A stretch of 64,000 nucleotides of DNA from Mesorhizobium sp. GTDB lineage: Bacteria > Pseudomonadota > Alphaproteobacteria > Rhizobiales > Rhizobiaceae. This document shows positions 1 through 64,000 of the stretch, piece after piece; position 1 is the first letter of the stretch; each line of letters begins with the position of its first letter. Under the pieces are notes generated by a model, which was not told the origin of the DNA, ran no database searches, and worked only from the letters and a program-made list of their open reading frames with translations. Both the position numbers and the translations under genes were made by a program. The stretch is taken from the NCBI GenBank assembly GCA_027492275.1, contig JAPUFC010000065.1, forward strand, positions 62,001 through 126,000, given 5' to 3'.

Positions 1-126
1 GACCATGAAGATCCAGAACGACCACAGGCCGCGCCGGTTGGCCTTGAAGTTCTCCAGCCTGCGCCGGTTGAGCGGCGAGAGCCACGGTCGCTTCACGGGC
101 GTTGCGACGGTCGCGGCGGCGTCCAT
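1..126 (-). CDS. yejE: Peptide/microcin C-type ABC transporter permease YejE, N-terminal part only
   Basis: The gene runs off the left edge; only the first 42 codons are present. They read from an ATG at 124-126 and contain the LNRRRLENFKANRRG stretch followed by the start of a hydrophobic helix (LWSFWIF), which is the usual amino end of YejE-type inner-membrane permeases. The start codon overlaps the stop codon of the upstream yejB (TGATG), so the two permease subunits are translationally coupled. In the family YejE pairs with YejB to form the membrane channel of a peptide importer powered by the ATPase YejF, which would lie beyond the window. Identity rests on a short fragment plus context. 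Confidence 0.85.
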   Translation of the reverse strand, partial: MDAAATVATPVKRPWLSPLNRRRLENFKANRRGLWSFWIFMV

Positions 127-1217
127 CAGACGTCCCTCCGCTCGAAGTCGATGCGCGGGTCGATCCAGGTGTAGGTCAGGTCCGAGATCAGGCTGACGAA
201 CAGGCCGATGAGCGAGAAGATGTAGAGGTTGGCGAAGACGACCGGATAGTCGCGGTCGAGCACCGAGCGGAAGCCGAGAAGGCCCAGCCCGTCGAGCGAG
301 AAGATGTTCTCGATCAGCAGCGAGCCGGTGAAGAAGGCCGAGATGAAGGCGCCCGGAAAGCCGGCGATGACGATCAGCATCGCATTGCGGAAGACGTGGC
401 CGTAGAGCACCTGTCTTTCCGAAAGACCCTTGGCGCGGGCGGTGACGACGTACTGCTTGCGGATTTCCTCGAGGAAGGAATTCTTGGTCAGCAGCGTGGT
501 GGTGGCGAAGGCCGACAGGACCATGGCCGTCAGCGGCAGCGCCAGGTGCCAGAAATAGTCGAGGATGCGCTCCGGCCACGACATCTGCGACCAGCCCTCG
601 GAAGTGAGGCCGCGCAGCGGGAACCAGTCGAAGAAGGAGCCGCCGGCGAACAGCACCATCAGCAGGATGGCGAAGAGGAAGCCCGGAATCGCATAGCCGA
701 CGATGACGACGCCGCTGGTCCACACGTCGAAGGCCGAGCCGTCCTTGACCGCCTTGCGGATGCCGAGCGGAATGGAGATCAGGTAGGAGAGCAGCGTGAT
801 CCACAGGCCGAGCGAGATCGACACCGGCATCTTTTCCAGGATGAGGTCGAGCACCGAGATGTCGCGGAAATAGCTCTGGCCGAAATCGAAGCGGGCATAG
901 TTCCACAGCATCAGGCCGAAGCGCTCGAGCGGCGGCCTGTCGAAACCAAACTGTTTTTCCAGCTTGGCGATGAATTCCGGGTCCAGCCCCTGCGCGCCGC
1001 GATAGCGCGACGAGCCTTCGCCGCCCTGCTCCATGCCGGCGGGAGGGATTTCCGCGCCGCCACCGGACAGGCGGTCGTTGGTCTGGCCGGTGAGCTTGGC
1101 GATGACCTGCTCGACGGGACCGCCGGGCGCGAACTGGATGACGGCGAAGGAGATCGCCATGATGCCGAACAGCGTCGGGATCATCAGAAGGATGCGGCGG
1201 AGGATATAGGCGCCCAT
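126..1217 (-). CDS. yejB: Peptide/microcin C-type ABC transporter permease YejB
   Basis: 363-residue inner-membrane permease of the binding-protein-dependent transport family. It starts with the typical first transmembrane helix ([19 protein letters not shown]), has a periplasmic insert rich in Gly and Glu at about residues 45-75, and carries the cytoplasmic EAA loop that contacts the ATPase ([20 protein letters not shown], about residues 250-270). The length and insert are typical of YejB rather than of the shorter DppB. It lies 42 nt after a solute-binding protein gene and overlaps yejE. Role: channel half for uptake of oligopeptides or peptide-nucleotide antibiotics. Confidence 0.93.
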
Positions 1218-1259
1218 CAGGCGGCGCTCCCGGGAGCGTTGTCCATCGCGATGCCTGCG

Positions 1260-3113
1260 CTATCCCTTGCCAATCGCCTTCGCCCTGTCCCTGTCCAGCC
1301 ACCACATCGCCTCGACCGGAAAGCCGTAGTCCGGCTTCGGCTCGACGAAGCCGAACATGTCCCAGAAGGCGGCGCGGTGATTCGCGGCATACCAACATGG
1401 AATCCAGTCGTGGCGCGCGCGCAAGAGCCGGTCGAGCGCGCGCATGGCGGTGACGAGGCTTTCGCGGTCATGCGCCGGGCCGACGGCCTCCACCAGCGCG
1501 TCCACGGCCGGGTCGGCGGTGCCGGGATAGTTGCGCGAGCCCTGCACGCCGACGGCGCTGGAATGGAAAAGGTTGAACATGTCGTCCACGGTCGGCGTCG
1601 CCGTGAAGGACAGCGCCATCATGACGAGGTCGAAGTCGAAGATCTTCTGCCGCGCCTCGTACTGCGTCGAATCGACAAGCCGGATGGCGGCGTCGATGCC
1701 GATGGCCTTCATGGTCTCGACCCAGGGCGAGCAGAGCCGCACGAAGGTGTCGTCGTCCACCAGCAGTTCCACCGAGAGGCGCTGGCCCCTGTCATTGGCC
1801 AGGCTGCCGCCCGACCGCGTCCATCCCGCCTCGGCCAGCAGGGCGGACGCCTCGCCCAGAAGCCTGCGGTCGCGGCCGGAGCCGTTCGACACCGGTTGCA
1901 GCACGGCCTCGCCGAACGTCTCGTCGGGAATCCTGCCGCGCCACGGCTCCAGCAGCGCCAGTTCGGCCGGCGAGGGCAGGCCGTCGGCGCGGTAGTCGGA
2001 GCGCTCGAAACAGGACTGCGAGCGCTCGTAGGAATCGTAGAAGAGGTTGCGGCGCGTCCATTCGAAGTCGAAGCACAGGCCGATGGCGCGGCGCACGCGC
2101 GGGTCGCGGAATTTTTCCCGCCGCTGGTTGAGCGCCATGGCCTGCATGGCGGGCCGCCGCTCGCTCGGGAACTCGCGCCTGACGACGCGGCCGTCGCGCA
2201 GCGCGGGAAAATCGTAGCCGGTCGCCCAGACGCGCGCGGTGAATTCCTGCCGGTAGAGGATCTCGCCCTTCTTGAAGGCCTCGAACGCCGCCTGCCGGTC
2301 CTGGTAGAACTCGATGCGCAGCCGGTCGAAATTGTAGAGGCCGCGATTGACGGGAAGGTCGCGCCCCCAATAGTCGGCGACGCGCTCATATTCGATGAAC
2401 TGGCCGGCGGAGAACCGACCGACCCTGTAGGGCCCGGAGCCGGGCACCGGCCTGATTTGCGAGGAATCGAACGGGTTCGCCTCGAAGAATTTTCTGGACA
2501 GGATCGGGAAGGTGGCGACGTTCAGGATGGTGCGCGCCGACTGCTTTCCGGAAAAGGTCAGCCGCAGCTCGGCGTCGGACAGGGCGACGGCCTCCACCAT
2601 CTGGACGAGCGGCAGGTAAAAGCTCGGATGGCCGTCCTTCTTGAACAGGGTGTAGGTGAAGGCCGCGTCCCCGGCCGTCAGCGGCGAGCCGTCGTGGAAG
2701 CGCGCCTCCGGCCGCAGCCTGAAGGTGAAGCTGTTGCGGTCCGACGCGATCGTGACGCTCTCGGCCAGCAGACCGTAGACTGCGTCCGGCTCGTCCAGCG
2801 CCTCCTCCATCAGCGAATCGAAGCACATCTCCATGCGCGGCGGCGCCTCGCCGCGGGCGACGAAGCTGTTCAGCGTATTGAAGGTGAGCACGCTCTGGTT
2901 GAAGAACCAGTTCGGCGGCGAAAAGTTGAAGACGCCGCCCTTCGGCGCGTCGGCGTTCACATAGGCGAAATGGCTGAAGCCGGGCGGATATTTCAGCTCG
3001 CCGAAGGCCGAGAGCCCGTGCAGCGGCACGCCGGTGGCGCTGTCGGCGAAGGCCCTGCCGGGCAGGAGGGCTGTCGCCGCGGCGGAGGCCAGGAACGCGC
3101 GCCGGCTGATCAT
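1260..3113 (-). CDS. yejA: Extracellular solute-binding protein, YejA-like (second of two tandem copies)
   Basis: 617-residue periplasmic family-5 solute-binding protein. The ATG at 3111-3113 is chosen because it is preceded by a purine-rich ribosome site (GGGGGAAGG) and begins a twin-arginine-like signal peptide (MISRRAFLASAAATALLPGRAFA). The reading frame is open further upstream but that extension has no signal. Motifs include PAFTYxNADAPKGG-type N-lobe sequence (YVNADAPKGG), LTAGDAAFTYTLFK and VNRGLYNFDRLRIEFYQD, as in YejA. It lies 34 nt after its paralogue and 42 nt before yejB. Presumably it delivers a peptide ligand to YejBE; the two binding proteins may differ in ligand. Confidence 0.9.
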   Translation of the reverse strand: MISRRAFLASAAATALLPGRAFADSATGVPLHGLSAFGELKYPPGFSHFAYVNADAPKGGVFNFSPPNWFFNQSVLTFNTLNSFVARGEAPPRMEMCFDSLMEEALDEPDAVYGLLAESVTIASDRNSFTFRLRPEARFHDGSPLTAGDAAFTYTLFKKDGHPSFYLPLVQMVEAVALSDAELRLTFSGKQSARTILNVATFPILSRKFFEANPFDSSQIRPVPGSGPYRVGRFSAGQFIEYERVADYWGRDLPVNRGLYNFDRLRIEFYQDRQAAFEAFKKGEILYRQEFTARVWATGYDFPALRDGRVVRREFPSERRPAMQAMALNQRREKFRDPRVRRAIGLCFDFEWTRRNLFYDSYERSQSCFERSDYRADGLPSPAELALLEPWRGRIPDETFGEAVLQPVSNGSGRDRRLLGEASALLAEAGWTRSGGSLANDRGQRLSVELLVDDDTFVRLCSPWVETMKAIGIDAAIRLVDSTQYEARQKIFDFDLVMMALSFTATPTVDDMFNLFHSSAVGVQGSRNYPGTADPAVDALVEAVGPAHDRESLVTAMRALDRLLRARHDWIPCWYAANHRAAFWDMFGFVEPKPDYGFPVEAMWWLDRDRAKAIGKG

Positions 3114-3147
3114 GAGCCTTCCCCCTCGCCCGCCCTCGTCCGCGACC

Positions 3148-5109
3148 TCAGCGGTATTTCGCGGCCAGCGCCGCTTCCTTCTGCGGGTCGATCCACCAGG
3201 ATTCGACGTCGGGGCCGATATAGTCGGGCTGCGTGTCGGGCACGCCGAACTTGTTCCAGTAGGCGAGCCAGACGACCGGCCGCGTGTATTGGGGAACGAG
3301 GTAGAAGTTCCACAGCAGGACACGGTCCAGCGCGCGGGTGGCGGCGACGAGATCGTCGCGGTCGGTGGCGAAGATGACGCGCTTCACCAGCGCGTCGACC
3401 ACGGGGTTCCTGATGCCCGACAGGTTGCGGGAGCCGGGCGTGTCGGCTGCCTTGCCGGACCAGAAATCGCGCTGCTCGTTGCCGGGCGAATCGGACTGCG
3501 CCGGCACGGTGGTCAGCATGTCGAAGTCGAAATTGTTGACGCGGTTGACGTACTGGTTGGCGTCGACGATGCGCAGCGTCGCGGCGATGCCGACCTTGCG
3601 CAGCATGTTGATGTAGGGGTTGCAGATGATCTCGTCGGTCTCGCTGCGGCCGAGGAACTCGATCGTGAAGACCTCGCCGGTCTTCCCGTTGGTCATCCTG
3701 CCGTCGCGGATCGCCCAGCCGGCCTCGCCGAACAGGCGCACCACCTCGCGCAGATGCGTTCGCTCCGGCTGCGGCGGGGTCGCCGGCGCCGGCTGCGGCC
3801 GGTCGCCTTCCCTGGGCGCGGGCTGTTCGTAGACCGGCAGCGTGTAGGGCCTGGTGAAAACCTCGGCGGGAAGCTGGTCCCTGTACCGGTCGAGGATCTC
3901 CAGCTCCTTGCCTTCCGGCAGGCCGCTCGACGCCAGCTCGCTGCCGACGAAGAAGCTCTGCACGCGCGTGTTGAAGCCGAAGAAGGTGGTGCGGTTCGCG
4001 GTCTCGAAATCATAGGCCCAGGTCAGCGCCCGGCGCACGCGCACGTCCTGGAATTTCGCGCGGCGCATGTTCATGGCGAAACCCTGCATGCTGGCGCGCG
4101 AGGTGGCGGGGAACTCCTTCTTGACCACGTCGCCGACGGTGAAGGCGGGGAAGGTGTAGTAGGTCGCCCAGCGGCGCGAGCTCATCTCGACCTGGATGTC
4201 CTCGAAGCCGCCCTTGGTGAAGGCCTGCCAGGCGGCGTTGTCGTCCTGGAAATAGACATAGCGGCGGCGGTCGAAGTTCTCGCGGCCGACCTTCACCGGC
4301 AGGGAGGCGCCCCAGTAGTCGGGCACGCGCGTCCAGACGATCTCGCTGCCGGGACGGAAGCTCTGGACCTTGTAGGCGGCCGAACCCAGCGGCGTCTCCA
4401 GCGTCGGGCGCGTGATGTCGCGCCTGTTGCCCCTGGCGTCGGTGCCCTCCCACCAGTGCTTCGGCAGGACGGCGAGGTCGCCGATGATCTTGGGCAATTC
4501 GCGGTTGCCCTTCTGGTCGAAGCGGAACTCGATCTCGCGCTCGCCGACGGCCACCGCCTCGGTGACGTTCTCGTAGTAGCGGTTGTACATCGGGCTGTTG
4601 GCCTTCAGCACGGTGAAGGACCAGATGACGTCCTCGACGGTGATCGGCTGACCGTCATGCCAGCGGCCGCGCGGGTCGAGGCGGTAGGTGGCCGACGAAT
4701 AGTCATCGGGATGCTTGTAGGCGTCGGCGACGAGGGCGTGGCTGACGCCCGGCTCGTCGATCGACTGCTCCATCAGCGTGTCGTAGAGCAGGCCGCCGCC
4801 GAAGGCCGCGAAGCCGGCGGCGCCCGTGCCCTGCACGATATAGGCGTTGAAGGAATCGAAGGTGCCGATCACCGTGGCGTTCAGCGTGCCGCCCTTCGGC
4901 GCCTGCGGATTGACGTGGTCGTAGCGCCGGAAGTCGGAACCGTAGCGGGATTCGCCGATCAGGGAGGAGCTGGCGTGCCATTCCCCGGCGGTTCCGCCCT
5001 TGGTCGGCGTCTGGGCCGGCGCCTGGGCCGCCAGGCGTCCGGGCAGCATCGAGAGGCCCGCGGCGGCCATACCGGCCTTGAGCACCAACCGCCTGTCCAG
5101 AACAATCAT
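3148..5109 (-). CDS. yejA: Extracellular solute-binding protein, YejA-like (first of two tandem copies)
   Basis: 653-residue periplasmic solute-binding protein and paralogue of the next gene downstream. The ATG at 5107-5109 is preferred: GAGGTG lies just upstream and the protein then starts with a signal peptide (RRLVLKAGMAAAGLSMLPG...AQA). The mature part has the YDHVNPQAPKGG signature, ITVEDVIWSFTVLKANSP and VGRENFDRRRYVYFQDDNAA, all typical of the YejA family. A Pro-rich loop at about residues 440-470 (PAPREGDRPQPAPATPPQP) is unusual. It is the first gene of the importer operon; a terminator-like hairpin of the preceding cytochrome gene lies just upstream. Confidence 0.9.
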   Translation of the reverse strand: MIVLDRRLVLKAGMAAAGLSMLPGRLAAQAPAQTPTKGGTAGEWHASSSLIGESRYGSDFRRYDHVNPQAPKGGTLNATVIGTFDSFNAYIVQGTGAAGFAAFGGGLLYDTLMEQSIDEPGVSHALVADAYKHPDDYSSATYRLDPRGRWHDGQPITVEDVIWSFTVLKANSPMYNRYYENVTEAVAVGEREIEFRFDQKGNRELPKIIGDLAVLPKHWWEGTDARGNRRDITRPTLETPLGSAAYKVQSFRPGSEIVWTRVPDYWGASLPVKVGRENFDRRRYVYFQDDNAAWQAFTKGGFEDIQVEMSSRRWATYYTFPAFTVGDVVKKEFPATSRASMQGFAMNMRRAKFQDVRVRRALTWAYDFETANRTTFFGFNTRVQSFFVGSELASSGLPEGKELEILDRYRDQLPAEVFTRPYTLPVYEQPAPREGDRPQPAPATPPQPERTHLREVVRLFGEAGWAIRDGRMTNGKTGEVFTIEFLGRSETDEIICNPYINMLRKVGIAATLRIVDANQYVNRVNNFDFDMLTTVPAQSDSPGNEQRDFWSGKAADTPGSRNLSGIRNPVVDALVKRVIFATDRDDLVAATRALDRVLLWNFYLVPQYTRPVVWLAYWNKFGVPDTQPDYIGPDVESWWIDPQKEAALAAKYR

Positions 5110-5173
5110 CCGCACCTCGTCACGACCCGCGCGGCGAACCGGTAGAATTTCCGCGCCACCCGGCCTGTGTAAC

Positions 5174-5202
5174 AAAAAAAGCCGGGGTCAACCCGGCTTT
5201 TT
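5174..5202 (-). terminator. Rho-independent terminator of the cytochrome c gene
   Basis: On the minus strand a GC stem (AAAGCCGGG / CCCGGCTTT with a short loop) is followed by seven T residues. It lies 25 nt after the cytochrome c stop codon and before the solute-binding protein start, so it separates the two transcripts. Confidence 0.8.
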
Positions 5203-5227
5203 CATGGTCGTGCGGATTACAATTTCG

Positions 5228-5956
5228 TCATTGCGCGGGGGCCGGCGCGGCCGGAGCGTTTTCCGCCGGGGCGGCAGGCGCAGGGGCCGCAGGCGCACTT
5301 TCAGCCGGCGCGGCCGGAGCAGCCTCGGCAGGAGCGGCGGGCTGCGCCGGCGGCGTCTCGGCCGGCGACGACGCGTTCTCCGGCGCGGGAGCGGCCGGCA
5401 CCTCGGGAAGCGGCGCGGGGCTGTCGGCCAGCGTGCGCAAATAGGCGATCAGGTCGGCGCGCTCCTTCGGGTTCTTCAACCCGGCGAAGCCCATGGCCGT
5501 GCCCTTCACCAGACCTTTGGGCGACAGCAGGAAATGGTCGAGATGATCGTAGTCCCAGACGACGGAGCCGCCCTGCGAGAACTCCTTCATGGCGCCCGAA
5601 TAGGCGAAGCCCTCATGCGAGGCAACCGGGCGGGTGACGACGCCGTAGAGGTTCGGACCGACCTTGTTGGCGCCGCCCTTGTCGATCGTGTGGCAGGCCG
5701 AGCACTTCTTCTCGACCGCCATGCCGGCGTTGACGTCGGCGGAGGCGAGGCGAACGGCGATCGGCTCGACCGCGTCGGCGGCGGGGGCTCCGCCTGCGGC
5801 TTCCGCCTCGACCGCCTCGATATGGAAGCCCGACTTCTCCGGCACCGGGGCCGCGAAGATGCCGTCCGACAGGATTCCCACCGAGAAGACGACGAACACG
5901 ACGCCGAGGAACGCGCCGATCAGCTTGTTGAATTCGAAGGAGTCCATATGCCCCAT
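5228..5956 (-). CDS. Membrane-anchored c-type cytochrome (CycM-like) with Ala/Pro-rich tail
   Basis: A single N-terminal transmembrane helix ([18 protein letters not shown]) is followed by a class I cytochrome c domain. The haem site is CSACH and the axial Met lies in [19 protein letters not shown] between them is also conserved. The last 60 residues are almost only Ala, Pro and Glu, a low-complexity tail likely to extend into the periplasm. The ATG at 5954-5956 is chosen because AAGGGAG lies 6 nt upstream; a second ATG 9 nt downstream is possible. Family members carry electrons from the bc1 complex to terminal oxidases. It is divergent from kdsB. Confidence 0.88.
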
Positions 5957-6147
5957 GCTCCCTTGCCGGGTGTCGACATTGCCGACGCAAGGCAAGCCCG
6001 CGCAAGACAGATCGGCACGTTCCGGCGGTACCGGAAAATTCGCGCGGAAACTAGGTCTTTTGTCGGACCGTTGCAACACCTATAAGGGCGGCGTCCGGTG
6101 AGACGTTTTGCCACTTTCGAGACCCCCGTCGCCCGCTTCCGCTCCCC

Positions 6148-6879
6148 ATGTCCCTGCTCATCCTCATCCCCGCCCGCATGGCCTCGACGCGACTGCCCGG
6201 CAAGCCGCTGGCCGACATAGCGGGGCGGCCGATGATCGCGCATGTCGCGGCGCGCGCGGCGGAAAGCGGGCTCGGCCGCGTGGTGGTCGCCACCGACACG
6301 GCCGCCGTCGCCGAGGCGGTGCGCGCGGACGGGTTCGAGGCGGTAATGACCAGGGCGGACCATCCGTCCGGCTCGGACCGCATCTTCGAGGCGCTGCGGG
6401 CGGTCGACCCAAAGGGCAGCGTCGAGACCGTCGTCAACGTGCAGGGCGACCTGCCGACCATCGATCCCGCCGCGATCCGCGCCGTGCTGCGGCCCTTCGC
6501 CGATCCCGCCGTCGACATCGCCACGCTCGGCGTCGAGATCGAGCGCGAGGAGGAGAAGGCCAGCCCCAACGTGGTCAAGATCGTCGGCTCGCCGGTCGCC
6601 GCGCAGCGCTTGCGGGCGCTCTATTTCACCCGCGCCACCGCGCCCTGGGGCGAGGGCCCGCTCTATCATCATGTCGGCCTCTACGCCTATCGCCGGTCAG
6701 CGCTGTCGCGCTTCGTGGCGCTGCCCCCCTCGCCGCTGGAACAGCGCGAGCGGCTGGAGCAGCTTCGCGCGCTGGAAGCCGGCATGCGCATCGACGCGGA
6801 GATCATCCGCACCGTGCCGCTCGGCGTCGACACGCCCGAGGACCTCGAGCGCGCCCGCGCCCTTCTGAACCACCGCTGA
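6148..6879 (+). CDS. kdsB: 3-deoxy-manno-octulosonate cytidylyltransferase (CMP-KDO synthetase)
   Basis: 243 residues, the usual length for KdsB. The nucleotide-binding signature [18 protein letters not shown] stands at the N-terminus, followed by [19 protein letters not shown] and VVNVQGDLP. All are diagnostic for KdsB, which activates KDO with CTP for lipid A-core synthesis in the cytoplasm. No strong ribosome site is visible, but the protein begins where the family does. pheA follows after 11 nt, suggesting co-transcription, although the two pathways are unrelated. Confidence 0.95.
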
Positions 6880-6890
6880 AAGCAAGACAC

Positions 6891-7757
6891 ATGGCTCCCG
6901 AAAAAACCAACCGCATCGCGTTCCAGGGCGAGCCCGGCGCCAATTCGGACACGGCGTGCCGCAACGTCTTTCCGGCGATGGAGCCGCTTCCCTGCGCCAC
7001 CTTCGAGGACGCCTTCGCGGCGGTGGAGACCGGCAAGGCGGACCTCGCCATGATCCCGATCGAGAACACGATCGCCGGCCGCGTCGCCGACATCCACCAC
7101 ATCCTGCCGGAATCGAAGCTGCACATCATCGGCGAGTATTTCCTGCCGATCCATTTCCAGCTCATGGTGCTGCCGGGGGTCGGGCGCGACGAGATCAGGA
7201 CCGTCCACAGCCACATCCATGCGCTCGGCCAATGCCGCAAGTACATCCGCAGGAACGGCTGGAAGGGCGTGGTGGCGGGCGACACCGCCGGCGCGGCCAA
7301 GCTGGTGGCGGAGACCGGCGAGCGCGACATGGCGGCGCTGGCGCCGCGGCTGGCCGCCAGCCTCTACGGCATGGACATCCTGGAGGAGAACGTCGAGGAC
7401 ACCGACAGCAACGTCACGCGCTTCGTCGTTTTGACCCGCAGCAAGGCGTGGGCAGAGCGGCCGGCCCCCGACGCCCGGATGATGACGACCTTCATCTTCC
7501 GCGTCCGCAACGTGCCGGCGGCGCTGTACAAGGCGATGGGCGGCTTCGCCACCAACGGCGTCAACATGACCAAACTGGAAAGCTACCAGCTCGGCGCCTT
7601 CACGGCGACGCAGTTCTATGCCGACATCGAGGGCCATCCCGAGGACCCCAACGTCAAGCTGGCGCTGGACGAATTGCGGTTCTTCTCGCGCGAGGTCCGC
7701 ATCCTCGGCGTCTACCCGGCCAGCCTGTCGCGCGAGGAGTGGAACGCGCCCGACTGA
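6891..7757 (+). CDS. pheA: Prephenate dehydratase
   Basis: 288 residues. The catalytic domain starts at RIAFQGEPGANSD and carries the IPIENTIAGRV segment and the VTRFVVL motif that contains the catalytic Thr-Arg-Phe. A C-terminal ACT domain (about residues 200-280) with GVNMTKLESYQ binds phenylalanine for feedback inhibition. There is no chorismate mutase domain, so this is the monofunctional form. It converts prephenate to phenylpyruvate. The frame is open far upstream, but the ATG at 6891 gives the family N-terminus and lies just after kdsB. It converges with nudC with only 4 nt between stops. Confidence 0.95.
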   Translation: MAPEKTNRIAFQGEPGANSDTACRNVFPAMEPLPCATFEDAFAAVETGKADLAMIPIENTIAGRVADIHHILPESKLHIIGEYFLPIHFQLMVLPGVGRDEIRTVHSHIHALGQCRKYIRRNGWKGVVAGDTAGAAKLVAETGERDMAALAPRLAASLYGMDILEENVEDTDSNVTRFVVLTRSKAWAERPAPDARMMTTFIFRVRNVPAALYKAMGGFATNGVNMTKLESYQLGAFTATQFYADIEGHPEDPNVKLALDELRFFSREVRILGVYPASLSREEWNAPD

Positions 7758-7761
7758 GCCT

Positions 7762-8703
7762 TCAGCTTCTCTCCACCCAGGCGCGGACGAGATGGTGCGC
7801 GATGGCGCCGGGCATCGGCGTCTTCAGCCCTTCCGGATGCGTGCCGGCGAGCATCGCCCGGACCTCGTCGCGCGAGAACCAGCGGCAATCCTCCAGTTCG
7901 GCGGCGTCGAAGGCGATGGCGTCGCCCAGCGCCTCGCCGAAGCAGCCGATCATCAGGGAATGCGGGAACGGCCAGGGCTGCGAGGCGTGGTAGACGACGC
8001 GGCCGAGCCTGATGCCGGATTCCTCCAGCGTCTCGCGGCGCACCGCGTCCTCGATCGTCTCGCCGGGCTCAACGAAGCCGGCGAGCGTCGAATACATGCC
8101 CGGCGCGAAGTGCCGGCTGCGCCCGAGCAGGCATTTTTCGCCGAGCACGGTCAGCATGATGACGACCGGGTCGGTGCGCGGGAAATGGTCGGCCCCGCAC
8201 CCCTCGCAATGGCGGCGATAGCCGCCGGCGCGCATGCCGGTCTCGTGGCCGCAGCGGCCGCAGAAGCGATGCGTCGCATGCCAGGTCAGCAGCGCCGCGC
8301 CCTGCGCCACCTGGCCGAGACCGTCCGGCGCCAGCAGGTTCTGGATGAACAGGGAGCGGTGGTCGACGGCCTTGATGGAGGCGGGCAGCGCCTCCGGCTC
8401 CAGGGCCTGCGCCAAAGCTAGAACTGGGCCCTCCGGCGAGCGGCCGAGCAGGATGGCCGCCTGCGGGTCGAGGCCGAGCGCGCCGGCCTCTCCCGGCCCG
8501 AAATAGGGCTCCAGCCTGTCGCCGGACGCCTTCATCAGCAGGCGGCCGCCGCCGATCAGCAGCAGGCGGACGGCAGGGTCGCGCAGCGCCACGGCGACCG
8601 AATCGTCGGCGCGCTTCTCGGATTCGCGCTCGAGCGTGTTGCCGGCGAAGGCGACGAAGCGGCTGGCTTCCGTTTCGGGCGCGTCGAAAAGGGCGAAGGG
8701 CAT
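7762..8703 (-). CDS. nudC: NAD(+) diphosphatase NudC
   Basis: 313 residues in the NudC arrangement: an N-terminal NUDIX-like domain, a zinc ribbon (CGRCG ... CEGCG, about residues 148-170) and the catalytic Nudix domain. The Nudix box reads GFVEPGETIEDAVRRETLEE with the following SGI, and the NudC-specific SQPWPFPHSLM follows. It hydrolyses NADH or NAD to NMN and AMP and can remove NAD caps from RNA. It lies 47 nt downstream of the HIT gene on the same strand, so both nucleotide hydrolases are probably co-transcribed. Confidence 0.95.
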   Translation of the reverse strand: MPFALFDAPETEASRFVAFAGNTLERESEKRADDSVAVALRDPAVRLLLIGGGRLLMKASGDRLEPYFGPGEAGALGLDPQAAILLGRSPEGPVLALAQALEPEALPASIKAVDHRSLFIQNLLAPDGLGQVAQGAALLTWHATHRFCGRCGHETGMRAGGYRRHCEGCGADHFPRTDPVVIMLTVLGEKCLLGRSRHFAPGMYSTLAGFVEPGETIEDAVRRETLEESGIRLGRVVYHASQPWPFPHSLMIGCFGEALGDAIAFDAAELEDCRWFSRDEVRAMLAGTHPEGLKTPMPGAIAHHLVRAWVERS

Positions 8704-8750
8704 CGGCTGCTCTGGGGGCTGCTCTGGGGATCGGACTGGAGGACGGCCGC

Positions 8751-9170
8751 TTATAGCGCCGCCTTGAGCGTTTCGGCAAACCGGTGCAGCGCTTCGCGCG
8801 AGTAGCTCTCGCGCAACCCATGGCCCCAGACCGGGCCGGGCCAGTTCGGATCGCCCTCGCTGCGCGCGACGACGTGGACGTGAAGCTGCCGGACCATGTT
8901 GCCCAGCGCGCCGGTGTTGATCTTGGTGCAGCCGGTGACGCGCTTCAGCGCCTGCGCGACCATGTTGGTCTCGAAGGTGAGCATGGCCTGGTCGAGCGGC
9001 GTGAGGTCATGGACCTCCTCGATGCCGGGCCGCTGCGGCACCAGCAGCACCCACGGCCAGCGGCGGTCGTCCATCAGCCTGAGCTCGCACAAGCCGAGCC
9101 AGATCACATGCTCGCTGTCGGCGTCGAGCCGCGAATCGAGCACGAATCCGCCCTTCAGGCTCGGCAGCAT
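8751..9170 (-). CDS. HIT-domain protein with atypical QxHxH motif
   Basis: 139-residue histidine-triad superfamily protein. The ATG at 9168-9170 is chosen because GAGGGGAAA precedes it; the frame is open further upstream without support. The triad region reads MVRQLHVHVVAR, so the first His of the usual H-x-H-x-H is a Gln while the last two, including the expected nucleophile, remain. CTKINTGALGN matches the nucleotide-binding loop of the family. It is probably a nucleotide hydrolase or transferase; the substrate is not predictable. It is co-directional with nudC. Confidence 0.85.
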   Translation of the reverse strand: MLPSLKGGFVLDSRLDADSEHVIWLGLCELRLMDDRRWPWVLLVPQRPGIEEVHDLTPLDQAMLTFETNMVAQALKRVTGCTKINTGALGNMVRQLHVHVVARSEGDPNWPGPVWGHGLRESYSREALHRFAETLKAAL

Positions 9171-9265
9171 GGCGTTTCCCCTCAACCTGTCACCCAGCGA
9201 AGCTAGAAGCAGAGGCCGCACCCCGCAAGCGGCGGCTGCACATTTTATCGGCAGCCGGCGACGGC

Positions 9266-9294
9266 TTGCAATCGCCCTCCGAAACGCCGATATG
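9266..9294 (+). promoter_or_regulatory. Probable sigma-70-type promoter of the SRP RNA
   Basis: TTGCAA at 9266-9271 and GATATG at 9289-9294 are separated by 17 nt, placing the start site at about 9300-9302, exactly where the SRP RNA helix begins. Confidence 0.55.
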
Positions 9295-9299
9295 GAAGC

Positions 9300-9397
9300 C
9301 GGGAGGCTGGTGGTGGACGAACCACTCGCCAACCGGGTCAGGTCCGGAAGGAAGCAGCCCTAACGAGCTCGGGACGGGTCATCGTTCCAGCCTCCCG
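9300..9397 (+). ncRNA. ffs: Signal recognition particle RNA (4.5S)
   Basis: A roughly 97-nt RNA whose ends pair perfectly (GGGAGGCTGG at 9301-9310 with CCAGCCTCCC at 9387-9396). The apical domain has the invariant GGTCAGG and GGAAGCAGCC sequences around the GGAA tetraloop, the Ffh-binding site. This is the small bacterial SRP RNA without an Alu domain. Its position just upstream of dnaX-ybaB-recR is a common alphaproteobacterial order. Confidence 0.95.
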
Positions 9398-9497
9398 CCT
9401 TCCGCCCGCCCGCCGTGTCCCGGAACCGGCCGGCGCGGCCCGTGCGGGCGACGCTTTCGCCCGGAACCGACGCGACGAGGAGCACTGCGAAAGGCGG

Positions 9498-11342
9498 ATG
9501 AGCGAGGCCGGCAACGAGCTTTTCCCCCAGGCGGAGAAAAACGCCGGCGCCGGCTATCGCGTGCTGGCGCGCAAGTACCGTCCCGCCGACTTCTCCGCCC
9601 TCATCGGCCAGGAGCCGATGGTGCGCACCCTCACCAACGCCTTCGCCTCCGGCCGCATCGCGCAGGCCTGGATGCTGACCGGCGTGCGCGGCGTCGGCAA
9701 GACGACGACGGCACGAATCCTGGCGCGGGCGCTGAACTACAGGACAAGCGAGATCGACCGGCCGACCGTGGACCTCTCGGCGCCCGGAGAACATTGCCAG
9801 GCGATCATGGAAGGCCGCCATGTCGACGTCACCGAGATGGACGCCGCTTCCCATACCGGCATCGACGACATCCGCGAGATCATCGAGCAGGTGCGCTATG
9901 CGCCCGTCTCGGCGCGCTACAAGGTGTTCATCATCGACGAGGTGCATATGTTGTCCACGCAGGCCTTCAACGGCCTGCTGAAGACGCTGGAGGAGCCGCC
10001 GCCGCATGTGAAGTTCATCTTCGCCACCACCGAGATCCGCAAGGTGCCGATCACCGTGCTGTCGCGCTGCCAGCGCTTCGACCTGCGGCGCGTCGACGCC
10101 GGCGCGCTGACCGCCCATCTCGCCCGCATCGCCGGGCTAGAGGCGATCGCGGTGGAGGACGAGGCGCTGGCCATGATCGCGCGCGCCGCGGAAGGCTCAG
10201 TGCGCGATTCGCTCTCCATCCTCGACCAGGCCATCGCGCATGCGGGCGTCGAGGGCGGTCCCTCCATCACCGCGCAGCAGGTGCGCGCCATGCTGGGGCT
10301 CGCCGACCGCGGCCGCGTCATCGATTTGTTCGAGCAGCTCATGTCGGGCGAGGTGGCGAAGGCGCTGGACGGGTTTCGCGCGCAATACGATGTCGGGGCC
10401 GATCCGGTCGCCGTGCTGACCGACCTCGCCGAGTTCAACCATCTCGTCACGCGGCTGCGCTTCGTGCCCGGCGCGGCGGAGGACAGGTCACTGTCGGAGG
10501 AGGAGCGCCGGCGCGGCGCGGAGCTCGCCGGCAAGCTGTCGGTGCGCGTGCTGTCGCGCACCTGGCAGATGCTCATCAAGGGCATTCCCGAGGTGCAGGG
10601 CTCGCCGCGCCCGGTCAGCGCCGCCGAGATGGTGCTGATCCGAATCGCCCATGCCGCCGATCTGCCGACGCTGGACGAGGCGCTGAAGTCCTTTTCGGAG
10701 AACGGCGGCGGCGACAGGCCCGTTGCGCGCGCGCCTTCGACCCCGAACGGCATGGGCAGCGGCGGCGGATCGGCCGTTTCCCAGGTCGCCATGCCGACTG
10801 TTTCCTCCGGCGGGCCGGGCGGGGCTGCGATGCGCCTGGTCGAGGCCGCGCCGAGCCCGGCGAAACCCGTGACGGCTCCCGCACCCGTCATGGAACCGCC
10901 GGCGCCCTCCGTGCCGGTCAAATCGCTCGCCGACATAGCGGCCCTGGCCGACGCCAACCGCGACCTCGCCTTCAAAGTCCTGGTCAAGCGCTGCGTGCGG
11001 CCGGTGCGGATCGAGCCGGGCCGGCTGGAGGTGAGCCTCACCGACGATGCGCCCAAGACGCTGCTCGGCGACCTGACGACGCGCATGGAGCGCTGGACGG
11101 GCCGGCGCTGGATCGTCTCGCTGTCGCGCGAGGCGGGCGGCGAGACGCTGGCCGAGGCGGAGACCAGCCGGCGCGAGACCGCCATATCGGACGCGCGCAG
11201 CGACCCGGCGGTCGCCGCGCTGCTGTCGCGCTTTCCCGGCGCGCGCATCATCGACGTGCGCCTGCCGGTCGCGCCGGAGCAGGCGGCGGGCGACGCGGAG
11301 CTGCCCGAGCCGGCGCCGGACGACGACGATTTGGATTTCTGA
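9498..11342 (+). CDS. dnaX: DNA polymerase III subunits gamma/tau
   Basis: 614 residues. An AAA+ clamp-loader core has Walker A (GVRGVGKTTTARI), Walker B (VFIIDEVHMLS) and sensor 1 (FATTEIRKVP). The arginine-finger motif LSRCQRFDLRR follows, and then domain III and a Pro/Ala-rich tau tail to about residue 460. The C-terminal tau domain is present. The zinc module normally holding four cysteines is reduced to a single Cys (GEHCQAI), as in related alphaproteobacteria. No A-rich slippery site was noticed, so separate gamma production is not evident. It starts an operon-like run with ybaB (12 nt gap) and recR. Confidence 0.95.
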   Translation: MSEAGNELFPQAEKNAGAGYRVLARKYRPADFSALIGQEPMVRTLTNAFASGRIAQAWMLTGVRGVGKTTTARILARALNYRTSEIDRPTVDLSAPGEHCQAIMEGRHVDVTEMDAASHTGIDDIREIIEQVRYAPVSARYKVFIIDEVHMLSTQAFNGLLKTLEEPPPHVKFIFATTEIRKVPITVLSRCQRFDLRRVDAGALTAHLARIAGLEAIAVEDEALAMIARAAEGSVRDSLSILDQAIAHAGVEGGPSITAQQVRAMLGLADRGRVIDLFEQLMSGEVAKALDGFRAQYDVGADPVAVLTDLAEFNHLVTRLRFVPGAAEDRSLSEEERRRGAELAGKLSVRVLSRTWQMLIKGIPEVQGSPRPVSAAEMVLIRIAHAADLPTLDEALKSFSENGGGDRPVARAPSTPNGMGSGGGSAVSQVAMPTVSSGGPGGAAMRLVEAAPSPAKPVTAPAPVMEPPAPSVPVKSLADIAALADANRDLAFKVLVKRCVRPVRIEPGRLEVSLTDDAPKTLLGDLTTRMERWTGRRWIVSLSREAGGETLAEAETSRRETAISDARSDPAVAALLSRFPGARIIDVRLPVAPEQAAGDAELPEPAPDDDDLDF

Positions 11343-11354
11343 CGGAGAGACGCG

Positions 11355-11678
11355 ATGAAGGATCTGCTCGGCCTGATGGGCAAGGCGAAGGAGATGCAGG
11401 CCAAGTTCCAGGCTTTGCAGGAGGAGATCGCCGGGCTGACCGCGACGGGACAGGCCGGCGGCGGACTGGTTTCGGTGACGCTCACCGGCAAGTTCGAGAT
11501 GACGGCGTTGAAGGTCGATCCCTCGCTGTTCAAGGAGGAGGAGGTCGAGATCCTGGAAGACCTGATCCTTGCCGCCCACAACGACGCCAAGGCCAAGGTC
11601 GAGGCCGCCATGCAGGAGAAGACGCGCGAGCTGACCGCCGGCCTGCCGATCCCGCCGGGCATGAAACTGCCTTTTTAG
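11355..11678 (+). CDS. ybaB: YbaB/EbfC family nucleoid-associated protein
   Basis: 107-residue protein matching the family in length and sequence: [19 protein letters not shown], the central [19 protein letters not shown] and the C-terminal [12 protein letters not shown]. Family members form tweezer-shaped dimers that bind DNA. The gene almost always lies between dnaX and recR, as here. A GGAGAGACG ribosome site precedes the start. Its TAG stop is directly followed by a dispersed palindromic repeat. Confidence 0.93.
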
Positions 11679-11776
11679 TGAATGGTGAATAGTGAATGGC
11701 CGCAGAAGTTCGCACGCCTTCACAGCCAGCGCTTTTGCCTCTTTTCCATCCACCGTTTTTCCATTCACCATTCACC
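11678..11776 (+). repeat. GTGAATGG-armed palindromic repeat, copy 1
   Basis: The spacer between ybaB and recR is occupied by an element with arms GTGAATGGTGAATAGTGAATGG (left) and CCATTCACCATTCACC (right) and a pyrimidine-rich right interior. The left arm begins at the last base of the ybaB stop codon and the right arm ends 3 nt before the recR ATG. A related copy in the same orientation relative to transcription lies at 45074-45166. The arms could form a long hairpin in the mRNA. Confidence 0.75.
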
Positions 11777-11779
11777 GTC

Positions 11780-12382
11780 ATGAAACGAATCGCCGGCCCC
11801 GAGATCGAACGCCTGATCCAGCTCCTGGCGAAGCTGCCGGGGCTGGGGCCGCGCTCGGCGCGCCGCGCGGCGCTGCACCTGATCAAGAAGAAGGAGCAGC
11901 TTCTGGCGCCGCTGGCGGCGGCCATGGGCGAAGCGGTGGACAAGGTGCGCGTGTGCTCGACCTGCGGCAATGTCGACACCGCCGATCCCTGCATGATCTG
12001 CACCGACCCGCGCCGCGACCCGGCGACGGTGATCGTGGTGGAGGACGTGTCGGACCTGTGGGCGCTCGAGCGGGCGGGCGCGATGAACGCGCGCTTCCAC
12101 GTGCTCGGCGGAACGCTCTCGCCGCTGGACGGGATCGGCCCGGACCAGCTCAACATCCGCTCGCTGATCGAGCGGCTGTCGGGCGGCGAGGTCGGCGAGG
12201 TGATCCTGGCCGTCAATGCCACGGTGGAGGGGCAGACGACCGCCCACTACCTCACGGACCAGCTCGCCGGGCTCGACGTCAAGGTCACGCGGCTGGCGCA
12301 TGGCGTGCCCGTGGGCGGCGAGCTGGACTATCTGGACGAGGGAACGCTTGCCGCCGCGCTGAAGTCGCGGACCGCTTTCTGA
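11780..12382 (+). CDS. recR: Recombination protein RecR
   Basis: 200 residues, full length. Order: helix-hairpin-helix ([19 protein letters not shown]), zinc finger with four cysteines ([16 protein letters not shown]), Toprim domain ([17 protein letters not shown]) and C-terminal Walker B-like segment ending [12 protein letters not shown]. RecR acts with RecF/RecO to load RecA at gaps. The ATG at 11780 lies 3 nt after the arm of a dispersed repeat, and no ordinary ribosome site is visible. Translation may depend on coupling to ybaB or on the repeat. Confidence 0.95.
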
Positions 12383-12407
12383 CGTATTTCCGATACAGGG
12401 AGAGGGG

Positions 12408-13775
12408 ATGAGTCCGATCCGCACTGCGCCCCCTCTGGCCCTTCGGGCCACCTCCCCCTTAAACGGGGGAGGATCGAGGTCGCGGGCGTCCGCATCGCAA
12501 ATCCTCCCCTGCGAAGCGGGGGAGGTGGCCCGAAGGGCCGGAGGGGGCGCCGCCCTCGCCCTGTTCCTCCTTCTGGCGTGCCTGCTCTTCGCCGCGCCCG
12601 CATCCGCCCAGACCATCGACCGACAGTTCCAGGCCTGGCTTGCGAACGACCTCTGGCCTTCCGCACAGAAGCAGGGCGTCTCGAAAAAGACTTTCGACGC
12701 CGCCTTCGCCGGCGTGAAACCGAACCTCAAGCTGCCAGACCTCATGCTGCCGGGCGAGAAACCCGAGACGCCGAAGACGCAGCACCAGGCCGAGTTCGGC
12801 TCGCCAGGCACTTACTTCGCCGAGAAGACGATCGGGGCGGTGACGGCGGGCGGGCGCGTCCGCGCCGGACAGCATGCCGCCACGCTGGCGGCGCTGGAGA
12901 AGCGCTACGGCGTGCCGGGCGGCGTCGTGCTGGCGATCTGGGGCCGCGAATCCGGCTTCGGCGCGGCCAGGATGCCCTATGACGCCTTCGAGGTTCTGGG
13001 CACCAAGGCCTGGCTGGCGACGCGCAAGGACATGTTCCGTTCGGAGGTTCTGGCCGGGCTGGTCATGCTGGAGAAAGGACTCGTCAGCCGCGCGGCGATG
13101 AAGTCCTCCTGGGCCGGAGCGCTCGGCCAGCCGCAATTCCTGCCGACCTCCTTCCTCAAGCATGCCGCCGACGGCGACGGCGACGGGCGCGCCGACATCT
13201 GGCGTTCGACGCCGGACACGCTGGCCTCCATCGCCAATTATCTCGCCCATTACGGCTGGCAGCGCGGCCGTGACTGGGGGTTCGAGGTGACGGTGCCGGA
13301 AAAGGTGTCCTGCGCGCTGGAAGGACCGGATCGGGGCAAGCGGATTTCCGACTGGGCGGCGATGGGCGTTTCCCGCGTGTCGGGGCGAACTTTTCCGGCC
13401 GGCGAACTCGGCAAGGAGGGTTTTCTGCTGATGCCGGCCGGCCGGAACGGCCCGGCCTTCATCGTCACGCCGAACTTCTACGTGCTCAAGGAATACAACG
13501 AGAGCGACCTCTATGCGCTGTTCGTGGGCCATGCCGCAGACCGCATCTCCGGCGGCGACCGCCGCTTTTCCGGCGCCTGGGGGCCCGTCGGCGGGCTCTA
13601 CCGCTCGGACGTGGCCGCCATGCAGCGCGGGCTGGAAAAGCTCGGCTACGATGTCGGCGGCGCGGACGGGCTGCCGGGCTTCAGGACGCGGCGCTCCATC
13701 GGCGAGTGGCAGGCGAAGAAGGGGCTTCCCGCCAGCTGCTTCCCCGATGCCGGCATCGTGAAGGCGTTGCGTTAG
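12408..13775 (+). CDS. Lytic murein transglycosylase, MltB-like, with repeat-encoded N-terminus
   Basis: 455 residues. Residues about 50-67 form a hydrophobic signal sequence ([19 protein letters not shown]). An SLT_2/MltB domain follows with catalytic Glu in GRESGFG, then [21 protein letters not shown] and the DGDGRADIW motif. A peptidoglycan-binding domain ends the protein ([20 protein letters not shown]). It cleaves the glycan backbone of peptidoglycan in the periplasm. The first 45 or so codons derive from a 124-bp palindromic repeat, so the annotated start may not be the true one; a start inside the repeat or near the signal sequence is equally possible. It overlaps the convergent downstream gene by 4 nt. 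Confidence 0.88.
12427..12550. repeat. GC-rich palindromic repeat (about 124 bp), copy 1
   Basis: The outer arms GCGCCCCCTCTGGCCCTTC and GAAGGGCCGGAGGGGGCGC are almost perfect inverted repeats. Inside are two small hairpins built on CCTCCCCC/GGGGGAGG. The whole element is read through by the transglycosylase frame as ALRATSP...[14 protein letters not shown] second copy lies at 47812-47930. Confidence 0.85.
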
Positions 13776-14773
13776 GCGGCCGCCGCGATCTCGTCCTTCA
13801 CGCCGGCCAGTATCTCGTAGGAGCGCTTGCGCGCCGCGTGGTCGAAGATCTGCGCCGTCACCATCAGCTCGTCCGCGCCGGTCCGCTCGACGAAGGCTTT
13901 AAGGCCCGCCCTCACCGTATCGGGCGAGCCGACGATGGCGCAGGACAAAGTGTGGCGCAGCATGGACTTCGCCTGCGGGTCGAGATTCTCCTCGTAGCCG
14001 GCGAGCGGCGGCGGCAGCTTGCCGCGCCGGCCCGTGCGGATCGCCACGAAGGCCTGCTGCTGCGAGGAAAAGAGGAGGCGCGCCTCCTCGTCGGTGGGCG
14101 CGGCTATGACGCTGACGCCGAGCATCAGATGCGGCTTCGCCAGCCTGTCGGACGGCTGGAAGCGGGAGCGATAGATGGCGGTGGCGTTCTCCAGCTCGTC
14201 CGGCGCGAAATGCGAGGCGAAGGCATAGGGCAGGCCGAGCATGGCGGCGAGCTGCGCGCCATAGGTGCTGGAGCCGAGGATCCAGACCTCCACGTCCTGG
14301 CCCTCGCCCGGAATGGCGCGTATCTGCTGGTTGGGCTCGGCCGGCTCGAAATAGCGCATGAGCTCGACGACGTCCTGCGGAAACGTGTCGACGCCGGCGT
14401 CGAGATTGCGCCGCAGCGCCCGCGCCGTCAGCATGTCGGTGCCCGGCGCACGGCCGAGGCCGAGGTCGATGCGGCCGGGATGCAGCGCCGCCAGCGTGCC
14501 GAACTGCTCGGCGATGACGATGGGCGCATGGTTCGGCAGCATGATGCCGCCGGCCCCGACGCGGATTGTCGAGGTGCCGGCCGCGACATGCTGGATCACC
14601 ACCGACGTGGCGGCGCTGGCGATGCCCGGAAAATTATGATGCTCGGCGAGCCAGTAGCGGTGGAAGCCGAGCCGTTCGGCATGGCGGGCGAGGTCGAGCG
14701 TGCTGGCGAGCGCCTGGCCGACGTCGCCGCCTTCCACCACGGGGGAGAGATCGAGCACGGAGAGTACGGCCAT
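13772..14773 (-). CDS. Luciferase-like (LLM class) flavin-dependent oxidoreductase
   Basis: 333-residue TIM-barrel protein of the bacterial luciferase superfamily. Diagnostic segments are the N-terminal [30 protein letters not shown] and [14 protein letters not shown], the last typical of the MsnO8/YhbW-like subgroup. These enzymes use reduced FMN or F420; this organism group has FMN. The substrate is unknown. A second, more distant LLM protein lies 85 nt upstream on the same strand; the two may be co-transcribed. The stop codon overlaps the convergent transglycosylase gene. Confidence 0.88.
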
Positions 14774-14858
14774 GGAGATTCCGCTTGTCTGGTTCGGATC
14801 GTCTGCTTCGGAACCGCCAATATGGGTGCGGCGAACGCGATCGCCAAGCGCTTCGCGC

Positions 14859-15917
14859 TCAGGCGGCAGGGGCGGGCTCCGCCTTCAGCGCCGCCACCTC
14901 CTTGCGCACCAGCGGCGCGACCCGGGTGCCGAACAGCTCGATCGCCTTCATCAGCTTGGCATGCGGCATTGGCCCGATCGCCATCTGGATCAGGAAGCGG
15001 TCGTTGCGGAACAGCTTCCACTGGGCGACGATTTTTTCTGCAACCACCTCCGGGCTGCCGACGAACAGCGCACCGCGGGGACCCCGCGCCTGATCGAAAT
15101 GGGCGCGGCTGGTCGGCCCCCAGCCGCGCTCGCGGCCGATCCGGTTCATCACCTCGGCCTGCGGGCCGTAGAAATCGTCCGCCGCCTGCTCCGAGGTCTC
15201 GGCGACGAAGCCGTGCACGTTTAGGCTGGTGGCGAGCGTCGCCGGATCGTGTCCGGCGCGGCGGGCGCTCTCGCGATAGTAGTCGAAGAAGGGCGTGAAG
15301 CGCGCCGGCTCGCCGCCGATGATGGCGAGCGCCAGCGGCAGGCCGAGCACGCCAGCGCGCGCTGCCGATTCCGGCGTGCCGCCGATCGCCAGCCAGACCG
15401 GCAGCTTCTCCTGATAGGGGCGCGGATAGACGCCGCGCCCGTGGATCGAGGGGCGGAATTTTCCTTCCCAGTTCACTTTCGTCTCCTCGCGCAGCGCCAG
15501 CAGGAGGTCGAGCTTCTCGGCGAAGAGCTCGTCATAATCCTCCAGCCTCTGGCCGAAGAGCGGGAAGGATTCGATGAAGGAGCCGCGCCCGGCCATGATC
15601 TCGGCCCGGCCGGAGGAGAGCTGGTCGAGCGTCGCGAACTGCTGGAAGACGCGCACCGGATCGTCCGACGACAGCACCGTCACCGCGCTGGTCAGGCGGA
15701 TGCGCCTGGTGCGCTCCGCCGCGGCGGCCAGCACCACGGCCGGCGCGGACACGGCGTAGTCCGGACGGTGGTGCTCGCCGACGCCGAACACGTCGAGCCC
15801 GACCTGATCGGCCAGGGCGATCTCCTCGACCAGGTTGCGAAGGCGCTGGTGCCAGCCGACCTCGCCGGGACCCTGGGTCAGCGAGACATCGCCGAAGGTG
15901 TGGAGGCCGAGTTCCAT
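14859..15917 (-). CDS. Luciferase-like (LLM class) flavin-dependent oxidoreductase
   Basis: 352 residues from the ATG at 15915-15917, chosen because AGCGGGA lies 9 nt upstream; an ATG 9 nt earlier is possible. The sequence shows LGLHTFGDV at the start, then [39 protein letters not shown] and [19 protein letters not shown], all typical of the CE1758-type LLM subgroup. It is a flavin-dependent monooxygenase of unknown substrate. It belongs to a different subgroup from its downstream neighbour, so this is not a simple recent duplication. Confidence 0.88.
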
Positions 15918-16060
15918 GGTTCGCATTCCCGCTTGATGACGCCTGTGACTTAGGATCGACGGGGCGCTGGCGCCAGCCGCGAGGGCGGTGAACGGTCCGT
16001 CTTTCCCCGTTGCGCGGCGACAACAGGGCCGGTCAAGGCCCAGAAACCTGCGATTCAGCC

Positions 16061-16088
16061 TTGAACTCGGCGCGCCGATGCGTATTTA
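16061..16088 (+). promoter_or_regulatory. Possible promoter of the DUF6481-like gene
   Basis: TTGAAC at 16061-16066 and TATTTA at 16083-16088 with a 16-nt spacer, about 60 nt upstream of the coiled-coil protein gene. The rest of the 230-bp spacer shows nothing further recognisable. Confidence 0.4.
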
Positions 16089-16149
16089 GAGCGCGTCGGA
16101 CCCCAATGAATCGTTCTGGGCTCCGCTGACCGACTTCAGGGAACAACCA

Positions 16150-16557
16150 TTGGCTGTATATAGGGAAAAGGACATCTTCGAACGCCGTAGCGCGGCGAAC
16201 GAAGCGAAGAAGGCATTGTTGGAACGCTTCAAGGCCCGGCCGGGGCCCGACGATCCTGCGGTGCAGGCGCGGCAGGCCGAGCGGCAGGCGATTCTCAAGG
16301 CGCGCGCCGAGCGCGAGGCCGAGAAGGAAAAGCTGAGGCAGGAGCGCCTCGCCCGCGAGGCCGTCGAGCGCGCCAAGCGCGAGGCCGAGGAAGAGGCGGC
16401 CCGCCTGGCTGCCGAGGAGCTGGCCCGCGAGGATGCGAAGCGCCGCGAGGCCGAGGAGACGACGCGCATCGCGCAGCTTCTGGCCGACGAGGCTTCCCGC
16501 AAGGCCAAGCGCGACGCGCGCTACGCCGCCCGCAAGGCCCGTACCGGCCGGCGGTAA
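16150..16557 (+). CDS. DUF6481-like Glu/Ala/Arg-rich coiled-coil protein
   Basis: 135-residue cytoplasmic protein starting from TTG with AGGGAA just upstream. The first 25 residues (AVYREKDIFERRSAANEAKK) are conserved in a family of unknown function found in Hyphomicrobiales. Residues about 40-115 are a nearly continuous charged helix of Glu, Ala, Arg and Lys, predicted as a coiled coil, and the C-terminus is strongly basic. No enzyme motif is present. It is monocistronic, with its own promoter candidate and a bidirectional terminator behind it. Confidence 0.8.
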   Translation: MAVYREKDIFERRSAANEAKKALLERFKARPGPDDPAVQARQAERQAILKARAEREAEKEKLRQERLAREAVERAKREAEEEAARLAAEELAREDAKRREAEETTRIAQLLADEASRKAKRDARYAARKARTGRR

Positions 16558-16579
16558 GGCTTTCAGGCCAACCGGATAC

Positions 16580-16613
16580 AAAAGGCCGCATCCCTCAGGG
16601 ATGCGGCCTTTTG
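16580..16613. terminator. Bidirectional rho-independent terminator
   Basis: A near-perfect stem, AAAAGGCCGCATCCC / GGGATGCGGCCTTTT with a 3-nt loop, lies between two convergent genes ending at 16557 (+) and 16621 (-). A/T tracts on both sides allow it to serve both. Confidence 0.85.
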
Positions 16614-16620
16614 GCCGTGG

Positions 16621-16746
16621 CTATTTCTTGTCCTTGATCTTGATCGCGGCAACGGGCGGCGCCTTGGCCGCCGGGGCGGTTTTCGCCTTGGCGTCCTTCT
16701 TGGGCTTGCGCGCTTCCTTGTTGCTGCGAAGCTGACCTTTCGCCAT
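16621..16746 (-). CDS. Small basic protein of unknown function
   Basis: 41-residue protein, almost a quarter lysine. It begins MAKGQLRSNKEARKPKKD, a start conserved in short alphaproteobacterial proteins of unknown role, and ends IKIKDKK. AGGAGG lies 7 nt before the ATG, which makes translation very likely despite the small size. A terminator shared with the convergent gene follows the stop codon directly. The charge suggests nucleic-acid or ribosome contact, but this is inference only. Confidence 0.75.
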   Translation of the reverse strand: MAKGQLRSNKEARKPKKDAKAKTAPAAKAPPVAAIKIKDKK

Positions 16747-16853
16747 CGTCCGTCCTCCTTGCCGTCTGTGCGAATAGAAGCAGGTTTTGCGGCGGGAGCA
16801 AGGGGTTCTTCGTGGCGCCGCCGCGATCCCCGCCGTCAGCGCACGGCCCGCCG

Positions 16854-17903
16854 TCAGGGCACGACGGCGTATCGCTCGACGCCGGAGGGATCCACGCTCC
16901 GGCGCGCGCGCCCGGCCGTCACCAGATAGTGCAGATGCGCCAGCGTCTCGCCGACGGCGATCCAGGCGTGACCGCCGCTCATGGCGTGGGCGAAGACCAG
17001 TCCGGCCAGTTCGTAGGCCGTCTTCTCCCGCCCCATGTGGCTCTCGAACTCGTCGAGCCTGGCCATGTGATGCGCCCGCATGTAGGCGACGCGGTCGCGC
17101 AGCCCGCGAAACGGCAGCCCGTGCGAGGGCAGCACCAGCGTGTCCCCGGGCAGGGTTTCCAGCCAGTCCAGCGATTCGAGATAGTCCTTGAGCGGATCGC
17201 CGCCCTGCTGGTCGGGGAAGACGGCGATGGCGGGCGTGATCTGGGGCAGGATCTGGTCGCCGGCGATGAGGACGCCGGCCTCGGCGCAATAGGCCATGGC
17301 ATGCTCGGCGGCATGGCCGCCGAAGGTGCGCACCAGCCAGGTGCGGGCGCCGATGACGAGCCGGTCGCCGTCGGCGACGATCGAGGCGGTGCGCGGCATC
17401 GCGCCGAACAGCTCCTTCAGGTCGTTGCGCGTCGCCAGGGTTTCGCGGGCGACGTCCCCGGCCATTCCGTGCCGGCGGAAGAAGGCGACCACCTCGTCGT
17501 CATCGTCGAAGGCGGAGCGGCGCCGCGCCGCCTCGAACTCGGTTTTCGTCACCGCGAAGTCGGCGCCGAAACGGTCGACGAACCAGCCCGAAAGGCCGAT
17601 ATGATCGAGGTGGCCATGGGTGGCGAAGAGCCGCTTCACTGGCTTGCCGCCAAGCCAGTCGCGCGCGATCCCCTCCCAGAAGGCCACGAAGTCGGGGGAC
17701 TGCAGGCCGCAGTCGATCACGGTCCAGCCGTCGTCATCCGCCAGCAGCCACACGTTGACGTGGTTGAGACGCATGGGCAAGGCCAGCCGGGCCCAGAAAA
17801 TCCCTTCCACGACCTCGACGGGCCTACCGAAATCCTCCGGCATGGCGAGCGGCGGGTCGAGATCGCGCAACCAGGCGGCGGTCGGCTTCGTCAGGGCGGT
17901 CAT
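16854..17903 (-). CDS. MBL-fold metallo-hydrolase
   Basis: 349 residues from the ATG at 17901-17903, which has GAAGGA 6 nt upstream; an ATG two codons earlier overlaps that ribosome site. The metal motif THGHLDHIG and later zinc ligands (FGGHAAEHA, IAGDQILPQ, LVLPSHGLPF) place it in the metallo-beta-lactamase superfamily. The C-terminal 80 residues resemble the winged-helix tail of the LACTB2-like branch. It is a hydrolase of unknown substrate, probably a thioester or nucleic acid. It stands alone. Confidence 0.9.
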   Translation of the reverse strand: MTALTKPTAAWLRDLDPPLAMPEDFGRPVEVVEGIFWARLALPMRLNHVNVWLLADDDGWTVIDCGLQSPDFVAFWEGIARDWLGGKPVKRLFATHGHLDHIGLSGWFVDRFGADFAVTKTEFEAARRRSAFDDDDEVVAFFRRHGMAGDVARETLATRNDLKELFGAMPRTASIVADGDRLVIGARTWLVRTFGGHAAEHAMAYCAEAGVLIAGDQILPQITPAIAVFPDQQGGDPLKDYLESLDWLETLPGDTLVLPSHGLPFRGLRDRVAYMRAHHMARLDEFESHMGREKTAYELAGLVFAHAMSGGHAWIAVGETLAHLHYLVTAGRARRSVDPSGVERYAVVP

Positions 17904-18153
17904 GCGCATTCCTTCGGCATCGTCGGGATCAGTGGCCAGCCGCCATCCCGCCTGTCGCGGCGGCAGTCTCGCGACCGGGCAGGCCGCGACGGACGGGGGT
18001 CACCCGGCGGCTGTCCGGTCCGCGGGAGGTCATGTGCTGCCTTTCATCGCAGCCCATATCGCGCCGATAGCGGCCGGCCGCAATCGAAAATCGCCTTCGG
18101 CCGGCTGACATGTTCCAAGCGGCGCCAGCCCGAAGCGCCTTGGCGATCGCCGC

Positions 18154-18387
18154 ATGCCTTGGCCGGCACGCCTTGCCGGCATCGCCGCCCGTGCGGCCCA
18201 CGCGATCTTGCACGTGCCGGGACGGCTGGCGGATTTCTCCTTCCGGGGCCGGAAGCCGCTCTTCGCCGGCGACCCGCTGACCCTGTGCGGCCGCGGCGAG
18301 GGCGATGGCTACGCACCGTGGGCGGAGGGGCCGTGCGGCGGCGCGGCGATGGCCGCCGGCGCCCGGAGGATGACGCCCGGCGGGTGA
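18154..18387 (+). pseudogene. Remnant of a FAS1-like/mesaconyl-CoA hydratase-type dehydratase
   Basis: The roughly 600-bp stretch 17904-18509 holds no intact gene. In this frame the segment GRLADFSFRGRKPLFAGDPLTLCGR followed by GDGYAPWAEGP looks like the C-terminal hot-dog domain of FAS1-like (MaoC-related) dehydratases, whose usual pattern is FEFR-x-RPLF...L-x-GR. The part that should precede it, including the HGP-type active-site region, is not recognisable in any frame. This is best read as a decayed fragment; a short genuine protein is less likely. Confidence 0.4.
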
Positions 18388-18509
18388 GGCCGCCGCCGTG
18401 ACGGCGCGACCGCAACCCGCCACGCGATCGGCAGGGAGCCAAAGCGCATGATCCTCGTCGAGGATTTGCCGCGCCGGCCGGCCAAGCCGGCTGACGCGGG
18501 CGCGCGACC

Positions 18510-19025
18510 TCAGGCGGTCTCGATGTCGGGGATGCGCAGGACCTGGCCCGGATAGATCTTGTCGGGATGGGTCAGCATCGGCTTGTTCGCCTCGAAGATG
18601 ACCGTGTATTTCGACGCCTTGCCCTTGCCGTACTGGGCTTCGGCGATCTTCGACAGGTTGTCGCCCTTCTTGACCGTGTAGAACACCGGCTGCTTCGCCG
18701 GCGTCGAGGCCTTGACCAGCTCCGTCATGTCGACATTGCCGTCGAGCTTCACGCTGGATTCGGGCGCGACGACCTTGAGCTCCTCCGCCTCGACCTTCGA
18801 GATGCCCAGTGTGTTGCCGACGGCGATGACCGCCTTCTCGAAGGCCGACTGGTCCTTGACCACGCCCTTGAGGATCGCCTTGTCGCCCTGGACGACGACC
18901 TCGACCTTGTCGGTGCCGAGCTTGTAGGAATCGAGATCCTTCTTGACCGCTTCCGCCTTCGGCTCCTCGTCGTCGCCGAAGCCGAGCTTCTTGCCGACAT
19001 TCTTCACGAAATCGAACATGCCCAT
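18510..19025 (-). CDS. lysM: BON-LysM protein, Kbp/YgaU-like
   Basis: 171 residues. The N-terminus MGMFDFVKNVGKKLGFGDD is the family hallmark. A BON domain (about residues 30-90) is followed by a C-terminal LysM domain with YTVKKGDNLSKIAEAQYG ... IYPGQVLRIP. The E. coli homologue Kbp binds potassium in the cytoplasm; other homologues have been named LysM peptidoglycan-binding proteins. There is no signal peptide, which favours the cytoplasmic role. A strong ribosome site, AAAAGGAGAA, precedes the start. Confidence 0.9.
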   Translation of the reverse strand: MGMFDFVKNVGKKLGFGDDEEPKAEAVKKDLDSYKLGTDKVEVVVQGDKAILKGVVKDQSAFEKAVIAVGNTLGISKVEAEELKVVAPESSVKLDGNVDMTELVKASTPAKQPVFYTVKKGDNLSKIAEAQYGKGKASKYTVIFEANKPMLTHPDKIYPGQVLRIPDIETA

Positions 19026-19100
19026 CGTCGATTCTCCTTTTAGGCTGGCCCTTCGGGCGGGATTAATGCACCGCGCGCGCGGAAATGGAAGAGGCCGCGG

Positions 19101-19532
19101 TCAATCCGAATCGACCTTGCCGCGCAGCCTCTTGACCGTGGAGCGGCCCGCCTTGCCCTTCAGCCGGCGCTCGACCGAGCCCTTGGTCGGCCTGGTCTTG
19201 CGGCGCGGCGGCGGCGGCGGTTCGGCGGCCTTCGACACCAGCTCCGTCAAACGGCCACGGGCGTCGGCGCGATTCTGCTCCTGCGTGCGGTAGCGCCCGG
19301 CCTCGATGACGATGACGCCGTCCTTGGTGGCGCGCTGGCCGGCCAGCTTCAGCAGGCGCTCGCGCACGGGCTCCGGCAGGCCCTGCGCGCGGGCGGCGTC
19401 GAAGCGCAGCTGGACGGCGGTCGCGACCTTGTTGACGTTCTGCCCGCCCGGTCCCGAAGAGCGGATGAAATTCTCCTCGAGATCGTCCTCGTCGATGAAC
19501 ACGCCGGGGCGTATGTCGATCCGTTCCGGCAT
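19101..19532 (-). CDS. arfB: Alternative ribosome-rescue factor ArfB (peptidyl-tRNA hydrolase)
   Basis: 143 residues, the size of ArfB/YaeJ. The catalytic GGQ loop is present in IRSSGPGGQNVNKV, and the basic C-terminal tail that enters the empty mRNA channel (RRKTRPTKGSVERRLKGK and onward) is complete. It hydrolyses peptidyl-tRNA on ribosomes stalled without a stop codon. The start at 19530-19532 gives the family N-terminus; the frame is open upstream but overlaps trxA. A terminator lies between it and trxA, so it likely has its own transcript. Confidence 0.92.
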   Translation of the reverse strand: MPERIDIRPGVFIDEDDLEENFIRSSGPGGQNVNKVATAVQLRFDAARAQGLPEPVRERLLKLAGQRATKDGVIVIEAGRYRTQEQNRADARGRLTELVSKAAEPPPPPRRKTRPTKGSVERRLKGKAGRSTVKRLRGKVDSD

Positions 19533-19576
19533 CTGTCCGCCATCTCCGCCTGGTTCCAGAGAAAGCACAAGCGCGC

Positions 19577-19610
19577 AAAAAGAAAAGGCCCGGCGCGAAG
19601 GCCGGGCTCT
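19577..19610 (-). terminator. Rho-independent terminator of trxA
   Basis: Minus-strand stem GCCCGGCC-TTCGCG-CCGGGC followed by a T-rich run (CTTTTCTTTTT), 21 nt after the trxA stop codon. Confidence 0.8.
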
Positions 19611-19630
19611 TGAAGTCGGGAACGGCCGGT

Positions 19631-19954
19631 TCAGGCCATGTTGCCGCTGATCCAGTGCGACAGCGCGGTCTTGGGCAGCGCGCCGACCTTCACGTCCGCC
19701 ACCTCGCCGCCCTTGAAGACCATCAGCGTGGGGATCGAGCGCACGCCGAACTGCGCCGCCAGCTCGGGGTTCTCGTCGATGTTGAGCTTGGCGATCTTCA
19801 CCTTGCCGTCGAGCTCCGTCGAAAGCTCCTCCAGCGAGGGGCCGATCATCTTGCAGGGGCCGCACCACTCGGCCCAGAAGTCGACGACGACGGGGCCGCT
19901 GGCCTCCAGAACGTCGGACTTGAAATTGTTCTTGTCGACCTTGACGGTAGCCAT
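19631..19954 (-). CDS. trxA: Thioredoxin 1
   Basis: 107 residues, single thioredoxin domain with the redox site AEWCGPCK at residues 28-35 and the cis-Pro loop SIPTLMVF. It is the cytoplasmic disulfide reductant. GAAAGG precedes the ATG. It follows addA by 81 nt and is followed by a terminator, so it is the last gene of the divL-addA run or has its own promoter in that gap. Confidence 0.97.
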
Positions 19955-20035
19955 GGAGTTCAGCCTTTCGGAATTGACGTCGCGCTATATGTGGTGTGCC
20001 GGACGGCACGGGTCAAGCGTATATTGAACGCGTCC

Positions 20036-23000
20036 TCACGCCGCGCCGAGCTTCGCCAGCGCGGCGTCGAGACGGGCCGGCGGCAGCTCGAACAGGCGCG
20101 GGCCGGCGGTGAACAGCAGCGCGGCCCGGATGCGCCGGCCCGGATAGAGCGGGGCGAGCACGGCGCGGTAGAGCGCGACCTGGAGGACGTAGGATTGCGG
20201 CAGGGCATCCATGTCCGCCGGCACCGCGCGGTTGGTCTTGTAGTCGAGGACCAGCACGTCCCCGTCCGTCACCGCGAGCCGGTCGATCGTGCCGGCGACG
20301 GTCCGCTCGCGCCCGCGCACCATGATCCGCCCGGCGACGGACACCTCCGCGCGCGAGCCGGGCGCGAAGAAGGCCGACAGGCCGGGCGACGACAGCACCG
20401 CCTCCGCCTGTGCGAAGGCGGAGCGGCGGTCGGCGTCGCTCCAGTCCGGCACGGCCCGGGCGAGATAGGCGAGCGCTTTTTCGCTCCGCCCCTCCGGCGG
20501 GTGGTCGGGCAATAGCTGGAGCAGCCTGTGCATGACCAGACCGCGCTCGATGGCGAAGGCCGGCTTCAGCGCCGCGTCGAGCACGGGCGACAGGGTCGAG
20601 GCGACAGGCTCGACCGGTTCGTCCACCAGCAGCGACGCGCCGGACGGCGACAGCGGCTTGGGAAAATCGTCCTCCGCCGCCAGCGTCTCGCCGAACCAGG
20701 GCGGCTGCGTCCAGCTCCGCGCCGCGATGCCGGCCTGCCTCTCGTCCGGCTGCCCGGCGGGACGCGCCTTGCCGTCGAGGCAGAAGCGCAGCACCGGCTC
20801 GCCGGTCAGCGGATGAAGAGCCTGCCGGCTTTCGGCCGCGCCGGCCAGCGCCTGCTCGACCAGCGCATGCCATGTCGTGGGCCGGCGCGGCTGGCGGCCG
20901 TGATAGCCGCAGACGATCAGCCGGTCTTCCGCCCGCGTCATGCCGACATAGAGAAGCCGGCGGTACTCGTCGTCGGCGCGGTCCCTTGCCCGCAGGATGG
21001 CCTGACGCGAGAAGGCATTGGCCACGTCCGAGCCCGATCGCCACAGGTAGCCGGTGCCGATGCAGTCGGGATGCTTCATGTCGAACGGCATGAGGCGGGG
21101 CAGATGCTGGTCGCTGAACGGCGCCGAGCCGCTGTCGACTAAGAACACGACGGGCGCCTCCAGTCCTTTGGCCGCGTGCACGGTCATGATGCGGACCTCG
21201 TCGCGGCCCTGGTCCATCTCGCGCTTGATCTCGGGCCCGGCCGATTCCAGCGTCGCCAGGAACGCTTCCAGCCCCGGCAGGCCGGCGCGTTCCTCGGCCA
21301 GGCAGAAGCTCAGGAACTCGTCGAGGATGTCGCCGGCCTCGGGCCCGAGCCGCGCGATCATGCGCCTGCGCACGCCGCCCCGCGCCAGCACCGAAGAATA
21401 GAACTCGAACACCGGGCTGAACGCGGCTTCCGCGCCCCATGCGTCGAGCCTGGCGGCGATGCCGGCGAGTTCGCCGTCCTCGCGCGCGTGGAGGCGCAGC
21501 GACGCGCCGAGCGACATGGTCACCGGGCGGCCCGCCGCCAGCCTATAAAGCGCTTCCTCCGATACGGAAAAGACGGGGCTGCGCAGCAGCGCAGCCAGCG
21601 ACAGGTCGTCGCCGGGCTGGAGCAGGAAGCGGCCGAGCGCGATCATGTCCTTGACCGCGATATGACCCGCCAGCAGCAGGCGGTCGGCGCCCGCGACCGG
21701 CACGCCCTTGTTCTTCAGGCTGCGCGACAGGGCGTGCACGAAGCTGTCGCGCTTGCGCACCAGCACCATGATGTCGCCGGGCGCCAGCCGCCTGCCCTGG
21801 CCGTCGATCCTCTCGCCGATATCGAGCCAATGCCGGATCGTCGCGGCCACCGTCTCGGCGACGCGGACCGCCGGCGCACTGGCGTGATCGACCGGATCGG
21901 CCCAATCCTCCGGCTCGGTGATCGTCTCGGCGCCCACCGAAGGCCACAGCTCGACATAGCCCGGCGCGTCGTAGCGGATCGCGCTGTGCCTCACCCCCAG
22001 GGACGACAGGCCGCGCCGCGCGGATTCCGTGGCGAAGACGCGGTCCACCGCGCCCAGCACGTCGCGCGTCGAGCGGAAGGAGAGCTGGAGCCGGACATGC
22101 TCGAACCCCGCCTCGGCGGCGCGCACCCGGGCGGAGAAATCGGAGCCCGTCTCGGCGAAGGCCTCGGGCACCGCGCCCTGGAAGGAGTAGATCGACTGCT
22201 TCTCGTCGCCGACGGCGAACACGGTGCGGCGGACGCCGTTGCGCGCGCCCATGCCGGCGAAGAACTCCTCGGCCAGCCGGCGCACCACGCTCCATTGCGA
22301 CGGGCTGGTGTCCTGCGCCTCGTCCAAGAGGATGTGGTCGATGCCCTGGTCGAGCTTGTACTGGACCCACGCGCCCGCCCCGTCGCGCGCCAAAAGGTTC
22401 ACCGTGCGCGTGATCAGGTCGTTGAAGTCGAGGAAGCCGCGTCCGGCCTTGAGCTGCTCGTAGCGTCCGATCAGCCAGTCCGCGACGGTCAGCGCCGCGC
22501 GGGTGCCCTCCAGCATCCGGAGCAGCGCCAGCCGCCCGGCGGCCTCCGCGATGGCCGACGCCGCCTGCGCGTAGCGCTCGGGCAGGTCGGGCAGGCGCGC
22601 ACACAGCGCCTTCTTGAACGCGCTCGCGGCATAGGGCTCGCCGTCGCTCTTGAGGAAGCCGGAGGCCAGCAGCGCCAGCCGCCGCACCGGGTCCGTCTCG
22701 GCGAAGGCCGGCGCGGCGTCGGGCAGGATGTTGTTGAGCACGCTGCGCGCATCGGTCGCCTCGGCTTCCGCCGCGAAGCGGGAGAAATAGGCCGGCGGGA
22801 AGGACGGCAGCGGCCAGACCGCGCCGGCCACCCCCTCCGCCGAGGCGTCCGCCGGGAAGCCGAACGCCTCGAACAGCAGCGCATACCGCCCCGTGTCGCC
22901 GCCCAGCGCGGTGATGAAGGCGCGCAGGCCGTCGCGCCTAGCGACGATCTCCTTCAGCAGGGCGTCGAGGCCGAACTCGCCGGCGCGCTCCAGCACGGTG

Positions 23001-23551
23001 GCGAAGGCCTCGCCCAGGGAAGGGTTCGCGGCCGTCGCGCCGGTGACCAGCTCGCGCCGCGCCTCGGCGAACAGCGCCTCCTCCATGCGCGCGTCGAGCA
23101 TCTGGAAATGCGCCACGATGTTCGCCTCCAGCGGGAACTGGTGCAGAACCGCTTCGCAGAAGGCATGGATGGTGTGGATCTTCAGCCCGCCCGGCGTCTC
23201 CAGCGCCTCGGCGAAGAGTTTTCGCGCGCGCGAGAGCTTCTGACGGCCGGGCGCGCTGCCCTCGATGGCGAGGATTTCGGCCGACAGGGCTTCGTCCCCG
23301 AGCATCGTCCAGGCGGATAGCGTCGAGAACACCCGCGCCGACATGTTGGCCGCCGCGGCGCGCGTATAGGTCAGGCACAGGATCTTCGAGGGATCGGTGC
23401 CGTCGAGCAGCAGCCGGATGACGCGCTGCGCCAGCACATGCGTCTTGCCGGAGCCGGCATTGGCCGACACCCAGGCCGAATGGCCGGGATCGGAGGCCAG
23501 CCCCTGCAAGCGCAGCGTCTCGCCCGGAACCGGATAGCGGGGCGCGCTCAC
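20036..23551 (-). CDS. addA: ATP-dependent helicase/nuclease subunit AddA
   Basis: 1171 residues from a GTG at 23549-23551 that overlaps the addB stop codon (GTGA). UvrD-type helicase motifs are in order: Walker A ANAGSGKTHVLAQR, motif Ia LCLTYTRAAAANM, motif II LLDEAQDTSPSQW and motif III AVGDEKQSIYSFQGA. The C-terminal RecB-like nuclease carries LDYKTNRAVP. With AddB it resects double-strand breaks and loads RecA. The frame is open upstream into addB, but that extension is out of family. Translation is coupled to addB. Confidence 0.95.
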   Translation of the reverse strand: MSAPRYPVPGETLRLQGLASDPGHSAWVSANAGSGKTHVLAQRVIRLLLDGTDPSKILCLTYTRAAAANMSARVFSTLSAWTMLGDEALSAEILAIEGSAPGRQKLSRARKLFAEALETPGGLKIHTIHAFCEAVLHQFPLEANIVAHFQMLDARMEEALFAEARRELVTGATAANPSLGEAFATVLERAGEFGLDALLKEIVARRDGLRAFITALGGDTGRYALLFEAFGFPADASAEGVAGAVWPLPSFPPAYFSRFAAEAEATDARSVLNNILPDAAPAFAETDPVRRLALLASGFLKSDGEPYAASAFKKALCARLPDLPERYAQAASAIAEAAGRLALLRMLEGTRAALTVADWLIGRYEQLKAGRGFLDFNDLITRTVNLLARDGAGAWVQYKLDQGIDHILLDEAQDTSPSQWSVVRRLAEEFFAGMGARNGVRRTVFAVGDEKQSIYSFQGAVPEAFAETGSDFSARVRAAEAGFEHVRLQLSFRSTRDVLGAVDRVFATESARRGLSSLGVRHSAIRYDAPGYVELWPSVGAETITEPEDWADPVDHASAPAVRVAETVAATIRHWLDIGERIDGQGRRLAPGDIMVLVRKRDSFVHALSRSLKNKGVPVAGADRLLLAGHIAVKDMIALGRFLLQPGDDLSLAALLRSPVFSVSEEALYRLAAGRPVTMSLGASLRLHAREDGELAGIAARLDAWGAEAAFSPVFEFYSSVLARGGVRRRMIARLGPEAGDILDEFLSFCLAEERAGLPGLEAFLATLESAGPEIKREMDQGRDEVRIMTVHAAKGLEAPVVFLVDSGSAPFSDQHLPRLMPFDMKHPDCIGTGYLWRSGSDVANAFSRQAILRARDRADDEYRRLLYVGMTRAEDRLIVCGYHGRQPRRPTTWHALVEQALAGAAESRQALHPLTGEPVLRFCLDGKARPAGQPDERQAGIAARSWTQPPWFGETLAAEDDFPKPLSPSGASLLVDEPVEPVASTLSPVLDAALKPAFAIERGLVMHRLLQLLPDHPPEGRSEKALAYLARAVPDWSDADRRSAFAQAEAVLSSPGLSAFFAPGSRAEVSVAGRIMVRGRERTVAGTIDRLAVTDGDVLVLDYKTNRAVPADMDALPQSYVLQVALYRAVLAPLYPGRRIRAALLFTAGPRLFELPPARLDAALAKLGAA

Positions 23552-26500
23552 GGCAAGACCTCGCCGCTGTCGCCGTCCGCGCCCGCCGACCATTCGAGCA
23601 CGCGCGCCAGATGATCGTAGTCGCCGTCGGTGTCGCCCTCGCGGAACGGCAGCGCGCGCGACAGATAGCCGGCATCCGGGTTCTGGTAGTGAAGCAGCAG
23701 GCGCTCCAGCCGCGCCCAGGCGTCTTCGGCGAGGTCCGGCGCGCTGCGGATGGTCCTTGCATGCTCCAGGATCGACTCCTGGAGCACGACGCCGCTCGGT
23801 TTCAGGCGCACGAAAGCCAGCTCCGCCGGCTCCTGTTTTCCGAGGTCGCGGAAGGCGCCGCGCCGCAGCAGCGCCGCCTCCAGCGCGAGCTGCGGCGACA
23901 GGAGCGTATGGGCCTGGCCCTTGGACGGGGATGCGCCTGTCTTGTAGTCGAGAATGTCGGCCATGCCGGCCGGCAGCAAATCGACCCGGTCGGCATAGCC
24001 GGACAGCGTCACGCCCGAGCGCCCCACCAGCGTCTTCTCCGCGCGGGCTTCGGCATGGCGGGCGGCGACATGCGCCGCGCGCGTCCGCTCCCAGTCGAGG
24101 ATGCCGGCGGCGAGCTGAACGAAACGCGGCCACCAGATGGCCTGCACGTCGGCAGGCAGCATCGCCTCCGCGAAGCAGTCGCCGGCCATGGCCAGCAGCG
24201 CGGCGTGCGCCGCGTCGTCCCTGGAGTCGACGCCGGACGCGGCGAAGCGGTGCAGGATCTCGTGGAACAGCGTTCCGCGCTCCGCCGCGCCGGGGTCGCG
24301 CAGCAGCGGCTCGAGCGGCGACAGCTGCAGAAGGCGCCGGGCATAGACCGCATAGGGGTCGCGGCGCAGCGTCTCGATCTCGGTCACCGAAAAATGCGTC
24401 GGCCGCGACGCGACGGGCGGCTTCGGATTCGGGCGCGGGGCGAAATCCTCCTTGGGCGCGGCGTCGAGCGTGGCGGCCAACCCGGTCAGCTCCGTGCCGC
24501 GCGCGCGCATGGCGGCCGTGGCGGCGGGACCGGCGAAGGCGAGCAGCCTTTGCAGCAGGCGCGATGCGACCGAGGGCGCCTCGCCGTCGCGGGCGGAGCG
24601 CGTCAGCACCACCTCCGGCGCGCCCATCGCCATGGTGAAGTCATGCGCGGATTGGCCGATGCGCCGCTCCGGCGGCTCCAGCCCGAGGCCGCTTTTCATG
24701 AGGCGCGACAGGAAGCGGTCGGATTCGGGCTTGCGCGGCCACGCCCCCTCGTTGAGCCCGCCGACGACCAGCGTGTCGACCCGTTGCAGGCGCGCCTCCA
24801 GCGAGCCCCAGATGGCGATGCGCCGTTCCGCCCCGGGCGCGGGCTTGACCATCGTGCCGGCGGCCAGCGCCATTAGCACGTCGGGCCATTCCGACGGCGC
24901 GAGCGGGAAGGGCGCGACGGCTCCGACCAGCCCGCGCAGCACTTCGGCGAGCTTTTCGCCGGCGTCGCCGGCATAGAGACCGGCCAGGCCGCCGTCCTCG
25001 GCACGGCCGAGCGCCTCGAAGGCGACGACGCTGGCGCGCAGGATATCGGCGAACTCGACCGACGGCCAGTTGCGCAGCGCCGCCAGCGGCGCGACGGCCC
25101 CGGCCAGCCGCCCTGCCAGATCGCGCGCGGCGGCCATCCATTCCTCGTCCAGCCGCGCCAGCCAGAACGGCTGGCGGCTGGCGGCGACCAGCGCCTCCAG
25201 CCTCGTCTCGAACAAAGCGGGCAGGGCGGCGATGTCGGGACGGCCGGTGCCGCCGCGCAGCGCCACCAGCTCGATCGTCTCGGCTGCGCGCCGCGTCTCC
25301 GCCACGCTCAGGCCGAGCCGCAGCAACGGGCTTTTTAGCAAAGCGAGCACAGGCACCGGGTCGCCAGGTCGGAACACCGCTTCCGCAAGAAGCCGCAGCA
25401 GGGCGGCCGGCGCACTGGCAGTCAGCGGCGCGCCGCCCGAATCGTCCGCCTGAATGCCGAAGCGCGACAGTTCGGCCGAGACGCGCCGGGCGAGCTCGCG
25501 GTCGCCGGTGACGAGCGCGGCCCTTTTGCCCGGATCGATCACCGCCCGCCGCAGCGCCACCGCGATCGCCGCCGCCTCGTCGCGCTCGCGCGCCGCCTCG
25601 ACCAGCGTCACGCCGGACAGCGCCGCATCAAGGTCCGCGTCGGACAGGGCGGAGCGCAGCGTCGACCATTCGTCGGTGGATTCGGCCGGACGCATGGCGT
25701 CGGAAAGCAGCCTTTCGCGCAGCGCGAGCGCGGCCGGAATCGTTCCGAGCGCTTCCACGTCGGCGCGCTGCCCGCCCATGGTGCGCAGCAGCTTGGCCAG
25801 GCCGAATTGCGGGTGGCCGAGAAGCGCCGGCCTCGGCACGTCCGCCGTCAGCGCCTGCCAGGAGCGCTCGTCGAGCATCCTGTCCAGCCCCGGCAGGACG
25901 ACGGCGCCGTTCGGCAGATGCGCGATGATTTTCAGCAGTTCCGCCGTCGCCGGCCGCGACCCCGTCGATCCCGCCGCGATGACCGGCCCCGTGGGGGGCG
26001 ACCGCCGCAGCCGCTCGGCTTCGAGCCTGAGCAGCCGGTCGCCATGCGCGGCCGGATCGCTCTGTCCGCGGCTTGCAAGGAATTGCGGCCAGTGCTCGGT
26101 GACGATGCCCAGGAATTCCAGCGTGATCTGCCACCACCCCGCCAGCCCGTCCGGGGCGAGGCCGGGCAGCCTCGAAAAATCCGCCCCTTCGGTGGTCATC
26201 TCGTCCATCAGCGCGGCGAGGTCGCGGGCGAGCCACAGGGCGTCGGCGGCGGAGGCCGGCACCACGACCTCCTCGCCGAAGCGCGCGGCCACATGCGCCG
26301 GCAGGCGGCGCTTCCAGGCGCGCACGAGCGTCGCGAGATGCAGCAGCCGGTCGGTCGCCGCGATGGGGGGATCGATCGCCAGGTCGTCCGCGCCGGCGCC
26401 CTCGAACACGCCCTCGTTCTCGTCCACCTCGCCCAGCGGGCGCACCGAGGGCAGGATCGCCGAGCCATGCGGCGACATCGACGCGAACGTGGCGCGCAGC

Positions 26501-26685
26501 GCCCGCGCCAGACGACGGGTCGGCACGTAGATCGTCGCGCTCGCCAGGGCGAGCGGGTCGCCGGCGGCGGGAAACCCCGGCACGATCAGCCCCTCGCGCA
26601 GGCTCATCGCCAGCGTATCGGCGAAGGGCGCGCCGGGCGCGATGGTGAAGAGGCGCGGCGCGCGCCCGGCCGCCGCAGCGGTCAT
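23548..26685 (-). CDS. addB: Double-strand break repair protein AddB
   Basis: 1045 residues, alphaproteobacterial AddB type. The inactive helicase-like part begins RLFTIAPGAPFADTLA; the C-terminal nuclease has FHEILHRF and DILDYKTGASPSKGQ. The typical segment VDTLVVGGLNEGAWP is present. The ATG at 26683-26685 overlaps the murU stop codon (ATGA). It partners AddA, encoded immediately downstream with a 4-nt overlap. The Fe-S cysteines of Firmicutes AddB are not evident, as usual in this class. Confidence 0.95.
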   Translation of the reverse strand: MTAAAAGRAPRLFTIAPGAPFADTLAMSLREGLIVPGFPAAGDPLALASATIYVPTRRLARALRATFASMSPHGSAILPSVRPLGEVDENEGVFEGAGADDLAIDPPIAATDRLLHLATLVRAWKRRLPAHVAARFGEEVVVPASAADALWLARDLAALMDEMTTEGADFSRLPGLAPDGLAGWWQITLEFLGIVTEHWPQFLASRGQSDPAAHGDRLLRLEAERLRRSPPTGPVIAAGSTGSRPATAELLKIIAHLPNGAVVLPGLDRMLDERSWQALTADVPRPALLGHPQFGLAKLLRTMGGQRADVEALGTIPAALALRERLLSDAMRPAESTDEWSTLRSALSDADLDAALSGVTLVEAARERDEAAAIAVALRRAVIDPGKRAALVTGDRELARRVSAELSRFGIQADDSGGAPLTASAPAALLRLLAEAVFRPGDPVPVLALLKSPLLRLGLSVAETRRAAETIELVALRGGTGRPDIAALPALFETRLEALVAASRQPFWLARLDEEWMAAARDLAGRLAGAVAPLAALRNWPSVEFADILRASVVAFEALGRAEDGGLAGLYAGDAGEKLAEVLRGLVGAVAPFPLAPSEWPDVLMALAAGTMVKPAPGAERRIAIWGSLEARLQRVDTLVVGGLNEGAWPRKPESDRFLSRLMKSGLGLEPPERRIGQSAHDFTMAMGAPEVVLTRSARDGEAPSVASRLLQRLLAFAGPAATAAMRARGTELTGLAATLDAAPKEDFAPRPNPKPPVASRPTHFSVTEIETLRRDPYAVYARRLLQLSPLEPLLRDPGAAERGTLFHEILHRFAASGVDSRDDAAHAALLAMAGDCFAEAMLPADVQAIWWPRFVQLAAGILDWERTRAAHVAARHAEARAEKTLVGRSGVTLSGYADRVDLLPAGMADILDYKTGASPSKGQAHTLLSPQLALEAALLRRGAFRDLGKQEPAELAFVRLKPSGVVLQESILEHARTIRSAPDLAEDAWARLERLLLHYQNPDAGYLSRALPFREGDTDGDYDHLARVLEWSAGADGDSGEVLP

Positions 26686-27410
26686 CGCGTTCCGGCGCGA
26701 AGCCGCGCGATCGCCGCCTCCGCCAGCGGGATGGCGTCGGGCGTGCCGACGGTGATCCAGTGGCCGTTCATGCGCATGCCGTGAAGCCGCCCGGCGGCGA
26801 TGGCGGCGTCGAAACAGCGGTTGAGCGAGGCCGGCTCCACCGCCGCGCCCGCGAAGACGCGCGGATGAAGGATCGCCGCGCCGGCATAGATCAGCCCGGC
26901 CGGATCGCGCCGGGCGCGCGCCAGCCGTCCGTCCGCGGCGAGCAGGAAGTCGGTGCCGCCGCCATGGCCGGTGGCGCTGGAGAGGTCCGCGAGCATCAGC
27001 AGAATATCCATCCGCGTCTCGTCCCATTCAAGGGCGAGGCGTTCGAGATCGGGTTTCCCGCTGTCGATCCAGAACGTGTCGGCGTTGAGCAGCAGGAACG
27101 GCCTGTCGCCGAGCAGCGGCAGCGCCTTGACGATGCCGCCGGCCGAATCCAGCAGCCGGTCCCGCTCGTCGGAGATCGTCACCCGGGGAGCCGGTCGGCC
27201 GGCCACATGGGCGATGATCTGGTCGGGCAGGTAATGGACGTTGACGACCGCATGCGTCACGCCCGCCGCGTAGAGGCTGTCCAGCCCCCAGTCGAGCAGG
27301 GTCTTGCCGGCCACCTTCACCAGCGGTTTCGGCATGGTGTCGGTGATCGGACGCATGCGCGTGCCGAGGCCGGCCGCCAGGACCATGGCTTTTTCCGGCA
27401 CGGCGCTCAT
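26682..27410 (-). CDS. murU: N-acetylmuramate-1-phosphate uridylyltransferase (MurU-type nucleotidyltransferase)
   Basis: 242 residues with the sugar nucleotidyltransferase signature AMVLAAGLGTRMRPITDTMPKPL, NADTFW for metal binding and HWITVGTPDAI at the end. The combination with an AmgK-type kinase encoded directly upstream (4-nt overlap) points to MurU, which makes UDP-MurNAc from MurNAc-1-phosphate in the peptidoglycan salvage route that bypasses fosfomycin. Its ribosome site GAGGAG lies inside the end of the upstream gene. Other NDP-sugar products cannot be excluded from sequence alone. Confidence 0.85.
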   Translation of the reverse strand: MSAVPEKAMVLAAGLGTRMRPITDTMPKPLVKVAGKTLLDWGLDSLYAAGVTHAVVNVHYLPDQIIAHVAGRPAPRVTISDERDRLLDSAGGIVKALPLLGDRPFLLLNADTFWIDSGKPDLERLALEWDETRMDILLMLADLSSATGHGGGTDFLLAADGRLARARRDPAGLIYAGAAILHPRVFAGAAVEPASLNRCFDAAIAAGRLHGMRMNGHWITVGTPDAIPLAEAAIARLRAGTR

Positions 27411-28927
27411 CGCTGCTCCTCCACGATCCGGTGCGCCATATAGAATCGCCGCATCGCCTCCAGCGCCGGATGCGACAGGGCGCGCGAAAGATAGTCGCGG
27501 ATGCGCGGCATGTGCTTCAGATAGGCGGGTTTGCCGTCGCGCTCGTTCAGCCGCACGAAGATGCCGAGAATCTTGGTGTTGCGCTGCGCCGCCATCGTCG
27601 CATAGGCCAGCGCCAGTGCTTCCGCGTCAAAGGACCCCGCGCTTTCGCGGGCGGCGACATAGGCGTCGACGGTCGCATGCTCGACCTCCGGCGGGATGGT
27701 GACGCGGGCGTCCATCGCCAGCGAGGCGAGGTCATAGGCGGCGGGGCCGATCAGCGCGTCCTGGAAGTCGATCAGGCCCATGCGGTCCGGCCCGGTGCGC
27801 TCCGGCCGCCAGATGATGTTGGGCGAATGGAAGTCGCGCAGCACCAAGCTTTGCTCCGCGCCCGCGATGCGATCCAGCGCGTCGTTCCAGAGACTGCGGA
27901 ATTCCCCGCGCATGGGCTGCGATGCCGCCGCGCCGGTGGCGTAGGGGGTGTACCAGTCGAGCAGCAGCTCCGCCTCGATCAGCATGGCGTCGCGGTCGAA
28001 TGGCGGAATCTCATGCACGACGCCCGGCGCGGCTTCGGCCCGGCGCGGCCAGTCGTGGCGGTGCAGGTCGGCCAGCAGCGCGGCCGCCGCCGCGTAGCGC
28101 TCGGCGACGGGCCGCCCGTCCTCCAGGAAATGCCCATCGCCGAGATGGCCGATGAGCAAAAAACCGCGATCCAGGTCCCGGGCACAAATGTCCGGCACGG
28201 CGAAGCCGGCCTCGGCCAGCAGGCGGTCGATGGCGACGAAGGCCGAGACGTTCCGCGCCGTATGCGCGATCTCCGCATAAGCTTTCCCGTCGCGGACGGG
28301 CGGGCCGAGCACCAGCGGCGGCGAATCCATCAGGAGGCGCGGCGCGTGTCCGGCGAGCGTGACCACCTCGTAGCCGCGCGCCGATGCGTCGCCGGACAGC
28401 GGCCGGCGCGTCGCCGCGCCCCATCCCGCCTGCCGCAGCAGATCGCGCATGGCGAGCGAATGGGCGATGCGCCGGAAGACCGGTCCGCCGCCCGTGATGA
28501 TCGCCAACCGGCCGTCGCCGCGCTGGGACAGGGCGACCTGCACCGTCGCGCCGGGCAGGCGGTCGCCGGCGCGTTCGGGCCACTCGATGAGCGCCGCGCC
28601 ATCGGACAGCATCTCGTCCAGCCCCAGCTCGTCCAGCTCGTCGCCGCCGGAGAGGCGGTAGAGGTCGAGATGGTGGATAGGCGGCTGCGTGGCGTAGCTT
28701 TGCACCAGCGTGAAGGTCGGGCTCGGCACGTCGAGCGCGTCGTCTTGCGCCAGGGCCCGGACCAGCGCCCGGGCGAGCGTGCTCTTGCCCGCGCCGAGAT
28801 CGCCGGAAAGCGCCAGCACGTCGCCCGCCCGCAAGGCCGGCGCGAGATCGGCTCCCAGCCGCGCGGTCTCCGCCTCGTCCGCCAGCACGCGCTCGATCAC
28901 GCCGTGCGTCGCCGGGGAAAGCGTCAT
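27407..28927 (-). CDS. Fusion of TsaE (tRNA t6A ATPase) and AmgK (MurNAc/GlcNAc anomeric kinase)
   Basis: 506 residues made of two proteins. Residues 1-155 are TsaE, with Walker A GDLGAGKSTLARALVRAL, SPTFTLVQSY and HLDLYRL, needed for t6A modification of tRNA. Residues from about 165 form an aminoglycoside-phosphotransferase-like kinase with LRDFHSPNIIW (catalytic loop) and LIDFQDALIGPAAYDLASL (metal site), matching AmgK. The murU gene follows with a 4-nt overlap, which supports the cell-wall recycling role of the second half. The fusion is known in Hyphomicrobiales. The start overlaps the divL stop (ATGA). Confidence 0.9.
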   Translation of the reverse strand: MTLSPATHGVIERVLADEAETARLGADLAPALRAGDVLALSGDLGAGKSTLARALVRALAQDDALDVPSPTFTLVQSYATQPPIHHLDLYRLSGGDELDELGLDEMLSDGAALIEWPERAGDRLPGATVQVALSQRGDGRLAIITGGGPVFRRIAHSLAMRDLLRQAGWGAATRRPLSGDASARGYEVVTLAGHAPRLLMDSPPLVLGPPVRDGKAYAEIAHTARNVSAFVAIDRLLAEAGFAVPDICARDLDRGFLLIGHLGDGHFLEDGRPVAERYAAAAALLADLHRHDWPRRAEAAPGVVHEIPPFDRDAMLIEAELLLDWYTPYATGAAASQPMRGEFRSLWNDALDRIAGAEQSLVLRDFHSPNIIWRPERTGPDRMGLIDFQDALIGPAAYDLASLAMDARVTIPPEVEHATVDAYVAARESAGSFDAEALALAYATMAAQRNTKILGIFVRLNERDGKPAYLKHMPRIRDYLSRALSHPALEAMRRFYMAHRIVEEQR

Positions 28928-31458
28928 TCGGCGGCGGCGCGCATGCGCTCCGGCGCGGTCGGGAAGAAACAGGTGACGGTGGTGCCCTGTCCGGCGGCCG
29001 TGTCGATCTTCACCGTGCCGCCGTGCAGCTCGACGAAGCTCTTGACGATCGACAGGCCGAGGCCCGCGCCGCGCCGGCGTCCGCCGTTGACGCGCGGCTC
29101 GAAGCGGCGGAACACGATGTCGAGGATCTCGGGCGGCATGCCCGGGCCGTCGTCATGCACCGCGAATTCCACGCCCTCGCTCACCTGCCGACAGGTGAGC
29201 GTGATGGTGCCGCCGTCCGGCGCATAGTTCACCGCGTTTGACAGGAGATTGTAGAGGATCTGGCGCACGCGCGTCTCGTCGCCGTGGAAGATGCGCGGCG
29301 CGGCCCCGGCGTCGATGGTCAGCGCGATGCCGTGCTCGTGCAGCCGGTCGGCCACCAGTTCGGCGGCGGCGTTCAGCGTGCGCTCCACCTGCACCTCGGC
29401 GATGTCCAGCTCCATGATGCCGGCGTCGACCGTGGCGAGGTCCAGGATGTCGTTGACGATGGTCAGCAGCACCGAGGACGAGGTCGCGATGTGCTCCAGA
29501 TATTCGCGCTGCCGGGGCTCCAGCGGGCCGGTCGACGGAAGCGACAGGAGCTCGGCGAATCCGATGATGTTGGTCAGCGGCGAGCGCAGCTCGTAGGACA
29601 CGTGCTGCACGAAATCGTTCTTGAGCTGGTCGGCCCTCTGCAGCGCCTCGTTCTTCTCCTTCAGCGCCCGCTCGACGTTCACGCGGTCCGTCACGTCGAC
29701 GAAGGTGAGCATGACCTGGCCGTTCGGCAGGTGGATCAGGGCGTGGCGCAGCACCGAGCCGGTGACGAGCTCGGTCTGCCCCTGCCGGTCGCGGCGCTCC
29801 TCGTCGAAGCCGGTGACAGCGGCGACGAAGCCCGGCCACGGGTTGTTGAACTGCACGAAGCGCTCGCACTCGGCGCTGATCGCCGTGATATGGGTCTTGG
29901 CGGCGACGATGTCCGTGCCGAAGCCCCACAGCGCGCCGAAGGCCGGGTTGGACAGCCGGATGCGCCCGTCGGGGCCGAACACGGCGACGCCCTCGGCCAG
30001 GCTGTCCAGCGTCTCGCCCTGTACGCGCACGGCGGTGGCGTAGCGGCTTTCGAGGTCGATCTTCTCGGTCAGGTTCTCGAACACCCAGGTGACGCCGCCC
30101 TTCGGCTGCGGATTCGCGATGACGCGCAGCGTGCGGCCGTCCGGCAGGTGCCAGAGCTGCTCCTGCGGCGAGACGGCGCGATAGGCAGAGAGCAGGTTCT
30201 CCTTCCAGCGCCGCCATTCCGGCTGCTCCGCGATCCTGCCTTCGCTGCGCAGCCTGTCGATGACCAGCGCATTGTCGGGCGCGCTGGCCAGGAAGCCGGC
30301 GTCCAGCCCCCACAGTTTCTGAAAGGCCTGGTTGTGGAAGCGCAGCTTCTCGCCGGCGTCGAAGGTGGCGACGGCGGTGGTGAGCTGGTCCAGCGTGTCC
30401 GCGTGGCTGCGCACCGTGCTTTCATATTCGGCGCGGATCGCGTCCATCTCGCTCCTGTCGAGGGCGAGCCCGCAGAATCCCGCCGCGCCGGCATAGTCGG
30501 TGACCCGCAGGATGCGGCGGTCGCCGGCGATGACCGTGGAAAGGTCCTGGCGGAAGACCGCGTCGCCGCGATGCGCGGCCGCGACCGCTTCGCGCGCCTG
30601 CGTGCCGAGAAGCTCGCGCGCTTCGCCGAGCACGACCTCCTGCGAAGGTGCCTCCACGGCGGCGGCGAAGGCGCGGTTGACCCACGCCAGGCGGCCGTCG
30701 GGCTCCCTCAGCCAGGCGGGCATGTCCAGCGCGTCCAACAGGCCGCGCATGAGATCGCGTTCGCCGGCGAGCTGCTGGTTCTCCAGCTTGAGGCGGGCGA
30801 GCGCGCGCCGCGTTTCCGACAGCGACAGGAAGCGCACGATCGAATGCGCGGCGCTCTTGCGGCCGGCGACCTCGAGCGGCGTCCCCGTCTTCGTCTCCAC
30901 CGTCAGGTCGAAACCCGCGCCGCGCTGCCGCAGACCTTCCATCGCGCGCTCCAGCGAGGCGGCCGCCTGCGGCGTCAGCCAGCGCCCGAAGGCCAGGAAC
31001 TCCGGCCGACCTTCCGGCGCGCCGCAATCGGCGGGCAGGCTGCCGACCAGCTCGGGCCTGGCCTTCTCGTCGGACCACACCAGCATACGCTGGTCGCGCA
31101 GGTTGAGCAGCGCCTCCGAGCGTTGCAGCGAGGCGTTGAGATCGGCCAGCCGGCCCCGCAGCGACACGTTCTCGCTGGCGGTCTTGCTCCGCTCGCGGAT
31201 CATGAAGATCGCCGCCAACATCGCCGTGCCCGTCAGCCCGACGAAGATAGCCGCCTGGATGACTTCCGGCGCGCCGAGCGTCCGTCCTAGCAGGTTCTGC
31301 GCGAGAGCCGGTCCGGAAAGAAGTAACGCAGGCAGGGCCGCCGCCGAAAGCGCCAGCCGCCGGGCGTGCCGCAAGGGTGTCCGGCCGCGCTTGCCGCCGG
31401 AATCCTTATCGCCGCCGGACGCGGCTTGCGCCCTCCGGCACGGGTCTTCCCCCGGCAT
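28924..31458 (-). CDS. divL: DivL-type PAS pseudo-histidine kinase (cell-cycle regulator)
   Basis: 844 residues from the ATG at 31456-31458, preceded by AGAGGAAGG. An N-terminal signal/transmembrane region and a second hydrophobic helix (about residues 60-85) are followed by several PAS-like domains and a HisKA/HATPase pair. The H-box reads FVQHVSYELRSPLTNIIGF: the phosphorylatable His is a Tyr (codon 29593-29595), as in Caulobacter DivL. The ATP-site boxes remain (NLLSNAVNYAPDGG, DDGPGMP, GAGLGLSIVKSF). In that family DivL does not act as an ordinary kinase but controls CckA according to DivK phosphorylation. It overlaps the next gene by 4 nt. Confidence 0.88.
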   Translation of the reverse strand: MPGEDPCRRAQAASGGDKDSGGKRGRTPLRHARRLALSAAALPALLLSGPALAQNLLGRTLGAPEVIQAAIFVGLTGTAMLAAIFMIRERSKTASENVSLRGRLADLNASLQRSEALLNLRDQRMLVWSDEKARPELVGSLPADCGAPEGRPEFLAFGRWLTPQAAASLERAMEGLRQRGAGFDLTVETKTGTPLEVAGRKSAAHSIVRFLSLSETRRALARLKLENQQLAGERDLMRGLLDALDMPAWLREPDGRLAWVNRAFAAAVEAPSQEVVLGEARELLGTQAREAVAAAHRGDAVFRQDLSTVIAGDRRILRVTDYAGAAGFCGLALDRSEMDAIRAEYESTVRSHADTLDQLTTAVATFDAGEKLRFHNQAFQKLWGLDAGFLASAPDNALVIDRLRSEGRIAEQPEWRRWKENLLSAYRAVSPQEQLWHLPDGRTLRVIANPQPKGGVTWVFENLTEKIDLESRYATAVRVQGETLDSLAEGVAVFGPDGRIRLSNPAFGALWGFGTDIVAAKTHITAISAECERFVQFNNPWPGFVAAVTGFDEERRDRQGQTELVTGSVLRHALIHLPNGQVMLTFVDVTDRVNVERALKEKNEALQRADQLKNDFVQHVSYELRSPLTNIIGFAELLSLPSTGPLEPRQREYLEHIATSSSVLLTIVNDILDLATVDAGIMELDIAEVQVERTLNAAAELVADRLHEHGIALTIDAGAAPRIFHGDETRVRQILYNLLSNAVNYAPDGGTITLTCRQVSEGVEFAVHDDGPGMPPEILDIVFRRFEPRVNGGRRRGAGLGLSIVKSFVELHGGTVKIDTAAGQGTTVTCFFPTAPERMRAAAE

Positions 31459-31590
31459 GCCTTCCTCTCCGCCGCCAAATGGTGCCATCCGCCCGCCGGA
31501 AGACGCGATCCGGCTTCATCTCGACAAGGCTGGCTCCCCGAATCACCACAATACAATTTGGTCGAATCGACGGGAAGGCGGCGTGCGCGC

Positions 31591-31627
31591 AAAAAACAGG
31601 CCCGGCGGAAAACATCCCGCCGGACCT
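31591..31627 (-). terminator. Rho-independent terminator of ahcY
   Basis: On the minus strand GTCCGGCGG pairs with CCGCCGGGC around an A/T-containing loop, followed by TGTTTTTT. It lies about 30 nt after the ahcY stop and before divL. Confidence 0.8.
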
Positions 31628-31655
31628 CAATATATTGTGTCTAGTCTGCGTAGAC

Positions 31656-33047
31656 TTAATAGCGATAGTGTTCAGGCTTGAACGGGCCCTTCGGCGTCAC
31701 GCCGATATAGGCGGCCTGCTCGTCCGACAACCGGGTCAGCGTGGCGTTCAGCTTCTTCAGGTGGAGGCGCGCCACCTTCTCGTCGAGATGCTTGGGCAGC
31801 ACGTAGACCTGGTTCTGGTACTGCTCGCCCCTGGTGTAGAGCTCGATCTGCGCCAGCACCTGGTTGGTGAAGGATGCGCTCATCACGAAACTCGGATGGC
31901 CGGTGGCGTTGCCGAGGTTCAGCAGGCGGCCTTCCGACAACAGGATCATGCGCTTGCCGTCGGGGAAGGTGATCAGGTCGACCTGCGGCTTGACGTTGGT
32001 CCATTTCAGGTTGCGCAGCGCGACGACCTGAATCTCGTTGTCGAAATGACCGATATTGCCGACGATCGCCATGTCCTTCAGCTTGCGCATGTGGTCGAGC
32101 GTCACGACGTCCTTGTTGCCGGTCGTGGTGATGACGATGTCGGCGGTGGGGGCGGCGTCGTCGAGCGTGACGACCTCGAAACCGTCCATCGCCGCCTGGA
32201 GCGCGCAGATCGGATCGACCTCGGTGACCTTGACGCGCGCGCCGGCGCCGGCGAGCGAGGCGGCCGAGCCCTTGCCGACGTCGCCGTAGCCGCAGACCAC
32301 GGCGACCTTGCCGGCCATCATCACGTCGGTGCCGCGGCGGATGCCGTCGACGAGCGATTCCTTGCAGCCGTACTTGTTGTCGAACTTCGACTTGGTGACG
32401 CTGTCGTTGACGTTGATCGCCGGAAAGGGCAGCAGGCCCTTCTTCTGCAACTGGTACAGGCGGTTGACGCCGGTCGTGGTCTCCTCCGACACGCCCTTGA
32501 TGGCGGCGCGCTGCCGGGTGAAGAAGCCGGGCGTCTCCGCCATCCGTTTCCTGATCTGCGCGAACAGGATTTCCTCCTCCTCGCTGCCGGGGTCGGACAG
32601 CACGTCCTCGCCGGCCTCGGCGCGGGCGCCGATCAGGATGTACATGGTGGCGTCGCCACCATCGTCGAGGATCATGTTGGAGGGCTGGCCGTCCGGCCAC
32701 TGGAAGATCCGGTCGGTGTAGCGCCAGTAGTCCTCCAGCGTCTCGCCCTTGACGGCGAAGACGGCGGTGCCGGCTGCGGCGATGGCCGCGGCGGCGTGGT
32801 CCTGGGTCGAGAAGATGTTGCACGACGCCCAGCGGACCTCGGCGCCCAGCGCCTGCAACGTCTCGATCAGCACCGCCGTCTGGATGGTCATGTGCAGCGA
32901 GCCGGTGATGCGCGCGCCCTTCAGCGGCTTCGACGCGCCGTACTCCTCGCGCGTGGCCATCAGGCCCGGCATCTCGGTCTCGGCGATCTCGATCTCCTTG
33001 CGGCCCCAGTCGGCCAGGCCGAGATCGGCAACGATGTAGTCAGCCAT
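31656..33047 (-). CDS. ahcY: Adenosylhomocysteinase
   Basis: 463 residues, full length. The N-terminal substrate domain has [21 protein letters not shown] and [10 protein letters not shown]. The NAD-binding Rossmann motif is [12 protein letters not shown], and the C-terminus ends in the usual KPEHYRY. It hydrolyses S-adenosylhomocysteine to homocysteine and adenosine, closing the methylation cycle. It is transcribed alone, with a terminator behind it and a palindrome upstream that may be a SahR operator. Confidence 0.97.
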
Positions 33048-33151
33048 GCGGTGCTCCAGTGGTCGGTCGGTTCAGGCGCGCGCCGCGTTCGAAACGGGCG
33101 CGCGAGCGTGGCCGCCTGCCTACCAGATCGCGAAAAACCGGACAATGGGAT

Positions 33152-33167
33152 ATAAAGAAATCTTTAT
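33152..33167. promoter_or_regulatory. Palindrome ATAAAGA-AA-TCTTTAT, possible SahR operator
   Basis: A perfect 7-bp inverted repeat about 105 nt upstream of ahcY. It resembles the A/T-rich palindromes assigned to SahR, the ArsR-family S-adenosylhomocysteine sensor that controls ahcY and methionine genes in many Proteobacteria. The match to the rhizobial motif is from memory and not computed. Confidence 0.45.
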
Positions 33168-33199
33168 TCGTGCATATGCTTTGCAACCTCGCAGACCGC

Positions 33200-33502
33200 T
33201 CAGCAGTCCTCGCCGAAGCGCGCGGCGACGAGGTCCTCGATGGCCGCCAGCACCTTGGCCGCCTCCGGTCCGCGCGCGGTGACGCGGATGGAGCAGCCGG
33301 GGCTGGCCGCCAGCATCATCAGCCCCATGATCGAGGTGCCACCGACCTGCGTGCCGTCCTTTTCCACCGTGACGCTGGCGTCGAAGGAGCCGGCGAGCTG
33401 GACGAACTTGGCCGAGGCGCGCGCATGCAGACCGCGCTGGTTGACGATCCTCAGGTCGCGCGCGACCTCGCCGTCCTTCTGCGAATAGATCAATCCGGTC
33501 AT
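33200..33502 (-). CDS. ptsH: Phosphocarrier protein HPr
   Basis: 100 residues. The phosphorylated His is residue 26 in NQRGLHARASAKFV. The HprK target serine is residue 57 in GGTSIMGLMML. There is a short N-terminal extension. It is part of the incomplete alphaproteobacterial PTS, which phosphorylates regulators and not sugars. The start overlaps the EIIA stop by 4 nt, so the two are coupled. Confidence 0.95.
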   Translation of the reverse strand: MTGLIYSQKDGEVARDLRIVNQRGLHARASAKFVQLAGSFDASVTVEKDGTQVGGTSIMGLMMLAASPGCSIRVTARGPEAAKVLAAIEDLVAARFGEDC

Positions 33503-33900
33503 TTGGAGGTCAGCAGCTTGCTGGCGACGTTGATGTATTTGCGCCCGGCCGCCTGCGCCTCGTCCACGGCCACCGCGATGTCGTCGCCCTTGCGGATCGA
33601 CGACAGCTTGATGAGCATGGGCAGGTTCATGCCGGCGATGACCTCGACCTTGCCCGGCTGCATGACCGAGATGGCGAGGTTGGACGGCGTGCCGCCGAAC
33701 ATGTCGGTCAGCACGATGACGCCGGTGCCCTTTTCGGCCCGCGCGACGGCGCCGAGAATGTCGGCGCGACGTTGTTCCATGTCGTCGTCGGGGCCGATGC
33801 AGATCGTCTCGAAATCGTCCTGCGGGCCGACGACGTGCTCGACGGCGTTGCGGAACTCTTCCGCCAGACGGCCGTGCGTCACCAGCACGAGTCCGATCAT
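33499..33900 (-). CDS. PTS IIA component, mannose type (EIIA-Man)
   Basis: 133 residues. The active His is residue 9 (IGLVLVTHGRLAEEF). VLTDMFGGTPSNLA is the second family signature. No membrane EIIB/C genes are nearby, so it serves the regulatory PTS together with HPr and HprK. It precedes ptsH with a 4-nt overlap and follows hprK by 177 nt, where a promoter candidate is visible. Confidence 0.93.
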   Translation of the reverse strand: MIGLVLVTHGRLAEEFRNAVEHVVGPQDDFETICIGPDDDMEQRRADILGAVARAEKGTGVIVLTDMFGGTPSNLAISVMQPGKVEVIAGMNLPMLIKLSSIRKGDDIAVAVDEAQAAGRKYINVASKLLTSK

Positions 33901-33973
33901 TCCAGCCTTGCTCCCGTCATCGCCTTCCAGCCGGCTGCCTCCCGCGAAGGCTATTCCCGTTTGGCGGGAGCGC

Positions 33974-34002
33974 TATCTTGTCCACCGGGGAAGCGTTGAC
34001 AA
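33974..34002 (-). promoter_or_regulatory. Possible promoter of the EIIA-HPr operon
   Basis: Minus-strand TTGTCA (33997-34002) and AAGATA (33974-33979) with a 17-nt spacer, about 70 nt before the EIIA start. Confidence 0.45.
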
Positions 34003-34077
34003 GCCCTAAAAATAGGCGGGCACGGCCATTTTGACGCACTGCACCATCGATATCGGGCAGGAGCGGGACCCGGCGGA

Positions 34078-34557
34078 TCAGCCCGTCGAGGTGAAAGGCG
34101 GCAGGCCGAGATGCGCCGCGACGGCGAAAAGCGCGCCCTGGCGGTCGCCGGCGGCCAGCGTCAGGCAGGGCAGCCCGACGCCATGGAACGTCTCGACATG
34201 CGTTTCGGGATAGCGCGCCGCCGCGGCCGGCTCGACCAGCCTGACGGCGAGGTCGGCAACCGCCCGGACCTCGCATGGCAGCGCGCGGGGCCCGAGCCCG
34301 CGCACCTCCGCCTGCCCGACGATGGCGGCCGGCGCCCGCAGGATGAGGCGACCCGCCGCGACGGACAGGAAAAGCTGGTCGTCGCCGACCAGGCGCGCGA
34401 ACCGGCCGTGCCGCGCGGCATGCGCGAGCAGCGCGAAGGCGAGCCCCGTCTTGCCGGAGCCCGATTCGCCGAGCAAGAGAACGGCGCGGTCGCCGAGGAT
34501 GACGCCCGTGGCATGGACATTCGCCGGCTCGGCGATGCGCGCCCCGCCGTCAGCCAT
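34078..34557 (-). CDS. hprK: HPr kinase/phosphorylase, short alphaproteobacterial form
   Basis: 159 residues, only the C-terminal catalytic half of Firmicutes HprK. Walker A is LLLGESGSGKTGLAFALL, LVGDDQLFL provides the acidic residues, and VRGLGPRAL belongs to the family. It phosphorylates HPr on Ser57. It overlaps chvG by 8 nt, tying the PTS to the ChvG/ChvI two-component system, an arrangement conserved in Hyphomicrobiales. Confidence 0.92.
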   Translation of the reverse strand: MADGGARIAEPANVHATGVILGDRAVLLLGESGSGKTGLAFALLAHAARHGRFARLVGDDQLFLSVAAGRLILRAPAAIVGQAEVRGLGPRALPCEVRAVADLAVRLVEPAAAARYPETHVETFHGVGLPCLTLAAGDRQGALFAVAAHLGLPPFTSTG

Positions 34558-36334
34558 CCGCCGGAAGGGTCACGGTGAAGCGCGCGCCGCGGATCTCGCC
34601 CGGCTTGCCGCCGGGGATGTTCTCGGCCGTCAGCGTGCCGCCATGCGCCTCGACGATCTGGCGGCTGATCGACAGGCCGAGGCCGGAGTTCTGGCCGAAG
34701 GCCTCGCCCGCCGGCCGGTCGGTGTAGAAGCGCTCGAAGATGCGCTCGATGTTGTCGGCGCGGATTCCCGGACCGTTGTCGTCCACGGTCACGACGACGT
34801 GCTTTCCGGCGCGGGCCAGCGCGATCGCGATCCGCCCGCCCGTGTCCGGCACGAAGGAGCGGGCGTTCTCGATCAGGTTGGTCACCACCTGGCCGAGCCT
34901 GAGGTCGTGGCCGAGAACGGTGAAGGCCCTGGCGCCCTGCTGCGGCTTGGCGGTCTTCAGCTCGATCTCGACCGCCTTGCGCAGCTTGCCGGTCTCGCGG
35001 GCGGCGGCGACCAGGTCGGTCAGCAGCTTCTTCACGTCGATCCGGTCCGCCACCTCCCGCGCCAGCTCGGCGTCGAGGCGCGAGGCGTCGGAAATGTCGG
35101 TGATCAGCCGGTCGAGGCGGCGCACATCGTGCTGGATCACCTCCAGCAGCCGCTCGCGGCTGGTCTCCGTCCTGGCGATGGGCAGCGTCTCCACCGCGCT
35201 GCGCAGCGAGGTCAAAGGGTTCTTCAGCTCGTGGCTGACGTCGGCGGCGAAGCTCTCGATCGCCTCGATGCGCGCGTAGAGCGCGTTGGTCATGTCGCGC
35301 AGCGCCACCGACAGGTTGCCGATCTCGTCCTGCCGCTCGGAAAAGTCGGGGATCTCCTCGCGGCTCTTGACGCCGCGCCGCACGCGCACCGCCGCCGCCG
35401 CGAGCCTGCGCAGCGGGTTGGCGATGGTCGAGGCGAGCATGATCGACAGAAGCACGTTGACCAGCGCCGCGGCGCCGAAGACGCGCAGGATCGCCTTGCG
35501 CTCGGCCGCCACGATCTTGTCGATGTCGCCGCCCTGCGTCGACAGCATCAGCACGCCGAGCACGGCGCGGAAGCGCTGCACGGGCACGGCCACCGAGACG
35601 ATCTGCTCGCCCTGCTCGCTGATGCGGACGACGGTGGAGGGCACGCCGGTCAGCGCGTTCATCACCTCGGGATAGGCCGCGCCGTTGCCGCCCGGCTGCT
35701 CGCGATAGATGGGCAGGTCGGTGCGGCGGAAGAACTCGGCGACGAATTTCTGCACCCGGTCGAGGAAGTCCATCTCCTCCTGCTCGACCGGCGGCAGGTC
35801 GTAGCGCAGGATCTGCCCGCGCGAGTAGAGATGGCGCGAATCGAGCAGCAGATTGGCGTCGCGGTCGTAGATGCGCGCCCTGGTGCGGGTCGGCGAGATC
35901 AGCCGTCGCAACACCGGCGCGACGCGCTCGGGATTGATCGGGAAGTCCAGGCTGTCGAGCTGGTCGTTGCCGGGCGCGAGGCTTTCGCCGGCCTGCAATT
36001 CAAGCAGCTTTTCCGGGTCGATGCTGATCGAATCCGTCTCGACCGTGGCGGAGGCGGCGATGGCGCCGGCGATGATCTCGCCCTGCGTCATCAGGCTCTC
36101 CACCCGCGCCTCGATCAGACCGTCGCGGAACTGGTTGAGGTAGAGGATGCCCACCACCAGCACGCAGAGCGCCGCGAGGTTGAGGAAGAGGATGCGCCGC
36201 GTGAGGCTGGAGAAGATGTAGTGGCCGAGGAAGCGCTGCAGGCGGATGCGGAAGCGGCTGATAAAAGTCGGCATGAGCCCGCGCCGCGACCGCCGGGCGG
36301 CCGCCGGCTTGCCCGGCTCGACATCCACCGCCAT
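34550..36334 (-). CDS. chvG: Sensor histidine kinase ChvG
   Basis: 594 residues. One transmembrane helix near residues 45-65 (RILFLNLAALCVLVVGILYL), a periplasmic sensor of about 220 residues, a second helix near 290, a HAMP linker (TIANPLRRLAAAAVRVRRG), then HisKA with phospho-acceptor His in FAADVSHELKNPLTSLRSA and HATPase (NLIENARSFVPD, DDNGPGIR, GLGLSISRQIVEAHGG). ChvG (ExoS) responds to acid and envelope stress under ExoR control. It lies 16 nt downstream of chvI. Confidence 0.95.
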   Translation of the reverse strand: MAVDVEPGKPAAARRSRRGLMPTFISRFRIRLQRFLGHYIFSSLTRRILFLNLAALCVLVVGILYLNQFRDGLIEARVESLMTQGEIIAGAIAASATVETDSISIDPEKLLELQAGESLAPGNDQLDSLDFPINPERVAPVLRRLISPTRTRARIYDRDANLLLDSRHLYSRGQILRYDLPPVEQEEMDFLDRVQKFVAEFFRRTDLPIYREQPGGNGAAYPEVMNALTGVPSTVVRISEQGEQIVSVAVPVQRFRAVLGVLMLSTQGGDIDKIVAAERKAILRVFGAAALVNVLLSIMLASTIANPLRRLAAAAVRVRRGVKSREEIPDFSERQDEIGNLSVALRDMTNALYARIEAIESFAADVSHELKNPLTSLRSAVETLPIARTETSRERLLEVIQHDVRRLDRLITDISDASRLDAELAREVADRIDVKKLLTDLVAAARETGKLRKAVEIELKTAKPQQGARAFTVLGHDLRLGQVVTNLIENARSFVPDTGGRIAIALARAGKHVVVTVDDNGPGIRADNIERIFERFYTDRPAGEAFGQNSGLGLSISRQIVEAHGGTLTAENIPGGKPGEIRGARFTVTLPADG

Positions 36335-36350
36335 GCGCCCGCGGCCTCCC

Positions 36351-37052
36351 TCACGCCTCCCGGAACCGGTAGCCGACGCCGTAGAGGGTCTCGATCATCT
36401 CGAAATCGTCGTCGACCTGCTTGAACTTCTTGCGCAGCCGCTTGATGTGGCTGTCGATCGTCCGGTCGTCGACATAGACCTGCTCGTCATACGCCGAATC
36501 CATCAGCGCATCGCGGCTTTTCACCACGCCCGGGCGCTGCGCCAGCGCATGCAGGATCAGGAACTCGGTGACGGTGAGCGTCACCGGCTCGCCCTTCCAG
36601 GTGCAGGTGTGGCGCTCCTGGTCCATCACGAGCTGGCCGCGCTCCAGCGAGCGCGACTGCTGGTTGGGCGATTTCGCCGCCGCCTCGCGGGCGCTGGCGC
36701 GGCGCAGCACCGCCTTGACGCGCTCGACCAGCAGGCGCTGCGAGAAGGGTTTGCGGATGAAGTCGTCGGCGCCCATCTTGAGCCCGAACAGCTCGTCGAT
36801 CTCGTCGTCCTTGGAGGTCAGGAAGATCACCGGCAGGTCGGTCTTCTGGCGCAGCCGGCGCAGAAGCTCCATGCCGTCCATGCGCGGCATCTTGATGTCG
36901 AGGATGGCGAGGTTCGGCGGACGGGCGCCGAGCCCCTCCAGCGCCGAGGCGCCGTCCGTGTAGGTCTCCACGCGGTAACCTTCCGATTCCAGCGCGATCG
37001 AGACCGAGGTGAGGATGTTGCGGTCGTCGTCGACAAGCGCGATCGTTGCCAT
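36351..37052 (-). CDS. chvI: Response regulator ChvI
   Basis: 233 residues, OmpR family. The receiver has the acidic pair in [10 protein letters not shown], phospho-Asp in [13 protein letters not shown] and Lys in DDFIRKPF. The winged-helix DNA-binding domain ends [12 protein letters not shown]. The ATG at 37050-37052 gives the family N-terminus ([11 protein letters not shown]); an ATG 18 nt earlier is possible. Partner of ChvG; in rhizobia it controls exopolysaccharide, motility and, in some species, pckA, which is divergent here. Confidence 0.95.
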
Positions 37053-37253
37053 TTCCAGCGGCTCCCTCATGAGCGGGCGTCCCCTTCAAAGCTGCAAAAG
37101 CGGCTTGTGTGGGACAAATTGGGTACAAATTGTGGCACACTTCCCCGTCGATGTCACAGCCGGGACGGTTTCCTTTCGCCGCACCCCTCGTTTCGACCGA
37201 CGCCCATGGGACGATCGCAAATCGCAGAAGCTTTGGGCCCGCCTGGAAAAAAA

Positions 37254-37312
37254 TTGGACATTAAACGATTTAAAAGTTTTTCAAAATTCTTAAATCGATT
37301 ATTGATTTGAAA
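37254..37312. promoter_or_regulatory. A/T-rich pckA control region with CG-centred palindromes
   Basis: In the 336-bp spacer between chvI and pckA a sharply A/T-rich segment holds TTAAACGATTTAA (37261-37273) and AAATCGATTATTGATTT (37293-37309). Such CG-centred A/T palindromes are typical of LacI-family operators, and the LacI-type regulator PckR controls pckA in Sinorhizobium. TTGGAC at 37254 could be a -35 element. Nothing else was recognised in the spacer. Confidence 0.35.
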
Positions 37313-37388
37313 TCGTTCGCCTTTTCTGGTCTTGACCAGCCAAGCCCCTGCGAGAGGGGTAAGGTGCGGCAGTATCCAGAGAGGGTTC

Positions 37389-38999
37389 ATGACGGAGACC
37401 GGCATTCGCAATCCCGCGTTCGGGATCGACAAACTCGGCCTGAAGACGACCGGGAACGTCTACTACAACCTCCCTCCCGCGAAGCTCTATGCGGAATCGC
37501 TGAAGCGGGGCGAGTCCGTCCTCAGCGACGGCGGCGCGCTCGTCGCCTACACCGGCCAGTACACGGGCCGCTCGGCCAAGGACAAGTTCGTCGTCAGGGA
37601 CGCCGACACCGCCGGCACCGTGTGGTGGGAGAACAGCGCGGCCATGAGCCCGGCGCATTTCGAGGCGCTGCACGCGGATTTCCTCGCCCATGCCGCCAAG
37701 CTCGACCTGTTCGTCCAGGATCTGGTCGGCGGCGCCGAGGTCGCGGAGAGCCTTCCCGTGCGGGTCGTCACCGAATATGCTTGGCACTCGCTGTTCATCC
37801 GCAACCTGCTGATCCGGCCCGAGACCTCATCGCTCGCCGGCTTCGTGCCGAAGATGACGATCATCGACGTGCCGTCCTTCAAGGCCGATCCGGCCCGCCA
37901 CGGCACCAGGTCCGGCACCGTGGTGGCCGTCGACCTGACACGCATGCTGGTGCTGATCGGCGGCACCAACTATGCCGGCGAGATGAAGAAATCCGTCTTC
38001 ACCGCGCTCAACCATACGCTTCCGGCGCGGCGCGTCATGCCCATGCACTGCTCGGCCAATGTCGGGCCGGACGGCGACACGGCGATCTTCTTCGGCCTGT
38101 CCGGCACCGGCAAGACGACGCTGTCGGCCGACCCGAACCGCACGCTGATCGGCGACGACGAGCACGGCTGGAGCGAGCAGGGCGTGTTCAACTTCGAGGG
38201 CGGCTGCTACGCCAAGTGCATCAAGCTGTCGGCCGAGGCCGAGCCGCAGATCCACGCCGCCTCGCTCCGCTTCGGCACCGTGCTGGAGAACGTCGTGCTC
38301 AGCGATCACGGCACGCCGGATTTCGACGACCAGGCCTTCACCGAGAACACGCGCTCGGCCTATCCGCTGGACTTCATCCCCAACGCGTCGCGCACCGGCC
38401 GCGCGGGCATGCCGAAGAACCTCGTCATGCTGGCGGCCGACGCCTTCGGCGTCATGCCGCCGATCGCCAAGCTCACCCCCGCGCAGGCGATGTACCACTT
38501 CCTGTCCGGCTACACGGCCAAGGTCGCCGGCACGGAGCGCGGCGTCACCGAGCCGACGCCGGAATTCTCGGCCTGCTTCGGCTCGCCCTTTTTGACCCGC
38601 CACCCGGCCGAATACGGCAACCTGCTGCGCGAGCTGATCGCCAGGCACGACGTCGACTGCTGGCTGGTCAACACCGGCTGGACCGGCGGTCCGTACGGCG
38701 TCGGCACGCGCATGCCGATCAAGGTCACGCGCACGCTTCTCACCGGCGCGCTGAACGGCTCGCTGGCCCATGCGAAATTCCGCACCGATCCGAATTTCGG
38801 CTTCGCGGTGCCGGTGGCGGTCGACGGCGTCGATCCCGCCATCCTCGACCCGCGCTCGACATGGGCCGACAAGGAGGCCTACGACCGCCAGGCGGGCAAG
38901 CTCGTCGGCATGTTCATCGACAATTTCGAGCAGTTCGAAAGCCATGTCGATTCGAGCGTGCTCGGCGCCGCGCCGGCCATGCGCGAGGCGGCGGAATAG
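37389..38999 (+). CDS. pckA: Phosphoenolpyruvate carboxykinase (ATP)
   Basis: 536 residues. P-loop [16 protein letters not shown], kinase-2 motif IGDDEHGW and the substrate loop [14 protein letters not shown] are intact. AGAGAGGG precedes the ATG at 37389; an upstream in-frame ATG at 37332 lies in the leader. It converts oxaloacetate to PEP, the first step of gluconeogenesis from dicarboxylates. It is divergent from chvI, a conserved rhizobial arrangement. Confidence 0.97.
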
Positions 39000-39168
39000 A
39001 CGTCCCGCCGCGACGAAGCGAAAGGCCCGGCACGTCCGGGTTGCTCCGTCGCAGCCCGATGCGCGCGACGCGCATGATCGCCGGGAGCCGACGACCGGTC
39101 CGGGAAGGCTCGCCGGCGTCGCCGTCATCCTTGCGGCATGACGCCGTCGCCTGTCGTGCGGCGGGTTT

Positions 39169-40500
39169 TCAGGCCGGCGGCGTGCCGTTGTCGGCCAGCA
39201 CCGCGCCCGCCAGGTAGAGCGATCCGCCGATCAGGATGCGCGGCGCGGTTTCGCCCTCCGGCCAGGTGTCGCGCAGCAGCATCAGCGCGTTGGCGACCGA
39301 GGCGACCGGTTCGGCCGACAGACCGGCCTCCATGGCCCGCGCGGCGAGTTCGCCGTTCGGGACGCCCGCGTCGCTCGCCGAGACCGGCACGCAATAGACA
39401 TGCCGCGCCATGCCGACGAAGTTGCGGAAATAGCCCGTCTGGTCCTTGGTGTTGATCATGCCGCAGATCAGGAGCAGCGGTCGCGGCTTCCTCTCCTCCT
39501 CGCCGGCCAGCGCCTCGGCGACCACGGCGCCGGCGCCGGGATTGTGCCCGCCATCCAGCCAGATGTCCGCGCCGGGAGGCGCGAGCTCCACCAGCCGCCC
39601 CTGCGTCAGGCGCTGCATGCGCGCCGGCCATTCGACGCTGCGCATCGCCGTCTCGGCGGCGCGCGCGCCGATGGCGAAGCCGGCGGCCTTTACCGCCGCG
39701 ATCGCCGCGGCGGCGTTGGCGAGCTGGAAGCGGCCGGGCAGGCGCGGCGGCGGCAGGTCGAACAGCCCGTCCTCGTCCTGATAGACCATGCGCCCGTTCT
39801 CGGTGAAGGCCAGGAAGTCCTGCCCGTAGACGGAAAGCGGGCAGTCCAGCCGCTCGGCAGTGTCGACCAGCACCTGGCGGGCGGCATCCGTTTCCTGGGC
39901 GCCGACGACCACCGGACAGCCGGGCTTGACGATGCCGGCCTTTTCCGCCGCGATCAGTTCGACGCGGTCGCCGAGATAGGCTTCGTGGTCCATCGAGATC
40001 GGCATGATGAGCGAGACGGCCGGGCGCTTTATCACGTTCGTGGCGTCGAAGCGGCCGCCGAGCCCGACTTCCAGGATCACGGCATCGGCCGGATGCTCCG
40101 AGAACAGCAGGAAGGCGACCGCCGTCAGGATCTCGAAGACGGTGATCTCTTCGCCGCCATTGGCCTCGGCGACGCGCCGGACGGCGCGGGCGAGCACCGC
40201 GTCGTCGACGAGCTGCCCGCCGCCGGGAGCGGCCAGCCGGTAACGCTCGTGCCAGTGCACCAGATGCGGCGAGGTGTGGACATGCACGCGGTGGCCCGCG
40301 GCCTCCAGCAGCGCGCGGGCGAAGGCCGTGGCCGAGCCCTTGCCGTTGGTGCCGGCGACATGGATCACCGGCGGCAGCCTGTCCTGCGGATCGCCGAGCC
40401 GTTCGAGCAGCCGCGCGATGCGGCCGAGCGACAGGTCGTAGCCCTTGGGATGCAGCGCCATCAGGCGCTCGATCTCCTCGTCGGCGAGAAGCGTCGTCAT
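39169..40500 (-). CDS. folC: Folylpolyglutamate/dihydrofolate synthase
   Basis: 443 residues of the Mur-ligase superfamily. The P-loop is VIHVAGTNGKGSATAFARAL; EVGLGGRFDATN and SMDHEAYLG follow, and DGGHNPGA is the family C-domain motif. It adds glutamate to dihydropteroate and to folates. It ends the trp-accD-folC run, 49 nt after accD. The 169-bp spacer to pckA contains only a weak GC hairpin near 39025-39045. Confidence 0.95.
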   Translation of the reverse strand: MTTLLADEEIERLMALHPKGYDLSLGRIARLLERLGDPQDRLPPVIHVAGTNGKGSATAFARALLEAAGHRVHVHTSPHLVHWHERYRLAAPGGGQLVDDAVLARAVRRVAEANGGEEITVFEILTAVAFLLFSEHPADAVILEVGLGGRFDATNVIKRPAVSLIMPISMDHEAYLGDRVELIAAEKAGIVKPGCPVVVGAQETDAARQVLVDTAERLDCPLSVYGQDFLAFTENGRMVYQDEDGLFDLPPPRLPGRFQLANAAAAIAAVKAAGFAIGARAAETAMRSVEWPARMQRLTQGRLVELAPPGADIWLDGGHNPGAGAVVAEALAGEEERKPRPLLLICGMINTKDQTGYFRNFVGMARHVYCVPVSASDAGVPNGELAARAMEAGLSAEPVASVANALMLLRDTWPEGETAPRILIGGSLYLAGAVLADNGTPPA

Positions 40501-40549
40501 GACGATACCCTGGGCGCGCCGGAAAGCATGCTCAACGCAAGCGGCTGCG

Positions 40550-41476
40550 TCACGCGTGCGGCTGCGGGGCGCTGGCGGGAACGGGAACCGGCGGCGCGAT
40601 CTCGCTCTCGGGAGCGACCTCCACGACGGGTTCCTTCAGCAATATCTTCAGCAGGCGGGCCAGCGTCTCCTTCATCTCGAGGCGCGACACGACCATGTCG
40701 ACCATGCCGTGCTCCATCAGATATTCGGCGCGCTGGAAGCCTTCCGGCAGCTTTTCCCGGATCGTCTGCTCGATGACGCGCTGTCCGGCGAAGCCGATCA
40801 GGGCGCCGGGCTCGGCCACGTGGATGTCGCCGAGCATCGCATAGGAAGCGGTGACGCCGCCGGTGGTGGGATTGGTCAGCACGACGACATAGGGAAGGCC
40901 GGCCTCCTTCAGCCGCTCGACCGCGACGATGGTGCGCGGGAGCTGCATCAGCGACAGGATGCCCTCCTGCATGCGCGCGCCGCCGGAGGCGGCGAACAGC
41001 ACCACCGGCAGGCGGCGCTGCCGCGCCACGTCGAGCGCGTGGATGATGGCCTCGCCCGCCGCCGTGCCCAGCGAGCCGCCGATGAAGTTGAAATCCTGCA
41101 CGACGGCCATGATCTCCAGCCCGTCGATCCTGCCGCTGCCCGCCACCACGGCGTCGTCGAGACCCGTCTTCGTCTTCGCCTCGCGCAGCCGGTCCGTGTA
41201 GCGCTTCTCGTCACGGAACTTCAGCGGGTCGACGGCGACCTTCGGGCTTTCCAGCAGTTCGTATCGACCGTCGTCGAAGAAGAATTTCAGCCGCTCCTTC
41301 GCGGCGATCTTCATGTGGTAGCCGGAGGACGGGATGACGTACTGGTTCTCCTCCAGCTCCTTGTGGAAGACCATCTCGCCCGATTCCGGGTCCTTAACCC
41401 AGAGATTCTCGGGCACCTCGCGGCGGCCGAGCATCGAATTGATCCGGGGGCGGACGTAATTGGTGATCCAGTTCAT
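40550..41476 (-). CDS. accD: Acetyl-CoA carboxylase carboxyltransferase subunit beta
   Basis: 308 residues. The carboxyltransferase core is well conserved ([46 protein letters not shown]). The N-terminal zinc-ribbon region reads [20 protein letters not shown] and VIPSSGYHM, where all four metal-binding cysteines of the E. coli protein are absent. A Pro-rich C-terminal tail is present. It forms the transferase with AccA for malonyl-CoA synthesis. It lies between trpA and folC. Confidence 0.95.
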
Positions 41477-41521
41477 GGCGCGCTCCTTCGAGCGGTTTTC
41501 AAGCTTGTTTTTCTGGCAGAA

Positions 41522-42361
41522 CTATCCGGCGGCAGCAAGGCGCGCCTGGCGCACGCCCTGGGCGAGGCCGCTGACCAGCGTCGCCACCGCCTCGGCCGGG
41601 TCCGCCGTCACGCCGCCCTTGCCGTCGATGACGTTGGCGACCGCGTTGACGATCGCCGTGCCGACCACGACGCCGTCGGCCGACGCGCCGATCGCCCTGG
41701 CCTGCTCGGCGGTCTTGACGCCGAAGCCGACGCAGACCGGCAGGTCCGTGTGCGCCTTGATGTGGCGAACGGCCTCGGCCACGCGGGTGGTGTCTGCCAG
41801 GGCCGAACCGGTGATGCCGGTCATCGACACGTAGTAGACGAAGCCGGACGTATTCCTCAGCACGGTCGGCAGGCGGCGGTCGTCGGTGGTCGGCGTCGCC
41901 AGCCGGATGAAGTTGATGCCGGCCTTCAGCGCCGGGATGCAGAGCTCGTCGTCCATCTCGGGCGGCAGGTCGACCACGATCAGCCCGTCGACGCCGGCCG
42001 CGACGGCATCCCGCAGGAAACGCTCGACGCCGTAGATGTAGATCGGGTTGTAGTAGCCCATCAAAACTATCGGCGTGTCGTCGTCATCCTGGCGGAAGGC
42101 GCGCGCCATGTCGAGCGTGCCGGACAGCGTCTGCCCCGCCTTCAGCGCGCGCAGCCCCGCCGCCTGGATGGCCGGCCCGTCCGCCATCGGATCGGAGAAG
42201 GGCACGCCGAGCTCGATGATGTCGCTGCCCGCCTTCGGCAGCGCCTTCATGATCGACAGCGAGGTGGCGTAGTCCGGGTCGCCGCCCATGAAATAGGTGA
42301 CGAGCGCCGGGCGGCCCTCTGCCTTGAGCTTCGCCATGCAGCGGTCGATTCGGGTCGTCAT
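41522..42361 (-). CDS. trpA: Tryptophan synthase alpha chain
   Basis: 279 residues from the ATG at 42359-42361, which overlaps the cutA stop codon. Catalytic Glu is in [18 protein letters not shown], catalytic Asp in [13 protein letters not shown], and the phosphate site in [10 protein letters not shown]. It cleaves indole-3-glycerol phosphate and passes indole to TrpB. It is separated from trpB by two small genes, with stop/start overlaps through the chain. Confidence 0.96.
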
Positions 42362-42714
42362 CTTGGGGCGGGGTCTCTCGTTTCCTGGTCGAGCCAGTCG
42401 CAATAGGTCTTGTCGGCGTGGACGATCGCGGTGGCGACGATGCTCGGCGTCTCATGGGGATGCAAGGGCTTTATCACGGCGCACAGGGCGTCGAACAGGG
42501 CGGCGCGCGTCTTCAGCAGCAGCGGCACCTCCTCGGCGCGCTCGACCGCACCCTTCCAGCGATAGAGGCTGGACACCGGCGAAAAAATGTTGGCGCAGGC
42601 CGCCAGACGCTTGGCCACACAGGCGTCCGCGATGCGCTCGGCGACGGCGCGGTCGGGACAGTTCACCCAGACGTCGACAAAGGGACCAGCCACGGGCGCT
42701 TTTTCTCCCGTCAC
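42358..42714 (-). CDS. cutA: Divalent-cation tolerance protein CutA
   Basis: 118 residues from a GTG at 42712-42714 that overlaps the stop codon of the upstream SnoaL-like gene (GTGA). An ATG 48 nt further up would give an extension unlike the family. The CutA signature is complete: [48 protein letters not shown] and [10 protein letters not shown]. CutA proteins are small trimers whose physiological role is unsettled. Its insertion between trpB and trpA with overlaps at both ends is noteworthy. Confidence 0.9.
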
Positions 42715-43133
42715 CGCGCTTGGAGCTGCCGGAACACGCCGAGCCGGTCGGTGACCTGCCAATGACCGGACAAGCGCCCAGCGTCATCGAAGCGATAGGC
42801 CGTCGCGCCCGACATGGTGATCCGTCTGCCTGTTGCCGGAAACCCGGGAACGTCGCCCAAATGCGTCCCGGACCACAGCCAGGTCACCGCAACACCATCC
42901 TCGCTGTCGAACATCTGCTGCACATCGAAGCGCTGATCCGGAAACGGCGCTCGCGAGAGCCGGACGCGCTCCTTGAAGCCGGGCAGGTCCAGCGTCCGGC
43001 CCTCCCAGGGATCGCCGGGATCGTGCAGGATGGCATAGTTCGCGGCGACGAACTCTCCCGAGCGGTCGATTTCCCCACGCGACCACACCGCGTCGAGAAA
43101 CTCCGCGAGCAAGCGCCGGCGGGCGTCCGTCAC
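42711..43133 (-). CDS. SnoaL-like (NTF2-fold) ester cyclase-family protein
   Basis: 140 residues from a GTG at 43131-43133, with GGAG 7 nt upstream inside the trpB 3' end. The sequence resembles SnoaL-like polyketide cyclase/ester cyclase proteins: FPDQRFDVQQMF, VAVTWLWSGTHLGD and GRRITMSGATAYRF, ending HWQVTDRLGVFRQL. The natural function of most such proteins is unknown, and no polyketide genes are nearby. It lies 1 nt after trpB and overlaps cutA by 4 nt. Confidence 0.85.
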   Translation of the reverse strand: MTDARRRLLAEFLDAVWSRGEIDRSGEFVAANYAILHDPGDPWEGRTLDLPGFKERVRLSRAPFPDQRFDVQQMFDSEDGVAVTWLWSGTHLGDVPGFPATGRRITMSGATAYRFDDAGRLSGHWQVTDRLGVFRQLQAR

Positions 43134-43134
43134 G

Positions 43135-44355
43135 CTAGATCTCCATGCCCATCATCCTGGCGACGGTATGGACGTCCTTGTCGCCGCGACCGGACAGGTT
43201 GACGATGACGATCTGGTCCTTGCCCATGGTCGGGGCGAGTTTTACCGCGTGGGCGATGGCGTGGGCGGACTCCAGCGCCGGGATGATGCCCTCGACCTTC
43301 GTCGTGAGCTGGAAGGCGTCGAGCGCCTCATCGTCCAGAATCGGAACATATTCGACCCGGCCGCTGTCGCGCAGCCACGAATGTTCGGGGCCGACGCCCG
43401 GATAATCGAGACCGGCCGAGATGGAATGGCCGTCAAGGATCTGGCCGTCCGCGTTCTGCAGAAGATAGGTGCGGTTGCCGTGCAGGACGCCCGGCCGGCC
43501 GGCGTTCATGGAGGCGCAGTGCTCCTGGCCGTCCAGCCCATGCCCGCCGGCCTCGATGCCGATGATGCGGACCGAGGCATCGTCGAGGAAGGGATGGAAC
43601 AGACCGATGGCGTTGGAGCCGCCGCCGACCGCGGCGACGATGGCGTCCGGCAGGCGGCCTTCCTGCTCCAGGATCTGCTGGCGCGCCTCGATGCCGATGA
43701 CCGACTGGAACTCGCGCACCAGCTCCGGATAGGGGTGCGGGCCGGCCGCCGTGCCGATCAGGTAATAGGTGTCGTGGACGTTCGTCACCCAATCCCGCAA
43801 AGCTTCGTTCATGGCGTCCTTCAGCGTGCCGTGGCCGGCGCTGACGGGCTTCACCTCGGCGCCCAGCAGCTTCATGCGGAAGACGTTGGGTTTCTGGCGC
43901 TCGACGTCGGTGGCGCCCATATAGACCACGCAGGGAAAGCCGAAGCGCGCCGAGACCGTGGCCGAGGCGACGCCGTGCTGTCCGGCTCCCGTCTCGGCGA
44001 TGATGCGCGTCTTGCCCATGCGCTTGGCCAAGAGGATCTGGCCGAGGCAGTTGTTGATCTTGTGCGAGCCGGTGTGGTTCAGGTCCTCGCGCTTGAAATA
44101 GATCTTCGCGCCGCCGAGATGTTTCGTGAGCCCCTCGGCGAAATAGAGCTTCGACGGGCGGCCGGCATAGAAGGTCGACAGCGCCTTGAGCTCGGCCTGG
44201 AACGCCGCGTCGGTCCTGGCTTCGTTCCAGTGCCGCTCGAGCTCGAGGATCAGCGGCATCAGCGTCTCGGCGACGAAACGGCCGCCGAAGATGCCGAACA
44301 TGCCCTGCTCGTCGGGTCCGGTGCGGAAGGAATTCGGCGTGGCTGGCTGGTTCAT
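43135..44355 (-). CDS. trpB: Tryptophan synthase beta chain
   Basis: 406 residues from the ATG at 44353-44355 (family start [11 protein letters not shown]); an ATG 12 nt earlier lacks a ribosome site. The PLP lysine is in [15 protein letters not shown] and the phosphate-binding glycine loop in [10 protein letters not shown]. It condenses indole with serine. It lies 68 nt downstream of trpF. Confidence 0.97.
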
Positions 44356-44423
44356 CGGACATTCCATGGCGCGAAGGCGAAGCCCAACGCTTAAGCCTTT
44401 TTCGGCGCGAAAAGCAAACCGGC

Positions 44424-45071
44424 CTACGCGGCGGCGGCCCTTGCAGCAGCGAGGAAGGCGCTGATCAGCGCCGGGTCCTTGACGCCGGGCGCGCTTTCCA
44501 CGCCCGACGAGACGTCGACGCCGTTCGGAGCGGCGATGCGGATCGCCTCGGCGACGTTGCCGGCATCGAGACCGCCGGACAGGAAATAGTCCGTGCCCGA
44601 CGGAAGCTCAGCCAGCAGCGTCCAGTCGAAGCTGACGCCGTTGCCGCCGGGCAGAACCGCGCCGGCCGGCGGCTTGGCGTCAAGAAGCAGGCGGTCGGCG
44701 ATGCCGAGATAGGCGCCGACCGCGTCGAGGTCGGCGGCCTCGCGCACCGACAGCGCCTTGATGACAGGCAGGCCGAAGCCTTCCCGCACCTCCGCCACGC
44801 GCAGGGGGCTTTCATGGCCGTGAAGCTGCAGCATGTCGGGCTGCATGGCGGCGACGATCTCCGCCAGCGCCGCATCGTCGGCATCCACGGTGACGGCGAC
44901 GGCGAGCGCCCTGCCGCGCGCGGCCTGCCGCAGGCGGCCGGCTTCCCGCGGCGAGACGTTGCGCGGGCTTCTGGCGAAGAAGATGAAGCCGGCATGGGTC
45001 GCGCCGCCGTCCAGCGCGGCAGCGAGCGCCTCGTCGGTCTTCAGGCCGCAGATCTTGATGTCGAGGGACAT
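44424..45071 (-). CDS. trpF: Phosphoribosylanthranilate isomerase
   Basis: 215 residues. It begins [12 protein letters not shown] with the catalytic Cys, [11 protein letters not shown] follows, and the second catalytic Asp and phosphate loops are in [13 protein letters not shown] and VDVSSGVES. The start at 45069-45071 stands directly after the arm of a dispersed repeat (CATTCATC-ATG), and no ribosome site is visible. This mirrors recR. It is the first trp gene of the run. Confidence 0.95.
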
Positions 45072-45073
45072 GA

Positions 45074-45166
45074 TGAATGGTGAATAGTGAATGGTGAATG
45101 GAAAGGGAAGATGGAAGAAGCGGCCCCGCAGTGCCGCATCGTCCATTTTACCATTCACCATTCACC
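45074..45166 (-). repeat. GTGAATGG-armed palindromic repeat, copy 2
   Basis: Between ygjP and trpF. In the transcribed direction it begins GTGAATGGTGAATGG, has a pyrimidine-rich right interior (CTTCTTCCATCTTCCCTTT) and ends CCATTCACCATTCAC-TATTCACCATTCA. The left arm supplies the ygjP stop codon (TGA) and the right arm ends 2 nt before the trpF ATG. Same layout as the copy at 11678-11776. Confidence 0.75.
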
Positions 45167-45917
45167 CAAAATCGATCGCCTGGAGCGCGTTGCCGTTGCG
45201 CTTCAGCCAGTCCTTGCAGCGGTCGGTGCCTGGGCAGAGCGCGCGGCACAGCGCCCAGAACTTCGGGCCGTGGTTCATCTCCCGCAGATGCGCGACCTCA
45301 TGCGCGACGAGATAGTCGATGACGGCAGGGGGCGCCATCATGATGCGCCAGGAGAAGGACAGCGTCCCGTCCGACGCGCAGGAGCCCCAGCGGCTCGACG
45401 TGTCCTTGAAGCGCACCGCCTTCGCCTTGCGGCCGGCGGCGGCTGCGTGCTTCGCCACCAGGGCCAAAATGTCCCGCTTCGCCTCGCGCTTGAGGAAATC
45501 GGCGACACGGCGCGGCAGATGGGTGCGTTCGCCGTGGACGAAGAGCGCCGGCTGGCCGTCGACCTCGCCGACCGCCACCGTGCCGCGCGCGCCGGGTTCG
45601 TGGATCACGAGATGCGGCACGCCGCGCAGGGGAATCTTGATGCCCGGCCGCACGCGCGGCTGCACCGGCACCTTGGCCAGCCGCTGCTCCAGCCAGCCCC
45701 GGTGGCGCTCCAGGAACCGCTCCACCTCGCCGCGCGCCAGTCCGGGCGGGATGGTGACGCGCAGGCCGCGTCCGCCCGCATCGATCCGGAGCGTCAGCCG
45801 GCGCGCCCGGTCGTTCTCGACGATGCGCAGCGGCAGGGTGCGGCCGGCGACTTCGTGCTCGCGCTCATGCGGCACCGGGGGCTGCGTTTTTCGCGAACGG
45901 AAGAGTGCGAGCGACAT
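45162..45917 (-). CDS. YgjP-like SprT-type metallopeptidase (M48 family)
   Basis: 251 residues from the ATG at 45915-45917; an upstream ATG at 45956 is less likely because it lies against a terminator. The zinc motif is HEVAHLREMNHGPKFW and the preceding FKDTSSRWGSCASDGTLSFSWR is diagnostic of YgjP/DUF45 proteins. No signal peptide. Function in bacteria is unknown; the fold resembles SprT/Wss1 proteases. The stop codon lies inside a repeat arm. Confidence 0.88.
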   Translation of the reverse strand: MSLALFRSRKTQPPVPHEREHEVAGRTLPLRIVENDRARRLTLRIDAGGRGLRVTIPPGLARGEVERFLERHRGWLEQRLAKVPVQPRVRPGIKIPLRGVPHLVIHEPGARGTVAVGEVDGQPALFVHGERTHLPRRVADFLKREAKRDILALVAKHAAAAGRKAKAVRFKDTSSRWGSCASDGTLSFSWRIMMAPPAVIDYLVAHEVAHLREMNHGPKFWALCRALCPGTDRCKDWLKRNGNALQAIDFG

Positions 45918-45956
45918 GGCGTGACGATAAGTGATTCGTGGTTTGTTCCCATTCAC

Positions 45957-45992
45957 AAAAAAGAAACGGCGCCGCTTTTCGCAGCGCCGTCC
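45957..45992 (-). terminator. Rho-independent terminator of the DUF2852 gene
   Basis: On the minus strand ACGGCGC pairs with GCGCCGT around TGCGAAAAGCG, followed by TTCTTTTTT, about 40 nt after the DUF2852 stop codon. Confidence 0.75.
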
Positions 45993-46032
45993 TTTCCACC
46001 CGACGCGGAGGCCGGGGCGCGCCTGCCGGACC

Positions 46033-46509
46033 TCAATCGTCCAGCAGCGTGTCCTTGTCGCCCTTGGTCGGCTTTACGTCGTCGGTGCGGGCCGGCGTGT
46101 TGCGGCTGCGGTTCGCCATGAAGCGGTCGAAGTCGTCCTGATCCTTGGCGCGGCGAAGCTCGCGCGCATACTCGTCGAACTCGGCCAGCGTCTCGTCCAG
46201 CCTGCGGCGTTCCTCTGCCAGGCGCTCCAGTTCCTTTTCACGCCAGTCGTCGAAGGCGACGTTGCCGGTGCGACCGTAGATGTTCGAGCGCTTGCCCCAG
46301 CGCTCGGCACGGTCTGCACCGCGACGGCAGCCGGCGAAAAGGCCGTCGGTCGCCCTGTTGACGTCACGCTTGAAGCCGTCGAGCCGGTCGCCCCAGATGA
46401 TGTAGGCCAGCATGGCGAGGCCGAGCGGCCAGAACACCACGAAGCCGATGACCATCAGCGCAATGGTCGCCGGCGTCCATGCCGGACGGATCAATGCAGT
46501 CGTGTTCAT
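46033..46509 (-). CDS. DUF2852 family membrane protein
   Basis: 158 residues from the ATG at 46507-46509 with GGAG 6 nt upstream. One transmembrane helix (ATIALMVIGFVVFWPLGLAMLAYIIW) near the N-terminus is followed by a charged coiled-coil region (WREKELERLAEERRRLDETLAEFDEY) typical of DUF2852. Function unknown; found mainly in Hyphomicrobiales. It has its own terminator and is likely monocistronic. Confidence 0.88.
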   Translation of the reverse strand: MNTTALIRPAWTPATIALMVIGFVVFWPLGLAMLAYIIWGDRLDGFKRDVNRATDGLFAGCRRGADRAERWGKRSNIYGRTGNVAFDDWREKELERLAEERRRLDETLAEFDEYARELRRAKDQDDFDRFMANRSRNTPARTDDVKPTKGDKDTLLDD

Positions 46510-46626
46510 CTTTCTCCAGTTCCTTCCGTTCAAGGCAGCCGAAAGGGCTGCTTGGATTGCACATGGGAAACGGAAAATGGCGGTTCAAGACACGGCGGCC
46601 AAATTTGAACGCTGATGCCGCCCGGT

Positions 46627-47802
46627 CTAGCGATTTTTCTCCAGCCGGCGCTTTGCGGCCTCCAGCGCCATGACGGCCAGGCCCGCGGCCAGGCCCCAGA
46701 AGGCGGCGCCGACGCCGAGCACCGTCAAGCCGGAGGCGGTGACGGCGAAGGCGGCGACGGCCGCCATGCGCTCGCCCTCCTCCCTGAGCGCGCTGGTCAG
46801 CGCGTTGGCCAGCGCGCCGATCAGCGCCAGCCCGGCGACCAGCACGATGAGGCTTTGCGGCAGCACGGCGAAAAGCGCCACCAGCGACGCGCCGAAGATC
46901 GCGAAGATCAGGTAGGCGAGCGCGTAGAACGGCCCGGTCTTCCAGCGCTCGGCCGGGTCCGGATGCGCATCCGGCCCGGTGCAGATGGCGGCGGAGATGG
47001 CGGCGAGATTGGTCGTCAGGCCGCCGAGCGGCGCGATCAGCAGGGACACCAGCCCGGTGAAGGAGATCAGCGGTCCGGGGGCGGGTTCGTAGCCCGCGGC
47101 GCGCAGCACGGCGAGGCCGGACAGATTCTGCGAGGCCATGGTGACGAGATAGAGCGGCAGCGCCATGCCGATGGCGGCCGACAGCGAGAAGGTCGGCGCG
47201 ATCAGCGTCAGCGTCGACAGTTCCGGCGCGGGCAAGGCGCCGACGCGGCCCGTCAGGAAAGCCAGCGCGCCGCCGCCGGCCAGCACGGCGAGCACCGAGA
47301 AGGCCGGGCTGAACAGCCGGATGACGAAGAAGGCGACGATCAGCGGCAGCACCAGGACCGGGTCCACAGCCACCGCCTTGAAGGCGTTGACGACGAAGCT
47401 GACGACGATGCCGGCCAGCATGGCGGAGGCGACGCTCGCGGGAATTTTCGCGATCAGCCGGGTCAGCGGCCGTATCAGGCCGGTGGCGACCAAAAGGAGC
47501 GCGGCGATGATGAACGCGCCGACCGCGTCGCCGACGGCGAAGCCGCTGGATGCGCCGACCAGCGCCGCGCCGGGTGTCGACCATGCGGATATGACCGGCA
47601 TCTTCGTGCGCCAGGAGAGAAAAAGACTTTCCACCGCCATGGCGAGGCAGAGCGCGGTGACGCCGCTGGCCGTCTGCGCCTGCGTGGCGCCCACGGCCTC
47701 GGCCGCGGCGATGACCAGCGCCAGCGTGCCGCCGAAGCCGACGACCGCCGCGACGAAGGCCGAGACGGGAATGGAGAGCCGCATCCGGGTCACGCGCGGC
47801 AT
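46627..47802 (-). CDS. benE: BenE-family membrane transporter
   Basis: 391 residues from the ATG at 47800-47802. About 11-12 hydrophobic helices, with RTKMPVISAWSTPGAALVG and the central APLGGLTTNLAAISAAICTG (helix-break motif) characteristic of the BenE benzoate/H+ symporter family within the nucleobase transporter fold. The frame opens further upstream into a palindromic repeat, giving 12 extra residues that are probably not translated. There are no aromatic-degradation genes nearby, so the substrate is uncertain. Confidence 0.88.
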   Translation of the reverse strand: MPRVTRMRLSIPVSAFVAAVVGFGGTLALVIAAAEAVGATQAQTASGVTALCLAMAVESLFLSWRTKMPVISAWSTPGAALVGASSGFAVGDAVGAFIIAALLLVATGLIRPLTRLIAKIPASVASAMLAGIVVSFVVNAFKAVAVDPVLVLPLIVAFFVIRLFSPAFSVLAVLAGGGALAFLTGRVGALPAPELSTLTLIAPTFSLSAAIGMALPLYLVTMASQNLSGLAVLRAAGYEPAPGPLISFTGLVSLLIAPLGGLTTNLAAISAAICTGPDAHPDPAERWKTGPFYALAYLIFAIFGASLVALFAVLPQSLIVLVAGLALIGALANALTSALREEGERMAAVAAFAVTASGLTVLGVGAAFWGLAAGLAVMALEAAKRRLEKNR

Positions 47803-47811
47803 GGTGGGTTC

Positions 47812-47930
47812 CGCGCCCCCTTTGGCGCTTCGGGCCACCTCACCCGCTTCGCAGGGGAGGATATGCCGGCCGCGACCTCGATCCTCCCCCGTTCACGGGG
47901 GAGGTGGCCCGAAGCGCCAAAGGGGGCGCG
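47812..47930. repeat. GC-rich palindromic repeat (about 119 bp), copy 2
   Basis: Perfect 30-bp arms (CGCGCCCCCTTTGGCGCTTC... and ...GAAGCGCCAAAGGGGGCGCG) with inner CCTCCCCC/GGGGGAGG hairpins, lying between the alpha/beta hydrolase gene and benE. Homologous to 12427-12550. The transcript of either strand would fold into one long hairpin. Confidence 0.88.
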
Positions 47931-47958
47931 ATCTATGTCGCTCGCCGAGGACATCCGC

Positions 47959-48726
47959 CTAGCCCGCCCTGTCCACAATCGCCTCGACCGCCTTGACCAG
48001 CATCGCCAGGTCCTGCGGCCGCGACAGGCGGTGGTCGCCGTCCGGGATGAGCGAGACCGTGACGTCGTCGGCGGGCAGCAGGCTGACCAGTTTCAGTGCG
48101 TGGGCGTAGGGCACGTCGGCATCGGCCAGCCCCTGCAGGACATGGACCGGGCAATGGGTATCGATCGGGCCGGACAGGACGCGGTTCATCCGACCATCCT
48201 CGATCAGCGCGCGGGTGTAGATGTAGGGCTCGGGTCCGTAGTCGGAGGGGCGCTCGAAGAAGCCTTTCTCCTCCAATGCCTTGCGGTCGGCCTTCTTCAG
48301 CTTCGGCTCGACAAGCTCGACGGTGAAGTCCGGCGCGGGGGCGATGAGCACCAGCCCTTTCACCCGCCCGCCCTCGCCGGCCTTGCGCAGTTCCTGCACC
48401 ATACGAAGCGCGATCCACGCGCCCATGGAGGAGCCGACCAGCACCTGCGCGCCGCCCGAGAAGGCGCGGAAGACGGCGAGGCTTTCGGCCAGCCAGCGCG
48501 AGATCGTGCCGTCGCGGAAGGCGCCGCCGGATTCGCCATGGCCCGAATAGTCGTGCCGCAGGAAGGCGCGGTCTTCGCCCGCCGCCCATGCGGCCAGCGC
48601 CTCGGCCTTCGTTCCCAGCATGTCGGATTTGTAGCCGCCGAGCCAGACGACGCCGGGCTCCCTGCCCGGCTGGCGACGCAGGGCGATCCTTTCGCCGCCG
48701 ACCTCGATGAATTCCGGTTCCGCCAT
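47959..48726 (-). CDS. Alpha/beta hydrolase, ABHD10-like
   Basis: 255 residues from the ATG at 48724-48726, preceded by GAGGAG. The nucleophile elbow is VLVGSSMGAWIAL, the oxyanion region WLGGYKSDMLGTKA, the acid in GLADADVPY and the His in DGDHRLSRP. This pattern fits the ABHD10-type thioesterase/carboxylesterase subgroup. No signal peptide, so cytoplasmic. Substrate unknown; mammalian ABHD10 removes acyl groups from proteins and drug conjugates. Confidence 0.88.
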   Translation of the reverse strand: MAEPEFIEVGGERIALRRQPGREPGVVWLGGYKSDMLGTKAEALAAWAAGEDRAFLRHDYSGHGESGGAFRDGTISRWLAESLAVFRAFSGGAQVLVGSSMGAWIALRMVQELRKAGEGGRVKGLVLIAPAPDFTVELVEPKLKKADRKALEEKGFFERPSDYGPEPYIYTRALIEDGRMNRVLSGPIDTHCPVHVLQGLADADVPYAHALKLVSLLPADDVTVSLIPDGDHRLSRPQDLAMLVKAVEAIVDRAG

Positions 48727-48862
48727 GCGCCCGTCTCCTCGGAGACGCTTTTGGCATGGGAAGCCGGGGACCGGAAGATGGCAGCGGCGGCCGGCGATGC
48801 GACCAGACGGAAACATGGCGGCGGGAAACGGTTGAAGGTGATTTCTTCACCGCGCTGTGCTA

Positions 48863-48891
48863 TTGACAGCCTCCGCTTCGGTGCCAATTGA
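48863..48891 (+). promoter_or_regulatory. Possible infC promoter
   Basis: A consensus -35 TTGACA at 48863-48868 and AATTGA at 48886-48891, 17 nt apart, about 50 nt upstream of the infC start. Confidence 0.45.
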
Positions 48892-48940
48892 GGCGCACGA
48901 AGACAAAATCCATGCGAAACGGCAACAGGAGAAGACGACC

Positions 48941-49477
48941 ATTCGCAGACCGTTCAAGGCCGCCGCCCCCACGAAGGACGGCCCACGCTCAAACCGCGAC
49001 ATCCGGGTTCCCCGGGTGCAACTCATAGACGCCCAGGGGCAGAACCAGGGCGACGTCTCCATAAACGACGCACTGCTCGCGGCCGAGGAGGCCGGGCTCG
49101 ATCTCGTCGAGATTTCGCCCAACGCGACGCCGCCCGTCGTCAAGATCCTCGATCTCGGCAAGCTGAAATACGCCAACCAGAAGAAGGCCGCCGAGGCGCG
49201 CAAGCACCAGAAGGTCATCGAGATCAAGGAGATCAAGATGCGCCCGAACATCGACACGCACGACTACGAGACCAAGATGAAAGCCGTGCGGCGCTTCTTC
49301 GAGGAAGGCGACAAGGTCAAGCTGACGCTGCGCTTCCGCGGCCGCGAGATGGCGCATATGGAGCTCGGCATGGAGCTTCTGAACAAGGTGCGCGAGGAGA
49401 CCGCGACCATCGCCAAGGTGGAGGCCGAGCCGAAGCTCGAAGGCCGCCAGATGATGATGGTCCTCGCTCCGAGATGA
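48941..49477 (+). CDS. infC: Translation initiation factor IF-3, starting with ATT
   Basis: 178 residues. AGGAG lies 9 nt before an ATT at 48941, giving the family N-terminus (I/M)[17 protein letters not shown]; no ATG, GTG or TTG exists at that point. The N-domain has [16 protein letters not shown], the linker is rich in Lys, and the C-domain carries [14 protein letters not shown] and [11 protein letters not shown]-3 discriminates against non-canonical starts, so an ATT start allows autoregulation, as in E. coli. It heads the infC-rpmI-rplT-pheST region. Confidence 0.95.
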
Positions 49478-49501
49478 CGAAGCGGGCATGACGGGCCGGA
49501 C

Positions 49502-50182
49502 ATGACGGCGGGGCCGACGGCGCGGCTTCTCGCGTTGCGTCGTCTTCTCGTCCCGGACAGCCTCAGCCAGCCGGACGAATTCTCGATGGCCGACTTCCAG
49601 GCCATCCGCAGGATCGTCATGACCCTGCTGTTCGTCGCCCTGGCGGGCCTGCTGGCGTTCGGCGGCCCGCTGCTCGGCCTTTCCGCGCAGCAAGGGCTGC
49701 GGATCGGCGGCGTGGCGCTGATCGCCGCCGGTATCGTCGGGCGGCTGTGGTCGATCGTCCATATCGGCGGGCGCAAGTCGCTGGAAGTGGTGCAGACCGG
49801 CCCCTATTCCATCACCCGCAATCCGCTCTACGTCTCGTCGACCGTCGCCGCGGCGGGCATCGGCGCGCAGGCCGGAAGCGTCACGGCGGCGCTGCTGGCG
49901 GGCCTGCTGTGCGCGCTCGCCTTCCAGTTCGTGATCCGCTTCGAGGAGAACTACCTGATCGGCGAGCTCGGCGAGGCCTATCGCGACTACATGCACCGCG
50001 TGCCGCGCTTCTGGCCCAACCCGTCCCTCTACCGCGACCCGGACACGCTTTGCGTGGATCCGCGGATTCTCCGGCGCACGCTGCGCGACGGCGTCCTGCT
50101 CCTGGCCGCGATCCCGTTCTTCGGGCTGATCGGCGCGGCGCAGCAGGCCGGGTTCGTCCCGGTGCTGTTTCGCTTCTGGTGA
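49502..50182 (+). CDS. Isoprenylcysteine methyltransferase-family integral membrane protein
   Basis: 226 residues; ATG at 49502 or 49586 (family-like [12 protein letters not shown]). Several hydrophobic helices surround the PEMT/ICMT-type motif [17 protein letters not shown], and [27 protein letters not shown] completes the SAM-binding signature. It is a membrane methyltransferase with unknown acceptor. It sits between infC and rpmI, interrupting the usual ribosomal order. Confidence 0.85.
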
Positions 50183-50239
50183 GGCGGCGGGCCGCCGGGG
50201 TTGCGCCGCCGGAGGCTTGCTGATAAGAGCGCGCGTCCA

Positions 50240-50328
50240 GAACCGTCCGGCAGGGCATGCCGTGGCGGTTCGTAATGCTTTCCGGGCATCTGGTCGCCCG
50301 GAGCAAAAAAACGGCTCGATCATGAGCC
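50240..50328 (+). promoter_or_regulatory. Structured 5' leader of rpmI-rplT
   Basis: Three consecutive hairpins precede rpmI: GAACCG (50240) with CGGTTC (50266), TCCGGGC (50281) with GCCCGGA (50296), and GGCTC (50313) with GAGCC (50324). The last ends about 20 nt before the rpmI ATG. Position and structure suit an L20 autoregulatory leader, but no match to a described family was established. Confidence 0.4.
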
Positions 50329-50348
50329 ACACCGAAGGAAAGAGCAAA

Positions 50349-50552
50349 ATGCCCAAGATGAAGACCAAATCGGCCGCCAAGAAGCGGTTCAAGATCACGG
50401 CCACGGGCAAGGTCCTGTCGGCCGCCGCCGGCAAGCGCCACGGCATGATCAAGCGTTCCAACAAGTTCATTCGCGATGCCCGCGGCACGATGGTTCTGGC
50501 TGAACCTGACGGCAAGAAGGTCATCAAGAATTTTCTGCCGAACGGCCTCTGA
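50349..50552 (+). CDS. rpmI: 50S ribosomal protein L35
   Basis: 67 residues, starting [20 protein letters not shown], exactly the L35 family sequence. AAGGAAAG precedes the ATG; the frame is open upstream without support. It belongs to the large subunit and is followed after 36 nt by rplT. Confidence 0.97.
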
Positions 50553-50588
50553 GACCCCGGCGTCGGAACGAATTAAGGAGATCATGAC

Positions 50589-50990
50589 ATGGCACGCGTG
50601 AAGAGGGGCGTCACCGCCCACGCCAAGCACAAGAAGGTCCTGAAAGCCGCCAAGGGTTTTTACGGCCGCCGCAAGAACACCATCCGCATCGCCAAGCAGG
50701 CGGTTGAGAAATCGCTGCAATATGCCTATCGCGACCGCAAGGTGCGCAAGCGCAATTTCCGCGCTCTCTGGGTGCAGCGCATCAACGCCGCCGTGCGCGA
50801 GCACGGGCTGACCTACGGCCGCTTCATCGACGGGCTGAACAAGGCCGGCATCGAGGTCGACCGCAAGGTGCTGTCCGATCTCGCCATCCACGAGCCGGCG
50901 GCCTTCGCCGCGCTGGTGGCCAAGGCCAAGGTTGCGCTCGAATATCTGAAGGACACCACCCCGAACGCGTTTGAGAGCGCTGTCGCCTGA
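50589..50990 (+). CDS. rplT: 50S ribosomal protein L20
   Basis: 133 residues, beginning [28 protein letters not shown], the L20 signature; long basic N-terminal extension and globular C-terminus are complete. L20 is an early assembly protein and, in other bacteria, represses its own operon. A terminator or attenuator follows. Confidence 0.97.
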
Positions 50991-51030
50991 GGCCAGCGCT
51001 TCCCAAGCCCGTAGAAACCTGATTTGGGAA

Positions 51031-51063
51031 ACCCGCGCTGGCAGAACCGGCGCGGGTTTTTTC
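51031..51063 (+). terminator. Terminator or attenuator between rplT and pheS
   Basis: ACCCGCGC pairs with GCGCGGGT around a loop, followed by TTTTTTC, only 20 nt before pheS. An upstream stem (TTCCCAA ... TTTGGGA, 51000-51029) lies beside it. It may end the rplT transcript or attenuate pheS; no leader peptide rich in Phe was seen. Confidence 0.75.
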
Positions 51064-51082
51064 TTGAGCAATCGAGACCGAC

Positions 51083-52168
51083 ATGACCGACATCGCCGCC
51101 CTTGAAACCATGCTGATGGCCGAGATCGCCTCGGCCGCCGACGAGACGTCGGTCGAGGCCGTGCGCCTCGCCGCGCTGGGCAAGAAGGGCTCCGTCTCGG
51201 AACTGCTCAAGACGCTCGGCTCCATGAGCCCCGAGGACCGGCAGGCGAAGGGCCCGGCGATCAACGGGCTGAAGAACCGCGTCGCCGAGGCGCTGGCGGA
51301 ACGCCGCGCCACGCTGCGCGACGCGGCGATCGAGGCGCGGCTCGCGGCAGAGACGGTGGACGTGACGCTGCCAGTGCGCCCCAGCCCCGCCAGCCAGGGC
51401 CGCATCCACCCGATCAGCCAGGTGATCGACGAGATCACCGCGATCTTCGGCGATCTCGGCTTCCAGATCGCCGAGGGGCCGGACATCGAGACGGACTACT
51501 ACAACTTCACCGCGCTGAATTTCCCCGAAGGCCATCCGGCGCGGGAGATGCACGACACGTTCTTCTTCAACCCGGGCCCGGACGGAACGCGCAAGCTCCT
51601 GCGCACCCATACCTCGCCGGTGCAGATCCGCACCATGGAGGCGAAGAAGCCGCCGATCCGCATCGTCATCCCGGGAAAGACCTACAGGCAGGATTCGGAC
51701 GCCACCCATTCGCCGATGTTCCATCAGGTCGAGGGGCTGGTGATCGACCGCACGGCCAACGTCGCCAATATGAAGTGGGTGCTGGAGGAGTTCTGCAAGG
51801 CCTTCTTCGAGGTGCCGGCGGTGAAGATGCGCTTCCGCCCGTCCTTCTTCCCCTTCACCGAGCCGTCGCTGGAAGTCGACATCCAGTGCGACCGCTCGCG
51901 GCCGGGCGAGGTGCGCTTCGGCGAGGGCAGCGACTGGATGGAGATTCTGGGCTGCGGCATGGTGCATCCCAACGTGCTGCGCCATGGCGGGCTCGATCCC
52001 GACGAGTACCAGGGTTTCGCCTGGGGCATGGGCATCGACCGCATCGCCATGCTGAAATACGGCATGCCGGACCTGCGCGCCTTCTTCGACGCCGACGTTC
52101 GCTGGCTTGAGCACTACGGCTTCCGCCCGCTCGACATGCCGACGCTGTTCGGCGGGCTGAGCAGCTAG
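51083..52168 (+). CDS. pheS: Phenylalanine-tRNA ligase subunit alpha
   Basis: 361 residues. N-terminal coiled coil, then the class II core with motif 1 region [10 protein letters not shown], motif 2 [10 protein letters not shown] and motif 3 [23 protein letters not shown] binds ATP/Phe. Forms the heterotetramer with PheT. A small secreted-protein gene sits between pheS and pheT. Confidence 0.97.
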
Positions 52169-52176
52169 AGGCCGCG

Positions 52177-52572
52177 ATGGTCCGCGGCGCGCTCATCGTG
52201 GCGGCGAGCCTCACGGCGTCGGATGCGCTGGCGGCGACGTATCACTGCGTGGCGCGTGTCCGGCTCGGCTATGACGGCGCCGTGCTGGAGGACTGGCGCG
52301 GCGACGGCGACACGCACGGCCGCGTCAGCTTCTCTTTCGACACGGCGACCGGCGACTATGTGCAGCGGACCGACGGTAGCGCGGCGGCGATCACCGGCGC
52401 GGGCAAGCTTCAGATCGTGCGCGGCAAGGGCGCCGGATGGGGAACCGTCCTGGCCATGGCGGAGCACGGGTCGTTGGTCGTCAAGCTCGACGATTCGGCG
52501 CATGGCGTGAACTACGTCAGGCTGGACGGCGACGGCCTGGCCGAGATCGGCAAATGTGAGAACATCAAGTGA
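52177..52572 (+). CDS. Small secreted protein of unknown function
   Basis: 131 residues. The first 20 ([19 protein letters not shown]) form a weak signal peptide with an ALA-A cleavage site. The mature part is beta-rich, with one N-terminal and one C-terminal Cys (YHCVARV and KCENIK) that could form a disulfide. No family was recognised. It lies 8 nt after pheS and 38 nt before pheT, so it is co-transcribed; a role in translation is not implied. Confidence 0.7.
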
Positions 52573-52609
52573 AGGCCGGCGTTCCGGCCGTCATATCAAG
52601 GGCAAGACA

Positions 52610-55015
52610 ATGAAATTCACCCTTTCCTGGCTGAAGGATCATCTCGACACCGACGCCTCGCTCGACACGATCGTGGAGCGGCTGACGGCGATCGGGCTGG
52701 AGGTGGAATCGGTGGACGACAAGGCGCGGCTTGAGCCTTTCGTCATCGCCAGGGTGTTGACGGCCGAAAAGCACCCCGACGCCGACAAGCTGCGGGTGCT
52801 GACCGTCGACGCGGGCGACGGCCGGCCGGTCCAGGTGGTCTGCGGCGCGCCGAATGCGCGCGCGGGCCTCGTCGGCGCCTTCGCCGGGCCCGGCACCTTC
52901 ATTCCGGGAACCGGCATCACGCTCGGGGTCGGCAAGATCAGGGGCGTCGAAAGCTGGGGCATGATGTGCTCGGAGCGCGAGCTGGAGCTGTCGGAAGACC
53001 ATGACGGCATCATCGACCTGCCGGCCGACGCGCCCGTGGGCGTGAGCTACGCCGAGTGGGCCGGGCTCGCCGACCCGCTGATCGAGATCAACCTGACGCC
53101 GAACCGGCCGGACGCGACCGGCGTCCACGGCATCGCGCGCGACCTTGCCGCCAGCGGCCTCGGCACGCTGAAGACCGGCCCGGTGGAGCCGGTGGCCGCC
53201 GGCGGCGCGTGCCCGGTGAAGGTCAGGATCGATGCGCCGGACCTCTGCCCCGGCTTCGCGCTGCGGCTGGTGCGCGGCGTCACCAACGGGCCGTCGCCGA
53301 AATGGCTCCAGCGCCGGCTGAAGGCGATCGGCCTGCGGCCGATCAACGCGCTGGTCGACATCACCAACTACATCACCTTCGACCGCGGGCGACCGCTGCA
53401 CGTCTTCGACGCCGCCAAGGTAAAGGGCGATCTCGTGGTGCGCCGCGCCGAGGCCGGCGAGACGGTGCTGGCGCTCGACGGCCGGAGCTACGCGCTGACG
53501 CCGGACATGTGCGTCATCGCCGACGGCAACGGGGTCGAGTCCATCGCCGGCATCATGGGCGGCGAGCATTCGGGCTGCGACGAGGCCACCACCGACGTGC
53601 TGATCGAGTCGGCGCTGTGGGAGCCGCTGAACGTCGCGCGCACCGGGCGGTCGCTCGGCATCATCACCGATGCGCGCTACCGCTTCGAGCGCGGCGTCGA
53701 TCCGGCGTTCATGGCGCCGGGGCTGGAGCTCGCCACGCGCATGGTGCTCGATCTCTGCGGCGGGACGCCGACGGAGACCGAGATCGCCGGCCATGCCGAG
53801 CATCAGCCGAAGATCGTCGCCTTCCCGGTGGCCGAGGTGCGCCGCCTGACCGGACTGGACGTGCCGGCCGAGGACAGCCTCGCGATCCTGTCGCGGCTGG
53901 GTTTCCGGCCCGAGGGAATGGGCGCAGTGGTCGACGTCGCCGTGCCCTCGTGGCGGCCGGACATCGACGGCAAGGCCGACTTGGTGGAGGAAGTGATGCG
54001 CATGCGCGGGGTCGACGCCATCGCGCCTGCGCCGCTCGGCGGCCACGACGCCGTCAACGGGCGCATCCTGACCGGCCTGCAGATCCGCACCCGCGCGACG
54101 CGGCGCGCGCTCGCCGTGCGCGGCATGATGGAGGCGGTCACCTGGTCCTTCATCCCAGAAGCGCATGCCAGGCTGTTCGGCGGCGGACAGCCCGCGCTCA
54201 AGCTCTCCAATCCCATCGCCGCCGACATGTCCGACATGCGGCCCTCGCTGCTGCCCGGCCTGATCGCCGCCGCGCAGCGCAATGCCGACCGGGGCCTCGG
54301 CGACGTGGCGCTGTTCGAGGTTTCCGGCACCTATGAGGGCGACGCGCCCGACAGGCAGCGCCGCGTCGCGGCGGGCGTGCGGCGCGGCACGGCACGCGCC
54401 GAGGGAGCCGGCCGCCACTGGTCCGGCAATGCCGCCCCGGTCGACGTGTTCGACGCCAAGGCCGACGCGCTCGCGGCGCTGGAGGCGGCGGGCGCGCCGG
54501 TAGACCGGCTGCAGATCGAGGCCGGCGCGCCCGGCTGGTACCATCCCGGCCGCTCCGGCATCATCAAGCTCGGGCCGAAGACGGTTCTGGGGACGTTCGG
54601 CGTCTTCCACCCGAAGACGCTGGCGGCGCTCGACGTCTCCGGGCCGCTTTGCGGCTTCGAGGTCTTCATCGACGCCGTTCCCGAAGCCAAGGCGAAGGCC
54701 ACGCGCACCAAGCCAAGGCTCGATCTTTCCGCGTTCCAGGCGGTGAAGCGCGATTTCGCCTTCGTCGTCGACCGGGCGGTGGAAGCCGGGACGCTGCTGC
54801 GCGCCGCCGCCGCCGCGGATCGAAGGCTGATCACGACCGTTTCGGTGTTCGACGTCTTCGAGGGTGCTTCGCTCGGCGAAGGAAAGAAATCCGTCGCCAT
54901 CGAGGTGTCGATCCAGCCGGTCGAGAAGACGCTGACGGACGAGGATTTCGAGGCGCTGGCGGGCAGGATCGTCGAGAACGTGAAGAAGCAGACCGGCGGT
55001 GTTCTGAGAGGATAG
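52610..55015 (+). CDS. pheT: Phenylalanine-tRNA ligase subunit beta
   Basis: 801 residues. Starts [19 protein letters not shown]; the EMAP/tRNA-binding domain (about 40-150) has [13 protein letters not shown], the B3/B4 editing region follows, B5 and the class II-like core are complete, and the C-terminal ferredoxin-like anticodon-binding domain ([18 protein letters not shown]) is present. The ATG at 52610 with AAGGGCAAG upstream is preferred over an in-frame start inside the previous gene. Confidence 0.96.
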
Positions 55016-55018
55016 TCC

Positions 55019-55864
55019 ATGCGTTGCGCCGTTCGCACCACACGCCTTCCTTCCGGCGCAGCGCTTCCGGTGCTCGGTCTCGGCACCTGGAAGATGGGCG
55101 AGGGCGGCGGCCGCCGGGCGGAGGAGGCGGATGCGCTGCGGCTCGGGCTCGATCTCGGCATGACGCTTATCGACACCGCCGAGATGTACGCCTCCGGCGG
55201 CGCGGAAGAGGTGGTGCGCGAGGCGATCGCCGGACGCCGCGACAGCGTCTTCCTGGTCTCCAAGGTGCTGCCGTCCAACGCGTCCCGGACGGGCACGGTG
55301 CGCGCCTGCGAGGCCAGCCTGAAGCGGCTCGGCACCGAACGGATCGACCTCTACCTGCTGCACTGGCGCGGGCGTATTCCGCTGGCCGAGACCATCGAGG
55401 GGTTCGATACGCTCAAGGCGGCGGGAAAGATCGGCGACTGGGGCGTCAGCAATTTCGACGCCGACGACATGGAGGAACTCGGCCGGCTGCGGGGCGGCGA
55501 CGCCGCGCAGACCAACCAGGTGCTCTACAATCTGCAAAGCCGCGGCGTGGAGTTCGATCTTCTGCCGGCGAGCCGGAAGGCCGGGCTGCCTTTGATGGCC
55601 TATTCGCCGGTCGGACAGGGTGATCTCGCCGGCAGCGACGCGCTGGCCGCGATCGGCCGCCGGCATGGCGCGACCGCCGCTCAGGTCGCCCTCGCCTGGG
55701 TGCTGCGCGATGATGGCGTCGTCGCCATTCCCAAGGCGGTCCGCCCGCAGCACGTCCGCGACAACCGCGCCGCTCTGGACATCACGCTGACCGAGGACGA
55801 CCTGGCGGAGATCGACGCGCTCTATCCGCCGCCCGCCGGCAAGCAGCCGCTCGACATGATCTGA
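55019..55864 (+). CDS. Aldo/keto reductase
   Basis: 281 residues, TIM barrel. Catalytic tetrad: Asp and Tyr in LIDTAEMYASGG, Lys in FLVSKVLP, His in DLYLLHWRG. NADPH-binding elements VAIPKAVRPQHVRDN are at the C-terminus. Resembles the DkgA/YeaE-type cluster acting on small aldehydes; substrate unknown. It starts 3 nt after pheT and is likely co-transcribed. Converges with the BTLCP gene (15 nt apart). Confidence 0.92.
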   Translation: MRCAVRTTRLPSGAALPVLGLGTWKMGEGGGRRAEEADALRLGLDLGMTLIDTAEMYASGGAEEVVREAIAGRRDSVFLVSKVLPSNASRTGTVRACEASLKRLGTERIDLYLLHWRGRIPLAETIEGFDTLKAAGKIGDWGVSNFDADDMEELGRLRGGDAAQTNQVLYNLQSRGVEFDLLPASRKAGLPLMAYSPVGQGDLAGSDALAAIGRRHGATAAQVALAWVLRDDGVVAIPKAVRPQHVRDNRAALDITLTEDDLAEIDALYPPPAGKQPLDMI

Positions 55865-55879
55865 AGGGAGGGCCGGCCG

Positions 55880-56518
55880 CTACTCGACCGAGCTGACGAG
55901 CGGCGCGGCTTCCTCGCGGATCGTCACCCACTGGCCGGTGTGCGTGCTGGCCTGCCGCTTGAGGTAGCGATATTCGGTATCCTTCCACAGCAGCACGTCG
56001 TCGCGCAGATTGTCGAGGATCATGTCGCCCTTGGTGGTGCGCACCGTGAGCACCGCGTGCCCCTCGCCGTCGGGCTTGCGCACGACCGTGATGAGCAGAT
56101 TGGCCAGGGAAAGCCCCATCTGGTACAGATCGCGCCGCTTCTCGAGCACATAGTCCTCGCAGTCGCCGACGCCGTTGACCGGATAGGCCCAGACCTCGTC
56201 CTTGCCGTAGATGTCGAAATCGTTCATCGGCCGCACGGCCGCGTTCACGGCGCGGTTGACCGAGACGAGCTGCGACCAGAGCGCGCCGGTCATTTGTTCC
56301 GGCCCAAGGTCGCGGGGACGAATGGAGCATTCGCCCGGATTGTCCTTGCAGAACTCGTAATGCCCTATCGGCTGCGAGGTCAGACCGCCGAGCTTCATGG
56401 CTTCGGCCGCGGCCGCCGGCGCGGCGAGAGCCGCCGCCGCGACAGCCGAGAGAGCGAGCAGGCGTGCGGACCGCGACCACTCCAAGCAACGCATCAACCC
56501 GGCCCCGCCTCTTTTCAT
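55880..56518 (-). CDS. Bacterial transglutaminase-like cysteine peptidase (BTLCP, DUF920)
   Basis: 212 residues from the ATG at 56516-56518; a later ATG at 56494 is possible. A signal peptide ends in AAPAAAAEA. The catalytic triad appears as Cys in GVGDCEDYVLEKR, His in GHAVLTVRT and Asp in MILDNLRDD. In Pseudomonas the homologue LapG cleaves a biofilm adhesin under c-di-GMP control; alphaproteobacterial BTLCPs mostly stand alone, as here. Periplasmic. Confidence 0.9.
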   Translation of the reverse strand: MKRGGAGLMRCLEWSRSARLLALSAVAAAALAAPAAAAEAMKLGGLTSQPIGHYEFCKDNPGECSIRPRDLGPEQMTGALWSQLVSVNRAVNAAVRPMNDFDIYGKDEVWAYPVNGVGDCEDYVLEKRRDLYQMGLSLANLLITVVRKPDGEGHAVLTVRTTKGDMILDNLRDDVLLWKDTEYRYLKRQASTHTGQWVTIREEAAPLVSSVE

Positions 56519-56626
56519 TAAAGAAACGTTAATTGGGTTTGCGCGCACCTGTCAATTCGGCGAAAGCCCCGGTTTCGGAAATGGTTACCGGCATGGGAGC
56601 GAAGCGGCGATTCTGCAACACGCCCG

Positions 56627-57901
56627 TCACATCTGCCGCTTGGCGTCTCCGCCTCTCGCCTTCCTGGCCGGGGCCGCATGGCGGAAGCTGTGGATGAAAT
56701 CGACGATGCGCGGCACAATCTCGGCGCGGAAGCGGGAGCCGTTGAAGACGCCGTAATGGCCGACCACCGGCTGGACATAGTGCATCTTGCGATCGGCCGG
56801 AATGCCGGTGCACAGGTCGTGGGCGGCTTCCGTCTGGCCGAGCCCGGAAATGTCGTCCTTCTCGCCCTCGATCGTCAGCAGCGCCGTATTGCGGATGGCC
56901 GAAGGCACGACCGGCGTCCCGCGATGGGTCATCTCGCCCTTCGGCAGGGCGTGGCGGACGAAGACGGTCTCGACCGTCTGGAGATAGAATTCGGCGGTGA
57001 GGTCCATGACCGCGAGATACTCGTCATAGAACTCGCGATGCTTCTCCGCGCCGTCGCCGTCGTTCTTCACGAGATGCAGGAAGAAGTCCTTGTGCGCCAT
57101 GATATGGCGGTCGAGATTCATGCTCATGAAGCCCGACAGTTGCAGGAAGCCGGGATAGACGCTGCGCATGAAGCCCGGCGCCGGCCACGGCACGGGCATG
57201 ATGACATTGTCGCGGAACCAGTCGATGCCGCGCTCCTCGGCCAGCGTGTTCACGGCCGTGGGGTTGCGCCGCGTGTCGATCGGCCCGCCCATCAGCGTCA
57301 TGGTCGCCGGGATGAGCGGATCGCCCTTCGCCTCCATCAGCGCGACGGCCGCGAGCACCGGGACGGAAGGCTGGCACACCGCCATCACATGCGTGCCCTC
57401 GCCGAGATGGTGGAGCATGGCCACCACGTAGTCGATGTAGTCGTCCAGGTCGAAGCGGCCCTCGCCCACCGGCACCATGCGCGCATCGGCCCAGTCGGTC
57501 ACGTAGACCTCGCAATGCGGCAGCATCGCCTCGACCGTGCCGCGCAGCAGCGTCGCATAGTGACCCGACATGGGCGCCACGATCAGCAGCTTCGGGTCGT
57601 TGCGCCGGCCGGATGCGCCGCGCTGGAAATGGATCAGGTCGCAGAACGGGCGCGACCAGACCACCTGCTCGGAGACCGAAACGTCCTGGAAGCCGATGCG
57701 GGTGCGGTCGAGACCGAAGCTCGGCTTGCCGTAGCGGCGCGTGGTGCGCTCGAAGAGCTCCGCCGCGGCGGCCACGGAGCGGCCCCACTGCGTCTGCGAG
57801 GCAGGGTTCAACGGGCTGGTGTAGAGAAGCCGCAGCGCGTCCGCATAGGAGCGGAACGGCTGCATAGCCGCATGGTTCAGTTCATAGAGCTGATAGAACA
57901 T
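56627..57901 (-). CDS. phaZ: Intracellular polyhydroxybutyrate depolymerase
   Basis: 424 residues from the ATG at 57899-57901 with AAGGGAAAC upstream. It begins MFYQLYELNHAAMQPFR, as PhaZ does. The lipase box has Cys in place of Ser (VMAVCQPSVPVLAA), characteristic of intracellular PhaZ. TLMGGPIDTRRNPT and the His in QPVVGHYGVFNG complete the active site. It mobilises stored PHB. An inverted repeat upstream may bind PhaR. Confidence 0.94.
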   Translation of the reverse strand: MFYQLYELNHAAMQPFRSYADALRLLYTSPLNPASQTQWGRSVAAAAELFERTTRRYGKPSFGLDRTRIGFQDVSVSEQVVWSRPFCDLIHFQRGASGRRNDPKLLIVAPMSGHYATLLRGTVEAMLPHCEVYVTDWADARMVPVGEGRFDLDDYIDYVVAMLHHLGEGTHVMAVCQPSVPVLAAVALMEAKGDPLIPATMTLMGGPIDTRRNPTAVNTLAEERGIDWFRDNVIMPVPWPAPGFMRSVYPGFLQLSGFMSMNLDRHIMAHKDFFLHLVKNDGDGAEKHREFYDEYLAVMDLTAEFYLQTVETVFVRHALPKGEMTHRGTPVVPSAIRNTALLTIEGEKDDISGLGQTEAAHDLCTGIPADRKMHYVQPVVGHYGVFNGSRFRAEIVPRIVDFIHSFRHAAPARKARGGDAKRQM

Positions 57902-57967
57902 TTGTTTCCCTTCCGCCGCCCGCAGGGGCAACGGTTGCCCTTTCGACCCCTCAAGGTAATACGACCA

Positions 57968-58003
57968 CGCTGCAACGCAATAGGGAAGTGAGCAGTTGCA
58001 GCG
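57968..58003. promoter_or_regulatory. Inverted repeat CGCTGCAAC / GTTGCAGCG upstream of phaZ
   Basis: Perfect 9-bp arms separated by 18 nt, 67 nt before the phaZ start. TGC/GCA-rich repeats of this type are the operators of PhaR in Paracoccus and Rhodobacter, so a PHB-responsive control site is plausible. The rest of the 148-bp spacer shows nothing clear. Confidence 0.35.
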
Positions 58004-58049
58004 AGAGCCGGAGCGGCGGGAAACAGGCAGGTATCGGGCTTCCTTCGGC

Positions 58050-58337
58050 TCACAGCCCTTCGACGAGCACCATCTCGGCCGTGGCGAATTTCTGCCGGAT
58101 GGCCCGCGCGGCCGCGTATTCGGGCGAGTGATAGCAGTCGTGCGCGGCCTTCAGCGAGGCGAATTCCATCACCACGTTGCGCGCGTGGTCAGGTCCTTCC
58201 AGCGTCTCGTAGGCGCCGCCGCGCGCCAGGATGCGCGCCCCGTACTTCTCGAAGGCGGGCCTGGCGGCGGCGACATAGTCCTTGTAGCCTTCCGGGTCGC
58301 GCACATCGACCCTGGCGATCCAGTATCCCTTGGGCAT
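58050..58337 (-). CDS. DUF1330 family protein
   Basis: 95 residues, a ferredoxin-like dimeric alpha/beta-barrel protein. The typical start KGYWIARVDVRDPEGYKDYV and VVMEFASLKAAHDCYHSPEYAAARAIR match DUF1330. Function unknown. It lies 13 nt downstream of pyrF and is presumably the last gene of the FMN reductase-pyrF operon. Confidence 0.9.
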   Translation of the reverse strand: MPKGYWIARVDVRDPEGYKDYVAAARPAFEKYGARILARGGAYETLEGPDHARNVVMEFASLKAAHDCYHSPEYAAARAIRQKFATAEMVLVEGL

Positions 58338-58350
58338 CCTTCCTCCAGTC

Positions 58351-59046
58351 TCAGGCTTGCGCCATTTCCGACAGGATCGCCTGCGCGGCGCCCTTTCGGT
58401 CGGCGGCGTTGACGATCGGGCGCGCGACGACCAGATGGCTGGCCCCCGCCCGGATGGCGGCGGCCGGCGTCACGACGCGCTTCTGGTCGCCGCGATCGGC
58501 GCCGGCGGGGCGGATGCCGGGCGTGACGACCGCCATGTCCGGGCCGACGATCTCGCGCACGGCGGCGGCCTCGGCGGCCGAGCACACGATGCCGCCCATG
58601 CCCGCGTCGAGGGCCTGCCGGGCGCGGCGGGCAACGAGGGTCTGCGGGTCCCAGGCGTAGCCGGCTTCCGCCAGGTCGCGCTCGTCCATCGAGGTCAGCA
58701 CCGTGACGCCGAGCAAAGTGAGGCCTGAGCCGCGGGCGGCCGCCACGGCGGCGCGCATCGCCTTCGGATAGGCATGCAGGGTCAGCATGGAGACGCCCAT
58801 GCGGGCGATGTTCTCGACGCCCTTGGCCACGGTGTTGTCGATGTCGAGCAGCTTCATGTCGAGGAAGATGCGCCTGCCCTCGCCTGCCAGTTCGCGGGCG
58901 AAGTCCAGACCGCCGGCGAAGACGAGCTGGTAGCCGATCTTGTAGAAGGAGACCGTCTCGCCGAGATCGCGCACGACCGCGCGCGCCTCGTCGATGGTCG
59001 GCACGTCGAGCCCGACGATCAGCCGGTCCTTCACTGTCCCGCTCAT
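58351..59046 (-). CDS. pyrF: Orotidine 5'-phosphate decarboxylase
   Basis: 231 residues from the ATG at 59044-59046, which overlaps the upstream stop codon. It begins [10 protein letters not shown]; the catalytic Asp-Lys-Asp array is in [13 protein letters not shown], and VTPGIRPAG binds phosphate. Last step of UMP synthesis. Confidence 0.96.
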
Positions 59047-59639
59047 GCCTCCACCCTGTCCGACAGCATGGCGGCGCGCTCGATCAGCGTGCGGCAGAGG
59101 CGCGTCATGCCCTTGCGCAGGCGCTCGTCCCTGAAATCGCCCGCCTCGTCGAAGGCCTCGGCGGCGTTGGGCACCGAGACCTGCGGGGCGATCACCTCCA
59201 TCTGGATATGCGACAGGACCGCGCGCAGATGGGTCGCGCTGCGGATGCCGGCGAAGTGGCCGTCGGAGGAGGAGCAGATGCCGACGACCTTGCCGGGGAA
59301 TGGCCGGAGCGCGACGTTGCCGTCCGTCCGCACCCGGCTCACCCAGTCGATGGCGTTCTTGAGCAGAGGCGGTATCGAACCGTTGTATTCCGGCGTTGCG
59401 ATCAGCACCGCATCGTGCCCGGCGAAGAAGCGGGCCAGCGCCAGCGCGTTCCGCGGCACGCCGCTCTCCTTCTCCAGGTCCTGATCCATTATCGGCAGGG
59501 GATGGTCGGCGAGCGAGATGCGCGTCACGTCGGCGCCCTGCAGGACCAGTTCCTTCATGGCCGCGTCGGCGACCCTGCCGCTGTAGGAGCCGGTGCGGAT
59601 GGAGCCGGCGAAGACGAGGATTTTCGGGATGACCGCCAT
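59043..59639 (-). CDS. NADPH-dependent FMN reductase
   Basis: 198 residues, flavodoxin-like. FMN loop [14 protein letters not shown] and [24 protein letters not shown] are the family signatures. It reduces FMN or quinone-like compounds. It overlaps pyrF by 4 nt, so translation of the two is coupled. Its start faces the comM remnant. Confidence 0.9.
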
Positions 59640-59699
59640 GGAAGCCTCTTTGCGCCCACCTATAGGCCAAGCCGCCGGCGAATCAACCGGTCGCCGCGA

Positions 59700-60594
59700 T
59701 CAGGCCGCCTGCGCCATCCGCTCCGGCGGCAGGCGGTAGGAGATCGCCTCGGCAAGGTGGATGCGGCCGACCGTCTCCGAACCGTCCAGGTCGGCCAGCG
59801 TGCGCGCCACCCGCAGCACCCGGTGATAGGCGCGCGCCGACAGGCCGAGCTTTTCCCCGGCATCGCGCAGAAGGGCCTGTCCGGCCGCGTCGGGCATGGA
59901 TACCCTTTCCAGGATCGCGGTGGCGCAATGGGCGTTGGTGGCGGCGGTCCCGGCTCCGAGCCGCTCGTAGCGCGCGGCCTGCGCCTGGCGGGCGCGCGCC
60001 ACCCGGGCGGCGACCGCCGCGCTCGACTCGGCGCGGCCCGGCCTGACCAGGTCGGCCGCCGAGACGGCGGGCACGTCGATGCGCAGGTCGATGCGGTCGA
60101 GCAGCGGACCCGACAGCCGCGCCTGGTATTCGGTGCGGCAGCGGTCGCCCCGCGCGCAGCGGAAGCCCGGCTCGCCGGCCATGCCGCAACGGCACGGATT
60201 CATGGCGGCGACCAGCTGGATGCGGGCCGGGTAGGTGACGCAGCTGTTGGCCCGGGCGACGACGCACTCGCCCGATTCCAGCGGCTGGCGCAGCGCGTCG
60301 AGCGCCTGCGGCGAGAATTCGGGCAGTTCGTCGAGGAACAGCACGCCGCCATGCGCCAGCGAAACCTCGCCGGGGCGCACGCGCACGCCGCCGCCCGACG
60401 AGCGCGGCCATGGAGGCCGAATGGTGCGGGGCGCGAAACGGCCGGCGGTCGGTGAGCTTGCCGCCGGCCAGCTCGCCCGCGATCGAGGCGATCATCGAGA
60501 CCTCGAGCAGCTCCTTCGGCAGCAGCGGCGGCAGGATGGACGGCAGGCGCTGCGCCAGCATGGACTTGCCGGACCCCGGCGGCCCGACCATCAG
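59700..60594 (-). pseudogene. comM: comM/yifB (Mg-chelatase-like AAA+ ATPase), truncated by insertion and frameshifted
   Basis: C-terminal part of ComM, a helicase used in natural transformation. The intact segment starts at LMVGPPGSGKSMLAQRLPS (Walker A) at 60594; the preceding 200 or so residues are replaced by foreign DNA. RPFRAPHHSASMAALVG is followed by a 1-base insertion (GTCGGGCGGCGG for GTCGGCGGCGG, near 60390). The frame then continues with RVRPGEVSLAHGGVLFLDELPEF (Walker B) to the normal end ISYRLPPERMAQAA. Two independent lesions make it non-functional unless one is a sequencing error. Confidence 0.88.
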
Positions 60595-60604
60595 ATAATG
60601 TAAC
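60585..60604. other. Left junction of the integrated element (att site) in comM
   Basis: ComM-like coding sequence ends at about 60594 (CTG of LMVGPP) and A/T-rich DNA begins at 60595 (ATAATGTAACC). The recombinase gene starts 50 bp away, as is usual for serine integrases. The exact crossover dinucleotide cannot be set without the other end. Confidence 0.7.
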
Positions 60605-60612
60605 CAATTAAT

Positions 60613-60641
60613 TTGACATATTTGCAAGGTCGCAATAGATG
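60613..60641 (+). promoter_or_regulatory. Promoter of the serine recombinase, predicting a leaderless mRNA
   Basis: TTGACA at 60613-60618 and TAGATG at 60636-60641, exactly 17 nt apart. The expected start site coincides with the ATG at 60647, and there is no ribosome site. An inverted repeat AGGTC (60627) / GACCT (60641) overlaps the -10 and could be an operator. Confidence 0.6.
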
Positions 60642-60646
60642 ACCTC

Positions 60647-62461
60647 ATGCAAGACACTGCCCTCTCCCGGCCAGCGGCCTATTCCTACATCCGCATGTCT
60701 ACGAACCTTCAGCTTAAGGGCGACAGCCGCAGGCGGCAGTTGGAGCTTTCCGAGCAATACGCACGTGAAAACGGTCTCGAACTTGTCGCGGACTTCCAGT
60801 TGGAGGACATCGGAATATCGGCCTTCAAGGGGGCTAACCTCGCGGCAGGAAGCGCCTTGGGAGCATTCTTGCAGGCAATCCGCGGTGGAAAGATCCCTAC
60901 GGGGTCCTATCTGCTTGTGGAGTCGCTTGATCGACTCAGCAGGCAGGACGTCTTCTCGTCGCTCTCGCTGTTTACCGAGATCATCAAGAGCGGCGTCAAC
61001 ATCGTCACCTTGGCGGACAGGCAGACCTACGCGGCCGGCCAGACAGACTTCAGCCAGCTAGTTCTGTCGCTGGCGATCATGAGCCGTGCCCACGAGGAAT
61101 CGCGCACCAAGAGCTATCGGCTGAGCGAGGCGTGGACAAGCAAGCGAAGGAATGTCAGCCGGCGGAAACTCACCGCTCAATGTCCGGCTTGGCTTAGCCT
61201 TACGGCTGACAAAGAGAGCTTCATCGTTCTTGAAGACCGTGCCGCCATCGTCCAACGGATTTTCGAGGAATCTGCCTCCGGCATTGGAAATTATTCGATT
61301 GCCCGCCGTCTCAACAAAGCCGGTGTGCAGCCGTTTGGCCGCTCGCAGGGATGGCAGATATCATACATCAACAAGATTTTGACCAATCGGGCTGTTCTAG
61401 GCGAGTTCCAACCCCATCGTCTCTTTGAAGGACGGCGAATGCCTGAAGGCACTGCCATCCCCGGTTATTTTCCGCAGGTAGTGTCCGAGGAGTTGTTCTT
61501 GCGGGCGCAAGCAGGGCGGACGCAACGCCGGATCTCCGGCACCGGGCGAAAGGGCTACCTGATAACCAATCTGTTCTCAGGTCTCGCTAGATGCGCATAC
61601 TGTCGTGGACCGATGCACCTTCTGAACAAGGGGCACGGACCCAAAGGCGGCACGTATCTGGTCTGCGATACAGCGAACCGGGGCCTTGGATGCGAGAGAA
61701 CTAGCTGGCGCTATGACGACTTCGAGACGTCTTTCCTTGCTTTCGTAGAGGAGCTTGACTTGGAGCCGCTCGTTCGCAGTGAACATGATGCTGACGAAAG
61801 GAGGAAAGTCGATCAGGCCTTACAAGCGCTCTCTGGACAGATATCTCAGTTGCAGCGACAGCGGGAGCGAACGTATACGCTGCTAATGGAGGAAGAGGTC
61901 GTATCGGACTACCTTAAGCAGGAGCTGATCAGATGCGAACGGGAATTGGCGGCTGCCACCGACCGCCTGACCCAACTTGAGTCGGAACGGCGCGAGTTCG
62001 CAGCGAACGCTCTTCGCGTCTACGATAGCAAAGAACAGATTAAAGGTCTCATCCAACGGCTACGGCATGGAAGCCAAGAGGACGTATACCGCCTCCGCGC
62101 GCAGGTGGCAGCACGACTGAAGGCTCTTGTTACGTCGGTTACCGTGGCAACAGCGGGACAACGGCCACTTATTGAAAAAGCGATCAGAGAACTCGCGGAT
62201 TCTGGCGGGGAGGATGTTGGATCGGTAAGGGTTCAGGCCGCTCTTCAAACTGACGCCACGTCCATGCGTGCTGCCCATCGGTATTTCTCGGTGAGTTTTA
62301 AAGATGGAAGTTTGCGGATTGTGCATCCGGGGGCAAGCGATCCTCTTGTGGCGGAAAGACAAATCTACGGCTCGCAGCAGGAATTTATTCGTATGGAGGC
62401 AGACGGCCTCCCGGAGGCTTTTCTGAAGTCGAAAACCTTCAGTTCAAAAGGCTTGTCGTAA
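60647..62461 (+). CDS. Large serine recombinase (integrase)
   Basis: 604 residues. Resolvase domain (about 10-150) with the nucleophile Ser18 in YIRMSTNLQLKGDSRRRQ and the arginine-rich LLVESLDRLSRQD. The Recombinase domain (about 180-270) has AAIVQRIFEESASGIGNYSIARRLNKAG. A zinc ribbon (about 315-360) has CAYC ... C ... C, and a long coiled coil (about 380-450) follows, as needed for att-site synapsis. It integrates and, with a directionality factor, excises the element. Lower GC and different codon use mark it as foreign. It is adjacent to the left junction. Confidence 0.93.
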   Translation: MQDTALSRPAAYSYIRMSTNLQLKGDSRRRQLELSEQYARENGLELVADFQLEDIGISAFKGANLAAGSALGAFLQAIRGGKIPTGSYLLVESLDRLSRQDVFSSLSLFTEIIKSGVNIVTLADRQTYAAGQTDFSQLVLSLAIMSRAHEESRTKSYRLSEAWTSKRRNVSRRKLTAQCPAWLSLTADKESFIVLEDRAAIVQRIFEESASGIGNYSIARRLNKAGVQPFGRSQGWQISYINKILTNRAVLGEFQPHRLFEGRRMPEGTAIPGYFPQVVSEELFLRAQAGRTQRRISGTGRKGYLITNLFSGLARCAYCRGPMHLLNKGHGPKGGTYLVCDTANRGLGCERTSWRYDDFETSFLAFVEELDLEPLVRSEHDADERRKVDQALQALSGQISQLQRQRERTYTLLMEEEVVSDYLKQELIRCERELAAATDRLTQLESERREFAANALRVYDSKEQIKGLIQRLRHGSQEDVYRLRAQVAARLKALVTSVTVATAGQRPLIEKAIRELADSGGEDVGSVRVQAALQTDATSMRAAHRYFSVSFKDGSLRIVHPGASDPLVAERQIYGSQQEFIRMEADGLPEAFLKSKTFSSKGLS

Positions 62462-62506
62462 TCCCAGTCTCCAGGTCCTTCTGTCGCGACACGGTAGGCG
62501 AACGAT

Positions 62507-63070
62507 TCAATCCTTCTCTCCGCCGACATTACGGAGTTCGGTAATCGCCTTGGCGATGTGGTCGGCGGCGAGCCGGGTATCAAGTGCAGTCCACGTGACG
62601 AGGTTCTGCGGGATTTCGGACAGAGTATTCACCGATTTCACCTGCACCACGTCGACCCGCCTGTCCGGTTCCGGCCAGAAGATCAACAAGTCAGGACTCG
62701 GAGTATCCGACGCGGGCTCGGAGGAAGAAGCGCCGGTGGTTTCATCGAACGGACTCTGAGGTTGAGCGGCGACCGAAACCTGAGGCAGGAATTCGGGGGA
62801 AATCCGCTCCTTAAGGTGATCCATCACAGGCTCGACTGCAGCGGCAGAGGCTTTCTGCGCCTGTTTCAATGGAAGCCCTGCGTTACCCAGCTTCTTCAAT
62901 ATGTAAATGCGAACCACTTCGTCGAGGTCGACGCGAGTCCATCCGGCATCGTCTCTTCTAGGAAGGATATTTCGGTACCGCCACTCTCGCTGAAGGCCGG
63001 CCGAAACCCCGGTGACCGCTGCTATTTCAGCAGGAGTGAATTCCAACGAAGGAACACCATAACGCGGCAT
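62507..63070 (-). CDS. MerR/AlpA-like HTH regulator of the element
   Basis: 187 residues from the ATG at 63068-63070; a TTG 12 nt earlier is possible. Residues about 10-70 form a MerR-superfamily winged helix (FTPAEIAAVTGVSAGLQREWRYRNI, then VDLDEVVRIYILKKLGNAGLPL). The centre is low-complexity (Ser, Pro, Glu), and the C-terminal 70 residues (DLLIFWPEPDRRVDVVQVKSV) form an unrecognised domain. It could act as a repressor or as a recombination directionality factor. A perfect inverted repeat lies directly upstream. It is convergent with the recombinase gene. Confidence 0.75.
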   Translation of the reverse strand: MPRYGVPSLEFTPAEIAAVTGVSAGLQREWRYRNILPRRDDAGWTRVDLDEVVRIYILKKLGNAGLPLKQAQKASAAAVEPVMDHLKERISPEFLPQVSVAAQPQSPFDETTGASSSEPASDTPSPDLLIFWPEPDRRVDVVQVKSVNTLSEIPQNLVTWTALDTRLAADHIAKAITELRNVGGEKD

Positions 63071-63083
63071 TGTAAATCCCAAA

Positions 63084-63101
63084 CCGTTACATATCTAACG
63101 G
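63084..63101. promoter_or_regulatory. Inverted repeat CCGTTA-CATATC-TAACGG, probable operator
   Basis: Perfect 6-bp arms with a 6-nt spacer, 13 bp upstream of the HTH regulator start and in the divergent spacer shared with the primase gene. Likely binding site of the regulator. Confidence 0.55.
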
Positions 63102-63293
63102 CACAGCAGCGCTTCGTATACATTCAGGTTACCTGGACATCACTGAGCGCACCGAAGAAGCCGGTCCGTATCATGAATTCGCAAGCACACAAGTCTAACC
63201 CCATTCAATCCGTTGGCATTTCGTCCCATGGGAGCCGGCTGGTACAGTTCTCTGCCATGCAGAGCCACTGAGAAAGTGGACGAACGGCTTCAT

Positions 63294-64000
63294 ATGGACC
63301 GTTCTTCCGAGGGAGAAGAACCTGCGCTGTCGGCCGCATGCAGCCTAGCGACTACTCGGAAGCTTCGGCTCTCGATCAATGCTGGCATCGTCAACAAGAC
63401 TGTTCCAGATAACAGCCTTTACGTCGACGGCTGGGAGAACGTCGAACTAACGATCGCCGAGTTTGCGGAGGCGGTTGCCGGACAGGGCCATGCCTACTGC
63501 GCGCAGCTCAAAGGAAGAAGGGAAAGCAGGAACTTCCTGGCCTCCGACATCGTGTCCGTGGACGTCGACCACGGCATGACGATCGAGGAGGCCTTGGCAA
63601 ACCCACTGGTGAGGGACAGCGCCGCCCTCCTCTACCCCACGTCCAGCCACACCGACGCCGACCCCAAGTTCCGCATCGTCTTCGTCACCCCCAGAACCAT
63701 TACCGATCCCAATGAGATGGAGGCCATCTCCCGGAGTTTAGCACTGCGTCTCATGGGCGATTCGGCAGTTACCGATGCTGCCCACCTGTTTTTCGGTCAT
63801 CGTGGCGTGGAGAGCATCATGATCGGCCGGCAGCTCGGGGAGGTTCTTGTGGCAGAGTTGATCGCGCAGGGAAAGATCGCGAAGGGCAAGCGGCAGCTCG
63901 ACAGCCGCAATTCGTCCTTGATCGTCGCCGCGAACGTCGCAGTCCGCCTTGCGGACGATCAAGTCCTCCCCTTGCAGGATGTTGTCGGAAGACCGTCGGC
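63294..64000 (+). CDS. Primase-polymerase-like replication protein, N-terminal part
   Basis: The frame is open from 63177 and leaves the window without a stop; ATG at 63294 is preferred, ATG 63228 is an alternative. About 235 residues are visible. The order IVSVDVDHGMTIEE, then LLYPTSSHTDADPKFRIVFVTP, then VTDAAHLFFGHRG fits the archaeo-eukaryotic primase core: motif I DxD, motif II SxH, and a third conserved region ending FFG. Such proteins start replication of plasmids, phages and satellites, usually with a C-terminal helicase that would lie beyond the window. It is divergent from the HTH gene. Confidence 0.7.
   Translation, partial: MDRSSEGEEPALSAACSLATTRKLRLSINAGIVNKTVPDNSLYVDGWENVELTIAEFAEAVAGQGHAYCAQLKGRRESRNFLASDIVSVDVDHGMTIEEALANPLVRDSAALLYPTSSHTDADPKFRIVFVTPRTITDPNEMEAISRSLALRLMGDSAVTDAAHLFFGHRGVESIMIGRQLGEVLVAELIAQGKIAKGKRQLDSRNSSLIVAANVAVRLADDQVLPLQDVVGRPS

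Follow-up and report, generated by a model that had tools for sequence, protein, structure and literature searches.

The 64,000-nucleotide stretch of Mesorhizobium sp. DNA analyzed here (the window; bases 62001-126000 of a 190-kb contig) runs into an 18.8-kb island that interrupts comM immediately ahead of its Walker A codons. Very likely, this is an integrative island that was inserted by its own large serine recombinase (LSR), with the comM codons supplying the two facing half-sites. The codons around the stretch GGHNLLMVGPP encode an imperfect palindrome centered on the crossover dinucleotide, and this palindrome seems to be what matters. We consider it probable, with some reserve, that the rule is a broader one: Gly and Pro codons (GGN...CCN) at a fixed distance would write a near-palindrome whatever synonymous codons are used, and one LSR family would exploit a pair of such places in comM, plus one resembling them in comEC, a change of the two-base core being sufficient to hop between them. 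The insertion, its two ends, the shared cores, the symmetry of attP, and the two comM sites with their predicted likeness can be read from the sequences themselves.

comM is split at the right end of the window

A preliminary description of the window had noticed that comM is cut and that an LSR gene lies beside its C-terminal part, and we confirmed this observation. The features at this end of the window, and one locus beyond it, are as follows:

59700..60594, minus strand: C-terminal part of comM (from codon 214, Walker A included), found by tblastn with comM
60575..60615, no strand: attL, made up of the host half-site (60575-60592), the core, and the island half-site (60595-60615)
60593..60594, no strand: probable crossover dinucleotide AG (CT on the comM coding strand), placed within the shared ATCAGA at 60590-60595
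60647..62461, plus strand: LSR, 604 aa, the island integrase (Pfam, PHROG, catalytic residues)
62507..63082, minus strand: 191-aa frame, weakly similar to the MerR-type helix-turn-helix (PF13411, E 0.0068, under the curated cut-off)
63213..64000, plus strand: first 788 bases of the gene for a 1004-aa replication protein (PF02399, E 4e-12; phrog_4913 'replication', E 1.6e-58)
window-equivalent 73698-79212, contig C65, outside the window: type II CBASS locus (L004:16699-19987 and L005:2980-5213)

The tblastn search matched comM residues 212-278 and 291-510 at 59700..60594 in two frames; the C-terminal part of the resident comM carries a +1 frameshift at about 60390-60400, which may represent decay or an assembly error. 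Matches to comM also end at residues 274-284, near the place of this frameshift, in G085, G132, G101, and G424. On the plus strand, the comM stretch ends in ...GGCGGCCCGACCATCAGA and is followed by AT-rich foreign DNA and then by the LSR gene from 60647 onward. The absent N-terminal half of comM, which contains ChlI, was found 18.8 kb away at window-equivalent 79408-80055 (E 2.1e-40), and at the island border it runs into LLIL and then a stop. Both halves reside on the same 190-kb contig, and the piece inserted between them measures 18.82 kb. The two island ends have ATCAGA in common, at 60590-60595 and, outside the window, at C65:141412-141417 (window-equivalent 79412-79417). The GC content of the island is 0.579, compared to 0.697 and 0.689 for the flanks (with the right border set one base off). 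When the host flanks were joined in silico, the open reading frame read through GGHNLLMVGPPGSGKS, matching the intact same-family comM of L028, and comM then read ...AAAGGHNLLMVGPPGSGKSMLAQ..., like its intact relatives.

These data agree with the preliminary description on each point that concerns the junction. It had placed the junction at 60585-60604, and the shared ATCAGA falls inside this interval; it had named a serine integrase as the enzyme, and the LSR gene adjoins the junction; it had named comM immediately ahead of the Walker A codons as the target, which the two comM halves and the ATCAGA at both ends bear out. Following its suggestions, we inspected the far end for the missing comM half and a shared core, both of which are present there, and compared the joined flanks with an intact comM, the L028 gene, like which they read.

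The recombinase and the cargo of the island

The LSR matched PF07508 (E 4.7e-15) and PF13408 (E 8.1e-11), both over cut-off, and a PHROG integrase profile (E 4.6e-69), and its recombinase and zinc-ribbon domains follow an N-terminal catalytic domain. Residues 11-141 gave one weak match in the PDB, to a structure of the resolvase family (E 2.5e-4); at E 0.001, no hit to PF00239 itself was reported. Residues Y14, R16, S18, Q22, D95, R96, and R99 were invariant in 15 aligned LSRs, our own included, so that the YxRxS motif is present; we take the invariant Tyr, Ser, and Arg residues to be catalytic. The sites are of the LSR type as well, with a short shared core and with attP and attB imperfectly symmetric about a dinucleotide, the island's own attP being offset by one base. 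In a phage collection, 71 records contained LSR relatives, all of them below 60% identity and none covering 80% of the query.

Cargo calls were based on Pfam, PADLOC, and PHROG scans of the larger island frames, a subset of all frames. Besides the LSR, the weakly MerR-like frame, and the 1004-aa replication protein, the scans recognized a tyrosine integrase, a small resolvase, a UvrD-type helicase, and two frames that resemble superinfection-immunity and tail-completion proteins. The 191-aa MerR-like frame had no PHROG match and is a candidate regulator or directionality factor. The replication protein is of the origin-binding helicase/primase type, and its gene ends beyond the window, at window-equivalent 66227. 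A type II CBASS locus occupies the far end of the island, with Cap15/2TM, JAB, E1-E2, a DncV-like cyclase, and a patatin phospholipase; the predicted CD-NTase, E1-E2 Cap2, JAB Cap3, and effector genes, a set typical of type II, lie together in 5.5 kb. Two candidate effectors are present in this locus, the patatin, which is divergent from the cyclase, and Cap15/2TM at the other end of the operon. Among the frames scanned, no relaxase or capsid gene was recognized and no transposition genes of the TniA/TnsB type were found; the junction has an LSR-type core. The island looks like a satellite or defense island that integrates with its own LSR. Since a tyrosine integrase (L004:11680-12984; window-equivalent 68679-69983) and a small resolvase/invertase (L004:10297-10878; window-equivalent 67296-67877) lie within the LSR island, it may be a composite of two elements.

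Use of the Walker A site in other genomes

Relatives of the LSR (E <= 1e-20) were sought in 397 genomes of the order and were present in 21 of them, the genome under study included. We looked for comM first in the LSR neighborhoods and then in the whole genomes, and found it cut at residues 210-217, with the LSR beside or near it, in 18 of these 21; in four of the 18 (G076, G251, G242, G005) the comM halves are on separate contigs. As for the remaining three, G019 and G209 possess an intact comM, while in G336 the gene is broken near residues 67-85 by something else.

A scan of named genomes with an LSR alignment yielded 400 relatives, the best 80 of which were kept. With these, 101 loci were available: 54 at the Walker A site of comM (site 1), 18 at comM residues 30-34 (site 2), eight in comEC, one in comF, and 20 that could not be placed in a competence gene. 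These shares are biased toward comM, since the query had been built from comM-inserted LSRs. The hosts with an occupied Walker A site include Alpha-, Beta-, and Gammaproteobacteria, Thermodesulfobacteriota, and two Verrucomicrobiota metagenome bins, in line with the earlier suggestion that a site inside an invariant motif would serve many hosts.

Several of these assignments need qualification. L140 was put at site 1 from an LSR identical to that of L139, with comM 211-510 about 19 kb away. Six of the 18 site-2 calls (L096, L102, L110, L113, L146, L164) were made from a break in comM at residue 30-31 anywhere in the genome and not from its position next to the LSR in the fetched stretch. The unplaced loci are L017 (with a phage portal upstream), L025, L026, L105, L106, L121, L122, L125, L128, L147, L156, L158, L161, L165, L169, L170, L171, L172, L173, and L175; L158 and L157 are identical copies on one contig. 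In G085, G132, and G158, comM is truncated at residues 279-306, and a Tn7-like element was considered as a possible reason; the scanned frames next to these junctions yielded an IS1595-type transposase, in G158, and no other transposase.

In G136, 791 bp of the comM 5' half and upstream DNA are repeated with 98.1% identity (L057 4418-5207 and 16982-17772); one copy stops at an island junction resembling the one in G323, and the other belongs to a complete comM. No LSR relative was found in G136. It looks as if comM had been restored by recombination while the island, or a remnant of it, stayed. The genome of L120 (G404) has comM pieces 1-34, 133-220, and 211-508 on three contigs; possibly, both comM sites are occupied in this one genome.

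The probable crossover dinucleotide at comM site 1

Fifteen of the 18 elements from the order were compared at both junctions; G216 and G035, whose GSPG/GAPG motif was missed by the search pattern, and G251, whose N side lies at a contig end, were left out. The same dinucleotide was present at both ends in 14 of the 15 (CT in 12, TT in 2), and the ends of the remaining element, in G191, carry unlike dinucleotides (TT, CT). The common dinucleotide occupies codon positions 1 and 2 of the second Leu in GGHNLLMVGPP, and in G363 and G312 the shared run is exactly these two bases. It was this comparison of 15 insertions that narrowed the probable crossover within ATCAGA to CT. attP was symmetric about exactly that dinucleotide in 14 of 15 elements, the exception being the island in the window, whose attP fits best one base off the CT center (16/24, vs. 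9/24 at CT). Since the attP arms fit best in that register, the dinucleotide of this island could be TG on the coding strand. Single C-side junctions (n = 41) gave CT 35 times, TT four times, and AT and TG once each; N sides (n = 17, with 3 of 20 left out because the motif was not found) gave CT 12, TT 2, AT 2, and TG 1. The second Pro was present in 41 of 41 C sides, but the search pattern demanded this Pro.

A palindrome encoded by conserved codons, and a second site in comM

When the first base of the first Gly codon is numbered 0, the inverted repeat consists of the pairs 0/31, 1/30, 3/28, and 4/27; it is formed by the Gly-Gly and Pro-Pro codons, and its center, between bases 15 and 16, is the crossover dinucleotide. 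We scanned 37 intact comM genes for palindromes (41 loci were given, and four split ones fell out). Site 1 ranked first among 1,496 palindrome centers (z 3.75), and the GG/CC pair was present there in all 37 genes; site 2 ranked tenth (z 2.73). In four runs of synonymous resampling, site 1 was first each time, and site 2 took ranks 4 to 13. Site 1 thus keeps its rank after synonymous recoding, and its symmetry therefore stems from the protein sequence.

The second site is codon 32, in A-P-G-K-x-G-M-x-I-V-G-L-P-D, and comM is cut near it in family members such as L103, L104, L109, and L114. Thirteen of these elements were fetched, and in all seven that could be read at both ends the shared dinucleotide, which is the first two bases of codon 32, agrees with the center of attP. 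The spacing of Gly27 and Pro37 from codon 32 equals that of the first Gly and the second Pro at site 1.

In a held-out test, a half-site weight matrix derived from site 1 only ranked site 2 second of 1,492 positions, after site 1 itself. Averaged over the 37 comM genes, site 2 scored 1.55, the next position -15.2, and the mean was -44.9 with a standard deviation of 9.3. The window's own empty site scored 40.2 compared to a maximum of 9.0 over 63,962 window positions; seven of these 63,962 positions score at least as high as site 2 does on average, so that the matrix by itself falls short of full specificity. A simple GG-N13-NN-N13-CC rule was dismissed as a sufficient description: residue 118 fits it in 86% of the 37 comM genes, and no insertion was seen there. 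Residue 118 is absent from the top 12 of the full weight matrix. The held-out ranking alone is independent of the GG/CC rule, since this rule had been read off both comM sites.

Orientation and switching between sites

The LSRs of L107 (site 1) and L109 (site 2) show 87% identity, and 6.3 kb of the two islands align at 83%. The island ends that adjoin the core read GATGTTG-GG--AATTAATTT in both; one core is AG, and the other is GA. A tree of 95 LSRs was built by a quick method; 25 of its forks are open, and two long branches (L020, L021) join each other. On this tree, the site-2 label requires nine changes for 16 rows; the short proteins of L023, L105, L113, L120, L126, and L147 had been dropped. 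Reversed orientation at site 1 requires 10 changes for 12 rows, and 44 of 500 shuffles were as low, which is near random scatter. The scattered orientation and the switch of site fit an enzyme that reads a symmetric site and leaves the orientation to the core.

Insertions in comEC and probably comF

Eight family members were placed in comEC directly and two by inference, and one was placed, weakly, in comF. The fragments upstream of L118, L153, L154, and L160 match the ComEC Competence domain and are broken at model positions 24-28, with L153 and L154 scoring below the curated cut-off for this domain. DUF4131, which we take to be the N-terminal region of ComEC, was matched in L153, L154, L160, L135, and L141, and L145 and L157 match other comEC loci by tblastn. 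L151 was assigned to comF less surely, from a weak double zinc-ribbon match (E 3.1e-4, below cut-off) and our reading of a PRTase-like motif. The two inferred cases, L121 and L128, are counted among the unplaced loci; they are probably comEC insertions, since their frames of 544 and 560 aa resemble in length the split copies (520-547 aa in five genomes and 669 aa in that of L118, with the copy of G424 being broken further); whole-looking comEC frames in four genomes have 732-873 aa.

Five comEC cases could be read at both ends. There, the dinucleotide (AG in four, TC in one) starts the Ser codon in HLM-S-ISGLH, and with a matrix built from the two comM sites, the comEC site is outscored by 2, 3, 12, 31, and 63 host positions, respectively, out of about 1,500. 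The GG/CC rule was tried for comEC and given up, as it fails at +/-15 in the five attB sequences; only the likeness by matrix holds. On the LSR tree, the users of comEC and comF make up a single cluster of 12 rows (support 94) among the comM users. In the genome of L154 (G424, Dechloromonas), comEC seems to be broken twice, with two parts of its C-terminal half 20 kb apart, and comM, at another place in this genome, has a split at residues 274-284. A betaproteobacterial query did not find comEC in the genome from which the window derives.

It had been suggested that independent elements may favor the loss of comM, and this suggestion is supported only in part. The comM users in our sample belong to one LSR family, and most comM insertions are therefore not independent inventions. 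Members of the family are inserted in comEC and, probably, in comF too.

Alternative explanations

The codon-encoded site has to be weighed against readings in which the DNA motif matters less or not at all. It is hardly credible that comM was not split by the LSR and that a rearrangement or an assembly join placed unrelated DNA beside it: the genome is a draft in 97 contigs and its comM is frameshifted, but both comM halves lie on one 190-kb contig with a matching core and 17 other genomes have a like split, so that this reading is already contradicted. We also think it unlikely that conservation of the site reflects nothing but the conservation and dispensability of comM, with a palindrome that is there by coincidence. 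The Walker A motif is conserved in the hosts seen, and any enzyme fixed there would look alike; moreover, the palindromicity of site 2 is only tenth among the 1,496 centers. Such a coincidence sits poorly, however, with the held-out matrix, which was derived from site 1 and ranked site 2 second of 1,492, with an attP symmetry that is centered on the shared-core dinucleotide at both sites, and with insertion in both orientations.

Selection may instead pick the gene. LSR lineages that break competence genes would persist because the host can no longer recombine incoming DNA and cure itself; comM, comEC, and comF would be targeted for their function, with the DNA motif being secondary. We hold this to be quite possible, though short of probable. 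In its favor, 81 of the 101 loci are in competence genes and two more are probably in comEC, the 12-row cluster of comEC and comF users sits among comM users, and the available text of two earlier studies reports an enrichment of competence genes among LSR targets (PMC10083194) and a model of conflict with transformation (PMC4774983). Yet the comEC site scores high with the comM-site matrix, so that site likeness alone could explain the hop; 20 of the 101 loci were not placed in a competence gene, and the sample was drawn with comM-inserted LSRs as query. The failure of the betaproteobacterial query to find comEC in the window's genome and the complete comM of G136, which keeps its island, also speak against selection on the gene, as do pneumococcal prophages, whose competence-inhibiting sites are hit, according to the accessible part of the report, by independently evolved integrases (PMC12637031), unlike the one-family pattern observed here. 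The overall pattern fits a possible gain for the elements from breaking competence, but motif likeness explains part of it. Since motif likeness and gene function can be separated, the idea of a purposeful breaking of competence genes becomes testable: the predictive value of the motif can be compared across the two comM sites, comEC, and comF.

Proposed mechanism

In the codon-encoded reading, the LSR would recognize two half-site copies that face each other around the crossover dinucleotide. The pair in comM would be provided by the codons of the conserved stretch G-G-H-N-L-L-M-V-G-P-P, where GGN for the first Gly and CCN for the second Pro would put GG and CC about 15 bases to either side of the dinucleotide and the inner codons would contribute more symmetric positions. 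Because the half-site bases would be largely fixed by the protein sequence, attB would be present in most hosts. The place at codon 32 would offer the same half-site pattern to other members of the family. What the core does in serine integrases is well established; at a nearly symmetric site, the core dinucleotide alone would set the orientation, so that members could insert in either direction, and a small change of the core may suffice for moving between sites. As the insertion parts ChlI from the ATPase, ComM should be inactivated. The protein contacts, the excision of the island, and this loss of ComM function are steps that we infer.

Such a mechanism would provide a concrete reason for one conserved gene drawing many serine integrases, the target being fixed by protein constraint and not by DNA conservation as such. 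The codon palindrome may also explain the use of the same spot by LSR relatives in very different bacteria. If this is true, integrase landing sites would be predictable from protein motifs, which could aid in choosing integrases for new hosts.

Comparison with known systems

The integrase of the Listeria phage A118 is an LSR that inserts in the competence gene comK; its gene, host, and LSR branch differ from those of the comM island. The host of the Wolbachia prophage WO sr1 is alphaproteobacterial. As described in the accessible part of PMC9203015, this element has a serine recombinase and resides in a magnesium chelatase gene, portions of which lie on either side; WO sr1 is a prophage, whereas the island described here is a defense island.

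Elements inserted in comM are also on record from Acinetobacter, Aggregatibacter, and others, AbaR islands included, in the available portions of two papers (PMC11472951, PMC4774983). They share with our island the split comM and, often, a defense cargo; the comM of A. baumannii is often found interrupted, and a CBASS locus is stated to be the insert '40% of the times' (PMC11472951). The AbaR islands are Tn7-like according to the same portion (PMC11472951), whereas the island here is of the LSR type. Croucher et al. (2016, PMC4774983), in the part consulted, list elements in comM, comEC, comYC, comFA, and comK and argue for a conflict with transformation. For pneumococcal prophages, the available text of a 2025 study presents an integrase tree that points to independently evolved integrases for competence-inhibiting sites (PMC12637031).

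No account of a codon-encoded, two-site attB rule was found in the literature, as represented mainly by open-access main texts, which is weak evidence of novelty; in the main text of PMC6222049, no passage on Walker A was found. The closest precedent is that of Durrant et al. (2022, PMC10083194), in whose available text 12.4% of the predicted site-specific LSRs target a magnesium chelatase/ATP-dependent protease gene and competence genes are enriched among LSR targets. Enzyme class and target gene are the same as here, and both comM halves flank our element with the LSR inside; the main text of that paper, in the part available, neither locates the site within the gene nor mentions a codon-encoded symmetry or another site in comM. 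Both LSRs that target the magnesium chelatase gene and the enrichment of competence genes among LSR targets have thus been published (PMC10083194, available text), and the island described here is of that kind; what our analysis appears to add is a mechanism-level account of why the site recurs, supported by the held-out prediction.
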